From NCBI RefSeq assembly GCF_004138335.1, contig NZ_RYFW01000001.1, positions 2,108,001-2,172,000 of the forward strand: a stretch of 64,000 nucleotides of DNA, in the 5' to 3' direction. The position numbers and the translations under genes are program-made. The notes beneath the pieces were generated by a model. That model worked only from the letters and a program-made list of their open reading frames with translations. It searched no databases and had not been told where the DNA came from. Shown here piece after piece: positions 1 through 64,000 of the stretch. Origin of the DNA: Peristeroidobacter agariperforans. Lineage in GTDB: Bacteria; Pseudomonadota; Gammaproteobacteria; Steroidobacterales; Steroidobacteraceae. Position 1 is the first letter of the stretch. Each line of letters starts with the position of its first letter.

Positions 1-525
1 GAATGGCTGGGCGAGATCGTTCCTGTTTTCCAGGTGTTGTTGATTGTTCTGGTCGCGTTGCTGCTGCAGCGGCTGGCGCGGCGGGTAATGCGTCGGCTCG
101 GCGAGCGCAATGTACCGGCCGAGATGCTCACCATCGGGCGGCGGATCTCAGCCTTTCTGATTTACGGCACGGCGCTGCTGCTCGTTCTGGAGCGGCTCGG
201 CGTGTCCGCATCGGTGCTGTGGGCGGCCTTCACTGGCTTCGCTGCCGTGGCCGCAGTGGCGTTCTTCGCCGTGTGGAGCGTGCTCTCCAACATTTTCTGC
301 TCGGTGCTGATCTTCGCGACACGCCCGTTCCGGCTCTACGACCGCATCGAGGTGCTGGAGAACGGCGAGAAGCTGGGCTTGAAGGGCCGTGTCATCGACA
401 TCAACCTGATCTACACGACGCTGCAGGAAGACGGCGCCGACGACGGCCAGCCCGGCCCGACGCTGCAGATCCCGAACAGCCTGTTTTTTCAGCGCGCCGT
501 GCGACGATTTCGTCCGGGCGGCTGA
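1..525 (+). CDS. MscS-family mechanosensitive ion channel, C-terminal part (5' truncated by window)
   Basis: The reading frame is open from base 1, so the gene begins before the window; the GTG at 34 is probably internal. The visible 170 or so residues contain hydrophobic helices (for example LLIVLVALLLQRL) and a glycine/alanine-rich pore-like helix (AAFTGFAAVAAVAFFAVWSV). A beta-domain start follows (ATRPFRLYDRIEVLENGE), and the segment ends in a PNSLFFQRAVRRF motif. This order is typical of MscS channels, which open under membrane tension and release solutes. The protein stops soon after the beta domain, so the usual C-terminal vestibule is missing and it would be a short MscS variant. It converges on the diguanylate cyclase gene with a 4-base gap. 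Confidence 0.8.
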   Translation, partial: EWLGEIVPVFQVLLIVLVALLLQRLARRVMRRLGERNVPAEMLTIGRRISAFLIYGTALLLVLERLGVSASVLWAAFTGFAAVAAVAFFAVWSVLSNIFCSVLIFATRPFRLYDRIEVLENGEKLGLKGRVIDINLIYTTLQEDGADDGQPGPTLQIPNSLFFQRAVRRFRPGG

Positions 526-529
526 GCGC

Positions 530-1420
530 TCAGCGGCCGATCCGCCCTCGCTGCTTCTCCTCGTACATCAGCGCGTCCGCCTGGGCCAGCATCTCTTCGA
601 CCGATAGGGTGTGTTGCGGATCGGTGGCGACGATGCCGACGCTGATGCGCAGCGCATAGCGTCGCTCAGGTTTGGCATTGCGGGTTTGCAGTTCCTCGGT
701 CAGGCGCTGGCGAATCGATGCTTCGCTGTTCTCCGCCGTCGCCGGCAGCAGCGCTGCGAATTCATCGCCGCCGAGGCGGCCGAGAATGTCCGAGCCTCTG
801 AAGCAAGCGCGCAGCACCTCGGCGATCTCGGCGATGGCGGTATCGCCGGCTTGATGGCCCAGCGTATCGTTGATGGGCTTCAATCGATCCATGTCGATGA
901 ACGCGACGACGAAATGCTCGCCGGTGCGTCTTGCCAGCATCGCATGCTGTTCGGCCAGCATCAGGAAGCCGCGGCGATTGGCCAGGCCGGTGAGCTCATC
1001 GATCGTCGATTCCTTGCGCAGCGCCATCTGCAGCCCATGACGCTCGAGCGCATAGCGCAGTGCGCGCACCAGCAGACTGGTGTTCAGCTGGCCTTTGATC
1101 AGATAGTCCTGAGCACCCGCGTGCAGCGCTTGAATGGCGGATGCTTCGTCGTCGAGCCCGGTCAGCACCACCAACGGCACTGCGGGCGCGGCGAGTTGCA
1201 CCTTGCGAACTGCCTCCACACCGCCGGCATCGGGCAGGCCCAGGTCGAGAACGATCATGTCCGGCGCGCCCTGTGCGAGAAAGGCCAGCGCGTGATCGAC
1301 GCAGGCGCGATGAGCTACTTCGAACTGAAAGGCGCGTGTTTCCTTTATGGTTTCGGTGAACAACAGCGCGTCGCCCGGATTGTCCTCGACCAGCAATAAA
1401 CGGATCGGCCGGTCAAACAT
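530..1420 (-). CDS. Response regulator with GGDEF output domain (diguanylate cyclase)
   Basis: A 296-residue protein with an N-terminal receiver domain (acidic pocket VEDNPGD, phosphoacceptor Asp59 in IVLDLGLPD, Lys near 109) and a GGDEF domain from about residue 137. The active-site loop GGDEF (217-221) is intact. An RGSD inhibitory I-site (208-211) lies exactly five residues upstream, so the enzyme should make cyclic-di-GMP from GTP and be product-inhibited. Its start overlaps the end of the upstream CheY-like gene by 8 bases, making it the third gene of a kinase/receiver/cyclase operon. It is the only cyclase in the window. It is a plausible but unproven signal source for the c-di-GMP riboswitch near 53.9 kb. 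Confidence 0.93.
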   Translation of the reverse strand: MFDRPIRLLLVEDNPGDALLFTETIKETRAFQFEVAHRACVDHALAFLAQGAPDMIVLDLGLPDAGGVEAVRKVQLAAPAVPLVVLTGLDDEASAIQALHAGAQDYLIKGQLNTSLLVRALRYALERHGLQMALRKESTIDELTGLANRRGFLMLAEQHAMLARRTGEHFVVAFIDMDRLKPINDTLGHQAGDTAIAEIAEVLRACFRGSDILGRLGGDEFAALLPATAENSEASIRQRLTEELQTRNAKPERRYALRISVGIVATDPQHTLSVEEMLAQADALMYEEKQRGRIGR

Positions 1421-1859
1421 CGACAGCTCCGTGCGGCAGTTTGACGAAGTTGAGCCAGAAGCTCTCGATCGAGCTGGCGACTCGCAGGAACTGTTCCAGA
1501 TCCACCGGCTTGCTGATGTAACAATTGGCGTGACTGCTGTAGGCGCGTGCGATGTCTTCCTCTGCCGTGGAAGTCGTGAGTACGACCACTGGAATCTGCC
1601 GCAGATGTCGATCCGATTTGATCTCCGTCAGCACTTCGCGCCCGTCCTTTCTCGGCAGATTGAGATCCAGGAGGATGATGTCCGGATGTTTCGCCTGGCC
1701 GTAGGGCTCCTGTCTGCGCAGGTATGCCATGGCCTCCACGCCGTCGCGCACGACGGTGACGTTGTTGATGACTTTGCCTTCCTTGAACGCTTCCAGGGTC
1801 AGCCGTGCGTCGCCCGGATTGTCCTCCACGAGCAGGATTTCGATGGCCCTGGTGATCAT
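1413..1859 (-). CDS. CheY-like single-domain response regulator (Rcp1 type)
   Basis: A 148-residue stand-alone receiver. The ATG at 1859 is chosen because it directly precedes the receiver fold (MITRAIEILLVEDNPGD) and forms an ATGA overlap with the kinase stop; a longer reading frame upstream of it is antisense-like sequence inside the kinase gene. Phosphoacceptor Asp65 lies in ILLDLNLP, the switch Thr in VVLTTSTAEED, and the conserved Lys at 117 in YISKP. The LxxIKxDxxLxxIPVVVLTTS pattern is that of the phytochrome-linked Rcp1 subgroup, which usually relays phosphate rather than binding DNA. It sits between the MHYT kinase and the diguanylate cyclase and probably carries phosphate from the kinase. 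Confidence 0.92.
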   Translation of the reverse strand: MITRAIEILLVEDNPGDARLTLEAFKEGKVINNVTVVRDGVEAMAYLRRQEPYGQAKHPDIILLDLNLPRKDGREVLTEIKSDRHLRQIPVVVLTTSTAEEDIARAYSSHANCYISKPVDLEQFLRVASSIESFWLNFVKLPHGAVDV

Positions 1860-4513
1860 GTGAGTGCACCTTCTGCGCGCGGAATGGTGAATTGGAAGTT
1901 GGAGCCAAGGCCGGGCTGGGATTCCACCCAGATACGGCCGCGATGCCGGGCCACGATCTTGTGACATAGCGCGAGCCCGATGCCGGTGCCCGAGTACTGC
2001 TCGCGCGTGTGCAACCGTTTGAACATTTGAAAGATTCGGTCGAAGTATTGCGGCTCGATGCCGATGCCATTGTCACGAACCGAGAAAACCCAGTGGTCGC
2101 CCGCGGACGTGGCGCTTACGTGCACTTCGGGCCGCGGCCGATTGCAGTACTTCAGCGCGTTGCCGATGAGATTCTGGAACAGTTGCGTGAGCTGCGTGCC
2201 GTAGCCGAGCACGGTCGGCAGCGGATCGACGGTGACGACGGCGTTCTTGTCTTGAATGGACTGGTGCAGCTGATTGATGGCGTTCGCACAGAGTGAGGCG
2301 GCATCGATGGGTTGCGGCGACTGGCCTTTCATCGACAGTTTCGCGTACGACAGCAGGTCGAGAATGAGCGTTTGCATCCGCTGCGCGCCGTCGACGGCAT
2401 AGCGAATGTATTCGTCTGCGTCGGAATCCAACTTGCCTTGATACTTGCGCGCGAGCAACTGAGTGAAGCTTGCCACCATGCGCAACGGCTCCTGCAGGTC
2501 ATGGGAAGCCACGTACGCAAATTGTTCGAGCTCGGCGTTCGAACGCGCCAGATCCTCGGCGTTGCGCGCGATCTGCTGCTGAGCGCGCGTGCGCTCGATG
2601 ACCTGACCGAGCTGAGCGCCGACATTCGACATCACGTTCAACAATTCTTCGTCCGGCTCCTCGACCTTGTGCGAGAAGAATTCCAGCACCGCGACCACTT
2701 CGCCCTGGACCAGCACTGGAAAGCCGAAGGCGCCGCGTACGCCGAGATCGGCAGCAGCCATCTTTTCCGTGAACTCGCTTTCCACCAGCAAGTCACGGAT
2801 CCAGGCGGGCTTACCGCTCTTCACGACGCGGCTCGGCACGCCCATGCTGCTATACAGGCGAGTGCTTTGGGTCGCGTCGCAGAGTGCAGCGAAACGTTCG
2901 TTGCGCTCGATGTGCCAGAGCGAGCTGGAGACCAGCTCCTTGCCCGAGCCTGGGGTATAGAAATAGACGTGTCCCACCGGCCAGCCCGTGTGTGCGCAGA
3001 TTCGATCCAGCGCGTACTGCATGGCGGCCTCGATAGATGTTGCTTCGTTGGCCGCAACCGCGACCGATTGCAGCAGCTCTTTAAAGGAGACCTGGCGGTG
3101 CAGCGCCTGAGTGGTCTGTTCCAACTCGCCGATGCCATGCTCGATGCGCACCAGCGCCGGTCGCAGCACTACGAAACCTTGCAACAGCAAGACGCCGAGC
3201 AGACAGATGATCAGGCCGACATAGACTCGATCCCGGAGATTTTGCCGAGCGATGGATTCGCGTTCGTACTGGCGCGCGATCTCGCTCATGATCCTTAGAT
3301 AGGACTGTTCGTGCGCCAGGATCTGGCCCACGAGCGCACGAGCGTCCATGGCTGCTCGCGAATTCTCCGGCGCCGTGAGACCGCGCAGTGCCTGGAGCAT
3401 TGCGCGATATGGCGCGTCGAGCCAGCCGAACATTTGCATCACCTCGACGCTGTTCACGCTCGAGGCGCCGAAAACGGCATCGCTTTGTTTCAATGCTTCG
3501 TGTGAGCTTTGCCATTTGCGCACAGCTTGCCGGATGCGCGCGATGATCGATTCCCTGGCCGCTCCCTCGGGCGTGGCGGCAAGCAGCAGCACCTCCTTGG
3601 TGAGCGCCTGACTCAATATGCTCTGCTGTCCGGCGGTGCTGATCAGGTGCGCGTGTTGCCGCAACTGCCGCCCCTCCTGCTCGACCACTACCGCGCCGAG
3701 CACGGCTAGCAGGCCGAGCACTCCTAGAAACAGGAAATGACGTACTGTCAGCTGGCGTGTGTGCGATAGCGTGTCGATCTTCAGATTGGTCAGCGGAACC
3801 ATGCCGAGCACCAACAGCGTGACGAGCACGATGCCGACGGTGCCCAGCGCCGACACGCTCACCGCCTGGGAAAGATCGTGAAAGTGCATCGTGGACGGAG
3901 AGAAGGTGACCGCTGCCATGCCGGTGTAGTGCATGACTGGAATCGCCGCACCCATGACCAGCGCCGCGACGATTCTTTTCTTGCTCCACGCATTGGCGTC
4001 GGTGCGCAGATGAAACGCGAGCCACAGCGCCACGAAGGAAATCACGATGGCTAGCAGCACCGAGAGTGCAACCAGCCCCGGAGAATAAGTGTGTTGGGCG
4101 GCCATGCGCATCGCTTCCATGCCGACGTAGTGCATGGTGGCGATGCCGCTGCCCATCACGATGCTGCCGAGCACCGCTCGAAACAAGCCCATTCGCTGCC
4201 GGCTCACGACGAATAACGCCACCGCCGAGGCCAGGATGGCAGCGAGCAGCGACAGCAGCACCGTCGGCCAGTCATAGCGCACCGGGATCGGCAACTGAAA
4301 GGCAAGCATGCCGACGTAGTGCATGGACCAGATGCCCACGCCCATCGACACTGCGCCGCCGGTGAGGCGCAATAGTCGCATCGAGCCTCGCGCGGCTGTG
4401 ACTCGGCCGGCGAAGTCGAGCGCGGTATAGGAAGCGAGGATCGCAATGACGACGGAGAGAGCGACCAGCAAATAATCGTATGCGCCGCTCAGTGCCGTTG
4501 CAGATGACGACAT
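1856..4513 (-). CDS. MHYT/PilJ-N-like/GAF sensor histidine kinase
   Basis: An 885-residue membrane kinase. The N-terminal 7-helix MHYT sensor carries three diagnostic motifs (MHYVGM at 64-69 and 127-132, MHYTGM at 194-199), proposed to bind copper and sense O2, CO or NO. A further helix (about 258-278) leads to a roughly 150-residue periplasmic segment resembling the PilJ N-terminal sensor. Then come another helix (about 430-450), a GAF domain (about 480-650), an H-box (YVASHDLQEPLRM) and an ATPase domain with N-box FQNLIGNALKYC and G-boxes DNGIGIEP and GTGIGLAL. The H-box type is that of bacteriophytochrome-like kinases, which pair with Rcp1-type receivers, and such a receiver is encoded immediately downstream. 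The start at 4513 gives a normal MHYT N-terminus. Confidence 0.92.
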   Translation of the reverse strand: MSSSATALSGAYDYLLVALSVVIAILASYTALDFAGRVTAARGSMRLLRLTGGAVSMGVGIWSMHYVGMLAFQLPIPVRYDWPTVLLSLLAAILASAVALFVVSRQRMGLFRAVLGSIVMGSGIATMHYVGMEAMRMAAQHTYSPGLVALSVLLAIVISFVALWLAFHLRTDANAWSKKRIVAALVMGAAIPVMHYTGMAAVTFSPSTMHFHDLSQAVSVSALGTVGIVLVTLLVLGMVPLTNLKIDTLSHTRQLTVRHFLFLGVLGLLAVLGAVVVEQEGRQLRQHAHLISTAGQQSILSQALTKEVLLLAATPEGAARESIIARIRQAVRKWQSSHEALKQSDAVFGASSVNSVEVMQMFGWLDAPYRAMLQALRGLTAPENSRAAMDARALVGQILAHEQSYLRIMSEIARQYERESIARQNLRDRVYVGLIICLLGVLLLQGFVVLRPALVRIEHGIGELEQTTQALHRQVSFKELLQSVAVAANEATSIEAAMQYALDRICAHTGWPVGHVYFYTPGSGKELVSSSLWHIERNERFAALCDATQSTRLYSSMGVPSRVVKSGKPAWIRDLLVESEFTEKMAAADLGVRGAFGFPVLVQGEVVAVLEFFSHKVEEPDEELLNVMSNVGAQLGQVIERTRAQQQIARNAEDLARSNAELEQFAYVASHDLQEPLRMVASFTQLLARKYQGKLDSDADEYIRYAVDGAQRMQTLILDLLSYAKLSMKGQSPQPIDAASLCANAINQLHQSIQDKNAVVTVDPLPTVLGYGTQLTQLFQNLIGNALKYCNRPRPEVHVSATSAGDHWVFSVRDNGIGIEPQYFDRIFQMFKRLHTREQYSGTGIGLALCHKIVARHRGRIWVESQPGLGSNFQFTIPRAEGALT

Positions 4514-4723
4514 GCCCGGTCCTTGTCTGTTTGTTGTTGCGGCTTGGAATTAACTTAGGATAGACCCCACTTATCGCCGCGACCTGCCCCTTGGTCGGCC
4601 GAGATTCTGTAACGTCGGCCACGGATCGCAAAGGACCGCTGCGTACGTATTAACCACGGTTTGCGCCGTTGACCGCGCATCGCTCTCGGCGTTTGCAGCT
4701 AGACACACCGCAACGAATCTCCG

Positions 4724-5953
4724 ATGATCCGACCCCACGTCGTCGTTGCTGCGACACGTGCAGCAACAGCGAGTGTCACGATGAAGCGGCAGGAAGATCG
4801 CGCCGCCACGCGCCCGATGATTTCGGGGGGCGCGATGGGCGAGGCGATCAACGCGAAAGACTGGACGGGCCATGCGCTGGGGACGATCGAGAAGTGGCCG
4901 CTGAGTTTGCGAACTGCACTCGGCATTTGTCTCGGGCTCCCCGCGCCCTCGTGCATTGCATGGGGCGGGCAACGTGCGCAGATTTATAACGACGCCTATT
5001 CCCAGGTGTCGCTGATCCGTGCCGAAGCGCTCGGTATGGACTTCGCCCACAGCTGGGCGCAGTCGTGGCCAGCGATGCACGCCTGCTTCGAGCGAGCGTC
5101 TCGCGGCGAGCCGGCGCGGCTGGAGAATCAATCGGTCTCATTCGATCGTGACGGGGGCACAGAGCCGGCGGTGACAACGTTTTGCTTCGTGCCGGTGCCC
5201 GACGATGCGGGCGGCATCGGCGGTGTGCTGGTCACTCTGCTCGAGGCAAGCTCGGCGGAACTGCGTGACGAGCTGAGGCGCAGCAAAGTTGCCCTCGATC
5301 AGCATGCGCACGTCATCTCTCATGACTTTCGCGCACCGCTACGGATGCTCGAGCAGATGTCGAAGATTCTCGTGACGGATCACGCCGAGCACTTGCCGGC
5401 GCGGGCCGCGGGCCTGCTCAATCATATCGGCACCGGTGCGGCGAAACTGGCGTTGCGAGCCGAACTGCTCACGCGGTTCGATACGATCAGCCAGCATCCG
5501 CTGCACCGGCAGAATGTTGATATCGCGGCAATGGTCTGCAAGATCGTCGCCGAGCTGCGGGCCGCGACGCCCGATCGTCAGGTCGAGCTCGTGATCGAAG
5601 AGCTGCCTGCGGCCCAGGCGGACTTCGAGCTGTTGCGGCTGGTGTGGCACAACCTGCTGGCGAACGCGTTCAAGTTCACCCGTCAGGCAGCGCAGCCGCG
5701 TATCGAGGTGAGCGGCAAGCGGCAAGGGCGCCACATCGTTTACTCCATCAAGGACAACGGCGTCGGTTTCGATCCCAAGTATGCGCGCCGCTTGTTTGGA
5801 TTCTTTCAGCGCATGCACACCGAAGAGGAGTTCGAAGGGCTCGGGATGGGACTGGCCATGGCGAAGCGGCTGATCGAGCGCCATGGCGGCACGATCTGGG
5901 CCGAGGCCGAGAAGGGCCGCGGCGCGGAGTTTCGTTTCACGCTGCCCGCATGA
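4724..5953 (+). CDS. PAS-like sensor histidine kinase, cytoplasmic
   Basis: A protein of up to 409 residues without membrane helices. A PAS-like fold follows the motif GTIEKWPLSLRTALG, which is common in large Proteobacteria PAS kinases, then the H-box (HVISHDFRAPLRML), the N-box (WHNLLANAFKFT) and G-boxes (DNGVGFDP, GLGMGLAM). The first 20-35 residues are not typical. Starts at 4781, 4820 or 4835 are equally possible, since family members usually begin shortly before the DWTGHALG motif. The stop codon lies inside ATGATG of the receiver gene, so kinase and receiver are translationally coupled. The gene is divergent from the MHYT kinase across a 210-base region. Its ligand is unknown. Confidence 0.88.
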   Translation: MIRPHVVVAATRAATASVTMKRQEDRAATRPMISGGAMGEAINAKDWTGHALGTIEKWPLSLRTALGICLGLPAPSCIAWGGQRAQIYNDAYSQVSLIRAEALGMDFAHSWAQSWPAMHACFERASRGEPARLENQSVSFDRDGGTEPAVTTFCFVPVPDDAGGIGGVLVTLLEASSAELRDELRRSKVALDQHAHVISHDFRAPLRMLEQMSKILVTDHAEHLPARAAGLLNHIGTGAAKLALRAELLTRFDTISQHPLHRQNVDIAAMVCKIVAELRAATPDRQVELVIEELPAAQADFELLRLVWHNLLANAFKFTRQAAQPRIEVSGKRQGRHIVYSIKDNGVGFDPKYARRLFGFFQRMHTEEEFEGLGMGLAMAKRLIERHGGTIWAEAEKGRGAEFRFTLPA

Positions 5954-6351
5954 TGTTTTCCATGAGCGCGCACATCCTCATCATCGAAGACAATGAAATG
6001 AGCCTGGCGCTGGCCGAGTATCTGTTGCGGGATGCCGGCTACACCGTCAGCAGCGCGACCGACGGCGGCAGCGGCATGCGGCTGGCGCTGCAGAACACTG
6101 CGCAACTGATACTTTGTGACCTGGACTTGCCGGTGATCGAGGGACCGCAGTTGGTGCAGGCACTGCGAGCGAGCGGGGAATGGCGGAAGGTGCCGGTGCT
6201 GGCGTTTACCGCAGCCTCGATGGGTCAGGAGCAGCGGCAGGCGCTGGCTGCGGACTTTGACGGCTGCATCGTCAAGCCGCTCGATCCAGCTTCATTTGCT
6301 GCCACTATCAGTCAGCACCTGGCGCCCGGAATGCGCGTTTCTCAGGGATAG
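5950..6351 (+). CDS. DivK/CheY-like single-domain response regulator
   Basis: A receiver-only protein of 133 residues. The start is one of two adjacent ATG codons (5950, 5953) that overlap the kinase TGA, or the ATG at 5962. The acidic pocket IIEDNEM, phosphoacceptor Asp57 in LILCDLDLP, Thr in LAFTAASMG and Lys in CIVKPLDP are all present. The pattern resembles DivK and the stand-alone receivers that follow large PAS kinases. It should be the direct partner of the preceding kinase. No DNA-binding domain is present, so its target is another protein. The next gene begins 31 bases downstream, so it may be cotranscribed with the binding-protein/porin/hybrid-kinase set. Confidence 0.9.
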   Translation: MMFSMSAHILIIEDNEMSLALAEYLLRDAGYTVSSATDGGSGMRLALQNTAQLILCDLDLPVIEGPQLVQALRASGEWRKVPVLAFTAASMGQEQRQALAADFDGCIVKPLDPASFAATISQHLAPGMRVSQG

Positions 6352-6382
6352 ATCGGTTGTGAGTTTCACGGTCCACACATCG

Positions 6383-6856
6383 ATGCTGCAACGTCTGCGC
6401 TATTTGACAGTGGCGCTGCTGTTCATGGTGTCGTCGGCGGCGAGTCCGCAGACCAGTAAGTTAGCAGTCGACGTCATCGTCAGCCCCTCGCTGGCGGAAA
6501 TAACATTGGACCGCAGCTTGCTACGCGCAGTGTTCACGATGCGAGTGCGCGAATGGCCCGATGGCACGCCGGTTCGCGTATTCGTGCTGCCCGATGACAA
6601 TCCGCTCAGCGATCACTTTTATCGGGAACGTCTCGGCATGTACTCCTACGTGTTGCGCCGGGCGTGGGATCGCATGGTTTTCACCGGCACCGGCTTTGCT
6701 CCCACCGTGGTGCGCTCGGAAAGCGAGATGATCGAGCTGGTCCGCTCCACGCCCGGTGCAATCGGATTCGTGCGCAAGCGCGAGACCTCGTCACGAAATC
6801 GCCCCGCGCCGCCGCGCTGGCAAATCGTGCTGCTGAGGGCGGATGCCCATGAGTAA
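6383..6856 (+). CDS. Small periplasmic substrate-binding-like protein (PstS-like fold)
   Basis: A 157-residue exported protein. The ATG at 6383 gives a normal signal peptide (MLQRLRYLTVALLFMVSSAASPQ); upstream in-frame sequence belongs to the receiver gene. The mature part has the LDRSLLRAVFTMRVREWPDGTPVRVFVLP and GAIGFV patterns found in short PstS/phosphate-binding-like proteins that often stand next to an outer-membrane protein and a hybrid kinase. It overlaps the porin-like gene by 14 bases. I infer that it binds a small ligand in the periplasm and reports to the hybrid kinase encoded two genes downstream. The ligand cannot be read from the sequence. Confidence 0.75.
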   Translation: MLQRLRYLTVALLFMVSSAASPQTSKLAVDVIVSPSLAEITLDRSLLRAVFTMRVREWPDGTPVRVFVLPDDNPLSDHFYRERLGMYSYVLRRAWDRMVFTGTGFAPTVVRSESEMIELVRSTPGAIGFVRKRETSSRNRPAPPRWQIVLLRADAHE

Positions 6857-8027
6857 CCAATTGCGCGTCGCCGCCGCATTCGCCGCGATTTGCTTCAGCA
6901 GCTCGGCGAGCGCGCTCGACTATCAAGTGCACGGCTATGCGGCGCAGGGCTTCGTGCTGAGTCGTCACAACGATTTCTTTGGCGACAGCACCGACGGCAG
7001 CTTCGACTACTACGAGGCAGGCATCAATGCAGCCGTGCAGGTGCAGCCGAATCTCTCGTTCGCCGCTCAGGCGGCGATTCGCGATGCTGGCATCAGTGAC
7101 GATGGCTCGTTGCGACTCGACTACGCGGTGGCTGATTACCGCCTGGTCTCCGAGGCGAGCATTCAAGCAGGCTTGCGAGCCGGCAAAGTGAAGAACGCTC
7201 TGGGCTTCTACAACGAGACACGCGACGTGGTGTTCACGCGACCGAGCATCCTGCTGCCTTCGGTTTACAGCGACAATCAGAATCAGCGCAGCCTGATCTT
7301 CACAGCGCCGGGCGCGCAGATTTATGGCGGCACGGTCATCGGACTGCACGAGCTGTCGTTCACGGGCACTCTCAACGCCGAGCGCGACGTGCGCAAGTCC
7401 GACGAGCGCTTGCTGGTCTCGTTGACCGTGCCCTTCGATCTTCGCATCGGCGATTCCTGGAACGTTCAGGTCATGGATTCGATCGATGGCGGCAAGTGGC
7501 AGCTTGCTTATAGCCACTTCTCCGGGGAGTTCCGTATGTCGACTGCGCCGGAGATCGATCTCACCGGGCGCTTCGACGTGGACCTGAATGTTTTTTCGGC
7601 CCGTTACAATGCCGAACGGTTCACCGTCACCGCCGAGTACGTGCTGGTCGACAACGACAACCGGCTGACGTTCAGAGGCGCCCCGTTCCTGCATCAACGC
7701 GTAACGGCGGATAGCGGCTATCTCCAGGCCGAGTATCGCCTGCGCCCCGACTGGACGCTGATGGCGAGAATGGACGGCTTTTACAGCGACCGTCACGATC
7801 GCAGCGGCCGTGACTTCGCGGCGGCCAATCCCGGCGCCGACCGCCGCATGCGGTTCAGCCACGACTTCACGATCGGCGTCAACTGGCGCCCCGGCGAGCA
7901 TTGGGGCTTCTGGGCCGAGCACCACTGGATCAACGGCACGGCGACGCTGCAGCCCCTGGAGAATCCGCCGCCGGTGCGCGATCAACGCTGGTCGATGCTC
8001 ATGTTGATGGCGGGCTACAAATTCTGA
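6843..8027 (+). CDS. Outer-membrane porin-like beta-barrel protein
   Basis: A 394-residue protein with a signal peptide ending near ASALDYQ. It has alternating beta-strand sequence rich in aromatic girdle residues throughout and a C-terminal strand ending MLMAGYKF. The terminal phenylalanine is the usual signal for outer-membrane assembly. ATG codons at 6843 and 6849 are both possible. I cannot assign it to a named porin family. It lies between the periplasmic binding-like protein (overlap) and the hybrid kinase (14-base gap), and this three-gene order is seen in other gammaproteobacteria. The barrel probably admits or presents the ligand sensed by the kinase. Confidence 0.75.
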
Positions 8028-8041
8028 GCGGCTCGCATCGA

Positions 8042-11000
8042 ATGGTCACCTCCGCACCTGCGCCGCCATCGCCGGAATCATCCAGGCGCATGCGGCCGCG
8101 CCTGAGCTTGATGTGGAAGGCGCTGCTGCTGTTGATCATCCTGCTCGGCACGACCTATCCCTTTCTCGGCTACCTCGGCTATCACAGCTTGCAGGAACAG
8201 AACGAGCGCAATCGCCAGGAGGAGATGGATCGCTTCGGCATGGCGCTGGACGCCTTGCTGGAACGCGCCGGCGATGAGCTGACCCGTCTTGCCACCAACA
8301 TGGCGGCAGTGACCAGCACCAGCGAGTTGCAATCGAGCGATCTGGCCGATCTCTCACCGGCAGCGGGCCTGCTGTCGGCACTGACTCGCATCGAGTATTA
8401 CACCGCGGAAGGCAAGCCGATTGCGCAGTGGGTCGGCAGTGGCTCGGGAGCGGCGTTGCCTTTCAAGGTTGCAGACATTCTGCACGATTTGCGCGAGACC
8501 CATCGGCCGCTGACACGGCTCACCTGCGCGCTCGAGTGCGTGCTGCACGCTTTCGTGCCGGCGTTCGATCGCGATGGTCGCGAGATCTCGGTGATCGTCA
8601 GTCAGCTTGCGTCGGATCAGCTGCAAGTGTTTCGGCGGGTCGCGGGAGCCGATGTCGCGCTGATGGAGACCGGCGACACTTCCAGAGACGAGTCTCTGCC
8701 CCAGCTTTGGGGACGGCACGTTCGCGTGCTGACCAATGCGCCCACGCTGGCGCCCGTGTTGAACGCGTTGAACTATGAGCGGTCCGCGCCGGCGAGCAAT
8801 ACCAGGGTAGCGAAGGTCGCCGGCGAGCACAGTTATCTCGTTCAGATACATACATTGCCGCCGCGCCTGGTGGGCAGTACCCGCGGACCCGAGGCACTGT
8901 TCATCGTCGACGATACAGCGGCGCAAGCTCGCATTCGCGCCGACATGGAGAGGACGACGCTGGCGATCGCCGTCGGTCTGACCTTGTCTTCACTGGCGTT
9001 GCTGCTGGTAGCCTGGCCGGTGTTGCGTCGACTGGTCCGGGTCACGCGAGCATTGCCCGTGGTCGCGGAGCAAAGGTTTGCGGAGGCGCGTGGCCTGTTG
9101 GGCGAGGATCGAATCGACTCACGCTTCTCGGATGAGGTCGATGTTCTTCGCCACACCGCGGCGCTGCTGGCCACCAAGCTGGAGCGTTTGAATCAAGCGG
9201 AGTCGGCGAGTGCGGCGAAATCGAGTTTTCTCGCGACGATGAGTCACGAGATTCGCACGCCGCTCAACGCCATCATTGGCGCCACCAGTCTGCTCAAGGA
9301 CACGCGACTCGACGAGCGCCAGCGCGAGTATGTCGAAATGGCGCGCTTGAGCGGCGGTGTGCTGCTCGATCTGATCAACGACATCCTGGACTTCTCGAAG
9401 ATCGAAGCGGGGCGCCTCGACCTGGAACAGCAGGGCTTCAATCTGCGCGTCTGCGTGGAAGAGTCATTGGATCTGCTGGCCAATCGCGCCCAGGAAAAAG
9501 GCCTGGAGCTGGCGTACAACTACGATCCGCAGCTGCCCAATTATTTCGTGGGCGACGCGGCGCGCATTCGTCAGATCCTGGTGAATCTGCTGTCGAACGC
9601 GGTGAAGTTCACGGCGCACGGCGAAGTGGTCGCCGAGATCAGCGGAGTGCAAGAGCGAAGCGGTCGTTACGTCGTGCGCCTCGCGATCCGCGACACCGGC
9701 ATCGGCATTCCGGCGGAGCGACGGCACCGGTTATTCGAAGTGTTCAGTCAGGTCGATGTCTCCACCACTCGAGTCTACGGTGGCACGGGGCTGGGTCTGG
9801 CGATCTGCAAACGGCTGGCCGAAGCCATGAACGGCGATATTCAGGTGGAGAGCACGGTTGGGGTTGGATCGACCTTCATCGTGACGCTGCCACTCGAAGC
9901 TGCGTCTGCCGATCTCATGCCGACGCGGCCTGGCGCGATCGATCCAGCGCAACTGGCGGGGCGTCGCGTGCTCATCGTAGAAGAGAACGAAACGACGCGC
10001 GGCGTATTGCGTCAGTACTGCGATTCGTGGGGCATGCCCGCTGCGGGGGTTTCATCGCCCGAGCAGGCGCTGGGTCTGATTCGCGGCGGCGAGCAGTTCG
10101 ACGTGGCGCTCATCGATTACTCCTCATCAACGATGGATGGGGCGCAACTCGCGAGCGAAATTGCCGCGCTGGATGCCTCGCATTCGATGAAGATTCTGCT
10201 GCTGGCTACTCATGGTCCGGCCCATGAAGCCGCGCGCGCGGCGGGATCGCACATCCAGGGCGTGCTGACGAAGCCTTTGCACCAGTCACACCTCTTCGAC
10301 GCGCTTGCCGCTGTTCTGACCGGAGCGGCAACCACCTTGCCGTATCAGCTGAACTTTCAATGGGCCGCCGATCATTCGCAGCTCCAGGCGCCGCTGCGCA
10401 TCCTGCTGGCCGAGGACAACGTCGTAAACCAGCGCATGGCGCAACTGCTATTGGAGCGGTTGTCGCAGGCGGCGGATGTCGTGTCGAACGGCGTCGAAGC
10501 GGTGGAGGCCGCGATGCGGTTGCCCTATGACATCATTCTCATGGATGTGCTGATGCCCGAGCTGGACGGTCTGGATGCGACTCGCCAGATTCGCGAACGA
10601 TTGCCTGAGGAGCGTCAGCCACGCATCGTCGCGATGACGGCCAATGCATTAACGGGCGATCGCGAGCTGTGTCTCGCCGCGGGCATGGATGATTACATCA
10701 GCAAACCCGTGCAGCTCGACGAGCTGGCGAGAGTCCTGATGCGCCAACAGGTGCCTGTCGAAGCCACGGCGATTACGGCTCCGCCAGTCGCAAGAAATCC
10801 GTCGCTCGCGGAATTTCGTCAGGAAGCAATCGACCGGCTCGTGTCGGCGGCGGGCCCGAAAGGCGCGGGCTTGGTGTTGGGGGCGATGGTCGATAGCGCC
10901 GCTCGGCTCCTGGACGCGCTGCGCCGAGCATTCACCGACGGGGATGCCAAGGCGCTCCGGCGCAGCGCTCACAGCCTCAAGGCCAATGCCGCGACCGTCG

Positions 11001-11167
11001 GCGCCGATGCGCTGGCGCGATTGTTTCAGGAGTTGGAAGACCGGGGCGCATCAGGGGATCTATCTGCAGTCGCCGATAAGGTTTCATCCGCCGAACAAAC
11101 CTATCGCCAGCTGGTTGCGGCGATCGACAGCCTGCGCAAGAACCTGGGCGAATCCGGCGCCAGATAG
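8042..11167 (+). CDS. BarA-like hybrid sensor kinase (sensor-HisKA-HATPase-REC-REC-HPt)
   Basis: A 1041-residue tripartite phosphorelay kinase. The start at 8042 precedes a basic stretch and the first membrane helix ([21 protein letters not shown]). A periplasmic sensor domain of about 250 residues, with no family I recognise, is followed by a second helix (about 305-330). The phosphoryl path is His402 ([12 protein letters not shown]), an ATPase domain ([20 protein letters not shown]), a first receiver with a probable Asp692 but otherwise divergent (EENETTR), a canonical receiver with Asp835 ([12 protein letters not shown]), and an HPt domain with His977 ([12 protein letters not shown]). A separate response regulator with a DNA-binding or enzymatic output is not adjacent. 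The final target is therefore elsewhere, or is one of the nearby receivers. Confidence 0.93.
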
Positions 11168-11192
11168 TCGGACCGGATTCCCCTGGGCGTTG

Positions 11193-11930
11193 TTACATTC
11201 GACCGCCGTCGGTCAGCAGCGTCCGGCCGGTGACCCAGCGCGAATCGCGCGACGCGAGGAACGCGACGACATCGGCGATATCGTCCGGCTCCGCCAGACG
11301 GCCCAGCGGTGTCAACGAGCGCTCATGGTCGAGGTGCGGCTGGGGGATGCCTGCAGTCATGTCTGTGCGCGTGATGGCGGGGGCCACGGCGTTGACGCGA
11401 ATGCCTCGAGCACCGAGCTCGCTGGCGAAGCCAAACGTAAGCGTTTCCAGCGCGGCTTTGCTGGCTGAGTAAACTGCCGTGCCGTTGCGAGGTTCGTGAA
11501 CCAGGCTGGTCGACACGTTGATGATGCTGCCACCGTTGGGCGAGAAATGAGGCAGGGCGGCCTGAGTCGTCGTGATGACGCTCCAGGTGTTGACCAAAAA
11601 CTGCTGATCGAACATCTCGCGAGTGATGTTTCCTACCGGCGCAGCGTCGAATACGCCGGCGATGTTCGCGAGCACGTTGACCGGCCCGAGCTCGGCAACC
11701 GCCTGTTGCACGGCCGTGTTCACCGCGTGCTCATCGATCACGTTGGCTTGGAATATCGCTGCGCGGCCGCCTTGCTTGCGGATATCGGCTGCGACTTCGG
11801 CCGCCTGTTCGCGATTCGATTGATAGATCAGCGCGACGGCGGCGCCGTCTTTTGCCAGGCGGCGGGCAACTGCTGCGCCGATGCCACGCGATCCGCCGGT
11901 GACGATCGCGACTTGTCCTGCGAGATTCAT
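11193..11930 (-). CDS. Short-chain dehydrogenase/reductase (SDR)
   Basis: A 245-residue classical SDR. The start at 11930 (MNLAGQVAIVTGG) is chosen because it begins the Rossmann fold. The cofactor motif TGGSRGIG, the structural NIAG motif (usually NNAG), the catalytic YSASK and the ITRTDM region are all visible. The C-terminus VTGRTLLTDGGRM is usual for the 3-oxoacyl-ACP reductase-like group. It should use NAD(P)H to reduce or oxidise a carbonyl/alcohol substrate in the cytoplasm; the substrate is unknown. It lies 101 bases downstream of a LysR gene on the same strand, and the LysR protein may control both it and the divergent MFS pump. Confidence 0.9.
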   Translation of the reverse strand: MNLAGQVAIVTGGSRGIGAAVARRLAKDGAAVALIYQSNREQAAEVAADIRKQGGRAAIFQANVIDEHAVNTAVQQAVAELGPVNVLANIAGVFDAAPVGNITREMFDQQFLVNTWSVITTTQAALPHFSPNGGSIINVSTSLVHEPRNGTAVYSASKAALETLTFGFASELGARGIRVNAVAPAITRTDMTAGIPQPHLDHERSLTPLGRLAEPDDIADVVAFLASRDSRWVTGRTLLTDGGRM

Positions 11931-12031
11931 GCTGTGCCTCCAAGGTTTCGGATGGCACCACGTTAAGGATGAGGTCGCCGCGCTGGAAGCTGCGCCAGCG
12001 CACCGGCGCGTTCCAGATTTGCAACGCGCCT

Positions 12032-12937
12032 TCAGAAGACGGAGCGGAAGCGTTCCTCTAGGAAACTCAACAGGGCGCGTACGGCCGCCGGCATTCCGAC
12101 CCGGCTCGGATAGAGCCCATACACGCCAGTGCCGATCGACGGATACTGCTCGAGTACGACGCGCAGCTCGCCGCTCTCGATGTGCGTCCGACACGCGTCC
12201 CAAGGAAGCTGAATCAGGCCGGCGCCGCGAAGCGCCGCTTCACGAAGCGCGATGATGTTTTCTATGACTAGCCGCGGCTCAGGATGATGCAGGACCACCT
12301 CTCCGTGCGCCCCCTTGAAAGACCAGGGACGCACCGCTTCGAGCGTGCCTTGTCCTAGCGCAGGCAACTTTGCCAGATCGGAGAGCTCCACGGGGACTCC
12401 ATGCTTTTCGAGCAAGGCCGGGCTGCCGACCAGGACCATGCGCGACAGGCCGAGTGGACGCGCGACCACGTCGGCAGATGCCAGCGGCTCGGTGGAAAAG
12501 CGAATCGCCAGGTCGATGCGTTCCGCCAGCAAGTCGACGAAGCGGTTCGACAGCTCCAACGACACGCGCACCTTGGGATAGCGGCACATGAACTCGCCCA
12601 GCCAGCCGGCCAGATACAGCTCCGCCGTCAGAATGGACGAACTCATGCGCACCAGGCCACTCGGCTCATTGAGCGAGTCCGCCACCGTTGCGATCGCTGA
12701 CTGTGCCTCATCGGCCATGGCGCGAGCGTGCTTGTAAACGCTTTGGCCCACGTCCGTAACGTTGAACGCGTGCGCGGAGCGGTGAATGAGCCGGACATCG
12801 AGTTGCTTTTCCAGCGCGGCGATGCGGCGGCTGAGTCGGGATTTTGGAATGCCCGTGTCCCGTTCCGCCGCCGCGAAACCGCCGGCTTCGACGACGCGTG
12901 CGAACAAGTACAGATCGTTCAAATCGTCAATCGTCAT
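12032..12937 (-). CDS. LysR-family transcriptional regulator
   Basis: A 301-residue regulator. The ATG at 12937 is preferred to an in-frame TTG at 12958 because MTIDDLNDLYLFARVVEAGG is the normal N-terminus of the family. The winged helix-turn-helix is GGFAAAERDTGIPKSRLSRRIAALEKQL, followed by a periplasmic-binding-like effector domain with the typical PKVRVSLELSNRFVDLLAERIDLAIR region. The protein resembles the AaeR/DmlR subgroup that controls SDR or efflux genes. It is divergent from an MFS pump 80 bases away. A perfect 7-bp inverted repeat (12954-12970) sits just upstream of its own start, a likely autoregulatory operator. Confidence 0.92.
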   Translation of the reverse strand: MTIDDLNDLYLFARVVEAGGFAAAERDTGIPKSRLSRRIAALEKQLDVRLIHRSAHAFNVTDVGQSVYKHARAMADEAQSAIATVADSLNEPSGLVRMSSSILTAELYLAGWLGEFMCRYPKVRVSLELSNRFVDLLAERIDLAIRFSTEPLASADVVARPLGLSRMVLVGSPALLEKHGVPVELSDLAKLPALGQGTLEAVRPWSFKGAHGEVVLHHPEPRLVIENIIALREAALRGAGLIQLPWDACRTHIESGELRVVLEQYPSIGTGVYGLYPSRVGMPAAVRALLSFLEERFRSVF

Positions 12938-12953
12938 GGGGGCGTCCTGTTTT

Positions 12954-12970
12954 TGCAACGGGGCGTTGCA
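12954..12970. promoter_or_regulatory. Inverted repeat, candidate LysR operator
   Basis: TGCAACG-GGG-CGTTGCA is a perfect 7-bp palindrome with a 3-base centre. It lies in the 80-base region between divergent lysR-type and MFS genes, 16 bases upstream of the regulator start. It contains the T-N11-A spacing expected of LysR sites. Its role is inferred from position only. Confidence 0.5.
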
Positions 12971-13017
12971 GTCACGTCGTCGTTGCGTCGATATCGGTTC
13001 GTTAGGCTGCAGAGCCT

Positions 13018-14379
13018 ATGACATTCCCGAGCTCTCCGGATACCGCTGTTGCAGATCAGGCGCCGTGCAACCGCAATCGAGCAGCGCTTGCGACGCTCAT
13101 TGCAGCCTGCGCGACGATGGGCGGCATCGCCATGACCATCACCGCGGCGAGCATCGCGCTAGCGGGTGTTCAGAGCGAGCTGCAGTTGGGCATCGATCAG
13201 CTGCAATGGGTGCTTAACAGCTTCATCGTCAGTTATGCACTGTTGCTGCTGCCATTCGGCGCGTGGTCGGACCGCCGCGGTCAACGGCCATTGTTTGTTT
13301 GGGGCGCGGTCGTGTTCGTTATCGGCGCCGCCGTCGCTGTCCTGGCGCGCGATGTGACGTCGCTGATGGCAGGCCGCGCACTTCAAGGAGTCGGTGCGGC
13401 ATTGTTGACGGCAACTGCGCCGGCGGCACTTACCTTGGCGTTCTCGAAGGAAGCGGACCGCAAGCGAGCGTTTGGATATTTGGGATCCAGCGGCGGCATC
13501 GGGCTTGCGTTGGGAGCGTTGCTCGCCGGCGCGGCCAGCAGCCGGTTCGGCTGGCGCGCGGCGCTAGCGTTGCCGATTCCGGTGATGATCGCGGCGCTCG
13601 CGGTCGTGTGTTGCTCACCGGGCGCCCTGGTCGTTCACGCCAAGTCGCAGCGAGCTCACGTGCCGATGCGAGCACTGCTCGAGAATCGATCCTTCATGCT
13701 CAGCTGTCTCTTGTGCCTGTTGTTTACAACGGTCTGGGTGGCGTTGTTTATCTACGCCCCGCTGCACATGCAGGCGGTGGATGGGCTCGATCCACGCAGT
13801 GTTGGCGCGCTGATGCTCGCGTTGCTGCTGCCTGCGCTGGTGATGCCTGTCGTCGTTAGTCGGCTGGTGCTGGTCTTCAAGATAAGTGCGGTGTTGATCG
13901 GCGGATTCCTCACGATTGCGGCCGGCCTGTGGTGCATGCATGTCGCATGGTCAGGAGCGACATCGCGCGCGATCGAGCTCGCGGCACTCGTATTGTGTGG
14001 CAGTGGTGCTGGCGCGTTGTACGGTCTGGTCGATTACATCGGCCTGACGGCGGTACCGGCGGAGCAGGCCGGCTTGGCGTCCGGTGCGTTCAACGTCGTG
14101 CGCTTACTGGGTGACATTCTTGCCGCGATCATTCCAGGCGCTGTCGTGCTTCACGTCGTGAGGTCTGCGCTGGCCTCGCACGTCGGTATCACCGGTGAAA
14201 CGCTTAGCCAGATCGCCGCGGGAGATTTTGTAGTGGTCGAGCACCTTGGGCTGACAGTGCAGGCGCGTGCGGCGTTTGTCGATGGAATGCAATGGGCTAT
14301 CGGGGCGCTGCTGGCGCTGACGGCACTCGGAGTGATGGTGTCGTTGAAGGGACGAGAGGCTAGGGCTTCGCCTCACTGA
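13018..14379 (+). CDS. MFS multidrug efflux transporter (DHA2-like)
   Basis: A 453-residue polytopic protein with about 14 hydrophobic segments. It has the MFS motif A (GAWSDRRGQRPLF) after helix 2, motif B/C-like sequence (GRALQGVGAALLTATAPAAL), and an early LQWVLNSFIVSYALLLLPFG typical of DHA2/EmrB-like pumps. It should export hydrophobic compounds using the proton gradient in the inner membrane. The C-terminal third is less conserved than usual. It is divergent from a LysR gene and its last 20 bases overlap the convergent PIN gene. Confidence 0.88.
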   Translation: MTFPSSPDTAVADQAPCNRNRAALATLIAACATMGGIAMTITAASIALAGVQSELQLGIDQLQWVLNSFIVSYALLLLPFGAWSDRRGQRPLFVWGAVVFVIGAAVAVLARDVTSLMAGRALQGVGAALLTATAPAALTLAFSKEADRKRAFGYLGSSGGIGLALGALLAGAASSRFGWRAALALPIPVMIAALAVVCCSPGALVVHAKSQRAHVPMRALLENRSFMLSCLLCLLFTTVWVALFIYAPLHMQAVDGLDPRSVGALMLALLLPALVMPVVVSRLVLVFKISAVLIGGFLTIAAGLWCMHVAWSGATSRAIELAALVLCGSGAGALYGLVDYIGLTAVPAEQAGLASGAFNVVRLLGDILAAIIPGAVVLHVVRSALASHVGITGETLSQIAAGDFVVVEHLGLTVQARAAFVDGMQWAIGALLALTALGVMVSLKGREARASPH

Positions 14380-14815
14380 GCCGCGTTGCAAGTTGCAGCG
14401 GACTAAGAACCGTGACACCAAACTTTCGTGCTCGCTTCGCGAGATCGAGCACAGCGCGGTCCTTGCTGACGAGGGCGTCGGCATGATGATGGAAGGCGAG
14501 GGCGAGAAAGTGGTCGTCGTCGCAGTCTTTGCAGCGAGGAAAGCCCACGGGCATCCCCAAGCTCTCCATCGTGACGCCCTCAGGTAATGGCATCACGCGA
14601 ACCCGGGCGCCGTAACTCTCCAACACCGCTCGTTGCTCACTCTCCTGCAGCTTGAGCTGCGGATAAGCGAGCACACGGCGTAGTTCCTCCAACGCGGGCA
14701 CGTGAGTGACGAGCTCCAAGCGCTGCTCGTCCCAAGCTCGCTGCAATTCGGCTAAGCGCGCGTCCTCGAAGGCGAGCCAGTCGAGAACGATGTTGGTGTC
14801 GAGCACTACTCTCAT
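14360..14815 (-). CDS. PIN-domain putative ribonuclease (toxin-like)
   Basis: A 151-residue PIN-fold protein. The start at 14815 (MRVVLDTNIVLDWL) is the canonical PIN beginning. The acidic residues expected to bind Mg2+ or Mn2+ are visible: Asp6 in LDTN, a Glu in PALEELRR, the CKDCDDDHFLALA cluster and the Asp in SKDRAVLDL. It matches the group described as putative toxin-antitoxin PIN-family toxins. No antitoxin-like small gene overlaps or precedes it within the 158 bases to the cytochrome gene, so it appears solitary. The reading frame is complete. Confidence 0.87.
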   Translation of the reverse strand: MRVVLDTNIVLDWLAFEDARLAELQRAWDEQRLELVTHVPALEELRRVLAYPQLKLQESEQRAVLESYGARVRVMPLPEGVTMESLGMPVGFPRCKDCDDDHFLALAFHHHADALVSKDRAVLDLAKRARKFGVTVLSPLQLATRLSEAKP

Positions 14816-14893
14816 GTGATTGATCGAGCACCTATCGATAGTTACCGGCGGGTGTACCCGAAGGGGCATGGCTCTTCGAGTGCGTCTTACGGA

Positions 14894-14917
14894 CGATTCG
14901 CCCTGCGCGGCGAATCG
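14894..14917. promoter_or_regulatory. Inverted repeat in the PIN/cytochrome divergent region
   Basis: The arms CGATTCGCC and GGCGAATCG are perfectly complementary over 9 bp with a 6-base centre. They lie between the divergent PIN gene (start 14815) and the cytochrome gene (start 14974). No T-run follows on either strand, so an operator is more likely than a terminator. No binding protein can be assigned. Confidence 0.4.
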
Positions 14918-14973
14918 CGATACTGCCGCCCGTCCTCATCGCTCCCACCTCTCGTGCCTCAAAGGAGAATGTA

Positions 14974-16137
14974 ATGCTGGCTCGTTCCAAGTCCAGGCGA
15001 TTCGCGTTGGCGTTGGCCTTGTTGCCGGCGCTTGCCACCGCAGGCGAGCCGGTCGAAAGCGTAGCAGACATCTCCGCCCATGACGCCGCGGGTCTCGAGT
15101 TCTTCCGCGGGCCGATGGATTTCCTCAAGGCGCGACAGTTGTTCGAACGCGAGACCTTCGGTGGCAACGGCCGCACGTGTCTCACTTGTCACAGCCGCGA
15201 GACCGGCACCGTGGCGCCGGCCGATGCACGCAAACGCTATGCGCGCAATCGAAAGGATCCGCTGTTCCTTGCCGACGGCAGCGATGACGGCGCGGGCCAT
15301 GGGACCCAGCGCATGCTGGAGGACGCAACGTTTCTGGTGCGAATTCCGCTGCCGGACAATGTCCGCCTGGCGAATGATCCCAGTGCACGCAGCGTCGTGG
15401 TGAGGCGCGGCGCCCCGTCGACGCTGAACACCCCGGCTCTCGATCCGGTGTTGATGCACGATGGCCGGCAGCCCGATCTGGTCGCACAGGCGCGGGGCGC
15501 GATATTCGATCACGCGCAGGTGCGTCGTGAACCGAAGCGGCGCGACCTGGAGTTGATCGCGGCGTATCAGCACACGCCTCAGTTCTTCAGTTCGCTGACG
15601 ACGTTCAAGTACGCCTACTTCGGCACCACGCCAAAGTTGCCCAAGCCGCGCACGGCGTCCGAGATTCGCGGCCACCGCTTCTTCCTCGACGTGCCGCTGG
15701 AAGGCGATTTCAAGTCGGGGCTGTGCGCCAACTGTCACAGCGGTCCCATGCTCAACGAGACCAACGAGTTCGCGCCTTTCCCACCGTTCGCGCGGGGCGG
15801 CCGCTTCCAATCGGTCGGTGTGTCCGAGATGAATGTCGCGGGCAATCCGGTTTATGACTTCGTGTTCACCAATCCCGATGGCACGACCACGACCGTGTCC
15901 AGCCCCGACCCGGGCCGTGCGCTGATCACTGGCTCCACGGATTTCGAGAGCGTCAATGCGTTCAAGATTCCATCGTTGTGGGGAGTGTCGCGCACAGCAC
16001 CTTACTTCCATGACAACTCGGCGAAGTCGCTCGAAGAGGTCATGCAGCAGTACGCCCGGTTCTTCGCAGTGCTCGGCCTGACGCTCACCGAGCAGGATCA
16101 GAAAGATCTGGTCGCCTATATGAAGCTGATGCAATAG
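14974..16137 (+). CDS. Di-haem cytochrome c, cytochrome c peroxidase/MauG-like
   Basis: A 387-residue periplasmic protein. The start at 14974 follows a strong AAAGGAGA ribosome-binding site and gives a signal peptide ending ATAGEP. Two haem c sites are present: CLTCH (69-73) and CANCH (251-255). The distance between them, the conserved LNTPAL and LMHDGR region between the haems and the FKIPSLWGVSRTAPYFHD segment are typical of the bacterial di-haem cytochrome c peroxidase/MauG superfamily. It probably reduces peroxide or acts as an electron-transfer oxidase in the periplasm. It is followed by a clear terminator, so it is likely monocistronic. Confidence 0.9.
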   Translation: MLARSKSRRFALALALLPALATAGEPVESVADISAHDAAGLEFFRGPMDFLKARQLFERETFGGNGRTCLTCHSRETGTVAPADARKRYARNRKDPLFLADGSDDGAGHGTQRMLEDATFLVRIPLPDNVRLANDPSARSVVVRRGAPSTLNTPALDPVLMHDGRQPDLVAQARGAIFDHAQVRREPKRRDLELIAAYQHTPQFFSSLTTFKYAYFGTTPKLPKPRTASEIRGHRFFLDVPLEGDFKSGLCANCHSGPMLNETNEFAPFPPFARGGRFQSVGVSEMNVAGNPVYDFVFTNPDGTTTTVSSPDPGRALITGSTDFESVNAFKIPSLWGVSRTAPYFHDNSAKSLEEVMQQYARFFAVLGLTLTEQDQKDLVAYMKLMQ

Positions 16138-16167
16138 GCAGAACAGGCTGGAACAAAAGCCGGTAAT

Positions 16168-16195
16168 GGCCCGTCTTTCCGGAACGGGCCTTTCT
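16168..16195 (+). terminator. Rho-independent terminator after the di-haem cytochrome gene
   Basis: The stem GGCCCGT/ACGGGCC (7 bp, loop of 9) is followed by TTTCT, 30 bases after the cytochrome stop codon and before the next start. Confidence 0.75.
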
Positions 16196-16208
16196 GACAG
16201 GGGTGCGC

Positions 16209-16949
16209 ATGAAAATCACCGTCTGTGAGTTGCCGGACCAGCGCAAGTCGTTCGATACGGCGTGGGGGGACCTCGTAGACCATGTGCGCGCCGAGCACAG
16301 CGACCTGGTCGTGCTGCCGGATATGCCTTTCAGCAGTTGGTTTGCGAGCTCGAACCGATTCGATCGGAATGTGTGGGCGGCGGCAGTCCGCTCCCACGAC
16401 GAATGGGAGTCCCGGCTGCGCGAGCTGAGCCCGGCGATGGTGATGGCGTCACGCCCGGTCGACTTCGGCAACGAGCGATATGATGAAGGCTTTCTTTGGG
16501 AAGAGCCGCTGGGCATGCTCTCTGTGCACGCCAAATCTTCTCTGCCGGACGTCAAAGGTGCGCGCGAAGGGTCGTGGTACGACAGCGCGACGGCGGAGTT
16601 CATTCCGGTGGAAGTTCGAGGGCTGCGCGTCGCCATGCTGATCGGCAGCGAGATGTGGGCGCCCCGCGGTTATGAGGCGGAGCACGTCGATGTCCTGGCA
16701 ATCCCGCGGGCCGGTGACTTCGCTGCCCTCGGCGGTACTGTGCAGCGCGCGTGTTCGCTCGCTCAGCATGCGCACGCGTTTGCGGTGTCATCGAACCGAT
16801 CTGGAACGTTCGGTGGCCGGGCGTGGATTATTTCGCCGGAAGGTCAGTTGCTGGGCCAGACCAACGCCGACGAACCGTTTCTTTCCATGAATGTGGCGCT
16901 ACACGCGACCAAGGGCGAGATGCGGCACTGCGACGTGTTCGCTCACTGA
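16209..16949 (+). CDS. Nitrilase-superfamily-like protein lacking canonical catalytic residues
   Basis: A 246-residue protein with the overall carbon-nitrogen hydrolase fold; the ATG at 16209 is preferred to a GTG at 16203. The usual triad is Glu-Lys-Cys. Here the Glu position reads Asp38 (LVVLPDMPFSSWF), the Lys is kept (Lys109, HAKSSLPD), and the nucleophile motif reads LIGSEMW (Gly146) where active members have LICTELW or LICSEMW. The gene is otherwise intact and codon use is normal, so it is either a pseudo-enzyme with a binding role or uses other residues. It lies 15 bases after a terminator and its last 122 bases overlap the convergent amylase gene. Confidence 0.78.
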   Translation: MKITVCELPDQRKSFDTAWGDLVDHVRAEHSDLVVLPDMPFSSWFASSNRFDRNVWAAAVRSHDEWESRLRELSPAMVMASRPVDFGNERYDEGFLWEEPLGMLSVHAKSSLPDVKGAREGSWYDSATAEFIPVEVRGLRVAMLIGSEMWAPRGYEAEHVDVLAIPRAGDFAALGGTVQRACSLAQHAHAFAVSSNRSGTFGGRAWIISPEGQLLGQTNADEPFLSMNVALHATKGEMRHCDVFAH

Positions 16950-18954
16950 GCGCGCCGGCCGGCTCAGCGCAGGACTGGGCGTCGGCCGCCAGGATGCGAG
17001 CCTCGAAAGGCGCGAGGTGCAATGTCTGCGACGCAGGCAGGACGAAGTGCTCGCCTGTGAGGCGATCTTGCAGCCGGCTCTCGAGCCGCGGGTCCCTACC
17101 AACCGACGAGAGCTGCAGGTCGATGGATTCGTTGCTGAAGTTCAGCAGGACCAGCGCGCTTCCAGGTTGATAGCACTCTGCGGTGGGCACGCTTGGTCGT
17201 CGGATGTATGCAAGCACCGCGTCGTCGCGATTAGTCGCAAGCAACTCCATATCCGGCGAGTACAGGGCTGCGACTTCTTTTCGAAGTCGAACGAGCTTGG
17301 TGTAGTGAGCCAGCAGGCCGTGTCGATCTTCCCACGAAAGCGGTTGCTCGTCGTAGGGCAGAAACTGCGCACCGACTTCATCGCCGTTATATATGAGAGG
17401 CAATCCCGGCAGAGTGAGCAGCATGGTGGCCGCGACCCGAGTGCGGTCGGCGCCGTGCCGGGCGATGAACCGCTCGCCAGTGTCGTTGTTGTTCAGGAAG
17501 CGCAGCACCAGTCCGGGCTCTGGAAGACCTCGAGTGCTCTTCACTAGCGCCGCACGCAGTTTGTTCAGATCGGGCGGCTTGCTCGCGAACGCATCGTTCC
17601 AGGCCCATTCGCCGAGCCTTTCCGTCCAGTCATACGCCGCATCGAAGCCGTGTTGGAAGTAATAGCCGTCGAGGGCGGAAGCTTCCGCAATCAGCAGCAG
17701 GTCAGGATCGATGCGCTTCAACTCTGCTCGCCAGCGAGGCCAGAACTCGGGAGCTCGTTCGCGCACGCCCCAGCTCACATCCACGCGGAAGCCATCGACA
17801 TTGAGCTCGCGCACCCAGTAGCTGAAGGCTTCGATCATGTAGCGCTGTACTTCAGGGTTGTCGTACTCGAGATTCTTCAAGTGCGCCCAGTCGAAATAGT
17901 TCGTGACCTCGCCGTCCGGATCGCGCTCGAACCAGTTGAAGTAGGGCGAGCGCTGCCGGCGGTCGGCAGCATCGACGTAATAGCGATGCGCTGCCGCCAG
18001 ATGGTTCGGGATGAAATCGATGAGTACGCGCAGACCGTGGGCGTGCGCCGCTTTGATGAGCGCCTCGAGCTGCAGTTTCGTTCCGAACTCGGCGCGAGAC
18101 TGGAAATGATCCGTCACTGCGTAACCGAAGTCTTCGGTCGGTGCGCCAGTGACGGGCGACAGCCAGATCGCTGTGACGCCCAACGCGGCAATCTCCGGCA
18201 AGCGCTTGCGCACGTCGTCATAGCCATTGTGACCGAATGCAAAGGGAGCTACGCCGTACAGAACAGCTCGTGTGATCCATGGCGGACGGTGATTCTCGAG
18301 GTCGACCTCCTGCGGCGAGCCGTCGGCGATTTTGAAGACGCTGGTGCTTTCATCGCTGCGGCCAAGCGCGTCCGTAACGCGCAGCGTGACGTAGTACTCG
18401 CCATCCACATCGGGCGGCTCGACCTGGATCGTCGGTGTCGTCGCCGGCGTGACATCGAGCACAGATCGAGAGCTGAGCGTCAGCGGCGCTGCATTGCCTC
18501 GTCGGGTTCGCCACTCATATTGCACGATGGGCGCCGCGATGCCGGGCGCCATTTCGCTGCCGGCGGCATCCATCAATATATTTGCGCCGTCGATGCGAGT
18601 GCGGATCCAGGCACGCGGCCGGTCCTCGATACGAACCTGCCAACGTTGAGCGGGCGATCGCGCGACTTCGCGACCGTCTCGCATGCAGCGCGCGCGAAGG
18701 TCGTTGCCGCCACTACGAAGCGGCACGGACGCCCGGAACCGATGGTCTTGAAGCGTTGCGACCGCGGTTGCGGCCGGACCTTGAATCAGCACCTCGTCAC
18801 AAGCCGACGAGTCGACTCGGCCCTCGATGTATTTATCGAACGTCCACGCGTCGCCGCCGGCTGTATCGAACTCCACCGGAGCCTCGGATGCCTGCGATAC
18901 GCAGCCGAGTGCGCAGAGCGCGACGATCAACGAGCGGAGCCGGCGGATCTGCAT
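16828..18954 (-). CDS. GH13 alpha-amylase-family glycoside hydrolase, exported
   Basis: A 708-residue protein. An N-terminal signal peptide (LIVALCALGCVSQA; Cys18 could be a weak lipobox) is followed by beta-sandwich/PKD-like domains (about 25-215). The GH13 barrel spans about 225-600. Region I is DFIPNHL, the nucleophile Asp392 lies in GFRVDVSW, the acid/base Glu424 in LIAEAS and the third acid Asp491 in NNNDTG, where the common form has HD. It should hydrolyse alpha-1,4-glucans or cyclodextrins in the periplasm or on the surface. The last 40 or so residues are arginine-rich, unlike the family, and are encoded antisense to the nitrilase-like gene, which suggests a 3' extension past the ancestral stop. 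Confidence 0.88.
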   Translation of the reverse strand: MQIRRLRSLIVALCALGCVSQASEAPVEFDTAGGDAWTFDKYIEGRVDSSACDEVLIQGPAATAVATLQDHRFRASVPLRSGGNDLRARCMRDGREVARSPAQRWQVRIEDRPRAWIRTRIDGANILMDAAGSEMAPGIAAPIVQYEWRTRRGNAAPLTLSSRSVLDVTPATTPTIQVEPPDVDGEYYVTLRVTDALGRSDESTSVFKIADGSPQEVDLENHRPPWITRAVLYGVAPFAFGHNGYDDVRKRLPEIAALGVTAIWLSPVTGAPTEDFGYAVTDHFQSRAEFGTKLQLEALIKAAHAHGLRVLIDFIPNHLAAAHRYYVDAADRRQRSPYFNWFERDPDGEVTNYFDWAHLKNLEYDNPEVQRYMIEAFSYWVRELNVDGFRVDVSWGVRERAPEFWPRWRAELKRIDPDLLLIAEASALDGYYFQHGFDAAYDWTERLGEWAWNDAFASKPPDLNKLRAALVKSTRGLPEPGLVLRFLNNNDTGERFIARHGADRTRVAATMLLTLPGLPLIYNGDEVGAQFLPYDEQPLSWEDRHGLLAHYTKLVRLRKEVAALYSPDMELLATNRDDAVLAYIRRPSVPTAECYQPGSALVLLNFSNESIDLQLSSVGRDPRLESRLQDRLTGEHFVLPASQTLHLAPFEARILAADAQSCAEPAGALSERTRRSAASRPWSRVAPHSWKETVRRRWSGPATDLPAK

Positions 18955-19008
18955 GAGGGCAGAATAATCAGCGCCCGCTCGTTTGTATTCTGGGAATTCC
19001 GAGTAGGC

Positions 19009-20217
19009 TTATCCCGACGTTTGTTCGCCAATTTCCTCGCTGCTCGCCTGACGCGCCGAGCTCAACAGGATCCAGCCCGCGGTCGAGCAGATGGCCATGA
19101 CAAAGGCCATGGGCACCGGGCCGGTCAAATCCAGCACGCCGACCAATGCGGCCGCGATCGCGCCCGTGCCCAGCTGCAGAAAGCCGAGCAGCGACGAGGC
19201 GCTGCCGATGTTCTTGGTGAAGGGCTTCAGGGCCAGTGCGGCCGCATTCGGATAGGTGATGCCTGCACAGTGCAGGAACACGAACAGCAGCGCGACCGTG
19301 GCCCACTTGCCGAGGTCGAGCGTCAACGACAGCGCCAGGAACGTGATGCCACTGATGACCTGAACGAACAAGGCGCGACGAAACACCTGCTCGCTGGCGA
19401 AATGTTTCAACAGCACATGGTTCAACTGGCCGCCCAGGATCATGCCGCCAGCCAGGATGGCGAAGATCGCACCGAAGCCGCCCGGCCCGACGCCGAAGCC
19501 GTCCATGAAAACTGCCGGCGAACCGGAAACGAACACGAACAAGCCCGCGAAGGACAATGAGCCCGCGAGCGTGTATGTCCTGAACTGAGGCTGGGCGAGG
19601 GCATCGCGGAACGTACGAAGGATCGGCGCGAGCCGCAGGCTCACCGACGGATCTGGCGAATACGTGCGAGGCACTGCGAACATCACCAAAGCCAGATCGG
19701 CGATGGCCAGCGCGGCCAGCACAGCGAAGATTGCTCGCCAGCTCGCAATGCTGGTGATCAAACTGCCGATACTGGGCGCGAGCAGCGGCGACACGCTCAG
19801 AACGAGCATGAGCGTCGCAAAGGCTCGAGCTGCTTTTTCAGCAGGAACGTGATCGCGTACCAAGGCGATGGCGCCGACCGACGCAGCGCTGCCGCCGAGC
19901 GCCGAGATGAATCGATACACCAGCAGGCCTTCGAACGAAGTGGTCGTCATGCAGCCGAGCGTAGCGAGCACATAGATGGCCAGCCCGCCGTAGATCGGGC
20001 GCTGCCGGCCGAAGCGATCGAGCAACGGACCGTAGATGACTTGCCCGAGCGCAAAGCCGATGAAGTACACCGACACGCTCAGCGACATGCGCGACACCGC
20101 GACGCCGAGATCCGCTGCAATCTGCGGGAACGCCGGCAGATACAGGTCGATGGTGAACGGGGTCAGCGCATTCAGGAAGCCGAGTACGATGATCAAAAAC
20201 GTAGGATGTCTTCGCAT
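19009..20217 (-). CDS. Bcr/CflA-family MFS drug efflux transporter
   Basis: A 402-residue, 12-helix transporter. The N-terminus ALTPFTIDLYLPAFPQIA is the signature of the Bcr/CflA (bicyclomycin/chloramphenicol) branch, with the Asp in helix 1. Motif A reads GPLLDRFGRQRPIYGG and motif C is the LSVSPLLAPSIGSLI region. It should export drugs by proton antiport. It is transcribed toward the amylase gene (54-base gap) and is divergent from an AraC regulator across 209 bases. That regulator may control it, although no operator is evident. Confidence 0.92.
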   Translation of the reverse strand: MRRHPTFLIIVLGFLNALTPFTIDLYLPAFPQIAADLGVAVSRMSLSVSVYFIGFALGQVIYGPLLDRFGRQRPIYGGLAIYVLATLGCMTTTSFEGLLVYRFISALGGSAASVGAIALVRDHVPAEKAARAFATLMLVLSVSPLLAPSIGSLITSIASWRAIFAVLAALAIADLALVMFAVPRTYSPDPSVSLRLAPILRTFRDALAQPQFRTYTLAGSLSFAGLFVFVSGSPAVFMDGFGVGPGGFGAIFAILAGGMILGGQLNHVLLKHFASEQVFRRALFVQVISGITFLALSLTLDLGKWATVALLFVFLHCAGITYPNAAALALKPFTKNIGSASSLLGFLQLGTGAIAAALVGVLDLTGPVPMAFVMAICSTAGWILLSSARQASSEEIGEQTSG

Positions 20218-20426
20218 ACAGAAACTGGCGACGGATCGCTCCGCCGTGGAAACGTATCTAACTGGTGGAAAATTGCAGGCTGCGAGCGGAGCGCTCGTTT
20301 TTGGTGGCCGGTCCTGGCTGATGCCCGCGCGGCACTGATGATTGCGCCGAGGGCGTCAGGGTACAACTCCAGGCATCGACGTGTCCATGCCATCGCGCGC
20401 CCGGCCGGCCCAGAGTATAAGGAGTC

Positions 20427-21281
20427 ATGATCCGATACAGTCCCGCCCCTCCGCTGGATGCCGCGATCGACTGCATCTGGCTGAGTCAGCGCCGCGAGCA
20501 TTGCCAGCACTGGGAGCACATGCTGCCTTCCGGAAAGGCGCAGCTTGTCATTCCTTTGCACGATGCGCCCATTCAATGGGCCTCGCCGGGCAGCAAAATC
20601 GAATGGCACTCGTGGACCCGCGGCGTGATCCATGGTCCTCAGGCCCGCTATTACCTGGCCGGGCCGAAGCCGCCGGGTGTCGTCGTCGGCGCATCGTTTC
20701 GGGTCGGCATGGCGGCGGCGATTCTCGGCGTCTCGTTGGATGAGCTGCGCGATCGTCACGTTTCCATCGAGGAGCTGTGGGGTTATCGCGGACTCGAGCT
20801 GCACGATAGGCTGGCTTCGATCCGAGAGCCGATGGATGTTTGCCGGGCGCTGGAAACGGAGTTGATCGCGAGGATTCGCCGGCCGTTGTTGATTCATCCT
20901 GCCGTCGGGTACGCATTACGGCCCGAGGGGCTCGGCAGTCCGCGCGTGGACGAGATTCAACGCCGCACCGGTTACAGTCCGCGTCATTTCATCGAATTGT
21001 TTCATTCGGCCGTCGGTCTCACGCCGAAGCACTTTTATCGCGTGCAGCGTTTCTCCGGCACGCTCGCTCGCCTGGCGCGAAGTTCGAGCGAGGGCGGAAC
21101 GAAACTCGCGGATGTGGCGTTCGCCGCCGGCTATGCGGATCAGGCGCACTTTTCCCGGGAGTTTCGCCAGCTCGCCGGCGTCGCGCCGTCCGCCTATTGC
21201 CCGCCAGCGGCGCACAGCGAGCATCACCACGTCGTGACCCCAGGTAAAAAAGCTTCAAGACTCGTGCATCGCCGGGCATGA
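20427..21281 (+). CDS. AraC-family transcriptional regulator
   Basis: A 284-residue protein beginning at an ATG with a good AAGGAGT site just upstream. The N-terminal half (SPAPPLDAAIDCIW... EHMLPSGKAQLVIPL) is the small sensor domain often found in short AraC regulators annotated as DUF6597-like. The C-terminal half has two helix-turn-helices, including VDEIQRRTGYSPRHFIELFH and LADVAFAAGYADQAHFSREF. The cysteine-poor sensor gives no clue to its ligand. The VOC gene starts 45 bases downstream, and the protein may regulate that gene and/or the divergent Bcr pump. Confidence 0.9.
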   Translation: MIRYSPAPPLDAAIDCIWLSQRREHCQHWEHMLPSGKAQLVIPLHDAPIQWASPGSKIEWHSWTRGVIHGPQARYYLAGPKPPGVVVGASFRVGMAAAILGVSLDELRDRHVSIEELWGYRGLELHDRLASIREPMDVCRALETELIARIRRPLLIHPAVGYALRPEGLGSPRVDEIQRRTGYSPRHFIELFHSAVGLTPKHFYRVQRFSGTLARLARSSSEGGTKLADVAFAAGYADQAHFSREFRQLAGVAPSAYCPPAAHSEHHHVVTPGKKASRLVHRRA

Positions 21282-21326
21282 CACTATGCTCCAGCGCGAG
21301 ACCTCCTTCGCGAACCAGGAGCGGCC

Positions 21327-21788
21327 ATGAGCGATAAGGGCGAGCAGAACATTCACGACGTGTATGCCTACTTGCGATTGCACGACACCAAGGCGGCCAT
21401 CGATTTCTATGCCCGTGCATTCGGCGCCAAGGAATTGTTCCGGCTGGTCGAGCCCGGCGGCAAAGTCGGTCATGCCGAGGTGAAGATCGGGCCGGTGACG
21501 CTGATGTTGTCGGATGAATATCCGGAGATGGGTATTCGCGGGCCGCGTTCGATCGGCGGCACCAGCGTTTCAATCCATATTCACGCCAGCGACGTCGATC
21601 GCTTGTTCGAGCAGGCGGTGGCGGCGGGCGCAACCGTCGTGCGCCCTTTGCAGAATCAATTCTATGGCGAGCGTTCCGGCACCGTGCGCGATCCGTTCGG
21701 TCACGAATGGCTGCTCGGCGGCCACATCGAAGACGTCACGCCCGAAGAAATGCAGCGGCGCTACACCGAGCTGTTCAACGAAGGTTAG
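21327..21788 (+). CDS. VOC-superfamily protein (PhnB/glyoxalase-like)
   Basis: A 153-residue protein of two beta-alpha-beta-beta-beta modules. The sequence DVYAYLRLHDTKAAIDFYARAFGAKELFRLV and the C-terminal RDPFGHEWLLGGHIEDVTPEE are characteristic of the PhnB-like branch of the vicinal-oxygen-chelate superfamily. Related proteins act in resistance or small-molecule binding, and some in isomerisation. The function is not specific from sequence. It follows an AraC gene on the same strand and converges on Ohr with a 27-base gap. Confidence 0.88.
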   Translation: MSDKGEQNIHDVYAYLRLHDTKAAIDFYARAFGAKELFRLVEPGGKVGHAEVKIGPVTLMLSDEYPEMGIRGPRSIGGTSVSIHIHASDVDRLFEQAVAAGATVVRPLQNQFYGERSGTVRDPFGHEWLLGGHIEDVTPEEMQRRYTELFNEG

Positions 21789-21815
21789 TTCGCTGCACAG
21801 CCCGGCTGCGACGCT

Positions 21816-22241
21816 TCACTCGACGACCAGCTTCACGTCGATGTTGCCGCGAGTGGCGTTCGAGTACGGGCAGACGATGTGCGCCTTCTCGACCAGCTTC
21901 TGCACCTGATCCTTCGGCAGGCCGGGCACATTGATGCGCAGCTCGGCTTCGATGCCGAAACCGGTCGGGATGGCGCCGATGCCGACCCGGCCGGTCACGT
22001 TCGTGTCCGCGGGCAGAGCGACTTTCTCCTTACCGGCGACGAACTTCAGCGCACCCAGGAAGCACGCCGAGTAACCGGCGGCGAACAGCTGTTCTGGATT
22101 CGTGCCCGGGCCGCCCCCGCCACCCAGCTCTCGCGGCGTGGACAGCTGGATATCCAGGACATTGTCGGAAGACTTGGCGCGGCCGTCGCGGCCTCCGGTC
22201 GCGGTGGCCTGGGCGGTGTATAGAACTTTCTCGATCGACAT
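21816..22241 (-). CDS. ohr: Organic hydroperoxide resistance protein (Ohr)
   Basis: A 141-residue OsmC/Ohr-family thiol peroxidase. Both catalytic cysteines are present: Cys60 in YSACFLGAL and Cys124 in [11 protein letters not shown]. The nearby Arg and Glu of the active site ([14 protein letters not shown]) are also kept. It reduces organic hydroperoxides and peroxynitrite, recycled by lipoylated dihydrolipoamide systems. Family length is about 140 residues, so it is complete. The usual MarR-type OhrR regulator is not adjacent. The divergent neighbour is instead an AraC protein across 111 bases. Confidence 0.95.
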
Positions 22242-22352
22242 GACGTGCTCCTTGGGTTGTTTGGGTGGTGTGCGTCAGTGGGAGAGACTGTACGCGTGCC
22301 TTCCGGACTCCGGCTCACCTAAAATCCGCAAAACTTGATCAGGAATATGGGA

Positions 22353-23180
22353 ATGGTCGACCGTCTGGAGTCCCTGCTGACGCACTTTGCCGTGCACGCC
22401 CGCATGTTCCACTCCGGGGCGCTGTGCGGTTTGAACGAAGTGCCGACCTTGCCGGACACCGGGCAATTGCACCTCATCAAGCTGGGCCCGGTTGAGGTCA
22501 TGCATGACGGCGAAACGCCACTGCACGTCGTCGAGCCCAGCTTACTGCTGTACCCGCGGCCGCTGAAGCATCGTTTTGTCACCGACGCAAAACGCGGCGC
22601 CGACCTGGCCTGTGCGAATTTGCACTTCGATGGGGGCGTTGCCAATCCAATCGCCGCTGCGCTGCCGCCGGTCATCTGCGCACCGCTGGCTCAGATCGAA
22701 GGGGCGGACGGCGTGCTGTCGTTGCTGTTCGATGAAGCCTTCAATCAGCGCTGCGGCCGGCAGGCGCTGGTGAACCGCCTGTTCGAAGTGGTGTTGATTC
22801 AAGTGCTGCGCCACCTGATGGAGAGCGGCCAGATCCGCAGCGGCATGCTCGCGGGTATGGGGCATCCGAAGCTGCGACATGCGTTGGTGGCCATGCACGA
22901 GCAGCCCGCGCACGAGTGGTCGCTGGAAGAGTTGGCCGACAAAGCCGGCATGTCCCGCAGCGTGTTCGCCAACGCGTTTCGCGACACGGTCGGACTCACG
23001 CCCGGGGCTTATCTTCAGAACTGGCGCGTGAGTCTGGCGCAGCAGGCGCTACGCCAAGGTCGCTCGCTCAAAATGATTGCGCTCGAAGTAGGTTATGGCA
23101 GCGAGGCTGCGCTGTCTCGCGCCTTCAAGGTTCAGAGCGGCCTGTCGCCGCGCGAATGGAAACAAGCTCAAGCGATATAA
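22353..23180 (+). CDS. AraC-family regulator with cupin N-terminal domain
   Basis: About 275 residues. The ATG at 22353 is chosen because AGGA lies 8 bases upstream; a TTG (22335) and another ATG (22347) are in frame. The N-terminal cupin (LHLIKLGPVEVMHDG... PSLLLYPRPLKHRFV... CANLHFDGG) contains histidines and two cysteines that might bind metal. The C-terminal double helix-turn-helix is WSLEELADKAGMSRSVFANAFR and LKMIALEVGYGSEAALSRAF. It is divergent from ohr and only 3 bases upstream of a VOC gene, so it probably regulates one or both. Confidence 0.9.
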   Translation: MVDRLESLLTHFAVHARMFHSGALCGLNEVPTLPDTGQLHLIKLGPVEVMHDGETPLHVVEPSLLLYPRPLKHRFVTDAKRGADLACANLHFDGGVANPIAAALPPVICAPLAQIEGADGVLSLLFDEAFNQRCGRQALVNRLFEVVLIQVLRHLMESGQIRSGMLAGMGHPKLRHALVAMHEQPAHEWSLEELADKAGMSRSVFANAFRDTVGLTPGAYLQNWRVSLAQQALRQGRSLKMIALEVGYGSEAALSRAFKVQSGLSPREWKQAQAI

Positions 23181-23183
23181 CGC

Positions 23184-23573
23184 ATGCGCATCGAACATCT
23201 GGCTCTGTGGACTGACGACCTGGCGCGGATCAGGGATTTCTACGTCACGTATTTCGACGCCGTGGCCGGCAGCGGCTATCGCAACGCTGCCAAGGGCTTT
23301 GAATCTGTTTTTCTCAGCTTTACCGATGGCGCGCGCCTGGAATTCATGAAGAGCACGACGCTGTCTCCAGTCGTCATCGAAGCCGGCGCGCAGCGCATGG
23401 GGTTGACGCACTTCGCCATGTCGGTGGGCTCCGAAGAGCGTGTCGATGCACTCACGCAGCGCTTGAAAAGAGACGGCTATCCTGTGCTCGATGGGCCTCG
23501 TCGCACGGGCGACGGCTATTACGAAAGCGTGGTGCTCGATCCCGATGGCAATCGCATCGAGATCACGGTCTGA
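23184..23573 (+). CDS. VOC-superfamily metalloprotein (glyoxalase I-like)
   Basis: A 129-residue protein matching the family of short glyoxalase/bleomycin-resistance proteins. It starts RIEHLALWTDDL with His5 as a likely metal ligand. It has RLEFM in the middle and ends DPDGNRIEITV with a Glu ligand. The pattern is common in proteins of unknown substrate annotated as VOC or YaeR-like. It begins 3 bases after the AraC stop, so the two are one transcription unit. It converges on a TPR gene. Confidence 0.88.
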   Translation: MRIEHLALWTDDLARIRDFYVTYFDAVAGSGYRNAAKGFESVFLSFTDGARLEFMKSTTLSPVVIEAGAQRMGLTHFAMSVGSEERVDALTQRLKRDGYPVLDGPRRTGDGYYESVVLDPDGNRIEITV

Positions 23574-23578
23574 GGGCT

Positions 23579-24247
23579 TCACCAGCTCGAGGACGGCACA
23601 TCGTCGCGGGTGATCTCGGAGCGTTGCGCGACCCATTCGCCGAAGCCGCTCACGTCGACTCCCTCGATGGAGTCGGTCCGGTGAGCGGCGACCCACTCGC
23701 GCATTGCCTGTAGCAACTTCGCCGCCTGGCCTTTGTTGAGTGCGTACAAGCGCAGATAGTTGAAGCGCGCTTCGTCGAGCCGATTCAGGCCAAGGAACGC
23801 CTGGCCTTGATATTCAATGGCGTGCGGATAGTCAGGAAAGATTTTCAGCGCCTGTTGGTACGCTGCGAGCGCCTTGGTGTGATTGCCCAGCTTGCGGTTC
23901 GCATAGCCGAGGTAGGTGTAAGCCTCGTGCATCGATGCGTCGAGTCGCACGGCTTCTTCGAAATGTTCCAGCGATTCCTCATATGCGTCGCGCGCGGCGC
24001 GTTCCGCCGCGGACTTTTCTTTGGCATCACTCGAAGCTTCGGCCAGCGCCTGCGAATGATCGGCGCGCTGGATCGCGGCATAGCCCACATTGTACGCGTC
24101 GATCGCGCTCTGCTCCGAGATCGGCGGCGGCGCAGCGGAGCGAGGTGGCGGGCGATAAGCGCCCGGCCCATCGGCGTAAGCCGGCGCTGCCGTGGCGATG
24201 ATCCACAGCAGCGCCGCGAGCGGTCGGTGAAGTCGCATGTCACTCAT
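23579..24247 (-). CDS. Exported TPR-repeat protein
   Basis: A 222-residue protein with a signal peptide (PLAALLWIIATAAPAYADG), a proline-rich linker and about three tetratricopeptide repeats. Examples are YEESLEHFEEAVRLDASMHEAYTYLGYANRKLG and KALAAYQQALKIFPDYPHAIEYQGQAFLGL. Starts at 24247 and 24238 (second Met) are both possible. TPRs mediate protein contacts; no catalytic domain is visible. It lies 9 bases downstream of a larger exported TPR protein on the same strand, so the two probably form an operon. Specific role unknown. Confidence 0.85.
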   Translation of the reverse strand: MSDMRLHRPLAALLWIIATAAPAYADGPGAYRPPPRSAAPPPISEQSAIDAYNVGYAAIQRADHSQALAEASSDAKEKSAAERAARDAYEESLEHFEEAVRLDASMHEAYTYLGYANRKLGNHTKALAAYQQALKIFPDYPHAIEYQGQAFLGLNRLDEARFNYLRLYALNKGQAAKLLQAMREWVAAHRTDSIEGVDVSGFGEWVAQRSEITRDDVPSSSW

Positions 24248-24256
24248 ATCCGATGC

Positions 24257-25942
24257 TCAGAAGCGTGAGGCAGTGAGCGTTACGTCAGCGTCTGCCCAAG
24301 CCTTCTTGAAGTCGGCTTCGACGAGCTTGGCCTGCTCCTGCTTGTTCTGCGCCAGCAGCGCCTTGTGCAAGCCGAACAACGCCCAGCCGTTCTTCGGATG
24401 GACGCGCAGATCTTCCCAATAGACCGCTTCGGCCTCGGCAGGGCGGCCCGCGTCGAGCAGCACGGCGCCGAGCACATGACGCACGGGCTGGTGCCAATCG
24501 TCGGGCTCGGTGTAGATCAGGTTGTCGTGATAACGCACGGCGCGATCGAGATGAGCGATCGCTACGTCGTAGTTGCCTTGCGCGGCGGCCAGTTCGCCAT
24601 CGAGCACTTCGACCGCGACTCGCAGCACCGAGTCGGCGAGATTGAGTGACATCGAGGTCGGCGCTGCGGTCAGCTTCGGATCTTTCGCGATCTTGCGCAC
24701 GGCCTCGATCTCTTTCTTCGCAGCACCCAAGTCATTCTTGCGGATGAATGCCATACCGCGTGCGTAGTGACGCACGCCACGCGTGAAGAGCGTGTCCGCT
24801 CGAGGCGCCGGTGCGGCCAGGATCTCGTCCCACTTGCCGAAGCGCACCAGCGCGAAGTCGGGTGGCAGCACGAAGGTTTGCAGCAGCGACATTTCCTTGA
24901 GAGCCTCGGGCGGAATCGCCTGCGCGGTCTTGTTGGCCGAGTCGATGGCGATCTTGCTTTGACCCGCCATGCTGGCCGCGAACCACAGGAAGTGCACGTT
25001 GTGAGGGTAGTAGCCCAGCGGGTAGAGGCCCTGCGCACGGCACTGAGTAATGTAATCCTCGTCGGCGAGGATCGCCATCTGATTGGCTTTCATCGCATCG
25101 GCATAGCGGCCTACGCGTTGATAGATATGTCCCGGCATGTGCACGAGGTGACCGGCTGCCGGCGCGAGAGGTAGCAACCGATCAGCCGCAGCTTCGGCTT
25201 TTTCCGGCGTATTGCTCGCCTCCCAGAGATGGATGTAGTAGTGCAGCGCGCCCGGATGATCCGGGTTCTTCGCGAGCACGCGATCCAGGGCCTTGATGAT
25301 GTCGTGGGTCTGATCATAGGGACGTCCATCGCGAGTCCAATAATTCCACGGACGCAGATCCATCACCGACTCGGCGTACAGCGTCGCGGCGTCGAGATCG
25401 TCCGGATAGGTTTCCTGCAGGATGCGCATGGCGCCGGCGTAGGCTTGATCGGCAGCGGCGCGATCTTCGGGCTTGCCGGTGAAACGCAGGGCGAGCGCGT
25501 CGATATAGTCCCGTTCGCGTGGGGTCACCTTGCCCTTGAGCGATTGGGCCTTCTTGATGAGCTCGAGCGCCTTCGGTTCCTGCTCAGGCCCCATGGCCGC
25601 ATTGATGTTCGGGCCCAGCACCAGCGCCTGACCCCAATACGCCATGGCCGCGTTCGGATCCAGTCGCGCCGCTTCCGCGAAGGCCCGTCCGGCTTCGGCG
25701 TGATTGAATCCGTAGGTGAGATTCAATCCCTGGTTCATGAAGCGCTGCGCCTGCTCCGATTCTGTCGTGACGGGAAACGTGTGCTTGCCGACATCCTGCA
25801 GCCGGGGTGCGATGGCGCCCGACGGCGAGGTCGAGTCGAAGCCTTCGTGCTCCTGATAATGTTTATGAACCGGCACTTGGGCGTGCGCGGCTGCGGCCAG
25901 CCAGAGCGAGCCGGCGAAGGCCAGGCAGATCTTGGTGCGCAT
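24257..25942 (-). CDS. Large exported TPR-repeat protein
   Basis: A 561-residue protein with a clean signal peptide (CLAFAGSLWLAAAAHAQV). It contains scattered TPRs (FNHAEAGRAFAEAARLDPNAAMAYWGQAL... and a C-terminal AEAEAVYWEDLRVHPKNGWALFGLHKALLAQ). Between them lie conserved motifs LHYYIHLWEAS, HLVHMPGHIYQRVGRY and YYPHNVHFLW, rich in histidines, that mark a widespread proteobacterial family of unknown function. The histidines might bind metal, but this is inference. It is divergent from a GFA gene and is followed 9 bases later by a second TPR protein. Confidence 0.85.
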   Translation of the reverse strand: MRTKICLAFAGSLWLAAAAHAQVPVHKHYQEHEGFDSTSPSGAIAPRLQDVGKHTFPVTTESEQAQRFMNQGLNLTYGFNHAEAGRAFAEAARLDPNAAMAYWGQALVLGPNINAAMGPEQEPKALELIKKAQSLKGKVTPRERDYIDALALRFTGKPEDRAAADQAYAGAMRILQETYPDDLDAATLYAESVMDLRPWNYWTRDGRPYDQTHDIIKALDRVLAKNPDHPGALHYYIHLWEASNTPEKAEAAADRLLPLAPAAGHLVHMPGHIYQRVGRYADAMKANQMAILADEDYITQCRAQGLYPLGYYPHNVHFLWFAASMAGQSKIAIDSANKTAQAIPPEALKEMSLLQTFVLPPDFALVRFGKWDEILAAPAPRADTLFTRGVRHYARGMAFIRKNDLGAAKKEIEAVRKIAKDPKLTAAPTSMSLNLADSVLRVAVEVLDGELAAAQGNYDVAIAHLDRAVRYHDNLIYTEPDDWHQPVRHVLGAVLLDAGRPAEAEAVYWEDLRVHPKNGWALFGLHKALLAQNKQEQAKLVEADFKKAWADADVTLTASRF

Positions 25943-26097
25943 AGCGTTCTCCCCACATTTGTTGCTGAGTGCGCGACAGTGCTCCCGGGTCGTGAGTGTC
26001 GGGTGATACGACGCGTGAAAAATCCGTGAAAACCTCGGGGCGATGATTTCTACGCTGCGGTGCCTTACAGTGCGCTGAAGACACCACGGGGCTGAAC

Positions 26098-26565
26098 ATG
26101 AGCGACTGGAAACTTCCCTGGGATGGCGGCTGCCGGTGTGGGCAGGTGCGCTTTCGGATCAGCGTCGCGCCACTACTGACGATGGCGTGTCATTGCCGAG
26201 GCTGTCAGCGCATGAGCGCCAGCGCCTACTCACTGAGCGCAGCGATTCCTGTCGAAGGCTTTGCGGTCACGCAGGGTGAGCCCGTCATTGGCGGGTTGCA
26301 CGGTGCGACACGCCACTTCTTTTGTCCTCACTGCAAGAGCTGGATGTTCACGCGGCCGGAAGGGCTGGATCATTTCGTGAATGTGCGACCGACGTTGTTG
26401 GACGACGCCTCGTGGGTCGCGCCGTTCGTCGAAACGTGTACGCAGACGCGACTGCCTTCGGCGGTTGCCGGTGCGAGCCATAGCTACGAGAGCTTTCCGC
26501 CGATGGAGGACTACTCGAAGCTGGTGGAAGAGTACGCGAAACACGGGCCCCGTCCGGGGCGATGA
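26098..26565 (+). CDS. GFA/CENP-V-fold zinc protein
   Basis: A 155-residue protein of the glutathione-dependent formaldehyde-activating enzyme (Gfa) family. The zinc ligands are all present: Cys12 and Cys14 (GCRCGQVRF), Cys31, Cys33 and Cys36 (CHCRGC), and Cys76 and Cys79 (FFCPHC). The family is named for Gfa, but most members do not have a demonstrated formaldehyde role. The ATG at 26098 follows a weak ribosome-binding site. Downstream, the next gene is convergent with a 1-base gap. A second, more divergent GFA protein is encoded at 37318-37719. Confidence 0.9.
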   Translation: MSDWKLPWDGGCRCGQVRFRISVAPLLTMACHCRGCQRMSASAYSLSAAIPVEGFAVTQGEPVIGGLHGATRHFFCPHCKSWMFTRPEGLDHFVNVRPTLLDDASWVAPFVETCTQTRLPSAVAGASHSYESFPPMEDYSKLVEEYAKHGPRPGR

Positions 26566-26566
26566 A

Positions 26567-27172
26567 TCAGTCCATCGCGCGCGTCGAGACCTTTTCTCCC
26601 TCGCGAGGCGCGGGCTCGCGATCGAAGCTCAATATTGCCGGCGCTGCGGCGAAGTCCAGGCGTTGTAGCGATAGTTGCAGTGCGCCGACGGTTAGCGCGA
26701 TGTCGGTGCGGGATTGGGAAGGCAGATCGAGCGCGGCGGCGAGCGAGTCGTCGTCGACCGGCTTGCCCGCGATGGACAATCTGTCCAAAGCCCATTGCAG
26801 ATCCGTGCCGCGGAGCTCGCCGGGGCCGTGCTCGGTTGTCAGGACCAGCGAGCCTTCCTCATCCATATAAGCAGCGCGAAGCTGCGCGACCGCCAGACCG
26901 GTGTGAGTGATGAGGTGTTCGTTGTCCTCCGAGACGAACAGGATCAGCGGCGTCGATTCGAGTTGCATGTAGCCGCGCTGGGGGCCGTTCTGAAAATACC
27001 AGCGGCCGTGCTCGTCCGCTGCATAGTTCCGATTGATCACGTCGATGATGCGAGGATGGCTGATGGCCTCGCCTTGCACGAGCCAGCGGCCGCGCCGATC
27101 CAGGCCCAGCCAGCCGAACAACGCCGGCACGTTCGGCCAGCGCTTCAATGCATTGAGTGCCCATTCATCCAT
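26567..27172 (-). CDS. Conserved hypothetical protein, DUF-type, cytoplasmic
   Basis: A 201-residue protein with no signal peptide or membrane helix. The N-terminal motifs WPNVPALFGWLGLDRRGRW, NRNYAADEHGRWYFQNGPQ and RGYMQLESTP belong to a conserved Proteobacteria family of unknown function whose DUF number I will not guess. Its C-terminal third is less conserved and acidic. The gene converges on the GFA gene and is divergent from a TetR gene across 74 bases. I see nothing that fixes its role. Confidence 0.75.
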   Translation of the reverse strand: MDEWALNALKRWPNVPALFGWLGLDRRGRWLVQGEAISHPRIIDVINRNYAADEHGRWYFQNGPQRGYMQLESTPLILFVSEDNEHLITHTGLAVAQLRAAYMDEEGSLVLTTEHGPGELRGTDLQWALDRLSIAGKPVDDDSLAAALDLPSQSRTDIALTVGALQLSLQRLDFAAAPAILSFDREPAPREGEKVSTRAMD

Positions 27173-27246
27173 CGCGCCAGTGTGCCGGCAGCGGTCGGCG
27201 ATCTCAACTTGGTATCATTTGTACAGCGTTGCGAGTGAGGTGGGCG

Positions 27247-27870
27247 ATGGCGGCGAAAAAGAAAAAGGCGGGCTACACGCCCGCACGCAAGAACGATCCG
27301 GAAGGCGTGCGGGCGCGCTTTCTCGATGTCGCAGCCGAGCTGTTCCAGAACCGTGGGTATTGCGCCACGGGCATGCAGGCGATCTTCGAGGACGCGGGCG
27401 TGACGGCTGGCGCCTTCTATCATCACTTCGTTGGAAAGAAAGATCTGGCTATGGCGGTGATCGAGGAGCGCGTGGCTGCCGAGGTCGAGCGGGCGTGGAT
27501 TGCGCCGGTGAGGGAGGCGAAGTCGACGCTCGAGGGAGTGACGGCGGTGTTCAAGAACATTGCGGCGCAGTTGGAGGCAAGAAGCGCCGTGCGCGGCTGT
27601 CCGCTCAACAATCTCACCCTGGAGCTCGCGTTTGCGGATCCGGAGTTTCAGAGCAGCCTCGCAAAGGTGTTTGCGAATTGGCAAAGCGAGATCGAGGCGA
27701 AGCTGAAACAAGACATGAATGAGCAACGGCTGCCTCGATCCAAGCCGGGGCCGCTCGCGGCGTACATCATTGCGGTGTATTCAGGTGCGATGGCCTTGTG
27801 CAAAGTCCAACAATCGCCCGCACCGCTGTTGCAATGCTTGCCTGAGTTGCGCGATCGGCTCTCCCCTTGA
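27247..27870 (+). CDS. TetR-family transcriptional regulator
   Basis: A 207-residue repressor. The ATG at 27247 is chosen since the lysine-rich N-terminus (MAAKKKKAGYTPARK) leads directly into the DNA-binding domain (RARFLDVAAELFQNRGYCATGMQAIFEDAGVTAGAFYHHFVGKKDL). The C-terminal ligand domain resembles the group ending with a TetR_C_16/LfrR-like fold and contains three cysteines. Just downstream, a perfect AACGATCGTT palindrome overlaps a TTGACA promoter element of the next gene. The protein probably represses the following three-gene operon. Confidence 0.92.
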   Translation: MAAKKKKAGYTPARKNDPEGVRARFLDVAAELFQNRGYCATGMQAIFEDAGVTAGAFYHHFVGKKDLAMAVIEERVAAEVERAWIAPVREAKSTLEGVTAVFKNIAAQLEARSAVRGCPLNNLTLELAFADPEFQSSLAKVFANWQSEIEAKLKQDMNEQRLPRSKPGPLAAYIIAVYSGAMALCKVQQSPAPLLQCLPELRDRLSP

Positions 27871-27880
27871 TCGGGCGCCA

Positions 27881-27907
27881 TTGACAAAACAGAACGATCG
27901 TTATGGA
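27881..27907 (+). promoter_or_regulatory. Promoter with overlapping TetR-type operator
   Basis: A consensus -35 TTGACA (27881-27886) is followed, after a short 15-base spacer, by TATGGA (27902-27907) as a poor -10. The perfect 10-bp palindrome AACGATCGTT (27893-27902) fills the spacer. Palindromes of this sequence are typical TetR-family operators, and binding here would block RNA polymerase. It lies between the TetR gene and the operon at 27963-29784. Confidence 0.6.
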
Positions 27908-27962
27908 ATGACGTCCAGCTGAGGGCTAACCCCCTCTCAGGCCAAACTTCTGGAGGCTGGGC

Positions 27963-28529
27963 GTGCATTCATCCATCTCGCGGCGTGCGTTGTTACAGGC
28001 GAGCGGCGCACTCGCGATCGGCGCTGCGCTGGGTGCTGCGGATGCTGTGGCAGCAGAAAGTGCGGAAGCGCGCCGGTTTGACTTCCTGCACGGGCAATGG
28101 GATGTCGTACATCGCAAGCTGAAGGATCGGCTCGCCGGCAACAATCAGTGGTTCGAGTTTCCCGGCACGCTGAGCGTCGCGCCGATTCTTGGCGGTCTCG
28201 GCAACTTCGACGAGAACGTGCTGCGTGATCCAAACGGCACGTATCAAGCCTCGTCGTTACGCCTCTTCAATCCGGGCGCGCAGCAATGGTCGATATGGTG
28301 GCTCGATTCACGCTTTCCGGCGGTCGAGCCGCCTGTCGTCGGCGGCTTTCAAGGCGGCAAAGGAACGTTCTACGCACACGACGTTTTCAAGGGCCAACCC
28401 ATCCGGGTGCGTACCACATACGAGCTGCTGAAGTCTGATCGCGCGCAGTGGACTCAGGCGTTCTCGCCGGACGGCGGTGCGAGTTGGGAAGTGAACTGGG
28501 TGATGGACTTCAAGAGAGCGCACGTATGA
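27963..28529 (+). CDS. Exported DUF1579-like protein, first of a tandem pair
   Basis: A 188-residue protein starting at GTG with a GGAGG site upstream. The N-terminus SRRALLQASGALAIGAALGA resembles a twin-arginine-type signal (RR followed by a hydrophobic stretch), so export is likely. The mature part (RFDFLHGQWDVVHRKL, APILGGLGNFDENV, SSLRLFNPGAQQWSIWWLDSR) is of the DUF1579-like lipocalin-like fold. No catalytic residues are known. The next gene is a paralogue whose ATG overlaps this stop (ATGA), and a NIPSNAP gene follows; all are likely controlled by the upstream TetR. Confidence 0.8.
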   Translation: MHSSISRRALLQASGALAIGAALGAADAVAAESAEARRFDFLHGQWDVVHRKLKDRLAGNNQWFEFPGTLSVAPILGGLGNFDENVLRDPNGTYQASSLRLFNPGAQQWSIWWLDSRFPAVEPPVVGGFQGGKGTFYAHDVFKGQPIRVRTTYELLKSDRAQWTQAFSPDGGASWEVNWVMDFKRAHV

Positions 28530-29002
28530 CGACAGCTTCCTCCGGCGCAAAGGACTTCGATTTTATCCACGGCAGCTGGCGAGTATCACATCAGCGACTC
28601 GCGCAACGACTGAGGGGCAGCAGCGACTGGGTGCGTTTCGGCGGCACGATGACTGCGAAGTCCATCCTCGGCGGCCGCGGCAACTTCGATGAGAACGTCA
28701 TCGAGCTGCCCCAGGAGGCCTATAAAGCGTGCACGGTGCGCTTGTTCAATCCCGAGCAGGCGCGCTGGAGCATCTACTGGATCGATGGGCGCGATCCTAA
28801 GCTCGATGCTCCGGTGCACGGCACGTTCAATCAAGGCGTGGGCACGTTCTTCGGGGAGGACACCTTCGAGGGCAGGCCGATTCGAATCCGTTTCCTCTGG
28901 TCGCAGATCAAAGCGGACAGTGCTCGTTGGGAACAGGCGTTCTCTGTCGATGCGGGTGCGACGTGGGAGACCAATTGGATCATGGAATTCACCAGAGTCT
29001 GA
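28526..29002 (+). CDS. DUF1579-like protein, cytoplasmic paralogue of the preceding gene
   Basis: A 158-residue protein that repeats the features of its neighbour: KDFDFIHGSWRVSHQRL, AKSILGGRGNFDENVIE and VRLFNPEQARWSIYWIDGRDP. It lacks a signal peptide, so the pair would place the same fold on both sides of the inner membrane. The ATG at 28526 overlaps the preceding TGA by ATGA, indicating translational coupling. Aligned by eye, the two proteins share more than a third of positions, consistent with tandem duplication. Function unknown. Confidence 0.82.
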   Translation: MTTASSGAKDFDFIHGSWRVSHQRLAQRLRGSSDWVRFGGTMTAKSILGGRGNFDENVIELPQEAYKACTVRLFNPEQARWSIYWIDGRDPKLDAPVHGTFNQGVGTFFGEDTFEGRPIRIRFLWSQIKADSARWEQAFSVDAGATWETNWIMEFTRV

Positions 29003-29004
29003 CC

Positions 29005-29784
29005 ATGCGGGTGCTGTTGGCAACTTTATTGGCGATATTCACGATGGCGACGAGTGCAGATACATCCGTTGTGACGCCGGCGGTGCTCGAATTGCGTCAG
29101 TACAAGATCGTTGCGGGCAAACGCGACGAGATGATCGCCGTGTTCGACGGCAAGTTGATCGAGGGGCAGGAAGAGGTCGGCATGCGCCTGCTCGGTCAAT
29201 TCCGGGATCGCGATGATCCGAATCGGTTCACGTGGATGCGGGAGTTTTCAAACATGGACGCGCGCGGCGCGGCGCTTACTCATTTCTACACCGGTCCGGT
29301 GTGGAAGGCGCATCGGGGCGAGGCCAATCCACTGCTGGAGGACAACGACAACGTCTTGCTGCTGAAACCTGCAACGGCAGAGTTGGCGCTGCAAGTGCCG
29401 CCGGCGAGCGAGCGGGCCAAGGCCGGCGACGCGCCAAAGCCCGCGAGCACCATCGTTGTGACGATCTACTATCTTTGGAAGGATCCGTCCGAAGGCTTCA
29501 CTCGATTCTTTGCGGAAAAGCTCAAGCCGGAACTGACAGCTGCCGGGGTGCCCGTGCTAGGCGGCTATATTACCGAGGCCACGCCGAATAATTTCCCCGC
29601 ACTCCCGGTGCGGCAGCATGAGAAGGTGTTCGTCTGGTTTACTCGCACGCAAGATGCGGCGAGTTACGATCAGATGCTCGCGAAGCTCCAGGGCAGCGCC
29701 GTGGGGCGCGAGCTGAAGGATTATCAGGAACGGGCCGCGCAGGTGTTGAGGCTTGCCCCGACCTCCCGATCGTTGTTGCGCTGA
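29005..29784 (+). CDS. Exported NIPSNAP-family protein
   Basis: A 259-residue protein with a signal peptide (VLLATLLAIFTMATSADT). It begins with a NIPSNAP-like ferredoxin-fold domain (VLELRQYKIVAGKRDEMIAVFDGKLIEGQEEVG and FTWMREFSNMDARGAALTHFYTGPVWKAH), followed by a second half with similar topology (VVTIYYLWKDPSEGF). NIPSNAP proteins are of unclear biochemical role and some dimerise. The start at 29005 lies 2 bases after the preceding stop, so it is the third gene of the TetR-controlled unit. Confidence 0.8.
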   Translation: MRVLLATLLAIFTMATSADTSVVTPAVLELRQYKIVAGKRDEMIAVFDGKLIEGQEEVGMRLLGQFRDRDDPNRFTWMREFSNMDARGAALTHFYTGPVWKAHRGEANPLLEDNDNVLLLKPATAELALQVPPASERAKAGDAPKPASTIVVTIYYLWKDPSEGFTRFFAEKLKPELTAAGVPVLGGYITEATPNNFPALPVRQHEKVFVWFTRTQDAASYDQMLAKLQGSAVGRELKDYQERAAQVLRLAPTSRSLLR

Positions 29785-29850
29785 GAACTCGGGGGCTCGC
29801 CCGCCGCGGAGCTGCTACAATGGCCGGCCGTTTATCCCCGGCGACCTTCC

Positions 29851-31125
29851 ATGCAGCCCATTTCCATTGGTGTCGATTTCGGCACCAGCAATACCGTTAT
29901 TGCCGTGGTGGGCGCAGATCTCGGCTCGACCGTGCTCAAAGTGCCTTCTCGGGCAGGCGAGGGCACGGCATTGCCGTCGATTCTGTGTTTCCGGCCCGCC
30001 GAACCGAATCCGCGCGATCGTCCGATCAGCAGTGCGGGTGCAGACGCAATCGCCGACTACATTTCGCGCACCGGGCCGGCCAGGCTCGTGCAATCGATGA
30101 AATCGTTTCTGGGCAGCCGGGCATTCGTCGACACCAAGGTGTTCACACACACCTACACCCTCGAGTCGTTGATCGGCACACTGCTTGAGCACCTGTATGA
30201 CGCGACTGGCGCGCGCGAGCTGCTGACCCAGGCGCCGCTCGTCATCGGCCGGCCCATCGAGTTCGCCGGCGCATCGCCCGACGATGAGCTTGCGCAAACG
30301 AGATTGAAAGCGGCGTTTGCGTTCGCGGGGCGCGAGGCGGATCGAATTGGAACGGAGCCTGAAGCGGCCGCATACGCGTTTGCGAGCCGCGCGCGTGGTC
30401 GTCACCTGGTGCTCGTCGCCGATCTCGGCGGCGGCACGAGCGACTTCTCGATCGTGGAAGTGAATGCTGAAGGGGCGCAGCCGAAGCTCACGCCGCTGGC
30501 GCAGACTGGTGTCGGCATTGCCGGCGATCGTTTCGATTATCAAATCGTCTACAACGCCGTGTGTCCGGCCCTCGGCATGGGCTCGCAGTTCCAGCCCGAA
30601 ACCAAGAAGCTGCCGATTCCTTTGTGGATCTACGCCAACTTTGCGAGCTGGCATCAGCTGTCGATGATGAATAACCGCCAGACGTTACGACACATCACTG
30701 ACATTCTGCGCACGGCTGTCGATCAAGAGGCGTTCGAAGGGTTGGTGCACGTCATTCGCAACGAGGAAGGCTTCACGTTGTTTCAAGCCGTCTCGCGAGT
30801 GAAACAAACGCTCACGGCGCAGGACAGCGCGCGGCTCAGCTTCAAGGCAGGCCCGATCGAGATCGATCGCACGGTCGCGCGCGCCGAATTCGAACAATGG
30901 ATCGCCGATGATTTGTCGCGCATCGAGGCGACGGCGGACGAGGCCGTCCGAACCGCTGGCGTGAATCCTGCGAATCTCACTCGCGTTTTCATGACGGGCG
31001 GCACCGCTTTGGTGCCAGCAGTGCGCGAGTTGTTCGCGAGGAAATTCGGAGCGGACAAGCTGATCGGCGGCGACGAGTTCTCCTCGGTCGCCCAGGGTCT
31101 GGCGCTGATGGGTGTGCCGCGCTGA
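29851..31125 (+). CDS. Hsp70-like chaperone/ATPase of the YegD type
   Basis: A 424-residue protein containing only the actin/Hsp70 ATPase fold. The phosphate-1 loop GVDFGTSNTVIAV, phosphate-2 VADLGGGTSDFSIVEV and adenosine motif VFMTGGTALVPAVRELF are intact. The canonical substrate-binding domain is missing, as in E. coli YegD, and the length fits that family. It may act as a stand-alone ATPase or chaperone-like protein. A TACAAT -10-like element lies at 29816. Neighbours are a NIPSNAP operon upstream and a HAD phosphatase downstream, with no DnaJ or GrpE partner. Confidence 0.88.
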   Translation: MQPISIGVDFGTSNTVIAVVGADLGSTVLKVPSRAGEGTALPSILCFRPAEPNPRDRPISSAGADAIADYISRTGPARLVQSMKSFLGSRAFVDTKVFTHTYTLESLIGTLLEHLYDATGARELLTQAPLVIGRPIEFAGASPDDELAQTRLKAAFAFAGREADRIGTEPEAAAYAFASRARGRHLVLVADLGGGTSDFSIVEVNAEGAQPKLTPLAQTGVGIAGDRFDYQIVYNAVCPALGMGSQFQPETKKLPIPLWIYANFASWHQLSMMNNRQTLRHITDILRTAVDQEAFEGLVHVIRNEEGFTLFQAVSRVKQTLTAQDSARLSFKAGPIEIDRTVARAEFEQWIADDLSRIEATADEAVRTAGVNPANLTRVFMTGGTALVPAVRELFARKFGADKLIGGDEFSSVAQGLALMGVPR

Positions 31126-31224
31126 CACTCTGTAAAAACAGCCCTCCACTGTGAGTGATCAGGGGCAAGTGAGCCGAATCTGACGGTTGTACTCGCCCGC
31201 GACTCCCTGGGGCACGCTACACTC

Positions 31225-32046
31225 GTGACCCGTGCTCGCGTTGGGAAGACACCGTTGATTGCTCTGATTGGCATCGATGTCGATGGCACCTTGATCGGCA
31301 GCTCCGGCGAGGTGCCGGGCGTTATCTGGCAGCTCGCCGCTGAGGCGCGCGCCAAAGGAATTCATCTCGCGCTGTGTTCGGGCCGCCCCGCGTTTGGCGT
31401 AGCTGCCGAGTATGCGCGTCATCTCGATGACGATGGCTGGCACATCTTTCAGAATGGTGCGAGCGTCGTGAACCTCGCGACTCACGAGTCGCGCTCCACG
31501 CCACTTCCTGAAGGATCCGTTCGCGGCCTGATCTCACTTGCACGCGAAACCGGTCACGTGCTCGAGTTGTATGGCGATGACGACTACACCGTCGAGAGCC
31601 AGGCGCCGTGGGCGAAAGAACATGCCGAACTGCTCGGCCTGCCTTTCAACCCGCGGCCGTATGAAACATTGTCGCCGCCGCTGGTGCGCGCGCAGTGGCT
31701 GCTCTCGCCCGAAGACGCCAAGCGAGTCGTCGCGCCTCCGGATCTCGAGATGGCTGACTCGAGTTCGCCGCTCATGCCTGACGTTCGATTCATCGGCTTG
31801 ACCCGTCACGGCGTGAGCAAGGGCGCTGCCATGCGTGAGATCGCCGCTGCGTATCGCGTCGACCTGCGTGACGTTATGTATGTCGGCGACTCGGGCAACG
31901 ATCTGTCGGCCTTGCGTGTCGTCGGCCATCCCATTGCGATGGGCAACGCCGATCCTCAGGTCATCGCGGCAGCCGAGCGCACCATCGGGCATGTCGATGA
32001 GGCCGGGCTCGCGGACGCGCTCAAGCTCGCCATCGGCAGCAGGTAA
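31225..32046 (+). CDS. Cof-type HAD phosphatase
   Basis: A 273-residue protein; the GTG at 31225 is the likely start. All four HAD motifs are visible: IGIDVDGTL (nucleophile and acid Asp), CSGRP, the Lys in SKGAAMREI, and YVGDSGNDLSAL. The large C2-type cap in the middle places it in the Cof/YidA subfamily, which hydrolyses sugar phosphates and related metabolites in the cytoplasm. The exact substrate cannot be told. It precedes a TPP enzyme by 49 bases; a functional link is possible but not shown. Confidence 0.92.
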   Translation: MTRARVGKTPLIALIGIDVDGTLIGSSGEVPGVIWQLAAEARAKGIHLALCSGRPAFGVAAEYARHLDDDGWHIFQNGASVVNLATHESRSTPLPEGSVRGLISLARETGHVLELYGDDDYTVESQAPWAKEHAELLGLPFNPRPYETLSPPLVRAQWLLSPEDAKRVVAPPDLEMADSSSPLMPDVRFIGLTRHGVSKGAAMREIAAAYRVDLRDVMYVGDSGNDLSALRVVGHPIAMGNADPQVIAAAERTIGHVDEAGLADALKLAIGSR

Positions 32047-32095
32047 CCTGACACTCGCGGTAAGATTGGCGTTTTCTCCACGATAGGTGGGCGCC

Positions 32096-33781
32096 ATGAC
32101 TTCGAGTTCGAGCCATCCGCAGCGCACGGGCGGGCAACTCATTGTCGATCAACTGCTGACGCACGGAGCCGAGCTTGCTTTTTGCGTGCCCGGCGAGAGT
32201 TATCTGCCGGTGCTCGACGCGCTGTATACCGTGCGCGATCGCATCAAGCTGATCACCTGTCGCCATGAAAACGGCGCGGCCAACATGGCCGAGGCTTATG
32301 GGAAGCTGACCGGCAAACCCGGCATCTGCCTGGTGACACGCGGGCCAGGCGCAACCAACGCTTCCATCGGTGTACACACTGCCTTCCAGGATTCGACGCC
32401 GATGATTCTGCTCATCGGCCAGGTGGGCACCGACTTCATGGAGCGCGAGGCGTTTCAGGAGATCGACTATAGGCGCATGTTCGGTCCGATGTCGAAGTGG
32501 GTGGCGCAGATCGATCGCACCGATCGCATTCCCGAGTTCATCGCGCGCGCCTACCAGGTGGCCACCAGCGGACGCATGGGGCCGGTGGTGCTGGCGCTTC
32601 CAGAAGACGTGTTGAGCGGAACCGCTGCCGTCGCGGATGCGCGGCCGTGGCAGCGGATCGAGTCTGCGCCGTCGCCAGAGGCGCTCAGCCAGTTGTCGCA
32701 GATGCTCGGCGAAGCGCAGCGGCCGTTCCTGCTGGTCGGCGGCAGTGGCTGGGACGAAGCGGCTTGCAAACAATTGCAGCGTTTTGCCGAGACACAGCAC
32801 ATCCCGGTGGGATGCGAGTTTCGCTCGCAGGATCTATTCGACAACGCGCATCCCAATTACGCGGGCGATGTCGGCATCGGTATCAATCCAAAGCTGGCCG
32901 AGCGCGTGAAGGCATCCGATCTGCTGATCGTGCTCGGCGCGCGGCTTGGTGAGATCACGACCAGCGGCTATGGGCTGATTGCCGGTCCAGTTCCAGCGCA
33001 GCGACTCGTGCACATTTATCCAGAAGCGGACGAGCTCGGTCGCTTCTATCACGCCGAACTGATGATCAACGCCACCATGCCCGCCATGACGCGAGCGTTG
33101 GCGGCGTTGCCCAAGGTTACGCGCGATGAATCGAAGGCGCAGGTCGCGGTGGCAAACTCGGAGTATCGAGCGTGGCAAGGGCGCAAAGAGATTCCGGGCA
33201 AGGTGCAGATGTGGGACGTGATTCAGCATATGGATCGCGTGCTGCCGCCGGATGTCATCGTCACTAACGGCGCGGGCAACTACACAACTTGGGCGCATCG
33301 CTTCCATCGCTACCGCGGTTTCCGGACGCAGCTGGCGCCGACATCCGGTGCGATGGGCTACGGCGTGCCCGCCGGCATCGCGGCCAAAGCTTTGTATCCG
33401 ACCCGCACCGTCGTCACATTCGCGGGCGATGGTTGCTTTCTGATGACGGGCCAGGAACTGGCGACCGCGGTTCAATATCAACTCAATGTCATCGTCATCG
33501 TGGTCAACAACAATATGTACGGCACGATCCGGATGCACCAGGAACGCGAATATCCGGCTCGGGTGTACGGCACGTCGCTCGTGAATCCGGACTTCGCGGC
33601 GTTCGCCACGGCGTTTGGAGCTCACGGTGAATTGGTGGAGACGACCGAGCAATTTGGACCGGCGTTGGAGCGCGCCATGAAGGCGGGCAAGCCGGCATTG
33701 ATCGAAGTACGCATCGATCCGGAAGCGATCACGCCGAACGCCACGCTGCAGTCGATTCGCAACGCCGCGCAGAAGTCGTAA
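32096..33781 (+). CDS. Thiamine-diphosphate enzyme, acetolactate synthase large-subunit-like
   Basis: A 561-residue ThDP enzyme with three domains. The N-terminal PYR domain carries the activating Glu in CRHENGAANMAEAYG. The central domain (about 190-330) is of the FAD/nucleotide-binding kind. The C-terminal PP domain has the ThDP motif GDGCFLMTGQELATA... NNN. The start is the ATG at 32096. It matches the acetolactate synthase-like/benzoylformate decarboxylase superfamily, but no small regulatory subunit (ilvN/H) is adjacent. It is therefore probably a catabolic or uncharacterised ThDP enzyme rather than the branched-chain biosynthetic enzyme. Confidence 0.85.
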   Translation: MTSSSSHPQRTGGQLIVDQLLTHGAELAFCVPGESYLPVLDALYTVRDRIKLITCRHENGAANMAEAYGKLTGKPGICLVTRGPGATNASIGVHTAFQDSTPMILLIGQVGTDFMEREAFQEIDYRRMFGPMSKWVAQIDRTDRIPEFIARAYQVATSGRMGPVVLALPEDVLSGTAAVADARPWQRIESAPSPEALSQLSQMLGEAQRPFLLVGGSGWDEAACKQLQRFAETQHIPVGCEFRSQDLFDNAHPNYAGDVGIGINPKLAERVKASDLLIVLGARLGEITTSGYGLIAGPVPAQRLVHIYPEADELGRFYHAELMINATMPAMTRALAALPKVTRDESKAQVAVANSEYRAWQGRKEIPGKVQMWDVIQHMDRVLPPDVIVTNGAGNYTTWAHRFHRYRGFRTQLAPTSGAMGYGVPAGIAAKALYPTRTVVTFAGDGCFLMTGQELATAVQYQLNVIVIVVNNNMYGTIRMHQEREYPARVYGTSLVNPDFAAFATAFGAHGELVETTEQFGPALERAMKAGKPALIEVRIDPEAITPNATLQSIRNAAQKS

Positions 33782-33802
33782 GCCATTCGAGCAGGAGCCA
33801 CG

Positions 33803-34381
33803 ATGCTATACCTGATCCTGGGACTGGTGATCTTTCTCGGCGTGCACTCGGTGGAAATCGTCTCGCCGACGTTCCGCAGCAGGGCGGTCGCGAAGCTGGG
33901 CGAAAAGCCGTACAAGGGCATCTACTCGCTGCTGTCCATCCTCGGGTTCGTGCTGCTGGTGTGGGGTTACGGCGTTGCTCGCCAGGATCCGATCCTCGTG
34001 TATGCGCCGCCGCTGTGGATGCGGCATCTTGCTTTGCTATTGATGCTGCCGGTGTTTCCGTTGCTGCTGGCGGCTTATCTGCCCGGGCGCATCAAGGCAG
34101 CAGTGAAACATCCGATGCTGGCCGCGGTAAAAGCGTGGGCGTTCGCGCATTTGCTCGCCAATGGCATGTTGGCGGATTTACTGTTGTTTGGCGGCTTTCT
34201 GCTCTGGGCCGTGGCGGATCGTATTTCAGTCAAACGTCGCGCCGTGGTCCGGCCGGTGCCCGGGCCGCCGCCGGGAAAGTACAACGATCTCATCGCCGTG
34301 GTCGGTGGTCTCGCGTTGTATGTCATCTTCGTATTCTGGCTGCACACATGGCTGATTGGAGTGCCGCCGCTGGCGATGTGA
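33803..34381 (+). CDS. NnrU-family integral membrane protein
   Basis: A 192-residue protein with five or six hydrophobic helices. The motifs FLGVHSVEIV, KLGEKPYKGIYSLLSILGFVLLVWGY and HLLANGMLADLLLFGGFLLWAV are diagnostic of the NnrU family, whose members are linked to nitric-oxide/denitrification regulation in alphaproteobacteria but are widespread. The function is not established. The gene is 21 bases after the ThDP enzyme and 3 bases before a hydrolase gene, suggesting one operon. Confidence 0.9.
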   Translation: MLYLILGLVIFLGVHSVEIVSPTFRSRAVAKLGEKPYKGIYSLLSILGFVLLVWGYGVARQDPILVYAPPLWMRHLALLLMLPVFPLLLAAYLPGRIKAAVKHPMLAAVKAWAFAHLLANGMLADLLLFGGFLLWAVADRISVKRRAVVRPVPGPPPGKYNDLIAVVGGLALYVIFVFWLHTWLIGVPPLAM

Positions 34382-34384
34382 GTC

Positions 34385-35164
34385 GTGAAGACATTGCTCA
34401 GCTTTGGCATCTTCGTCGCGGTCGTCTATGTCGGCTTGTGTGCCGTGCTGTTCTTCTTTCAGCGCTCGATGATCTATTTCCCGCAGCCACGGCCGCACGG
34501 TAAAACATCGGCGACGCTGCCGTTATCCGTGCAGGGGGCGGAGCTGGTCATCAGCGTTCGCGCGCACAACGGGCCGAACGCCATCGTGTACTTCGGCGGC
34601 AACGGCGAGGACGTGACGTACAACCTGCCGTCGTTCTCCGACGCCTTTCCCGACCACGCGCTGTATCTAATGAATTACCGCGGCTATGGCGGCAGCTCGG
34701 GGAGTCCCTCTGAAGCGGCTATTTCGCAGGACGCGCTGGCATTGTTCGACTACGTGCACGCTCGGCATCCCAACATCACCGTCATGGGGCGGAGCCTGGG
34801 TTCCGGTGTCGCCATACGGCTCGCCAGTCAGCGCCCGGCGACCAGGCTGGTGCTGATTACGCCGTTTGCCAGTATTGCCGAGCTTGCGGCCAGCCAGTTT
34901 CCGATGTTTCCCGTGAAGTGGCTGATTCGTGACCGATTTGAATCGTGGCGCCATGCGCCGCTCATCGATGTGCCGACGCTGCTGGTGGTCGCCGAGCACG
35001 ATGAAATTATTCCACGCCCCAGCACGGACGCTTTGTATGCAGCCTTTCGGCCAGGCGTTGCGAGTCAGCGAATCATTCCGGACACCGGCCACAACACAAT
35101 CTCTGCGACTCCGATGTATGTAGAGGCGTTGCAAACTGCGCTTGCTCAAAACAGCGAACAATGA
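34385..35164 (+). CDS. Membrane-anchored alpha/beta hydrolase
   Basis: A 259-residue protein starting at GTG. A single N-terminal helix (GIFVAVVYVGLCAVLFFFQRSMIYFPQP) anchors an alpha/beta hydrolase domain. The nucleophile elbow is GRSLGSG, the acid lies in VAEHDEIIPRP and the histidine in DTGHNTI. It belongs to the family that includes YfhR/BEM46-like proteins, probable esterases or peptidases. The substrate is unknown. It is 3 bases downstream of the nnrU-like gene. A 222-base gap with no evident gene separates it from the ABC exporter. Confidence 0.88.
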   Translation: MKTLLSFGIFVAVVYVGLCAVLFFFQRSMIYFPQPRPHGKTSATLPLSVQGAELVISVRAHNGPNAIVYFGGNGEDVTYNLPSFSDAFPDHALYLMNYRGYGGSSGSPSEAAISQDALALFDYVHARHPNITVMGRSLGSGVAIRLASQRPATRLVLITPFASIAELAASQFPMFPVKWLIRDRFESWRHAPLIDVPTLLVVAEHDEIIPRPSTDALYAAFRPGVASQRIIPDTGHNTISATPMYVEALQTALAQNSEQ

Positions 35165-35386
35165 TTGAATGTTCGCTCTTCTCATTGGCCCGTCGCGAAG
35201 CAAGGAGGGCACCGATGATTCCATTCAGCATGCACCTCCCACCGGTACATACCCGCTAACTCCGGGCTCCCGGTAGAAAAACTGCGGCTTCATCCCCACG
35301 TGGGTCAATTCGGCCTGCTGGGCCCGCCGCCTCCGTCAGGCTCCATCGGCTTCGCAAGGACAGCGCGGTAATCGCGCTGGCTCATC

Positions 35387-37189
35387 ATGGTCAAATCCCG
35401 CGTCGAGGGCTCGCAGGTCCTCCGTAATGTGCTTGTTTTCACGCTCCGGCATTGGGCCGAACGCAAGGGGCTCGTCATCCTCGTGGCTCTGGCCATGGTG
35501 CTGTCGACGGTCACTGAAGTGGTCGTGCCGGTGTATGCCGGCCGGCTCGTCGACGCCCTCGCGCAGGGGCGGGAATTTGCAGACGTCGCGCTTCACTCTT
35601 TCCTGGTCATGGCTGGGTTGGGTTTGGCGATGGTCGCGCTCCGGCATCTGGCCTGGTGGGCCATCGTGCCGCTCACGCTGGGCATGATGCGGAAAATCTC
35701 GCAGGGCGCCTTCCATCGCGTGCAACGTTTCTCGACGGATTGGCACAACAACAGTTTTGCGGGCTCCATCGTGCGAAAGATCACGCGCGGCATGTGGGCG
35801 CTCGACATGATCAACGATGTGCTGCTGCTGGCGCTGTTGCCGTCGTTGGTCGTGCTGGTTGGAACCGTGTTCCTGCTTGGCCAGCGTTGGCCGATCATGG
35901 GTGTAGTGATGGCGCTGGGCTCCATTGCGTACGCAATATTGACGGTGACGCTTGCAACTCGTCTCGTCGCTCCGGCGTCGCGCCTTTCCAATGCCCAGGA
36001 CACGCGCATCGGTGGTGTGCTTGCCGACGCGCTCGGTGGGAACTCGGTCGTGAAATCCTTCGGCGCGGAAGCTCGTGAGGACGCGCGACTCAGCCGGGTC
36101 ATGCACAAATGGTCGCGCCGTACGCATCGCACCTGGATGCTTCACACCTGGAGTGGCACGGGACAGCTGGCGCTGCTTTGGTTCGTTCGCTCGGCCATCA
36201 CCGCGACTGCCTTGTGGTTGTGGTGGCAGGGACGCGCGACGCCAGGTGAGATCACCTATGTGCTGACGACGTACTTCGTCGTGCACGGTTATCTGCGTGA
36301 TATCGGCCAGCACGTTCATCACCTGCAGCGTTCCGTGAACGAAATGGAAGAGATGGTTCAGCTGCACGCGGAGCCCATGGGTGTGGCGGATTCGCCAGGC
36401 GCTCGGCCGCTGCGTATCGATGCGGGCGAGGTGCGGTTCGATCATGTGACGTTCTGTTACGCCGGGCAGCACACGCCGCTGTATCGGGATTTGAACGTGC
36501 GGATCGCGCCGGGCGAGCGCATCGGTCTGGTCGGGCATTCCGGCTCGGGCAAGACCACGTTCGTGAAGCTGATCCAGCGGCTGTACGACGTGACCGAGGG
36601 TCGCGTGCTGATCGATGGGCAGGATGTTATGCACGCCACGCAGGAGTCGTTGCGGTCGCAGATCGCGATCGTGCAGCAGGAGCCCATCCTGTTTCATCGC
36701 AGCCTGGCCGAGAACATCTCGTATGCCCGGCCGGATGCCACGATGGAGGAGATCGAGCGGGCTGCTCGGCTGGCGAATGCTCACGACTTCATCGTGCGTC
36801 TGCCGCGGGGTTATCAGACCCTGGTCGGCGAGCGCGGTGTGAAGCTTTCGGGCGGTGAGCGGCAGCGTGTGGCGCTGGCGCGGGCGTTCCTGGCGGATGC
36901 GCCGATCCTGATTCTCGACGAGGCGACTTCGAGCCTCGACTCGGAATCCGAAGCGCTGATTCAGCAGGCCATGGATCGCTTGATGTCGGGCCGCACGTCC
37001 ATCGTCATCGCGCACCGTCTGTCGACGGTGCGGGCGATGGATCGCATCCTGGTGTTCGAGCACGGCCGCATCGTCGAGGAAGGATCGCACGACGCGCTGC
37101 TACGCCGGTCGCACGGTCACTATCGAAGGCTGTTTGAAAGGCAGTCGGGTGGGGTTGTTGGGGTTTCGCAGGCTCGCGAAGCCAGCTAA
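35387..37189 (+). CDS. ABC exporter, fused permease/ATPase (type I half-transporter)
   Basis: A 600-residue half-transporter. Six membrane helices (about 25-315) precede an ATPase domain with Walker A GHSGSGKTTFV, Q-loop IVQQEPILF, signature LSGGERQRVALARA, Walker B ILILDEATSSLD and H-loop IVIAHRLS. It should function as a homodimer exporting a lipid, peptide or drug from the inner membrane. The family is MsbA/MdlB-like. The gene stands alone, with a 222-base gap before it and a strong palindrome after it, so it is probably monocistronic. Confidence 0.93.
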   Translation: MVKSRVEGSQVLRNVLVFTLRHWAERKGLVILVALAMVLSTVTEVVVPVYAGRLVDALAQGREFADVALHSFLVMAGLGLAMVALRHLAWWAIVPLTLGMMRKISQGAFHRVQRFSTDWHNNSFAGSIVRKITRGMWALDMINDVLLLALLPSLVVLVGTVFLLGQRWPIMGVVMALGSIAYAILTVTLATRLVAPASRLSNAQDTRIGGVLADALGGNSVVKSFGAEAREDARLSRVMHKWSRRTHRTWMLHTWSGTGQLALLWFVRSAITATALWLWWQGRATPGEITYVLTTYFVVHGYLRDIGQHVHHLQRSVNEMEEMVQLHAEPMGVADSPGARPLRIDAGEVRFDHVTFCYAGQHTPLYRDLNVRIAPGERIGLVGHSGSGKTTFVKLIQRLYDVTEGRVLIDGQDVMHATQESLRSQIAIVQQEPILFHRSLAENISYARPDATMEEIERAARLANAHDFIVRLPRGYQTLVGERGVKLSGGERQRVALARAFLADAPILILDEATSSLDSESEALIQQAMDRLMSGRTSIVIAHRLSTVRAMDRILVFEHGRIVEEGSHDALLRRSHGHYRRLFERQSGGVVGVSQAREAS

Positions 37190-37208
37190 AGAAGACCCTC
37201 GCCCCTGG

Positions 37209-37233
37209 CCCCCTCTCCCGATGGGAGAGGGGG
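37209..37233. terminator. Palindrome after the ABC gene, possible bidirectional terminator/REP-like element
   Basis: Perfect 11-bp arms CCCCCTCTCCC and GGGAGAGGGGG are separated by a 3-base GAT loop. T-rich sequence (TCTTTAGTTTTTCCCC) follows 8 bases later on the plus strand. Sequences of the form CCCCTCTCCC...GGGAGAGGGG occur in many copies in several Xanthomonadales-like genomes as intergenic repeats. It could be both a terminator for the convergent ABC and GFA genes and a repeat-family member. Confidence 0.6.
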
Positions 37234-37317
37234 AATTACATCTTTAGTTTTTCCCCTGCAGGGCTGGAGAAAAGATCGACTGCTGCGCAGCCAGTTCGGC
37301 GGGTCGCTCGAGCTATC

Positions 37318-37719
37318 TCAGAGATGGCTCGTAATCGCCGGCGCGTTGTTCCAGTTATCGTGCTTGCCGTCGACGTACACGACCGGCGCAGCCGCCAGCT
37401 CTTCTGGCGTCGCGTCTTCCAGGCAGCCCAGGTTCACGCCATAAACCCGCTGCCCATCGGGCGTGTTGCCGATGCCGAACGAGCGCACGCCGCAATGTTT
37501 GCAAAAGTAATGCTCGTTGCGGCGGGTGTTGAACAAATATTGGGTCAGCTCCGCCTCGCCCGCCAGCAGTCGAAACTGCTCCGGCATCACGATCGCCGGC
37601 CAGAACCGGTTCCTCGCGCAGATCGAGCAATTACAGCGATAAGTCGGCTGCGTGAGATCGATGTCCGCCTCGAACCGCACCGCCCCGCAATGACAGCTGC
37701 CTGAGTATGTTTTGAGCAT
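37318..37719 (-). CDS. GFA/CENP-V-fold zinc protein
   Basis: A 133-residue protein with zinc ligands Cys9 and Cys11 ([10 protein letters not shown]), Cys29, Cys31 and Cys34 (CNCSIC) and Cys73 and Cys76 ([11 protein letters not shown]). It is of the more typical GFA type than the copy at 26098. The family binds Zn and perhaps glutathione adducts; a specific reaction is not established for this protein. It is divergent from a small zinc-ribbon gene across 76 bases. Confidence 0.9.
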
Positions 37720-37795
37720 GGGTCGACGATAGCATGTCGGAGCCAGCTCAAAGTATTAAGCTGCTTGAATCGCCGGTCACTGCCAAGGACAGCTC

Positions 37796-38191
37796 ATGAT
37801 CGACTTCATCTGGAATCTGTTCCAGGACTCCGACATCCAGCGCCTGCGGGCCGAGGCAGAACGACGCGGCGAGCACTCGAGCTCGATGCAAGAGCGTGCG
37901 GCCTCGACCGAAGCGCGGCTGCTCGAGCTGGAACGGCGGCACGAACAGCTGAAGCTGGTCACGTTGTCGCTGTGGCGCCTGCTGAAAGACAAGGTCGACC
38001 TCTCAGACGCCGAGCTCGAGAAATACGTGGCGAGCACGGATTTGCTGGATGGCGTCGCCGACGGGGCGGTGGACCTGAGCAAGGAATTGATCAAGTGCCG
38101 CCACTGCGACCACGTTCATCTCAACACTGCCGTGGTCTGTCCCTTCTGCGGCGCTCGCAGTTCGTCGCGCAACGCGTTCGATGTGACTTAA
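37796..38191 (+). CDS. Small coiled-coil protein with C-terminal zinc ribbon
   Basis: A 131-residue soluble protein. Residues about 10-70 are charged and heptad-like (LRAEAERRGEHSSSMQERAASTEARLLELERRHEQ), forming a probable coiled coil. A C-terminal zinc ribbon uses CRHCDHVHLN and CPFCGARS as two CxxC knuckles. I do not recognise the family. It may be a nucleic-acid or protein adapter. The neighbours (GFA divergent, DUF1203 convergent with a 3-base gap) do not suggest a pathway. Confidence 0.72.
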   Translation: MIDFIWNLFQDSDIQRLRAEAERRGEHSSSMQERAASTEARLLELERRHEQLKLVTLSLWRLLKDKVDLSDAELEKYVASTDLLDGVADGAVDLSKELIKCRHCDHVHLNTAVVCPFCGARSSSRNAFDVT

Positions 38192-38194
38192 CCG

Positions 38195-38662
38195 CTACGC
38201 GCGATCCACCCGGGCGGCGAAACAGCCCCATTTAGCATTGTGAACATGGAGGAAGGCGATGCCCGGCTTGGCGAACATCTGCTCGATGAGTTTTTCGATG
38301 GCGGTGCCGGGGGCCACGTCGGCAGCTTTCATCATGCCGCTGGCCTCGAAGGCGCGCACGGATAACAGGCGAGAACGCATTTGTTGAGGCACTTCGTCGA
38401 TGGCGAGCCGGGCTTCGGTTGCGGCTTCGCGGACGTAGATGGCGTGACGTGAGCGGTAGGGCGTGGCGACGGGCAGGTGCTCGTAGTTCAGCAGGATCAG
38501 CTGCTCGCCGATCTCGGCATCTTGCAGGCTGACGCGGCAGGGAAAGCCGGGGCATTCATCGGCGGTTACCCGAAGCGCGCCTTGGCGTGCCAGTTCTTCA
38601 TCGGACATCGAGAACAAGGGCGAGAACTGGCTCAGCGGCAGTCCAGTGATTTGAAAGCTCAT
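38195..38662 (-). CDS. DUF1203-family protein
   Basis: A 155-residue cytoplasmic protein. The start at 38662 (MSFQITGLPLSQFSPLF) is chosen because it begins the conserved domain. The motifs CPGFPCRVSLQDAEIGE, LLNYEHLPVATPYRSRHAIYV and the C-terminal FLHVHNAKWGCFAARVDR are typical of DUF1203, a compact family with conserved Cys and His residues and no known function. Convergent with the zinc-ribbon gene, and 119 bases divergent from the EamA transporter. Confidence 0.85.
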   Translation of the reverse strand: MSFQITGLPLSQFSPLFSMSDEELARQGALRVTADECPGFPCRVSLQDAEIGEQLILLNYEHLPVATPYRSRHAIYVREAATEARLAIDEVPQQMRSRLLSVRAFEASGMMKAADVAPGTAIEKLIEQMFAKPGIAFLHVHNAKWGCFAARVDRA

Positions 38663-38781
38663 GGTCGGCTCCGGGATTGGCGAACGAGTGCCTACCTTGC
38701 CGTCGCAGTCGTCGCGCGGCACTCCGCTTCTTGCCGACCTTTCTTCGGAGGCCGCCAGCCAGCGCCTGTTAAGATCGCCGC

Positions 38782-39642
38782 ATGCACCCCCTTGCGATTG
38801 CGGCCGTGCTGCTCGCGGCGTTCACTCATGCCACCTGGAATCTGGCCGCCAAGCGCGCCTCGGGCTCGCGCCATTTCGTTTGGTTGTATTCGCTGGGATC
38901 GGTCGTGCTGTACGCGCCGGCGGTGATATGGGTGCTCTCGACCACTCAGCTACAGTTTGCAACAGCCCACTGGGTAGCGTTGTTGATGACGGGCATCCTG
39001 CACATGGGCTATTCGCTCACGCTGCAGGCGGGCTACAGAGTTTCCGATCTGTCGTTGGTGTATCCGCTGGCGCGTGGCACCGGCCCGTTGCTGTCATTCC
39101 TTGCGGCGACCTTCATTCTGCACGAGCCGGCCAATATCTTCTCCGTGCTCGGCGTGTTGCTGATCGTCGGCGGCATTCTGATGGTGTCCGGTCTTGCGAA
39201 CGAAGCTCACAAAGCGCCGCGTGCCGGCATCGCGTTGGGCTTGCTGACCGGCGTGTTCATCGCCGGCTATACGATCAACGACGGCTGGGCGGTGAAGACG
39301 CTCATGTTGTCCCCGTTCGTGATCGACTTCACCGGCAACATGCTCCGCCTCACGGTGCTTGCGCCGATGGCGCTGAGAGATCCGCCTGCGCTGCTCGGCG
39401 AGTGGCGAATGTACCGTACGCCCATTCTCATCGTCGCGGTGCTCGGCCCGCTGGGTTACATCCTGGTGTTGTACGCGATGAAACATGCTCCCATCGGGCA
39501 CGTCGCGCCCATGCGGGAGCTGGCGACGTTGATCGGAACCTACTTCGGCGCTCGTTTACTCAAGGAACAAGTGACGCCGATCCGACTGACGGGAGCCGTG
39601 CTCATCGTCACCGGCGTCATTGCTCTAGCGGTTACCGGCTAG
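38782..39642 (+). CDS. EamA/DMT-family transporter
   Basis: A 286-residue protein with ten predicted membrane helices in two repeats of five. The EamA signatures ATWNLAAKRASGSRH near the N-terminus and SLVYPLARGTGPLLSFLAATF, HVAPMRELATLIGTYFGARLL in the two halves are typical of drug/metabolite transporters of the EamA branch. Substrate unknown. The last 4 bases overlap the convergent MFS gene. A TTAAGAT -10-like element lies about 10 bases upstream of the start. Confidence 0.9.
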   Translation: MHPLAIAAVLLAAFTHATWNLAAKRASGSRHFVWLYSLGSVVLYAPAVIWVLSTTQLQFATAHWVALLMTGILHMGYSLTLQAGYRVSDLSLVYPLARGTGPLLSFLAATFILHEPANIFSVLGVLLIVGGILMVSGLANEAHKAPRAGIALGLLTGVFIAGYTINDGWAVKTLMLSPFVIDFTGNMLRLTVLAPMALRDPPALLGEWRMYRTPILIVAVLGPLGYILVLYAMKHAPIGHVAPMRELATLIGTYFGARLLKEQVTPIRLTGAVLIVTGVIALAVTG

Positions 39643-40802
39643 CAGGTCGCCGCGGCAACTCGCGAGGCGCGCAGTCCTTTGAGCGCCAGCGCAGCTGCGA
39701 GCAGCGGCAATACCGCAGCGACCCAAGGCAGAGCCGGCAATCCGGGGCCATGATCGATCACGGTGCCGCCCAGCCAAGCGCCGAGCGCGTTGCCAAGATT
39801 GAACGCGCCGATATTGAAACTCGACGCGAGGCTCTGGCCGGCCCCGCTGGACTTCTCCAGCACCCACATCTGCAGCGGCGGCACCGTTGCGAATGACGCT
39901 GCGCCGAGCAGGGCGACGAAGATCACCATGGCGATGCTGTCATGAACGGCGAACGTCATCAGCCCCAGCACGGCCGCCAGCATGAGCAGCGAGCCGATCA
40001 GCGTTGCTTCAAGATATCGATCCGCCAGCTTGCCGCCGACGATGTTGCCGACGACCAGGCCGCCGCCGAAGACAAGCATCACCAACGACACAGCCCGCTC
40101 GCTGACGTGCGTGAGCTGAGTCAGCAGTGGCGCAATGTAGGTGAACACAACGAACATGCCGCCGAAGCCGAACACGGTTGTTAGCAATGCCAGCACGACG
40201 GGACCGCGGGCGAGCGCGCGCAGATCGCTGCGCCAGTTACCTTCTTCGATTTGTCCGGCGTCGCGAGGTACGAGCAAGGCGATGACCGCCAGTGCAAAAG
40301 CGCCGATGCCCACGACGGCCCAGAAGGTCGCGCGCCATCCGGCCAACTGACCGAGCCAGGTGCCGAACGGAACGCCGAGCACCGTCGCAATTGTCAGGCC
40401 AGTGAACATGATGGCGATGGCCGACGCGCGCTGTTGAGGCGCGACCAGTTGTGTCGCGACCACCGAGCCGACGCCGAAGAACGTGCCGTGCGCGAATGCG
40501 GTAAGCACGCGGGCGGCTAGCAATCCGAAGTAGGTGGGAGCGATGGCGCAAGCAAGATTGCCGATCGTGAAGATCGCCATCAACGCGAGCAGCGTCGCCT
40601 TGCGGGGCCAGCGAGCAGTGACCACCGTCATGATCGGCGCGCCGGCCATGACGCCGAGTGCGTACCCTGAGATCAACATCCCCGCGGCGGAGATGGACAC
40701 GTTGAGGTCGCCGCTGACTTCCAGCAGCAGTCCCATGATCACGAATTCGGTGACGCCGATTCCGAAGGCGCCGACCGCGAGCGCATACAAGGCGAGAGGC
40801 AT
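39639..40802 (-). CDS. MFS transporter, AraJ/sugar-efflux-like
   Basis: A 387-residue, 12-helix transporter. The start at 40802 (MPLALYALAVGAFGIGVTEFVIMGLL) is the normal N-terminus of the AraJ/YdhP/Cmx group, including the conserved GVTEFVIMGLL. Motif A-like sequence appears as MTVVTARWPRKATLL, and the second half contains GGKLADRYLEAT. It probably exports sugars or drugs by proton antiport. It is divergent from a LysR gene whose product may control it (92-112 bases between starts). Confidence 0.9.
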   Translation of the reverse strand: MPLALYALAVGAFGIGVTEFVIMGLLLEVSGDLNVSISAAGMLISGYALGVMAGAPIMTVVTARWPRKATLLALMAIFTIGNLACAIAPTYFGLLAARVLTAFAHGTFFGVGSVVATQLVAPQQRASAIAIMFTGLTIATVLGVPFGTWLGQLAGWRATFWAVVGIGAFALAVIALLVPRDAGQIEEGNWRSDLRALARGPVVLALLTTVFGFGGMFVVFTYIAPLLTQLTHVSERAVSLVMLVFGGGLVVGNIVGGKLADRYLEATLIGSLLMLAAVLGLMTFAVHDSIAMVIFVALLGAASFATVPPLQMWVLEKSSGAGQSLASSFNIGAFNLGNALGAWLGGTVIDHGPGLPALPWVAAVLPLLAAALALKGLRASRVAAATC

Positions 40803-40914
40803 GACTGTCTCGAGGAGTTTTGAGGAAAGGCAATGATGCGGGCGGCTGCGATTGCTGATAAGAATGTCCGCGTACACGAGCGTCGTGCATTGAATGAACG
40901 AATCGGGCGGCTCC

Positions 40915-41811
40915 ATGGACAATAGAACCGGCGAAATCGAAGCCTTTTTACGCAGTGTCGAGGGCGGCAGCTTCGCCGCGGCGGCCAAAGCCTTGCGGCA
41001 GACACCCTCAGCGGTGAGCCGTAGCGTGGCGCGGCTCGAAGCCCGGCTGGGAGTGCGGTTGCTGACTCGAACGACCCGCTCGCTTGCCGTGACCCCGGAG
41101 GGAGAAAAATTTCGGGTACAGGCGCAAAAGCTGCTGTTGGACCTGGATGAGCTGGAGCGTTCGTTCGCGACCGACAAGAGCGAGCCACGCGGGCGCTTGC
41201 GAGTGAGCGCATCGACGCCGTTTGGAATTCATCGGGTGATACCCGTGTTGCCGGAGTTTCTGCAGCGGTATCCGAAGATCACGGTGGATTTGGCGCTGAC
41301 GGATGCGTTGGTCGATCTGGTCAGCGAACGCACCGATGTCGCGATCCGTCACGGCGCGTTGCGAGATTCATCGCTGCGGGCGCGCAAGCTGGGCAGCAGT
41401 CGCTGGCTCGTCGTCGCTGCGCCGGAATATTTGCAACGTCACGGTACGCCGCAGGCGCCGGCCGATCTGGATCGGCACAATTGCCTGAACTTCAACTACC
41501 GTCGCTCGATCGAAGGCTGGACCTTTCGTGCCGGCCAGCGGAGTAAACAAGTTCACGTCACGGGGAACTTCATAGCGAACTCCGGCGAGTCGCTGCGACT
41601 GATGTGCGTGGGCGGCGCCGGTGTGGCGAGGCTGGCGGATTTTCTCGTTGGAGCCGATGTGCGTGCTGGCCGGCTTGTGCCGCTATTGCAGGATTACATC
41701 AAGGCGGACAGCGAAGATATACATGCGTTGTATATCGGGCATGCGCGCCTGGCGGCGCGAGTCAGAGTCTTTATGGATTTCCTGGTCGAGCGAGTATCCA
41801 TAGCAGACTGA
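40915..41811 (+). CDS. LysR-family transcriptional regulator
   Basis: A 298-residue regulator counted from the ATG at 40915; an ATG at 40894 is also in frame. The winged helix-turn-helix is GGSFAAAAKALRQTPSAVSRSVARLEARLG, followed by the effector domain (RLRVSASTPFGIHRVIPVLPEFLQRYPKITVDLALTDALVDLVSERTDVAIRHG). It is of the DmlR/AaeR-like group, which usually regulates the divergent neighbour. Here that is the AraJ-like MFS pump. No single palindrome stands out in the shared region. Confidence 0.92.
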   Translation: MDNRTGEIEAFLRSVEGGSFAAAAKALRQTPSAVSRSVARLEARLGVRLLTRTTRSLAVTPEGEKFRVQAQKLLLDLDELERSFATDKSEPRGRLRVSASTPFGIHRVIPVLPEFLQRYPKITVDLALTDALVDLVSERTDVAIRHGALRDSSLRARKLGSSRWLVVAAPEYLQRHGTPQAPADLDRHNCLNFNYRRSIEGWTFRAGQRSKQVHVTGNFIANSGESLRLMCVGGAGVARLADFLVGADVRAGRLVPLLQDYIKADSEDIHALYIGHARLAARVRVFMDFLVERVSIAD

Positions 41812-41838
41812 GCCTGCGCCCCCTGCGCCCCCTGCGCC
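41812..41838. repeat. Three 9-bp direct repeats (CCTGCGCC core)
   Basis: Units GCCTGCGCC, CCCTGCGCC and CCCTGCGCC follow each other directly after the LysR stop codon. They are a short tandem array without an evident function. Confidence 0.6.
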
Positions 41839-41865
41839 ATCGATGCCATCGGCCCGGGCCGTTAC

Positions 41866-41906
41866 TACTATACACATAGTATTATTCGTGTACTATGCAC
41901 TTAGTA
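41866..41906. promoter_or_regulatory. Two BlaI/MecI-type operators 25 bp apart
   Basis: Site 1 (41866-41881) is TACTAT-ACAC-ATAGTA, a perfect 6-bp inverted repeat. Site 2 (41891-41906) is TACTAT-GCAC-TTAGTA, the same layout with 5 of 6 arm bases matching. Centres are 25 bp apart. Site 2 ends 15 bases before the start of the BlaI-like gene. Paired dyads with TAC...GTA arms are the known operator type of BlaI and MecI, so autorepression of the BlaI/M56 operon is likely. Confidence 0.8.
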
Positions 41907-41921
41907 GTACGTCGAGGCGCT

Positions 41922-42305
41922 ATGAAGATCTCTCTTGGCAGCAGGGAAAGCGAGGTGATGGACGTGCTGTGGCAGCGCGGGCCGTCGACAGTGAACGAAG
42001 TCTTGAGCGGCTTGAGCGCGAAGCTTGCGTACACGACTGTGCTCACGATTCTGCAGAATCTCGAGTCGAAGAAATGCGTGCGGCACGTTGCCGAAGGCCG
42101 GGCGCATCGTTACGAGGCGGCCGTCAAGCAAGCGGATCTGCGTCGAACGGCCGTGCGGCAACTCACAAAAAAGCTGTTCCGCGGCTCGTCCGAGTTGCTG
42201 CTCGCTCAGCTCGTAGACGACCACGAGCTCTCCAAGGATCAGCTGCAGCGTATTCAAGCGATTCTGGACGAAAACCGCAAAGCAGGCTCGAAAAGGAAGA
42301 CATAA
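41922..42305 (+). CDS. BlaI/MecI/CopY-family repressor
   Basis: A 127-residue winged-helix repressor. The ATG at 41922 (MKISLGSRESEVMDVLWQRG) is the normal family start. The recognition region is LAYTTVLTILQNLESKKCVRHV, followed by the BlaI-type C-terminal dimerisation helices (ADLRRTAVRQLTKKLFRGSSELLLAQLV). In BlaI the repressor is inactivated by cleavage between dimerisation and DNA-binding parts when the membrane sensor fires. The gene is immediately followed by an M56 membrane peptidase (stop TAA, then ATG with no gap). Two operators of the expected form precede it. Confidence 0.93.
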   Translation: MKISLGSRESEVMDVLWQRGPSTVNEVLSGLSAKLAYTTVLTILQNLESKKCVRHVAEGRAHRYEAAVKQADLRRTAVRQLTKKLFRGSSELLLAQLVDDHELSKDQLQRIQAILDENRKAGSKRKT

Positions 42306-43964
42306 ATGCTGAGTTGGATGCTCTATGCGACGCTCGTCGCTGGGATGGTCGGCCTGGCTGCTGTGGCCTGGGAGCGAGCCGCCTCGCTTTGTCGATTTGC
42401 TTCCCGATGGGCATGGGTTGCGGCACTGGCTTTGTCCGTCTCGATTCCGGTGGTACACACACTCGCACCGCTCCCCATGAGCGAACGATTTCTGGAAGTC
42501 GTGGGAACTTCATCGATCGGGAACCTCGATGCCGAGGTCTCGGCAGGTCCCTCGATGCAGGCGCCACTCAGCCAGAACGCCGGGGTGCAGGCGATCGACC
42601 AGTGGTTGGGCGCCGTCTGGCTGTGCTTATCGGCAACTGCCTCGATCATGTTCGCGCTCGGGCTTTATGCGGTGAGGCGGGAGCAGCGGCTTGGGACTGT
42701 CGCCGTCGTTGCGGGCTGCCCAGTCGTGATGACGGAAAACCTTGGACCCGCCGTCATCGGCCTCACCAACCCGACGATTCTTCTTCCGGGATGGATACGC
42801 CAGATGTCCGCCCGCCAGCGTGAAATGGTGATAGCGCACGAGCTGCAGCATGTCCAAGCGAAAGATCAATGGCTGATCGGCGCAGCAATTTGCGTACTGA
42901 TGATCTTTCCCTGGAACGTTGCTCTCTGGTGGCAACTGAAACGCCTGCGATTGGCAATCGAGTTGGATTGCGATCAGCGCGTGCTGCGAGCTCAGTTCGG
43001 ACCCAATGAATATGGTCAGGCACTTCTCGATGCAGCGTCGCTAGGAGCGCGCGACACAGTTGTCGTTCCGGCGCTGATCGAGTCAGCATCGTCCCTGGAG
43101 AAGCGGATTCGAACGATGCTCCGTTCGCGCGCGCCGCACGACAAACCCGCGATTGTGATTCTTGCGCTCGCGTCTCTGGCGATCTGCGCGACTGCTGCAG
43201 CGTTGAATCCACCTGCTGCCCGGCCGTGGACGCCGCATCCAACCGCAGGATCGGTCATTGCCGCACCTCGCGTGCTCTCTCCGCAGCATGAGCTGGAAGT
43301 ACAGTGGCAGTCGCTCGTGCAGGCTATCGCGCATTTCGAGCCGGGCGTATTGAACGCCGACCGGTCCAGGACTCCATATATTTTCATCGCTGCGGACAAT
43401 GACGGTCGCGTCGTTCGCCATCATCTCGAGTTTCGGCCTTCATGGCAGAGAGACCCGATTTCCAGCGATGAATTGCAAAACATGTTCGCAGCGCTCGCTG
43501 GCGAGCCAACGGCTGCTAGCGCCGTGTTTCTGCAGCTGAGGTTGGGCTCGAGGCGCTTTGGTCCGAACCCGGCGCTGGTAATTCTGGGCGTGAATCCAGG
43601 CGGCAAGCCGATCGACGTAGCGGCCCCGGCTATCGATATGTCCGCGATCCGACGCGACCGTAACTGGCTGGAAGCCTTTCTGATCAGGAAGACGGAAAAC
43701 GAACGCGCCGTGATAAAGCTAGCCGATCCGGCGGCGATCGACGTTGGGCTCACCCAGGGAACGGAGCTGTGGATGGCGTTGAGCGCCGAGGGGGAATTCG
43801 TTCGCGGAGGGCGGCGAAACATCATCACCGATCCGAACGAGTCGCGACGCTTCGTCGAGAACGCTCTACTGGGGGCGCGCATCGGCGATGTCGTGCGCGG
43901 CACGGCCGTGAGGGATGCCGCCGGGAATCGCGTTACAGTAGCTTGGCACTGGTTGCAGCAGTAG
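42306..43964 (+). CDS. M56 (BlaR1/MecR1-type) membrane metallopeptidase with a non-PBP sensor domain
   Basis: A 552-residue membrane protein. Helices near 3-20, 35-52, 102-122, 187-210 and 270-290 surround a cytoplasmic gluzincin domain with the zinc motif HELQH (His178-His182) and a downstream Glu in LAIELDCDQRVL. In BlaR1 the C-terminal periplasmic domain is a penicillin-binding domain with SxxK. Here residues about 295-552 lack such a motif. They contain a sequence I do not recognise (VLNADRSRTPYIFIAADNDGR... RDAAGNRVTVAWHWLQQ). The cytosolic peptidase should inactivate the BlaI-like repressor in response to an unknown envelope signal. Confidence 0.88.
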   Translation: MLSWMLYATLVAGMVGLAAVAWERAASLCRFASRWAWVAALALSVSIPVVHTLAPLPMSERFLEVVGTSSIGNLDAEVSAGPSMQAPLSQNAGVQAIDQWLGAVWLCLSATASIMFALGLYAVRREQRLGTVAVVAGCPVVMTENLGPAVIGLTNPTILLPGWIRQMSARQREMVIAHELQHVQAKDQWLIGAAICVLMIFPWNVALWWQLKRLRLAIELDCDQRVLRAQFGPNEYGQALLDAASLGARDTVVVPALIESASSLEKRIRTMLRSRAPHDKPAIVILALASLAICATAAALNPPAARPWTPHPTAGSVIAAPRVLSPQHELEVQWQSLVQAIAHFEPGVLNADRSRTPYIFIAADNDGRVVRHHLEFRPSWQRDPISSDELQNMFAALAGEPTAASAVFLQLRLGSRRFGPNPALVILGVNPGGKPIDVAAPAIDMSAIRRDRNWLEAFLIRKTENERAVIKLADPAAIDVGLTQGTELWMALSAEGEFVRGGRRNIITDPNESRRFVENALLGARIGDVVRGTAVRDAAGNRVTVAWHWLQQ

Positions 43965-44115
43965 CGCCCCAGGGCAACGTTGTATCCAATACGCTCGCAT
44001 TAAAAACGTTTCATCCGCGCCCATGCCTGTCGTCAAGGCCGCCAGCGGGCAAACCTCTTTCTAAACGGCTGCGCCGTGGCCACAATGCGCGCTTGCCATG
44101 GCCATGGCGTTTTGA

Positions 44116-45543
44116 ATGAGGTTCGAAGTGAAGTCCAGCTCGCTCCTGAAGAATTATGTCGCCGCGCTCATCGGCTGTGCCGCGATGAGCTTTGCGGTCG
44201 GGGCTACGGCGTCCGGCAAGCCGGCGGTGGATCAGGCGCTGCACGATCAGGCGCTGGCAATCCTGCAGAAGTCGATCAGTTTCCGGACCGTGGAGGGCGC
44301 GGGGCAGGTGCCGGCCTATGCCGAGTATCTGAAGAGCGTGCTGGTCGAAGCCGGCTATGCGCCTGGCGATATCGAGATCGAGCCGGTTGCGAACACGGCT
44401 ACCTTCGTCGCCCGCTACAAAGGCGCCGACAGCAAGAAGAAGCCGCTGCTGGTCATCGGTCACATGGATGTCGTCGAAGCGAAGCGCGAGGACTGGCAGC
44501 GCGATCCGTTCACGCCGGTGCTCGAAAACGGCTATGTGTTCGGCCGCGGCTCGGTGGACAACAAGTTCGAAGTGTCCATGATCGTCGCGACCATGGCGAA
44601 CCTGAAGCGCCAGGGCTGGAAGCCGAAGCGCGACGTGATCCTGGCGTTTTCCGGCGACGAAGAAACGTCGATGGCCAGCACGCGCAAGCTTGCTGCGCAG
44701 TTCAAGGATGCGGAGCTGGCGTTGAACGGCGATGCCGGCGGCGGCCTGCTCTCCGAAGAGGGCCAGCCGGTTGTATACGGCCTGCAGGCGGGCGAGAAGA
44801 CCTATGCGGACTTCAAGCTGACCGTCACCAATCCCGGCGGACACTCCAGCCGCCCGGGCAAGGTGAACGCCATCAATCAGCTGGCCGCAGCACTGGATCG
44901 TATCGGCAAGTATCAGTTTCCGGTCATGCGCAACGAGCTGACCACGGCCTATTTCAAAGCGAGCCTGCCGAAGTTGTCCGGACCGACGGCCGAAGCCGTC
45001 AAACGGTATCTGGCGAACCCAGAGGACGCACAGGCGATCGCAACCTTGTCCGATGACCCAAGTTACATCGGCCAGCTGCGCACCACTTGCGTGTCCACGA
45101 TGATCGAAGGCGGCCACGCCACGAACGCGCTCCCGCAGAAGGCGGTTGCCAACATCAACTGCCGTATCTTCCCCGGCACGCCGGTGGCGGAAGTGCAGAA
45201 GACGCTCGGCGAAGTCGCGGCCGATGCGGAAGTGAAGATCACGCAGGTGACCACCGGCTCGGTTGCGAGCGACGCGTCCCCCTTGCGCAAGGATGTGATG
45301 GCCGCTGTGACCAAGGCGGTGCACGCCAACTATCCGGGCTTGTCGATCGTGCCGTCGATGTCGGCCGGCGCGACCGACAGCATGCACTTCCGTGCGAACG
45401 GTGTGCCGAGCTACGGCGTGTCGGGCCTGTTCATGAAGGACTCGGATGAGTTCTCGCACGGTCTCAATGAGCGCGTGCCGGTGTCGTCCATCGACGGCGC
45501 ACTCGCGCATTGGAACAGCGTGTTGAAGGACCTCGCTCGCTGA
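44116..45543 (+). CDS. Exported M20-family metallopeptidase
   Basis: A 475-residue zinc hydrolase with a signal peptide (AALIGCAAMSFAVGATASGK). Metal-binding and catalytic motifs are in order: GHMDVV, GRGSVDNK, SGDEETS, NGDAGGG and a C-terminal SHGLNERV histidine. A dimerisation (lid) domain lies between. Such enzymes (for example the CPG2/PepT/DapE clan) hydrolyse dipeptides or acyl-amino acids. Here the signal peptide places it in the periplasm. ATG 44116 and GTG 44128 are both possible starts. It follows the M56 gene by 151 bases, so it is a candidate but unproven target of the BlaI-like repressor. Confidence 0.9.
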   Translation: MRFEVKSSSLLKNYVAALIGCAAMSFAVGATASGKPAVDQALHDQALAILQKSISFRTVEGAGQVPAYAEYLKSVLVEAGYAPGDIEIEPVANTATFVARYKGADSKKKPLLVIGHMDVVEAKREDWQRDPFTPVLENGYVFGRGSVDNKFEVSMIVATMANLKRQGWKPKRDVILAFSGDEETSMASTRKLAAQFKDAELALNGDAGGGLLSEEGQPVVYGLQAGEKTYADFKLTVTNPGGHSSRPGKVNAINQLAAALDRIGKYQFPVMRNELTTAYFKASLPKLSGPTAEAVKRYLANPEDAQAIATLSDDPSYIGQLRTTCVSTMIEGGHATNALPQKAVANINCRIFPGTPVAEVQKTLGEVAADAEVKITQVTTGSVASDASPLRKDVMAAVTKAVHANYPGLSIVPSMSAGATDSMHFRANGVPSYGVSGLFMKDSDEFSHGLNERVPVSSIDGALAHWNSVLKDLAR

Positions 45544-45550
45544 TACAAAC

Positions 45551-45583
45551 GCGCGAGTCCGTCAGTCGGTGACGGGCTCGCGC
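45551..45583. terminator. Strong hairpin between convergent M20 and MFS genes
   Basis: The arms GCGCGAGTCCGTCA and TGACGGGCTCGCGC pair over 14 bp with one G-U and a 5-base GTCGG loop. It starts 8 bases after the M20 stop and overlaps the last codons of the convergent MFS gene. T-runs are absent, so it is a likely shared transcription barrier rather than a classic terminator. Confidence 0.55.
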
Positions 45584-47004
45584 GTCGCGACCGGTGTTTC
45601 ATTCTTAGCCGTGAGTGCGTGCCCATCCCCGGCGCGCAACGTCCAGAAGCTGAGCGACGACACGATCGTTGCGACGCCTAAAGTAATGAACGCCGCGTGC
45701 AGCGCGTTCGTGACCGCGATCTGATCGGTCTGTGGCAAGCCTCCCAAATACCAGCCCGTCAGCAACGAGCCGCAGGCCAGACCGAAGCTCATCGACAGCT
45801 GCTGCGTGGTGCTGGCGATGGTGTTCGCCATGCTCGAGTTACGCGCGTCGATATCGGCGAAGGCGAGCGAGTTCATGCTGGAGAACTGCATCGAGTTGCC
45901 CGATCCCACCAGGAAGCTCAGCAGCACGATCACGACGATGGGCGTGCTCTGATCGGCCAGCGCGAACAAGCCAATGATCACGCCCATCACCATCGTGTTC
46001 ACGATCAGAATGCGTCGATAGCCATAGCGTCGCAGCAGATGCGGCGAGATCGCTTTAACAGTCATCGCGGCGATGGCCGAAGGCATCATCATCAGGCCCG
46101 ACTGCCACGCCGGCATGCCCATGCCGAGCTGATAGAACAGCGGCAGCAGGAAAGGCAGGCCGCCAATGCCGAGTCGCGTGACGAGCCCGCCGAGCACCGA
46201 AACCCGGAACGTCCGCACCTGGAATAGTCGCAGACTCAGCAGCGGATGCTCGGTGCGATTCGCGTGCAACCCATAAGCGCCGAGCAGCGCGAACGACAGC
46301 AAGAAAAGAATCGCACTCGAAGTCACATCGAGCCGATGCTCGCCGAACACTTCGAGCAGCCATGACAACAGCGCCGCGCCCGAGCTGAACAGCACCAGGC
46401 CGATCACATCGAGCGGTCGGGGCGAGTCGCTGCGGTATTCCGGCATGTAACGGCGGCTGAGCCACAGCGCCGCGAAGCCCACCGGCACGTTGACGAAAAA
46501 GATCTCGCGCCACGACCACCAGTGCACGATCAATCCGCCGACCGTCGGGCCCAGCAGCGGGCCGATCAATGCCGGGATGATCACGAAGTTCATCTTGTCG
46601 AGCAGTTGTGATTTCGGAAACGTCCGCACGATCGCGAGCCGTCCAACCGGTGTCATCATCGCGGCGCCGAGGCCTTGCAGGATGCGAGCGGCGACGAGCA
46701 TCGGCGCGTTCAGCGACAGGCCGCACATGATCGAAGCCAGCGTGAAGATGGCGACGGCCGAGATGAACAACTTCCGCGTGCCGAAGCGATCGGCCAGCCA
46801 GCCGCTCACGGGAATGCCGACCGCTAGCGCCAGGATGTAGCTGGTGACAATGGCTTTGAGGCTGAGCGGGGTGACATCGAGACTGCGCGCCATGCTCGGC
46901 ACGGCCGTATTCACGATGGTCGAGTCGAGCGTTTCCATGAACAGCACGACGCCGACCAGCCACGGCAGGTAACGTTGGACGTCGGATGAGGGCGCGGTGC
47001 TCAC
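45562..47004 (-). CDS. MFS multidrug efflux transporter (DHA2, EmrB/QacA-like)
   Basis: A 480-residue, 14-helix transporter. The N-terminus WLVGVVLFMETLDSTIVNTAVPSMARSL is diagnostic of EmrB/QacA DHA2 pumps, with helix-1 Asp. Motif A reads GWLADRFGTRKLF and motif C MTPVGRLAIVRTFPK. It should expel drugs or metabolites using the proton gradient. No periplasmic adaptor (EmrA) gene is adjacent. A thioredoxin-like gene lies 15 bases upstream on the same strand. Confidence 0.92.
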   Translation of the reverse strand: MSTAPSSDVQRYLPWLVGVVLFMETLDSTIVNTAVPSMARSLDVTPLSLKAIVTSYILALAVGIPVSGWLADRFGTRKLFISAVAIFTLASIMCGLSLNAPMLVAARILQGLGAAMMTPVGRLAIVRTFPKSQLLDKMNFVIIPALIGPLLGPTVGGLIVHWWSWREIFFVNVPVGFAALWLSRRYMPEYRSDSPRPLDVIGLVLFSSGAALLSWLLEVFGEHRLDVTSSAILFLLSFALLGAYGLHANRTEHPLLSLRLFQVRTFRVSVLGGLVTRLGIGGLPFLLPLFYQLGMGMPAWQSGLMMMPSAIAAMTVKAISPHLLRRYGYRRILIVNTMVMGVIIGLFALADQSTPIVVIVLLSFLVGSGNSMQFSSMNSLAFADIDARNSSMANTIASTTQQLSMSFGLACGSLLTGWYLGGLPQTDQIAVTNALHAAFITLGVATIVSSLSFWTLRAGDGHALTAKNETPVATREPVTD

Positions 47005-47019
47005 ATGCGCGGCGTGCGC

Positions 47020-47343
47020 TTACTCGCTGGGATCGATTTGTCTGGCAGCGTCGCGAATGGGTTGGGCTGAGCTGGGGCGCACGACGCGCGCGACCTCAGT
47101 GCCGTCCTTCATGAAGATCAGCGTGGGCCACAGCTTGACGCGGAACGACCGGCCGAGCGGTCGGCCGGGGCCATCTTCGATCTTCAGATGCCGCAGGTCG
47201 GGATGGGCGGCCAGGCCTTGTTCGATGTGCGGCTGGGCGGCTGAGCAGAAGCCGCACCAGTTGGTGCCGAACTCGATGACGGTCGCGCCCGGCAAGGCAT
47301 CGACTTCAGTGCGCGACGGCGCGCTCTCGGTATAGGCGCTCAT
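47020..47343 (-). CDS. Thioredoxin-like protein
   Basis: A 107-residue protein with a thioredoxin fold. The active site is WCGFC (usual WCGPC), and the second half reads LKIEDGPGRPLGRSFRVKLWPTLIFMKDG, where the cis-Pro lies in WPTLIF. No signal peptide, so it is cytoplasmic. Thioredoxins with CGFC often act in reduction of specific partners. It precedes the EmrB-like pump by 15 bases and probably shares its transcript. Confidence 0.88.
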   Translation of the reverse strand: MSAYTESAPSRTEVDALPGATVIEFGTNWCGFCSAAQPHIEQGLAAHPDLRHLKIEDGPGRPLGRSFRVKLWPTLIFMKDGTEVARVVRPSSAQPIRDAARQIDPSE

Positions 47344-47397
47344 GGCGCCGAATTCTAACCAGCCGACCTCGCCGTCGTAAGTCGGCTTTTCGGCGCG

Positions 47398-47853
47398 TTA
47401 CTGCTGCTTATCGCTCACCCAGTTGCCGATGTCGGCGTCCAGGCCCTCGCCGCCTTCCTGGTTGTCGGCGCCGTAGGTGAACAGGTCGAACTCTTTGCCG
47501 TGCGTGCCCGGGTAGACGTAGCGATAGTCGTTACCCCAGGGATCCTTGCTCGCAGTCGAGTCGAGGTAGCCGCCTTGCTTCCAGTTGCGCACGCTCGAAT
47601 CGTTGGGCTTCTCGTACAGCGCCTTGATGCCCTGTTCGGTGGTCGGATAACGGAAGTTATCCATGCGATACAGGTTGAGCGCGGTTTCGATGGTGCGGAT
47701 GTCGCTGGACACCTTGGTCAGCTGCGCATCGTCGATTCGACGCATCACGTTCGGCGCGACGATCGCGGCCAGGATGCCGAGAATCACCACGACGACCATG
47801 ATTTCGATGAGCGTAAATCCGCCGCTGCGCTGGAATTTTTGGGTTGATTTCAT
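47398..47853 (-). CDS. gspG: Type II secretion major pseudopilin GspG, orphan
   Basis: A 151-residue prepilin. The start at 47853 gives a short basic leader (MKSTQKFQRSGG) followed by FTLIEIMVVVVILGILAAIVAPN, in which cleavage after Gly leaves N-methyl-Phe and the conserved Glu5. The C-terminal GspG region includes YPTTEQGIKALYEKP, KDPWGNDYRYVYPG and a calcium-site-like end (GADNQEGGEGLDADIGNW). GspG is the main subunit of the T2SS pseudopilus. No gspC-F or gspH-K gene is adjacent, so the rest must be elsewhere or this copy is specialised. Confidence 0.93.
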   Translation of the reverse strand: MKSTQKFQRSGGFTLIEIMVVVVILGILAAIVAPNVMRRIDDAQLTKVSSDIRTIETALNLYRMDNFRYPTTEQGIKALYEKPNDSSVRNWKQGGYLDSTASKDPWGNDYRYVYPGTHGKEFDLFTYGADNQEGGEGLDADIGNWVSDKQQ

Positions 47854-48028
47854 TGCAATCTCGCTGCGCTGTATGACATGCCGACTGCCGTGTCGGGCCG
47901 CGCGGATCATATCTGGATGGCCCGTGTCCGCAAACTGGGGACTGCGGATACCCGCTGTCTCCGAGCGGATTAGATGGGGGATCTGGCCGCGAGTTCGAAC
48001 TCGCTCGCGGCGCAGATTCACTGCAATG

Positions 48029-48868
48029 TTACTGCGGCGGTTCCTGACCCGGCTGAGGGTCTTCGAGGGGGTAGGTCTGCACGCCGCTGGGAGCCGAGCT
48101 GCTGGCCGTGGAAGCCGGCGGTTGAGTCGGGGTCGCGGGCGGCGGGGTGGTCGCCGGGGCGGCCGGCACATTGCCGCTGGCCGAACGCTGCACGGCTGCG
48201 ACGAACTGATCCGCCGGGGCCGGTGCGCTCGGCGCGTCGGCACGGATGATCTCGCTGGCCAGGATGCCGGGCTTCTTATAGAACGATTCGTTCGAGGAGC
48301 TATCGATGGTGATGGCCGAGCCGTCGAGCGCGACACCTGCGAACAAGCCGCTGGCGCGCGAATATGAATACACCTGCGCGGTCAGCCCGATATCGGTTGC
48401 CGCCGAGCTCTGCCGGCCGACCGGACCCGCCGCGACCGACGCGTCCGCGCCCAGCGTGACCTTGCCGCCGACGATGCCTTCGATGCTTTGCTTTGAGGTG
48501 AAAACGAGCACGACGTCGGCGGACTGCACGCCGACCTGGAAGCCGAAGCTGCCGCCAGTCAGGTTGATGAAAATCGGATTGCTCCACGCGCCGGTGTCCT
48601 TACGAACGACCAACACGCCCTTGCCGCGACGACCGCCGATGCCGAGACCGACCTTGATGACGGTGGGGATGACGGCAACGGCGTAAGCGCGCTCCATCAA
48701 CCAGGTAGGAATATTTTGCTCGGGCATGCTCATCAGCTCGCTCAGCACCTGTGTCGAGGTGAGCAGCCGTGCCTCCTGGCGCTCGCCAGCAACAGCACCG
48801 GCGGTCATGGCGCAGGAAAGCAGAAGCACCGCGAGCTTGGTCGCGAACAGGTTGGATCGTGTGCGCAT
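48029..48868 (-). CDS. SYLF-domain (Ysc84-like) lipid-binding protein with Pro/Ala tail
   Basis: A 279-residue exported protein. Signal peptide (LAVLLLSCAMTAGAVAGERQ) is followed by the SYLF/Ysc84 domain (LTSTQVLSELMSMPEQNIPTWLMERAYAVAVIPTVIKVGLGIGGRRGKGVLVVR and TGGSFGFQVGVQSADVVLVFT). SYLF domains bind phosphoinositides in eukaryotes; bacterial members are mostly uncharacterised envelope proteins. The last 60 residues are proline, alanine and serine rich (PPPATPTQPPASTASSSAPSG) and low-complexity. It follows the Ser/Thr kinase gene by 89 bases on the same strand. Confidence 0.88.
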   Translation of the reverse strand: MRTRSNLFATKLAVLLLSCAMTAGAVAGERQEARLLTSTQVLSELMSMPEQNIPTWLMERAYAVAVIPTVIKVGLGIGGRRGKGVLVVRKDTGAWSNPIFINLTGGSFGFQVGVQSADVVLVFTSKQSIEGIVGGKVTLGADASVAAGPVGRQSSAATDIGLTAQVYSYSRASGLFAGVALDGSAITIDSSSNESFYKKPGILASEIIRADAPSAPAPADQFVAAVQRSASGNVPAAPATTPPPATPTQPPASTASSSAPSGVQTYPLEDPQPGQEPPQ

Positions 48869-48895
48869 CGTTGGCGTCACTCCTACAAACGAGTC

Positions 48896-48912
48896 AGTCT
48901 CGTAATGAGACT
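48896..48912. promoter_or_regulatory. Small hairpin between kinase and SYLF genes
   Basis: AGTCTC-GTAAT-GAGACT is a perfect 6-bp inverted repeat. A TTTAAC follows on the plus strand, opposite to the genes. It may be an operator or a weak terminator of antisense transcription. Function unknown. Confidence 0.35.
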
Positions 48913-48957
48913 TTAACAGAAGCGGTGGGTTCAAGCCCGAGGCGGATTCTTGGCGAT

Positions 48958-51728
<2,771 letters not shown>

Positions 51729-51732
<4 letters not shown>

Positions 51733-52463
51733 GAGGCTTCGGGTTCGCGATTCCGTTGCGGTCGGATCTGGCGCAGGATCCAGGCCTTCGCGAGCCGGAT
51801 CTCCCGGTCGACGGTGGCCTCGGACACCTTCAGGGTCTCGGACAGCTCCTGATAGGTGAGGCCGCCGAAGTAGTGCAGCTCCACCATCTCCGCGAGGCGC
51901 GGATTGTTGCCGGACAGGCGCTGCAAGGCCTCGTCGATTTCCAGCACGTCGATATCGCCCGCGGTCGCGGGGCCGAGATCGAGCACGTCCATGTCGAAGT
52001 CGTTCAGCGAGCCCGTGGTGGTGCCGCCGCGTTTGTCACGAAACCGGCTCTTGGCGTGATCCACCAGAATACGGCGCATCTGCCGCGCGGCCACAGCGAA
52101 GAAATGAGCACGGTCCTGCCACGAGACATTCATCTCGACGAGCTTGACGAATGCCTCGTGCACGACGGCGGTGGCCTGCAGGGTGTGGCCCGGGCGCTCG
52201 CGTTTCATATAGCGGCGAGCCCGGTTGCGCAGCTCCTCATATATGAGCGGCGTCAGTCGTTCCAGGGCGCGAGTGTCCCCTGACTGCCACGCAGACAACA
52301 GCCGTGTCACTGCCTGGCGGTCGGGCGGTGGAATGGCCGCTGCGATTGTGTTGCTCAGTTGCGGGTCTCCGATTCGGGGCCTGTCTGTTCTTCCAACCGA
52401 AAAACGCCACGGCGTTTTCGACGGGTTCTCTAGTTTACGGGCTCGAGTGCGACAGTTTCTCAC
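51729..52463 (-). CDS. ECF-type sigma factor of the kinase-linked group
   Basis: A sigma-70 family protein with region 2 (LIYEELRNRARRYMKRERPGHTLQATAVVHEAFVKLVEMNV) and region 4 (RLAEMVELHYFGGLTYQELSETLKVSEATVDREIRLAKAWILRQI). The sequence type is the Sigma70_ECF family associated with Ser/Thr kinases (ECF43-like). The first 35-50 residues are not conserved. A GTG at 52310 would give 193 residues, closer to family length, so the start is uncertain. Its TGA overlaps the kinase start. No anti-sigma factor is present. The divergent repeat-protein gene is a natural candidate target. Confidence 0.9.
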
Positions 52464-52657
52464 CTGGCGCCCCGGCTGTACCGCGTCGCTAAGCCAAAAC
52501 CGCCTTACGGCCGTCCCTGAATCCGGCCCAACCGATTGATTTGCGGGATGTCCCGAAATTGCGGTTGAGCGATGTACTGATTGTTCCTTTTTTCTTCCGC
52601 TTGTCCAGGGGGCTGTGACGGGATTCTCAAGGGGACATCGCTTAACTCAGTGATCGA

Positions 52658-52679
52658 GCCAGTGCGACTGGCGTTTTTT
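52658..52679 (+). terminator. Intrinsic terminator inside the leader of the repeat-protein gene
   Basis: The hairpin GCCAGT-GCG-ACTGGC is followed by GTTTTTT, a classic rho-independent form. It lies 28 bases before the ATG of the repeat gene, and no plus-strand gene lies upstream of it. It would end an upstream leader RNA or act as an attenuator for the gene. An alternative is that the main promoter lies downstream of it, but only about 28 bases remain. Confidence 0.6.
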
Positions 52680-52707
52680 AGCACTTTTCCCGGGAGGGGT
52701 TGTTGTC

Positions 52708-53265
52708 ATGCGTAACGTATTTGCAATTTCGATGGCGGTGGCGGGCGTTCTGTTTGCTTCTAACGCGAGCTCTGGCGCGCAGCTGGCGGACGGCGATACG
52801 GGCGGCAAGCGCCCGGTATTTAACATTGTCGACGGCGACACGGGTGGCAAGCGTCCGGTCCTGGCCGATGGCGACACGGGTGGCAAGCGCCCGGTATTTA
52901 ACATCACCGACGGCGACACCGGAGGCAAGCGTCCGGTCTTGACCCTGGCCGACGGCGATACCGGCGGCAAGCGGCCGGTATTCAACATCGTCGATGGCGA
53001 CACCGGCGGTAAGCGCCCGGTGCTGGCCGACGGCGACACGGGCGGCAAGCGTCCGGTGCTGAACCTCACCGACGGCGATACGGGTGGCAAGCGCCCGGTG
53101 CTGGCGGACGGCGATACAGGTGGCAAGCGCCCGGTGCTGAACCTCACTGACGGCGACACCGGCGGCAAGCGTCCGGTGCTGGCCGATGGCGATACCGGCG
53201 GTAAGCGCCCGGTGCTGAACCTGGCCGATGGTGACACCGGCGGCAAACGCCCGGTGCTCGCTTAA
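52708..53265 (+). CDS. Secreted protein made of twelve DGDTGGKRPV repeats
   Basis: A 185-residue protein. A ribosome-binding site (GGAGG at 52693-52697) precedes the ATG. A signal peptide (VFAISMAVAGVLFASNASSGAQ) is followed by a mature part consisting only of repeats. The 10-residue core DGDTGGKRPV is invariant in all twelve. Spacers of LA, FNIV, FNIT, LTLA, LNLT and LNLA make 12- and 14-residue units that mostly alternate (26-residue super-unit). Amino acids are conserved while codons vary, indicating selection on the protein. I do not recognise any family. The acidic DGDTGG part could bind Ca2+, and the KR could be a processing site. Both are speculative. Confidence 0.8.
   Translation: MRNVFAISMAVAGVLFASNASSGAQLADGDTGGKRPVFNIVDGDTGGKRPVLADGDTGGKRPVFNITDGDTGGKRPVLTLADGDTGGKRPVFNIVDGDTGGKRPVLADGDTGGKRPVLNLTDGDTGGKRPVLADGDTGGKRPVLNLTDGDTGGKRPVLADGDTGGKRPVLNLADGDTGGKRPVLA
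52789..53262 (+). repeat. Tandem array of 36- and 42-bp coding repeats (12 units)
   Basis: Unit lengths in residues are 14, 12, 14, 14, 14, 12, 14, 12, 14, 12, 14, 12, giving 158 residues. All units are in phase with the coding frame. Nucleotide differences between units are mainly at third codon positions (for example GGC/GGT, GAC/GAT, AAG/AAA). The array is close to a 78-bp double-unit minisatellite and could change copy number by slippage or recombination. Confidence 0.9.
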
Positions 53266-53310
53266 CAAACGAATCCTATTCGCAAGTTTGAATTCGCGTT
53301 GGAGATAGAG

Positions 53311-53553
53311 ATGACAAAGCGTCGTATCGCCCTTGGCGCCGCCATGTTGCTCACGCTCGGCACCGCAGTGGCCAGCACGTTTCTGTACGGCCACGAGCAG
53401 GCCGCGATGGTCGAGCAGCCGATCACGTTGCCTTCCGACACAACCACCTCGGCAGCAGGCTCGAGTGTCTCGACCGTGACTGCGGAGCAGATCGCGATGT
53501 GGAAGGCCACTGCCGCATCGACTGACTACGAAGCTCTGAAAGCGCCGATCTAA
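53311..53553 (+). CDS. Small exported hypothetical protein
   Basis: An 80-residue protein starting at the ATG at 53311, with GGAGA 6 bases upstream; a TTG at 53299 is less likely. An N-terminal signal or anchor (RRIALGAAMLLTLGTAVASTFLYG) is followed by a Ser/Thr-rich and then helical tail ending in YEALKAPI. It starts 45 bases after the repeat gene and is followed by a strong terminator, so the two form one operon. No family is recognised. It could assist export, anchoring or processing of the repeat protein; this is inference. Confidence 0.65.
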   Translation: MTKRRIALGAAMLLTLGTAVASTFLYGHEQAAMVEQPITLPSDTTTSAAGSSVSTVTAEQIAMWKATAASTDYEALKAPI

Positions 53554-53571
53554 CTTACCGGCGCAACACTG

Positions 53572-53610
53572 GCGTGCGACCGGTTCCCTCCCACCGGTCG
53601 CACGCTGTTT
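53572..53610 (+). terminator. Strong rho-independent terminator closing the repeat-protein operon
   Basis: GCGTGCGACCGG and CCGGTCGCACGC form a perfect 12-bp stem with a 10-base loop, followed by TGTTTG. It lies 18 bases after the small gene stop. It separates this unit from the riboswitch-led operon. Bases 53611-53850 hold no gene that I can support. A TTGACA (53771-53776) may be the -35 element of the riboswitch promoter, though no good -10 follows at standard spacing. Confidence 0.8.
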
Positions 53611-53850
53611 GCCGCTCGATGCACACAGGGTGGGAAGGCAGGCTGTCAGTCGTCTGCGTACGGATACAAGGCGTCGACGGCGTTGTCGTCGCCTACCGAC
53701 AGACCTTTGAAATGTGCGGCAAGTCACAGGCCCGTCGCGTTTTTGCGCCGCTGGCATCACACTTCGTTCGTTGACATATTTGCGCTGCGTATAGCACCCT
53801 AGCTGGCGTTGTCAGAGGTGTAGCCACGCTCGTGTCAGGGGCCACCTTAA

Positions 53851-53930
53851 GCAAGGGCAAACTCACCGAAAGGTGGGGACGCAAAGCCACCGGTCTAAGG
53901 GAATTGATCCTAGGACAGCGGGGTTGCCAG
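53851..53930 (+). ncRNA. Cyclic-di-GMP-I (GEMM-I) riboswitch
   Basis: The conserved GEMM-I elements are present in order. They are AGGGCAAAC; a short stem capped by a GAAA tetraloop (CACC-GAAA-GGTG); GGACGCAAAGCC; a second helix containing the tetraloop-receptor sequence (CCGGTCTAAGG...CCTAGGACAG); and GCGGGGTTGCC. These bases form the c-di-GMP pocket in known examples. The aptamer ends about 75 bases before the likely start of the TlpA-like gene. The region between contains GC-rich pairable sequence (GCCGGCCTC/GGAGGCGCC) but no T-run, so control of translation or a longer-range mechanism is possible. Confidence 0.9.
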
Positions 53931-54003
53931 CGCCGGCCTCTCATTCATTGTGGAGGCGCCGATCGGCTGCCTCACCGCGTGTCCGGCGACGAATAAAAGT
54001 TCG

Positions 54004-54549
54004 ATGTCACAGTCCTCACAAGCTCGCTTGCCGCTCCAGGCTGCCGCACGGATGCCACGCTTTGCATTGCTGGCGTTGTTGCTGCTCGGGCCCGCTGTGT
54101 GCGTGCCGGCAACCCAACTAGTCGGCCAGCCCGCGCCGGACTTTGCACTGCGTTCGTGGGACGGCGCGAACATGCGCCTGTCCGAACACTCCGGCGAAGT
54201 AGTGCTGATTAACTTCTGGGCAACCTGGTGCGGGCCCTGTCGCCAGGAGATGCCATTGCTCGATGAGATCTATGGCAAGTACCGCCGCGCCGGCCTGGTC
54301 CTGTTCAGCGTCAACCTGGATGAGGAAACCAATGTCGACGCGGCGCGTGAAATGGCGAAGACGCTGCGCGTCAGTTATCCGGTGCTGTTCGATGCTCGCA
54401 AGGAAGTGAGCCGTGCCTATCAGGCGAGCACCATGCCGCTGACCGTACTGATCGATCGCGAAGGTGTGGTGCGCTACATCTCCGAGGGCTACAAGGCCGG
54501 ATATGAAACGCGCTACACCGAAAAGCTGCGTGAACTGCTGAACGAGTGA
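54004..54549 (+). CDS. TlpA/ResA-like periplasmic thioredoxin
   Basis: A protein of about 181 residues. The ATG at 54004 gives a basic region and signal/anchor helix (RFALLALLLLGPAVCVPA); ATG 54052 (shorter) and GTG 53950 (overlapping the riboswitch region) are alternatives. The thioredoxin domain has VLINFWATWCGPCRQEMPLL with the CGPC active site and the cis-Pro region TMPLTVLID. It is a periplasmic disulfide reductase or redox chaperone of the TlpA/ResA type. It is the first gene downstream of the c-di-GMP riboswitch and the next gene follows after 89 bases. Confidence 0.9.
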   Translation: MSQSSQARLPLQAAARMPRFALLALLLLGPAVCVPATQLVGQPAPDFALRSWDGANMRLSEHSGEVVLINFWATWCGPCRQEMPLLDEIYGKYRRAGLVLFSVNLDEETNVDAAREMAKTLRVSYPVLFDARKEVSRAYQASTMPLTVLIDREGVVRYISEGYKAGYETRYTEKLRELLNE

Positions 54550-54638
54550 CTCGTGTCCAACGGATCATCCGCTTCGCCCACTGCACCGAACTCGTATCGA
54601 ACTCTCGAGCACCCTCCACGGATTTGCCGGACATTGCC

Positions 54639-55238
54639 ATGCTGCGTCAGAGCCTCCTGAAAATAACTGCCACGCTGTTGCCCCTGCTGTTCGCAGCGGG
54701 GCTGGCAACTGCCCAAGACTCGACCACTGCGCCGCTGACCGACACGAGCGCGCCAGCTCCAGCCCCGTCGGCGCCGGCAGGCGGCGACAACTTCAAGAGC
54801 CTCGACGAAGAAGTGCAGGCGCTGAAGAAGGAAGTGCTCGACCTGAACCGAGAACTGTTCGTGCTGGAGGAAGAGCTGCTGTTCCCGGCCAATACGCAAG
54901 TGGCGGTGTTCGTTTCCATGGACGTGGGCGAGTTCTTTGCGCTCGACTCGGTGACCCTGAAGCTCGATAACAAGGAAGTCGCCAACTATCTGTACACCGA
55001 GCGCGAGGCGCAGGCGCTGCTCAGGGGCGGCGTGCACCGCGTGTTCATCGGCAACCTGAAGGCGGGCGAGCACGAGCTGATCGCGCTGTTCACCGGCCAG
55101 GGCCCGAACCAGCGCGACTATCGCCGTGGCGCGACCATCAAGCTCGAGAAAGGCGTGGGCGCCAAATACGTCGAGCTGAAGATCAGCGACAAGGCCGTCA
55201 AGGCGCAGCCCGAGTTCATCGTCAAGGAATGGGAATAA
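54639..55238 (+). CDS. Exported coiled-coil protein of the TonB/TPR cluster
   Basis: A 199-residue protein. The ATG at 54639 begins a signal peptide (ITATLLPLLFAAGLATAQDS), then a proline/alanine linker and a heptad-rich coiled coil (FKSLDEEVQALKKEVLDLNRELFVLEEELL, about 55-85). A beta-rich domain follows (TQVAVFVSMDVGEFFALDSVTLKLDNKEV... GAKYVELKIS). Similar genes beside TPR and ExbBD/TonB genes are often misannotated as AraC regulators; there is no helix-turn-helix here. It is likely an envelope component of the machine encoded downstream. Confidence 0.8.
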   Translation: MLRQSLLKITATLLPLLFAAGLATAQDSTTAPLTDTSAPAPAPSAPAGGDNFKSLDEEVQALKKEVLDLNRELFVLEEELLFPANTQVAVFVSMDVGEFFALDSVTLKLDNKEVANYLYTEREAQALLRGGVHRVFIGNLKAGEHELIALFTGQGPNQRDYRRGATIKLEKGVGAKYVELKISDKAVKAQPEFIVKEWE

Positions 55239-55241
55239 CCC

Positions 55242-57179
55242 GTGCCGGGCCGATGTAACAAATTATTGGTTGCGATGCTGTTCGCGCTAGGCGCGACCAA
55301 CGTCGCGGCCGCCAAGGAGAACAAGGCTCCCGAGCCGCGGCCCTTGGTCGGCACCCCGCAGGTCGTGCGCGATCTGCACTGGGGCGACGTGCTGTTTTAT
55401 TTCTATCAGGGCGACTATCTGCAGGCGCTGACGCGCCTCGGCGCCTCGCAGGATTTCAATCGCATCGGGCACCACGGCGTCGAGGCCGAGCTGCTCAAAG
55501 GCGGCTTGTATCTATCGCTCGGTCAGCATGAAGAGGCGGGACGCATCTTCAAAGCGCTGCTGAACGACAACGTGCCGCTCGATGTGCGCAACCGCGCCTG
55601 GTTCTATCTCGCGAAGGTCTGGTATCAGCGCAACTACCTGGAAGACTCGGCGACTGCGCTGGCGTCGATCCGTGGCGCGTTGCCCGGCGATCTCGAGCCG
55701 GAGCGTCATCTGCTCGAAGCGCAGGTGTTGATGTATCTCAACCGCTACGACGAAGCGATCCGCGCGTTGGAGCGGTGGCAACCGGTGGGCGCGGGCGGCG
55801 ATGTTTGGTCGTCGTATGCACGCTTCAACATCGGTGTTGCGCTGGTGCGCCAGGAGCGGGTCGAGGAAGCGGCCGAGTTGTTGAACGAAGTCGGTCAGAT
55901 CGCGGTGCCGACCGAAGAGCTTGCGGCGTTGCGCGATAAAGCCAACCTCGCGCTCGGTTTCGCCTGGCTCAAGGCCAATCGTCCCGAGGACGCGAAAAAG
56001 GTGCTGCAACGAGTGCGGCTGGAAGGCCCGCAGTCGAACAAGGCGCTGCTTGCAGTGGGTTGGGCGGACTCGGCGGAGAACCAGTTCAACAAGGCGCTCG
56101 CGCCGTGGATGGAACTGCGCGATCGCGACATCCTCGACGCAGCGGTGCAGGAGTCGTATCTCGCCATTCCTTATGCATATGCGCAGCTCGACGCAACGGG
56201 CCAGGCGGCGGAACAGTATGTAACCGCGGTTGAGGCGTTCGCGGCCGAGTCCCAACGCATCGATCAATCCATTCAGGCGATTCGCGACGGCAAGTTGCTC
56301 GACGCCATCGTCGAGAACGACAAGGCCGATCAGGTCGGCTGGTACTGGCAGCTGCAGAATCTCCCCGACGCGCCCGAGACCCGCTATCTCTATCACCTGC
56401 TGGCAACTCACGAGTTCCAGGAAGGCCTGAAGAACTATCGCGACCTGCGGCTCATGCAGCGCAATCTCGCCACCTGGGCGTTGAGCGTGCAGGCGTTCGA
56501 AGACATGGTGGACACGCGCCGCCGTGCCTACGATCAGCGTCTGCCGGGCTTGCAGAAGACGCTCGACACCGTCGATCTGGACGCGATGGAAGCGCACAAG
56601 AACGAGCTGGAATCGCGCCTGGCCGCGACCGAACGTGACGACGATGTGACTGCGCTCGCCACGTCGCGCGAAAAGGAACAATGGTCCAAGGTGCAGCAGA
56701 TCGAAGCGGTGCTGGCGAAGGCGGACCAGAACGATCCGATGGTGCAGGAGATGCGGGAGAAGGCGCGCCTGATCCGCGGCAAGCTGCTGTGGGATTTCAA
56801 TGGCAGCTTCAAGGCCCGCCAGTGGCGTGCCCGCAAGGAACTGCGTGAGCTGGATGTCGCTTATAAAGAAGCGCGTCGCCGGTCGGTGCTCGTCGAGCGC
56901 GCGCGTGGTGACTATCCCGCTCGTACTGAGGAGTTTGCACGCCGTGTGGCTACGTTGCCGCCGCGCATCGACGGCTTGAGCGCGCGCTTGGAAGCGACCG
57001 CCCAGGCTCAGAACCGCTATCTGGCGGCTGTTGCGATCAAGGAACTGGAGTCGCAAAAGCAGCGCCTCGCCTCCTATTCGTTGCAGGCACGTTTCGCGCT
57101 GGCGTCGATCTACGACAAGGCGGCGACGGGCAGCAACGCCACCGGTGAGGGTGGCGTCGACAAGGGAGGCGCGGAATGA
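55242..57179 (+). CDS. Periplasmic TPR protein of the TonB/TPR cluster
   Basis: A 645-residue exported protein starting at GTG, 3 bases after the preceding stop. Signal peptide LLVAMLFALGATNVAAAKEN is followed by a conserved opening (LHWGDVLFYFYQGDYLQALTRLGAS) and several TPR-like units (YLEDSATALASIRGALPG, YDEAIRALERWQPVG, AWLKANRPEDAKKVLQRVRLEGPQSNKALLAVGWA). The C-terminal third is helical and charged, possibly coiled coil. Its role is probably scaffolding in the periplasm. Its stop overlaps the next start by ATGA. Confidence 0.85.
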   Translation: MPGRCNKLLVAMLFALGATNVAAAKENKAPEPRPLVGTPQVVRDLHWGDVLFYFYQGDYLQALTRLGASQDFNRIGHHGVEAELLKGGLYLSLGQHEEAGRIFKALLNDNVPLDVRNRAWFYLAKVWYQRNYLEDSATALASIRGALPGDLEPERHLLEAQVLMYLNRYDEAIRALERWQPVGAGGDVWSSYARFNIGVALVRQERVEEAAELLNEVGQIAVPTEELAALRDKANLALGFAWLKANRPEDAKKVLQRVRLEGPQSNKALLAVGWADSAENQFNKALAPWMELRDRDILDAAVQESYLAIPYAYAQLDATGQAAEQYVTAVEAFAAESQRIDQSIQAIRDGKLLDAIVENDKADQVGWYWQLQNLPDAPETRYLYHLLATHEFQEGLKNYRDLRLMQRNLATWALSVQAFEDMVDTRRRAYDQRLPGLQKTLDTVDLDAMEAHKNELESRLAATERDDDVTALATSREKEQWSKVQQIEAVLAKADQNDPMVQEMREKARLIRGKLLWDFNGSFKARQWRARKELRELDVAYKEARRRSVLVERARGDYPARTEEFARRVATLPPRIDGLSARLEATAQAQNRYLAAVAIKELESQKQRLASYSLQARFALASIYDKAATGSNATGEGGVDKGGAE

Positions 57180-59992
57180 GCGGATCCAATAAGCTCCGCA
57201 TCCTGGTCACCCTCGCGCTTTCCAGTGCGATTGCGATGCCGGCGTGCGCCGCAGAGCTGCCGCCAATCAAGCCGGCGCCGCGAACCATCCGCGATCTCGA
57301 GAAGAAAGAGGTCAAGGTCAATCGCGATCCGCCGAGCGACGTGAAAATGCAGCAGGCGATCGAGCAGTACCGCCGCTTCCTCGAAATGGAATCGCAGAAC
57401 GAGAAGCTGCGCGCCGAAGCCATGCGTCGTCTCGGCGATCTGCAGGTCGAGGACGAGAGCGCACGCACGGCCGAAGGTGCCTTTGGCGGCCTCGGCGTCG
57501 ACGAAGCCGTGCAGCTGTACGAAGGACTGCTGAAGTCCTATCCGGACTACGAGCGCAACGACGTCGTCATGTATCAGCTGGCGCGTGCTTATGAAGCGAA
57601 AGGCCAGCTCGAGAAGTCGCTGACGGTGCTGGACCAGCTGGTGGCGACTTATCCGCGCAGCCCATGGCTGATTGAATCGCAGTTCCGTCGCGGCGAGATC
57701 CTGTTCAGCCTGGGTCGGTATCGCGAGGCCGAGAACGCGTACGTGGCGGTGACCACGCCGGGTGCGGATACGGGCTTCTTCGAGCAGGGCCTCTACAAGC
57801 TCGGTTGGTCCTTGTTCAAACAATCGCTCGGCGAGGAAAGTGTCTCCGCGTTCATGCGGCTGCTCGATCGGATCCTGGTGCGGGACGGTCAATTGCGTTC
57901 GCGAGATTCTTTGAGCCGGCCGGAGCGCGAGCTCACGTCGGATGCGTTGCGCGCGATGGCGATCAGCTTTTCGGATCTCGACGGGCCGGCGACGCTCGAT
58001 GCCACGCTGGCGCAGCGAGGCGATCCGCCGTACGCACACTTGGTGTATGAAGCGCTCGGCGATTTCTATCTGGAAAAGGAACGTTATCTGGACGCGGCAG
58101 TGGCGTTCGAAGCGTTCGCCAAGCGGCGCCCCGACGATCGTTATGCGCCGTCGTTGCAGATGCGGACCATCGATGCCTACCAGAAGGGCCGCCTGGCGTC
58201 GCTGGTCATCGAAGGCAAGCAGGCTTTCGTCGAGCGTTACGCGTTCGGCTCCGCCTTCTGGCGCGAGCGCACGGTTGCAGATGCGCCCGAAGTGGCTGCG
58301 CAGTTGAAGTCCAACCAGAAGGACCTCGCGGAGTATTACTACGCGCTGGCGCAGAAGGATAAGAAGCCGGAGAACTATGCGTCTGCGGCGCGCTGGTATC
58401 GCGCGATGCTCGATTCGTTCCCGCAAGATCCGGAAGCGCCGGCGAATCGCTTCGTGTTGGGTGAAGTGTTGTTCGAGTCCGGGCGCTTCGCCGAGGCGGC
58501 CAAAGAGTATGAAACGGCGGCGTATGACTATCCGGCGCATCCGAAGTCCTCGGCTGCCGGTTACGCCGCGCTGGTCTCTTATCAGAAGCACGAGCCGACG
58601 CTTCAGGGCCAGTCCAAGGCCGTGTGGCATCAGCAGGGCATCGAGAGCGCGCTGATGTTTGCCACCAGCTTCCCCGAGCACCCGGAGTCGGCCCGCGTGC
58701 AGACCAAGGCCGACGAAGATCTGTTCGCGCTGAACGATTTCGATCGCGTGATCGAAGTGTCGACGTTGATCCTGGAGCGCAATCCTCCGGTCGAACGCAA
58801 GCTTGCGCGCACGGCGACCACGCTGCTGGCGCACTCGCTGTTCGATCGCGGTCGCTTCGGCGAGGCGGAAGCGGCCTATGTGAAGGTGCAGGGCTTCCTG
58901 CCTGCCAACGACCCGGATCGCGCCAACATCGAAGAGCGCATCGCTGCGTCGATTTACAAACAAGCGGAAGCGAAGCGCGCGGCGGGCGATTCGACCGGTG
59001 CGGTCGACGACTTCCTGCGGGTCGCGGCGCTGGCTCCGAACTCGAAGGCGCGCTCCAACGCGGAATACGACGCCGCGAGCATCCTGTTGCAGAGTAAGCA
59101 GTGGGAGCGGGCCGCGCAGGTTTTGGAAACATTCCGTCGCAACTATCCCAATCACGAGCTGGTGCCCGATGCGACGCGTTCGCTCGCGGTCGCCTATCTC
59201 GAACTGGGTCGTGGCACGCAGGCCGCTGCCGAGCTGGAGCGTGTGGCTGCGCGTGAGCAGGAGCCGGTCGAAATCCGGCGCGCTGCTCTGTGGCAGGCGG
59301 CCGAGCTCTATGACAAAGCGGCTTCGCCGACCAATGCGGCACGTTTGTATGCAAGCTACGTGAAGCAATATCCGTCGCCGCTCGATCCGGCGATGGACGC
59401 GCGCCAGAAGCTCGCCGACATGGCGAAGGCGCAGAACGACGTGAAGGTCCGGTCGCAGTGGCTGGATGAGATCATTCGCGCCGACAAAACAGCCGGCGCG
59501 GCGCGCACCGATCGCAGCAAATATCTCGCGGCGAAGGCGACCATCGAAACCGCCGACGTGCCGGTGGCGTTGTTCAAGTCGATCAAGCTGACTGCGCCGC
59601 TGAACAAGTCGCTGAAGTCCAAACGCGACGCCATGGAAAAGACGCTGGCGATCTACAGTCAGGCGCTCGACTATGGTGTTGCCGAGGTCACCACGCAGGC
59701 CACCTATGGCATGGGCGAGCTGTATCGCCAGCTGGGCGCCGACCTGATGGCGTCGGAGCGGCCGAAGAATCTGGATGAGGAGGCCAGGGAACAGTACGAC
59801 GTGCTGCTCGAGGAACAGGCCTTCCCATTCGAGGAAAAGGCCATTGAATTGCACGAGACCAATGCGCAGCGCACCGGCGACGGCGTTTACGATCAATGGG
59901 TCCAGCGCAGCTTCGATGTGCTGGCGAAGTTGAAGCCGGCGCGCTACGCCAAGACCGAGATCAGTGAAGACTATGTGCCGACGTTGCCTTGA
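57176..59992 (+). CDS. Large periplasmic TPR protein of the TonB/TPR cluster
   Basis: A 938-residue exported protein. Signal peptide LRILVTLALSSAIAMPACAAELP is followed by many TPR repeats spread through the length (EQYRRFLEMESQNEKLRAEAMRRLGDL, QLVATYPRSPWLIESQFRRGEILFSLGRYREAE, YPAHPKSSAAGYAALV, YPNHELVPDATRSLAVAYLELGRG). Proteins of this kind are described as putative TonB-system components with TPR. It likely forms a large curved scaffold binding the transducer or outer-membrane parts. It overlaps its neighbours on both sides (4 and 29 bases). Confidence 0.85.
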   Translation: MSGSNKLRILVTLALSSAIAMPACAAELPPIKPAPRTIRDLEKKEVKVNRDPPSDVKMQQAIEQYRRFLEMESQNEKLRAEAMRRLGDLQVEDESARTAEGAFGGLGVDEAVQLYEGLLKSYPDYERNDVVMYQLARAYEAKGQLEKSLTVLDQLVATYPRSPWLIESQFRRGEILFSLGRYREAENAYVAVTTPGADTGFFEQGLYKLGWSLFKQSLGEESVSAFMRLLDRILVRDGQLRSRDSLSRPERELTSDALRAMAISFSDLDGPATLDATLAQRGDPPYAHLVYEALGDFYLEKERYLDAAVAFEAFAKRRPDDRYAPSLQMRTIDAYQKGRLASLVIEGKQAFVERYAFGSAFWRERTVADAPEVAAQLKSNQKDLAEYYYALAQKDKKPENYASAARWYRAMLDSFPQDPEAPANRFVLGEVLFESGRFAEAAKEYETAAYDYPAHPKSSAAGYAALVSYQKHEPTLQGQSKAVWHQQGIESALMFATSFPEHPESARVQTKADEDLFALNDFDRVIEVSTLILERNPPVERKLARTATTLLAHSLFDRGRFGEAEAAYVKVQGFLPANDPDRANIEERIAASIYKQAEAKRAAGDSTGAVDDFLRVAALAPNSKARSNAEYDAASILLQSKQWERAAQVLETFRRNYPNHELVPDATRSLAVAYLELGRGTQAAAELERVAAREQEPVEIRRAALWQAAELYDKAASPTNAARLYASYVKQYPSPLDPAMDARQKLADMAKAQNDVKVRSQWLDEIIRADKTAGAARTDRSKYLAAKATIETADVPVALFKSIKLTAPLNKSLKSKRDAMEKTLAIYSQALDYGVAEVTTQATYGMGELYRQLGADLMASERPKNLDEEAREQYDVLLEEQAFPFEEKAIELHETNAQRTGDGVYDQWVQRSFDVLAKLKPARYAKTEISEDYVPTLP

Positions 59993-60653
59993 CAGCACTC
60001 ACTCGGAAGGACGTGATTGGCGTGGGCTGATCGTCGGCGCGCTGCTCGGTCTTTTGCTCTCAGGCTGCGGTTCTGCGCCGACAGGTTCGGACGCGCAGCA
60101 GGAGAAAGCCGCGGCCGAAGCCGCTGCGGGCGTGCCGGTCGAGCCGGTGCTGCCTCCCGAAGCGGTGCAACAGTTCGAGCGCGCCGTGCAAGCGATGAGC
60201 TCCGGCGATCTCGCAACCGCTGAGCAGGGATTCCGTGCGCTCGCGACTGCGTATCCATCGTATTCCGGCCCGCTACTGAATCTTGGCATCCTGCACGCCA
60301 AGGCTGGCAAGCTGGACGAGGCGGAGAAAGCCATTCGCGACGCGATCGCGCGCAACGGCAACAACGCCGCGGCGTTCAATCAACTCGGCATCGTCCAGCG
60401 CAAACAGGGCAAGTTCAAGGATGCGAACGATGCCTATACGCGCGCGGTGCAGATCGATCCGAACTATGCGCTGGCCTGGTTGAATCTGGGTGTGCTGTGC
60501 GATCTGTATCTGCAGGAACCGCAGCGTGCGCTCGAAGCATATGAGCGTTACCTCGCGACAGCGAGCGCGCCGGACGCGAAGGTCAACGGCTGGGTGACCG
60601 AACTGAAGAAACGGATCGGCGCCGATCCGCGAAGTGCCCAAACTGGCGAATGA
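59964..60653 (+). CDS. TPR lipoprotein of the TonB/TPR cluster
   Basis: A 229-residue protein. The start at 59964 overlaps the preceding gene by 29 bases. The N-terminal helix ends in the lipobox LLSGC, so it is a predicted outer- or inner-membrane lipoprotein. Three or four canonical TPRs follow (GDLATAEQGFRALATAYPSYSGPLLNLGILHAKAGKLDEAEKAI..., FNQLGIVQRKQGKFKDANDAYTRAVQIDPNYALAWLNLGVL). This resembles pilotins such as PilF/Tgl, which assist assembly of outer-membrane complexes. The next gene overlaps by 4 bases. Confidence 0.87.
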   Translation: MKTMCRRCLDSTHSEGRDWRGLIVGALLGLLLSGCGSAPTGSDAQQEKAAAEAAAGVPVEPVLPPEAVQQFERAVQAMSSGDLATAEQGFRALATAYPSYSGPLLNLGILHAKAGKLDEAEKAIRDAIARNGNNAAAFNQLGIVQRKQGKFKDANDAYTRAVQIDPNYALAWLNLGVLCDLYLQEPQRALEAYERYLATASAPDAKVNGWVTELKKRIGADPRSAQTGE

Positions 60654-61138
60654 GCACCATGAGCACAATGCGCTTCACTCTGCCTCTGTTACTGATGTTT
60701 GCTTCGGCGGCCGTGTATGCGGCCGAGGAGCAGGGCACGTTATCTAAAGAAGCGACCGCGGCTGGTCCCGCTGTGGACACCAGCAAGACGACGAACGTAT
60801 CGCAATCGTCAGCGGCTGCCGAAGCGCCGCCGCCGTCAGCGGAGCCATCGACTTCGTCGGAACGCGCTGGCGGCCCGCGTGCAGTCGTGCGCAACGATCG
60901 ACTCGATCTCGACACCACGACTGTGACCGGCAATCGCGAGCTGCCGAAGGTGATGTACGTGGTGCCTTGGAAGAAATCCGATCTTGGCGATCTGCCCGCG
61001 CAGCCGTTCAACACGCTGCTGGATGAGGCACTGACGCCGGTCGATCGTGACGTTTTTCGTCGAGAGGTGACCTACTACGGTGCAATCAATGGCGGCTCCG
61101 ACGCGGCGGCTCCGCCACCTCCGAGCACTGAGAAGTAG
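60650..61138 (+). CDS. Small exported protein of the TonB/TPR cluster
   Basis: A 162-residue protein with signal peptide (LPLLLMFASAAVYAAEE), a low-complexity Ser/Ala/Pro-rich middle and a short conserved C-terminal part (ELPKVMYVVPWKKSDLGDLPAQPFNTLLDEALTPVDRDVFRREVTYY). The LPKVMYVVPWK motif is seen in small proteins next to ExbB/TPR genes. No domain is recognised. It overlaps the TPR lipoprotein by ATGA and precedes exbB by a 121-base gap containing a hairpin. Confidence 0.78.
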   Translation: MSTMSTMRFTLPLLLMFASAAVYAAEEQGTLSKEATAAGPAVDTSKTTNVSQSSAAAEAPPPSAEPSTSSERAGGPRAVVRNDRLDLDTTTVTGNRELPKVMYVVPWKKSDLGDLPAQPFNTLLDEALTPVDRDVFRREVTYYGAINGGSDAAAPPPPSTEK

Positions 61139-61160
61139 GTCGCAGCAGGCAGTATTTATG

Positions 61161-61186
61161 TAAGGCGATAAAGCGCGCCTTATTCA
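61161..61186 (+). terminator. Hairpin with weak T tract between envelope genes and exbB
   Basis: TAAGGCG-loop of 8-CGCCTTA is followed by TTCACTTATTC. The stem is 7 bp. It may partly terminate or attenuate transcription so that exbB and the following genes are expressed at another level or from their own promoter. Confidence 0.45.
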
Positions 61187-61259
61187 CTTATTCAGTTGAG
61201 CGCTCGCCCGGAAATGAGCGGCGCCTTGGTCTACCGCACCGCATAGGAGTCTTACGACG

Positions 61260-61964
61260 ATGGAATTGATCCATTTCATGGTGAATTTCTTCCGCGAGGG
61301 AGGATTCTTCCTGTATCCGCTGGCCGCGATCTTCGTGATCGGCATCTCTATCGCCATCGAGCGTTTCATCTTCCTGACCAACGAGACGACCCAGAACCGT
61401 CGTCTGTGGGCGCAGGTCGTGCCGCTGATCAACAGCGGCAACTTCAAGCAGGTGGTGGCCATCACCTCCAAGTCCAAGGCGTCGATCGCGACCGTGCTGA
61501 ACTACGGCATCGCTCGCCTCGCCAGCGCCCGCCGGCGCGATGACGTCGAAAAGGCCATGGACGAGAGCCTGCTCGAAATCATTCCGCGCGCCGAGAAGCG
61601 CACTCACTATCTTTCGGCGCTGGCCAACATCGGCATGCTCACCGGTCTGCTCGGCACCGTCATCGGCCTGATCGCGGCGTTCGCCTCGATCGCCCAGGCC
61701 AATCCGGCGGAAAAGGCCAGCCTGCTGGCCGCCAGCATCTCGGTCGCCATGAACAACACCGCGTCGGGCCTGTTCGTCGCGATCACGCTGTTGTTGGCGC
61801 ACATGTTCCTGGAAGCCAAGACCACCAAGATGATCGACAGCCTGGAGATCGCTTCGGTGAAGTTCATGAACTCGGTCGTCGAGCGCCGTCAGGACGTGGA
61901 AGTCGGCAACGACGATCTGGCCGCCCCGCAGCCGCGCGGTCGCGCGGCTCACGGAATGGCCTGA
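61260..61964 (+). CDS. exbB: ExbB/TolQ/MotA-type proton-channel protein
   Basis: A 234-residue inner-membrane protein with three helices: FLYPLAAIFVIGISIAIERFIF, ALANIGMLTGLLGTVIGLIAAFA and a third with MNNTASGLFVAITLLLAHMFL. The LTGLLGTVIGLI core is the hallmark of the ExbB/TolQ family. With ExbD it forms a pmf-powered motor that energises TonB-like proteins. Two ExbD genes follow directly. It is the motor stator of the cluster. Confidence 0.92.
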   Translation: MELIHFMVNFFREGGFFLYPLAAIFVIGISIAIERFIFLTNETTQNRRLWAQVVPLINSGNFKQVVAITSKSKASIATVLNYGIARLASARRRDDVEKAMDESLLEIIPRAEKRTHYLSALANIGMLTGLLGTVIGLIAAFASIAQANPAEKASLLAASISVAMNNTASGLFVAITLLLAHMFLEAKTTKMIDSLEIASVKFMNSVVERRQDVEVGNDDLAAPQPRGRAAHGMA

Positions 61965-62006
61965 GAAAGATTGGAACGCCACAGCGGTCCGTTAAAGGGA
62001 TAGACA

Positions 62007-62513
62007 ATGGCTCAGTCCAAGGCACAGCGGCGGGTAGCGCGCAATCACGCGCGCTATCGCGGCCGGCACGAGATCAACGTCGTGCCGATGGTCGACATGA
62101 TGATCATCATGGTGTTCTTCCTGATCTTCACCGCGGTGTTCACCAAGACGAATATTCTGGAGCTCAACCTGCCGGGCGCCGACAGTGCGGTGCCGGACCT
62201 GCCCGAGGGGTTGAACCTGGAAGTCATCATTCGCAAGGACAAGATCGAAATCGCCGATCGCGGCACCGGGCTGCTCAAGAGCGTCCCGACCAATGGCGGC
62301 GCCTACGATCTGGTCGGGCTGCAGGACTACCTGAAGCTGGTGAAGACCAAATATCCCGATAAGACGGATGCGACCATCCTGCTCGAGCAGGAGATTGCCT
62401 ATGACACGCTGGTGCAGGTGATGGACACGGTGCGTGTCTTCAGCGTGGCCGAGAACAGCTGGACTTACGGCGAGCTGTTCCCGGATGTGTCCGTGGGAGA
62501 CGCGCCGACATGA
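62007..62513 (+). CDS. exbD: ExbD/TolR-type motor protein, first copy
   Basis: A 168-residue protein with a basic N-terminus and one membrane helix (VVPMVDMMIIMVFFLIFTAVF) carrying the conserved proton-binding Asp. A periplasmic domain follows. It lies 42 bases after exbB and overlaps the second exbD by ATGA. The two ExbD-like proteins probably form a heteromeric pair in the motor. Confidence 0.9.
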   Translation: MAQSKAQRRVARNHARYRGRHEINVVPMVDMMIIMVFFLIFTAVFTKTNILELNLPGADSAVPDLPEGLNLEVIIRKDKIEIADRGTGLLKSVPTNGGAYDLVGLQDYLKLVKTKYPDKTDATILLEQEIAYDTLVQVMDTVRVFSVAENSWTYGELFPDVSVGDAPT

Positions 62514-63079
62514 TCAATCGAATCAAACGACATCGCAGTCGCAAGCATGGCGGCGCCGAAGCCGGCGGCCACATGACGCTGGTGCCGTTCATCGACATGC
62601 TGATGATCCTCACGGTGTTCTTGCTGGTGCACAACTCCGACGTGGACATCCTGCCGAACACCAAGTCGATCGCGATTCCCCAGTCGCTTTCGGACAAGAA
62701 GCCGCGGCCGAGCGTGGTGGTGATGATCACGAAGGAAGATCTGCTGGTGGATGGCAAGGCCATCGCCAAGGTCACCGATGTGATCAACTCGCAGGAGGCG
62801 GTGATTCAGCCGCTGAAGCGGGCGCTGCAGGGTCAGGCCGACACCGTGCTGGTGGACGCGGCCAAGCAGGAGGTCAAGGATCGCGAAGTCACCATCATGG
62901 GCGACAAGAACACGCCGTACAGCGTGCTTCGCAAGATCATGGCGACCTGCACCGATGCTGATTACGGCAAGGTATCGCTGGCGGTGGTCGAACGCGAAGG
63001 CGCGAATGCCGTCAGCCCGAGCGCAAGCGGGCGCACGGCGGCATTCAATGCCTCGGCGTCGAATGCCGTGGGTAGCTGA
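62510..63079 (+). CDS. ExbD/TolR-type motor protein, second copy
   Basis: A 189-residue protein with the helix LVPFIDMLMILTVFLLVHNS (Asp kept) and a periplasmic domain (VVVMITKEDLLVDGKAIAKVTDVI... LVDAAKQEVKDREVTIMGDKNTPYSVLRKIMATC) resembling the ExbD fold. The C-terminal 30 residues are Ser/Ala rich. It differs clearly from the first copy, so the pair is ancient rather than a recent duplication. It is followed 14 bases later by the transducer gene. Confidence 0.9.
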   Translation: MINRIKRHRSRKHGGAEAGGHMTLVPFIDMLMILTVFLLVHNSDVDILPNTKSIAIPQSLSDKKPRPSVVVMITKEDLLVDGKAIAKVTDVINSQEAVIQPLKRALQGQADTVLVDAAKQEVKDREVTIMGDKNTPYSVLRKIMATCTDADYGKVSLAVVEREGANAVSPSASGRTAAFNASASNAVGS

Positions 63080-63093
63080 GGAGCCGGCCACTC

Positions 63094-64000
63094 ATGAGCA
63101 CACTCGCCCCTTACTATCGTTTATATGACTTGCCTTGGTCGCCGACCGAGGAGGTCGAAGCGCGCTTCCGCAAGGTGGTGCGCAACGCCTTCATCCTGTT
63201 CGCCATCCTCGCGATCTTGATTCCTTTGATTCCAGTGCCGGAAAAGACCTTGGTGAAGGCGCCGGACATTCCCGATCGCATCGTCAAGCTGGTGATCGAG
63301 AAGAAGGCCCCGCCACCGCCGCCTCCGCCGCCGCCGAAGCTCGAGGAGAAGAAGCCGGAGCCGATCAAGCCGGTGGAGACTCCCAAGCCCGAGCCCAAGC
63401 CGCAGCCGACCGCTCGTGAGCGTGCGCAGAAGCAGATGGCGAACGTGGCGGACCAGTTTGCCGAGCTGCGTGACATGTCGGTGGCCGACAAGGCCATGCA
63501 GACCAAGAACCTCAGCGGCAAGGTCGGTGAGTCGACACGCTCGGAACGTTCGCTGCTGACTTCGAAGGTTGGCGCGAGCAGCGGCGGCATCAACACGGCC
63601 GCACTGAGTCGCGGTTACGGTGGCGGCCAGGGTGCGCTCGAAGGGCACACTACGACACAAGTAACGTCGTCGGTGCTCACTCAGCAGGCGCAGGACAAAG
63701 TGCAGCGGGGCAGCGGTAGCGGCAAGGCTTCGCGCAGCGAAGAAGAGATCGCGCTGGTCTTTGTCCGCAACAAGGGCGCCATCGACTCGATGTATCAGCG
63801 CGCCCTGCGCGACAAGCCTGAGCTGCAAGGCAAGGTCGTGCTCGAGCTGACCATTGCGCCCGACGGCTCGGTGCAGCGCTGCGAAATCCTGTCCAGCGAG
63901 CTCAACGACCCCGAGCTGGAGCGCAAGCTGGTGGCCCGAGTGAAGTCGTTCCGCTTCGAAGCGAAGGACGTTGGCACGATGACGGTCAGCAAGCCGATCG
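63094..64000 (+). CDS. AgmX/TonB-like energy transducer, 3' end beyond the window
   Basis: An open frame of about 302 codons that continues past base 64000. A cytoplasmic N-terminus leads to one helix (NAFILFAILAILIPLIPV, about 31-48), a proline-rich periplasm-spanning region (APPPPPPPPKLEEKKPEPIKPVETP), a Gly/Ser-rich linker and a C-terminal domain (LVFVRNKGAIDSMYQRALRDKPELQGKVVLELTIAPDGSVQRCEILSS). The last part is the AgmX/PglI C-terminal domain found in Myxococcus gliding proteins and related TonB-family proteins. It should couple the ExbB/ExbD motor to an outer-membrane partner. Confidence 0.9.
   Translation, partial: MSTLAPYYRLYDLPWSPTEEVEARFRKVVRNAFILFAILAILIPLIPVPEKTLVKAPDIPDRIVKLVIEKKAPPPPPPPPPKLEEKKPEPIKPVETPKPEPKPQPTARERAQKQMANVADQFAELRDMSVADKAMQTKNLSGKVGESTRSERSLLTSKVGASSGGINTAALSRGYGGGQGALEGHTTTQVTSSVLTQQAQDKVQRGSGSGKASRSEEEIALVFVRNKGAIDSMYQRALRDKPELQGKVVLELTIAPDGSVQRCEILSSELNDPELERKLVARVKSFRFEAKDVGTMTVSKPI

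Follow-up and report, generated by a model that had tools for sequence, protein, structure and literature searches.

The window, a stretch of 64,000 nucleotides of the Peristeroidobacter agariperforans genome, carries on its forward strand a gene with an ATG start (52708..53265) for a tandem-repeat protein of 185 residues in which DGDTGGKRPV occurs twelve times. A putative Sec signal peptide, MRNVFAISMAVAGVLFASNASSGA, recognised by eye from the sequence (52708..52779, forward strand), precedes the array of twelve units (52789..53256, same strand), which are spaced 12 or 14 residues apart; written as a peptide, the window-type unit is DGDTGGKRPVLNLA and its two-unit form (DGDTGGKRPVLNLA)2. After a gap of 45 bases, a second gene of the forward strand (53311..53553) encodes a small partner of 80 residues, probably exported, that ends in ...WKATAASTDYEALKAPI and is conserved in relatives. 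A sequence-only reading of this region had taken the repeat protein to be secreted, in keeping with its hydrophobic N-terminus, and the small exported partner that it described is indeed present; it made no mention of the kinase-sigma pair next door, the dedicated promoter, the paralogues or the partner-repeat echo, all described below. A probable terminator hairpin with a 14-bp stem (53571..53606, forward strand) closes the repeat-partner operon: the segment 53555-53620 folds at -37.1 kcal/mol (z -5.5), and the hairpin is absent from a terminator scan that demands at least five T in the eight bases past the stem. The repeat and partner genes look like one closed operon.

Divergent from this operon are two genes of the reverse strand that overlap by 4 bases (51729-51732). 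The first (51729..52463; its true start may be internal to the ORF) encodes an ECF43-type sigma factor (Sigma70_ECF; TIGR02999), with matches to PF07638 (3.2e-49) and TIGR02999 (2.7e-57) that both exceed the cut-offs. Judged by eye, QATA replaces the DAED motif of ordinary ECF factors (HTLQATAVVHEAF in the ORF), and the protein has the ECF43 feature of a threonine at the phosphorylated position with no DAED in region 2.2. In the available text of two papers, the ECF43 consensus is given as QTTA and its threonine as phosphorylated by the neighbouring kinase (PMC13147305, PMC8999054). The second gene (48958..51732) encodes a membrane Ser/Thr kinase of 924 residues (Pfam Pkinase, 2.6e-46, and TPR_12), with the kinase domain at residues 92-310, one transmembrane segment at 417-435 by hydropathy and a TPR superhelix at about 440-910, a layout that would place the kinase domain in the cytoplasm and the TPR domain in the periplasm. 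The AlphaFold2 model of the TPR domain is a long superhelix (pLDDT 87). Among solved structures, kinesin light chains come closest to this domain in sequence; in fold it is most like OGT, APPBP2 (in complex with an RxxGP degron), LGN and kinesin light chain, and of these LGN, kinesin light chain and APPBP2 are peptide-binding TPRs. Beside the kinase gene, a Ysc84/SYLF-domain protein (PF04366, 1.4e-35) is encoded on the reverse strand at 48029..48862 (start provisional), and similar genes adjoin the kinase at several fetched ECF43-type loci (by eye).

A c-di-GMP-I riboswitch (RF01051, 81 bits) occupies 53846-53931, upstream of a TlpA-like thioredoxin gene (53950-54549). We rejected it as a part of the operon and place it outside the cassette, because it lies beyond the hairpin and ahead of the TlpA-like gene; in G010 a different gene follows the partner (G, C and L numbers are our handles for genomes, contigs and loci). 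In the fragmentary genome G004 (C170, L065, about 1010-1480), a second short tandem-repeat region lies 3' of the partner gene.

The repeat array and its promoter

The array is translated and under selection as a peptide. The core is perfect in 12/12 copies while all twelve 30-nt DNA units are distinct (0 identical pairs of 66), as the sequence-only reading had held when it described identical copies with differing codons. The 34 variant cells, which fall in 9 of the 30 nucleotide columns, are synonymous without exception; in the consensus unit only 24 of the 90 possible single changes (about 27%) are, and the chance of all-synonymous variation in the window array is about 3e-8. Since the DNA units differ and yet all of their variation is synonymous, the array is translated, selected as a peptide and no fresh DNA duplication, which bears out the earlier claim of selection on the peptide. 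The strict alternation of 12- and 14-residue units proposed at the same time holds only in part: both spacings occur, but the start-to-start distances (14,12,14,14,14,12,14,12,14,12,14) include a run of 14,14,14. The spacers between cores are either LA or four residues long (FNIV, FNIT, LTLA, LNLT, LNLA). The structure model of the repeat protein is unreliable (pLDDT 44); this low-confidence model draws the VFNIV- and VLNLT-type spacers as short strands.

The suggestion that the repeat belongs to no known family has held up. Neither Pfam, applied to eight window genes, nor NCBIfam gave the repeat protein a convincing match (each one hit, below the curated cut-off), PDB sequences gave none either (best E 0.13), and in the portion of the literature that our search covered, with all preprints and most subscription journals excluded, we found no description of the repeat family. 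The partner likewise has no convincing Pfam or NCBIfam match. The sigma-kinase part belongs, by its sequence, to the ECF43/STPK pairs; the repeat and the partner match no family convincingly. In line with the sequence-only reading, no RiPP modifying enzyme was recognised next door, either by eye from the starts and ends of the called proteins in the fetched neighbourhoods or by Pfam on the eight window genes.

Upstream of the repeat gene is a candidate dedicated promoter of the ECF type, TGTGACGGGATTCTCAAGGGGACATCGCTTA (31 bp, 52614..52644, forward strand), with a -35-like TGTGAC and a -10-like CATCGCTTA. The pattern TGTGAYN{15,18}CRTCGSTTA matches the 7.65-Mb host genome exactly twice, upstream of its two repeat genes, and gives 9 hits across the 14 genus genomes, each of them ahead of a repeat gene, against 1 for the reversed control. 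In a search that allowed 23-29 nt, 21 of 27 cassettes are preceded by a GTGA...TCGCT-like site of exactly 28 nt; with the length fixed at 28 nt and at most one mismatch, the count rises to 26 of 27, the exception being G011:C28. Among 205 other gene upstreams that served as a control, there was 1 exact 28-nt site, which is the G013 repeat gene left in by the filter, and 6 within one mismatch, one of which is possibly the same gene. The pattern GTGAGGGN{12,18}TGTCGCTTTA was found in 7/396 genomes of the order, all of this family and all with a spacer of 14 (control 0); two of the hits are cassettes and five lie elsewhere. When the regulon search in the host was relaxed to 3 mismatches, it returned 21 hits versus 64 in the control, and thus nothing beyond chance. 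A rigid two-block promoter of this kind fits an ECF sigma factor, probably the one encoded in the window.

Several other elements surround this promoter. A Crp/Clp-like palindrome, TGTGA-N6-TCACA, overlaps it (52614-52629) in much of the genus, the window having TCTCA. We rejected a Crp/Clp site as the main promoter element, since the right half of TGTGAN6TCACA decays in other genera whereas the 28-nt geometry of GTGA/TCGCT stays; a Crp-type protein may act at the promoter as a second input. Between promoter and ATG, the leader contains a small hairpin and six T (52658-52680), and the hairpin is apparently kept in close relatives with altered stem bases (by eye). As an attenuator, the leader hairpin (52658-52672) was dismissed: the scan found it, but shuffled sequences fold just as well as 52640-52710 (z +1.0). 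A promoter-like site of the form GTGAGGGN14TGTCGCTTTA lies at about position 1501 of L172, L173, L175 and L176 (G029:C16, G010:C1:163367, G009:C231 and G008:C2:1180124), between ferrochelatase- and thiolase-like genes (by eye); a GC-rich, stem-like sequence and no evident exported ORF follow, possibly an ECF-controlled small RNA. The same promoter form stands at position 1501 of L174 (G003:C1:2073127), before a large SpvB/YD-repeat-like protein that appears to be exported (by eye).

Repeat arrays and kinases in related genomes

With the whole repeat protein as query, matches were obtained in 9 of 60 genomes (host included), all of the same GTDB genus; the partner was matched in 11 of the 30 genomes searched (host included), all of one genus, and its alignment leads to eight named records, from Steroidobacter, Peristeroidobacter, Povalibacter and MAGs; Steroidobacter agaridevorans and Povalibacter uvarum, both among them, have the cassette. 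A KRP-periodic DNA pattern matched 7/14 genus genomes, against two control hits in a single genome. The ECF protein as query matched 31 of 217 family genomes at E 1e-45, and the cassette or its beginning is present in 23 of these 31 (11 of the genus, nine of genus g6, and G029, G023 and G015). It was not seen in five other ECF-matched genomes (G016, G034, G070, G110, G146), nor at the G006 locus; G143 is masked at the locus and the G096 locus was not fetched. The G120 contig carries the signal sequence alone, the array being cut off. Because loci outside the genus were located through the ECF gene, their adjacency to it is by construction; they contain a tandem-repeat protein predicted to be exported and a small partner, the latter in other genera as a small, apparently exported ORF in the equivalent position. 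No partner gene was called at G000:C12 or at its S. agaridevorans counterpart. In a class sample of 369 genomes, the ECF was found at E 1e-55 only in the host and G013, and nine ECF loci of other families of the order (L129-L132, L134-L137, L139) showed no exported repeat gene with a crude signal filter that may miss some.

Repeat units were compared in 27 gene models. In the relatives the unit is short, contains a proline motif, is largely homogeneous within each gene and occurs in 2-20 copies. The main locus is syntenic across the fetched genus genomes and the repeat varies. Its arrays are made of DGDTGGKRPV (x12, twice), DGDSGGKRPV (x16 and x20), DGESGTKRPL (x14, one with KGP), DGSGGGKRPV (x8), DGSGGAKRPL (x14), DAVDVKRPQ and DVVDIKRPQ (x11 together), DNI(P/A/V)VRPPV (x6), ENNPPMRPL (x13, one with MCP) and, in G002, DGVVNVKRPQ, the gene there being split over two contigs. 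The paralogue loci have DGVVGGKRPLLA, DGTVGGKRPLLA, GDTGGAKRPLLA, DDTGGAKRPL, DETAGGKRPLFA and DGVGTAKRPL. Units outside the genus are SSPGGIRPPQVLA (G029), DGTTVPLPPKFM (G023) and DAHPANPPRFAVQ (G015), and in genus g6 DSIGTHPPQFEVR, DSPPTSPPRAIVL, DSAPTLPPRAGVL, DTPPASPPHAVVM, DLPPTVPPHLALL, DSQPSLPPRARVM or -VL, and a degenerate DIPPSVPPHIRIL.

The association of the arrays with kinases is solid. Seventeen distinct arrays were found in the genus by their own sequence, G002:C15/C20 and G005:C524/C570 being counted as contig-split arrays, and the fetched sequence of 15 of the 17 shows a TPR-kinase gene directly beside the array or with just the sigma gene in between. At the main locus the ECF43-type sigma gene lies between array and kinase; at seven of the 15 kinase-linked loci (L067-L073) no ECF sigma gene was called, which makes the kinase the constant neighbour of the array. 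The G005:C570 array, cut by the contig end, has the ECF gene adjacent, and the G005:C279 array has no recognisable signal peptide and no kinase within its 3.3-kb contig. Of the kinase paralogues in the host, the one most similar to the window kinase (50% identity) adjoins the second repeat gene; the ten others are 32-43% identical to the window kinase, and a crude signal filter detected no such repeat gene in their 1.5-kb flanks. A module of kinase, array and usually partner (both predicted to be exported), and private promoter, plus an ECF43-type sigma factor at the main locus, is firmly supported. At G005:C279 (L076, reverse strand 1959-2477), a EGVGTAKRPLIQLA array stands beside CheB- and HDOD-like genes (by eye); this MAG contig has other simple repeats, and the array would be a decayed copy or an assembly artefact.

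The repeat, the partner C-terminus and the TPR domain

Partner C-termini echo the repeat of their own locus. Partners ending in API, LPI or VPL accompany KRPV, KRPL or KRPQ arrays, and other pairs are IPL with RPPV, VPL with MRPL, RPL with KRPL, RPF with KRPLF, PPL with RPPQ, PPR with PPR, PPH or PPK, RPR with PPR (once) and PPQ with PPQ only. Over 25 loci, which share ancestry and whose repeat units were entered as hand-picked consensus strings, the BLOSUM62 score of the C-terminal tripeptide against the own-locus repeat is 12.6, whereas internal windows score 4.7, shuffled ends 9.4 and re-paired loci 8.5; each of these three controls reached the observed score in 0/1000 trials, and re-pairing within clades reached it in 7/20000. 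The echo is weakest in G008 and G002 (score 4). G001 (near-identical to the host), G004 (array off contig), G120 (cut) and loci without a called partner were left out.

The TPR domain diverges faster than the kinase domain. Within the genus, identity to the window is 71-99% in the kinase domain and 39-98% in the TPR part that is predicted to be periplasmic. Over the 17 genus loci, the repeat distance correlates with the TPR distance once the kinase distance is removed (r 0.33, permutation p 0.0014), versus r 0.06 (p 0.34) for the kinase once the TPR distance is removed, p-values that are optimistic because the loci are not independent. In the full set of 25 loci the repeat distance follows both the kinase (partial r 0.38) and the TPR (0.31), and thus this larger set does not discriminate between them.

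The host and S. agaridevorans differ at one locus throughout the array, with DGVVGGKRP in 10/10 copies in one and DGTVGGKRP in 10/10 copies in the other; the codons are GTG or GTC versus ACG or ACC, and the first 70 bases of the gene are identical. At the main locus the two arrays share their core. In these soil bacteria of the Steroidobacter family, such an array-wide letter change between species is suggestive of a peptide signal that evolves fast together with a receptor. Between the two genomes, the TPR domain has 32/482 changes at the switched locus versus 11/484 at the main locus (Fisher p 0.001), and 12 of the 32 fall within 54 residues (70/20000 random placements in a scan), while the kinase domain has 2/222 changes at the switched versus 2/221 at the non-switched locus. 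Omega is 0.081 (switched) versus 0.044 (non-switched) in the TPR domain, all purifying, and 0.014 versus 0.028 in the kinase domain. However, dS is also higher at the switched locus (0.42 versus 0.25), so that part of the TPR excess is general divergence. In the pair G003/G009, TPR omega is 0.132 at the locus with the changed repeat versus 0.068 at that with the unchanged core, and kinase omega 0.041 versus 0.047. Linkage alone could generate correlated divergence.

A candidate ligand-receptor module

What purpose could an exported repeat serve beside a kinase? The explanation that we favour is that the repeat protein and its partner form an undescribed component of STK-ECF43 signalling and act as ligands of the kinase's TPR domain, a view that we hold to be as open to being wrong as to being right. 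Both proteins would then be dedicated exported parts of a signalling module centred on the Ser/Thr kinase. The TPR-sensor membrane kinase of the main locus would phosphorylate and activate the ECF43-type sigma factor, by extrapolation from PknS-EcfK and PknT-EcfP, and the activated sigma factor would transcribe the divergent repeat-partner operon from its private promoter. Once in the periplasm, the array with its repeated proline-containing motif and the partner with its matching C-terminus would dock into the groove of the TPR superhelix, the former as a multivalent and the latter as a single-motif ligand, and might tune or self-amplify kinase activity. Perhaps unit turnover homogenises the arrays, such that a new motif variant reaches all copies and the TPR domain follows, which would result in a fast-diverging ligand-receptor pair. 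A ligand mechanism of this kind would explain the linkage to kinases without a sigma gene, the echo and the co-divergence. That it amounts to a new kind of ligand-receptor system, in which array and partner are cognate TPR ligands, an ECF43 factor is the relay and motif types insulate parallel circuits, is a proposal to which we give somewhat less than even credence.

The main rival, which we regard as unlikely though well worth considering, is that the repeat protein is something the kinase-sigma pathway produces and not its ligand. Cells that meet envelope stress or predators would make it as a protective coat, decoy or binder, secreted or periplasmic, and the partner would serve as its membrane anchor or chaperone. 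Such a role would fit the private promoter, as expected of a regulon member, and copy numbers from 2 to 20 might well be seen in coats or decoys. ECF43 pathways do control defence outputs, a T6SS against amoebae in Xanthomonas and polymyxin resistance in Vibrio, according to the available text of a review (PMC8999054). However, it is hard to see why an output should have a motif in common with the partner C-terminus or should track the TPR domain, and the kinase remains the constant neighbour even at the seven loci without a called sigma gene.

It is improbable, in our estimate, that the array is a multi-copy precursor cut to 12-14-residue peptides that are released as a pheromone or antimicrobial. 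Tandem identical units, short spacers and array-wide type switching are reminiscent of multi-copy pheromone precursors, and this idea is compatible with TPR ligands if the cut peptides are the ligand. Yet there is no constant cleavage site, as GG, KR and the spacer are unconserved across the 27 gene models, trypsin-like enzymes cut R-P bonds poorly, and no dedicated protease or transporter was recognised by eye in the fetched neighbourhoods. The sequence-only reading had proposed cleavage at GG or KR, which does not hold as a general mechanism because both are absent in PP-type relatives; a protease of another type may cut the precursor. The comparison of gene models likewise weakens its two other proposals, calcium-dependent DGDTGG loops and a structural fibre. 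DGDTGG is loop-like and the low-confidence model has short spacer strands, but acidic residues are not conserved in relatives, where DGD is lost (for example in DAVDVKRPQLA and SSPGGIRPPQVLA), arrays go down to 2 units (in one relative within a protein of 46 residues), the model has a pLDDT of 44 and no RTX or similar Pfam match was found; a calcium-binding or fibre protein is thus very improbable. That the ORF is an untranslated repeat merely resembling coding sequence, as its other frames, also open on both strands, might allow, is scarcely credible, since the core variation is all synonymous and the signal-like N-terminus, the promoter and the downstream gene are kept across genera.

Candidate TPR ligands of this sort invite comparison with known systems. 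The RRNPP proteins (Rap, NprR, PlcR, PrgX) are TPR receptors of short secreted peptides with fast co-diversification, but they are cytoplasmic and Gram-positive and are not known to carry a kinase domain, whereas the TPR domain of the window follows a transmembrane segment on a kinase. Multi-copy pheromone precursors such as yeast alpha-factor are secreted proteins in which identical peptide units follow one another in tandem; unlike the alpha-factor precursor, window-type arrays have no constant protease site. AfsS of Streptomyces coelicolor is not known to be exported. The pathway to which it belongs, AfsK-AfsR-AfsS, resembles the module in that, according to the parts of the source available, it joins a Ser/Thr kinase to a TPR protein and to a small protein that has three repeats of 12 residues, but AfsS is described there as a sigma-like regulator (PMC2267785); the TPR domain of AfsR is mentioned in the accessible part of another paper (PMC10936776). 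Closest in design is PknS-EcfK of Xanthomonas citri, which, like the window, combines a kinase, a transmembrane segment and a periplasmic TPR domain with an adjacent ECF43-type sigma factor, and in which the DAED-equivalent motif contains a threonine in both cases (QATE in EcfK, QATA in the window sigma); its output, however, is a T6SS, and the available text mentions no secreted repeat-partner operon (PMC13147305). PknT-EcfP of Vibrio parahaemolyticus likewise involves sigma activation by phosphorylation, as proposed for the window, and envelope stress, but it serves a polymyxin response, and no repeat protein is mentioned in the accessible part of the review (PMC8999054).

As far as its available text goes, the 2026 paper on PknS defers the periplasmic signal, or how the periplasmic part brings about activation, to later work (PMC13147305). 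With its candidate ligands encoded next to the kinase gene, the locus bears on what ECF43-linked TPR kinases sense, and the natural repeat variants predict ligand specificity. Array-wide residue switching under peptide selection makes ligand-receptor co-evolution open to study. If array and partner are indeed TPR ligands, the species- and paralogue-specific motif types would insulate parallel circuits from one another.
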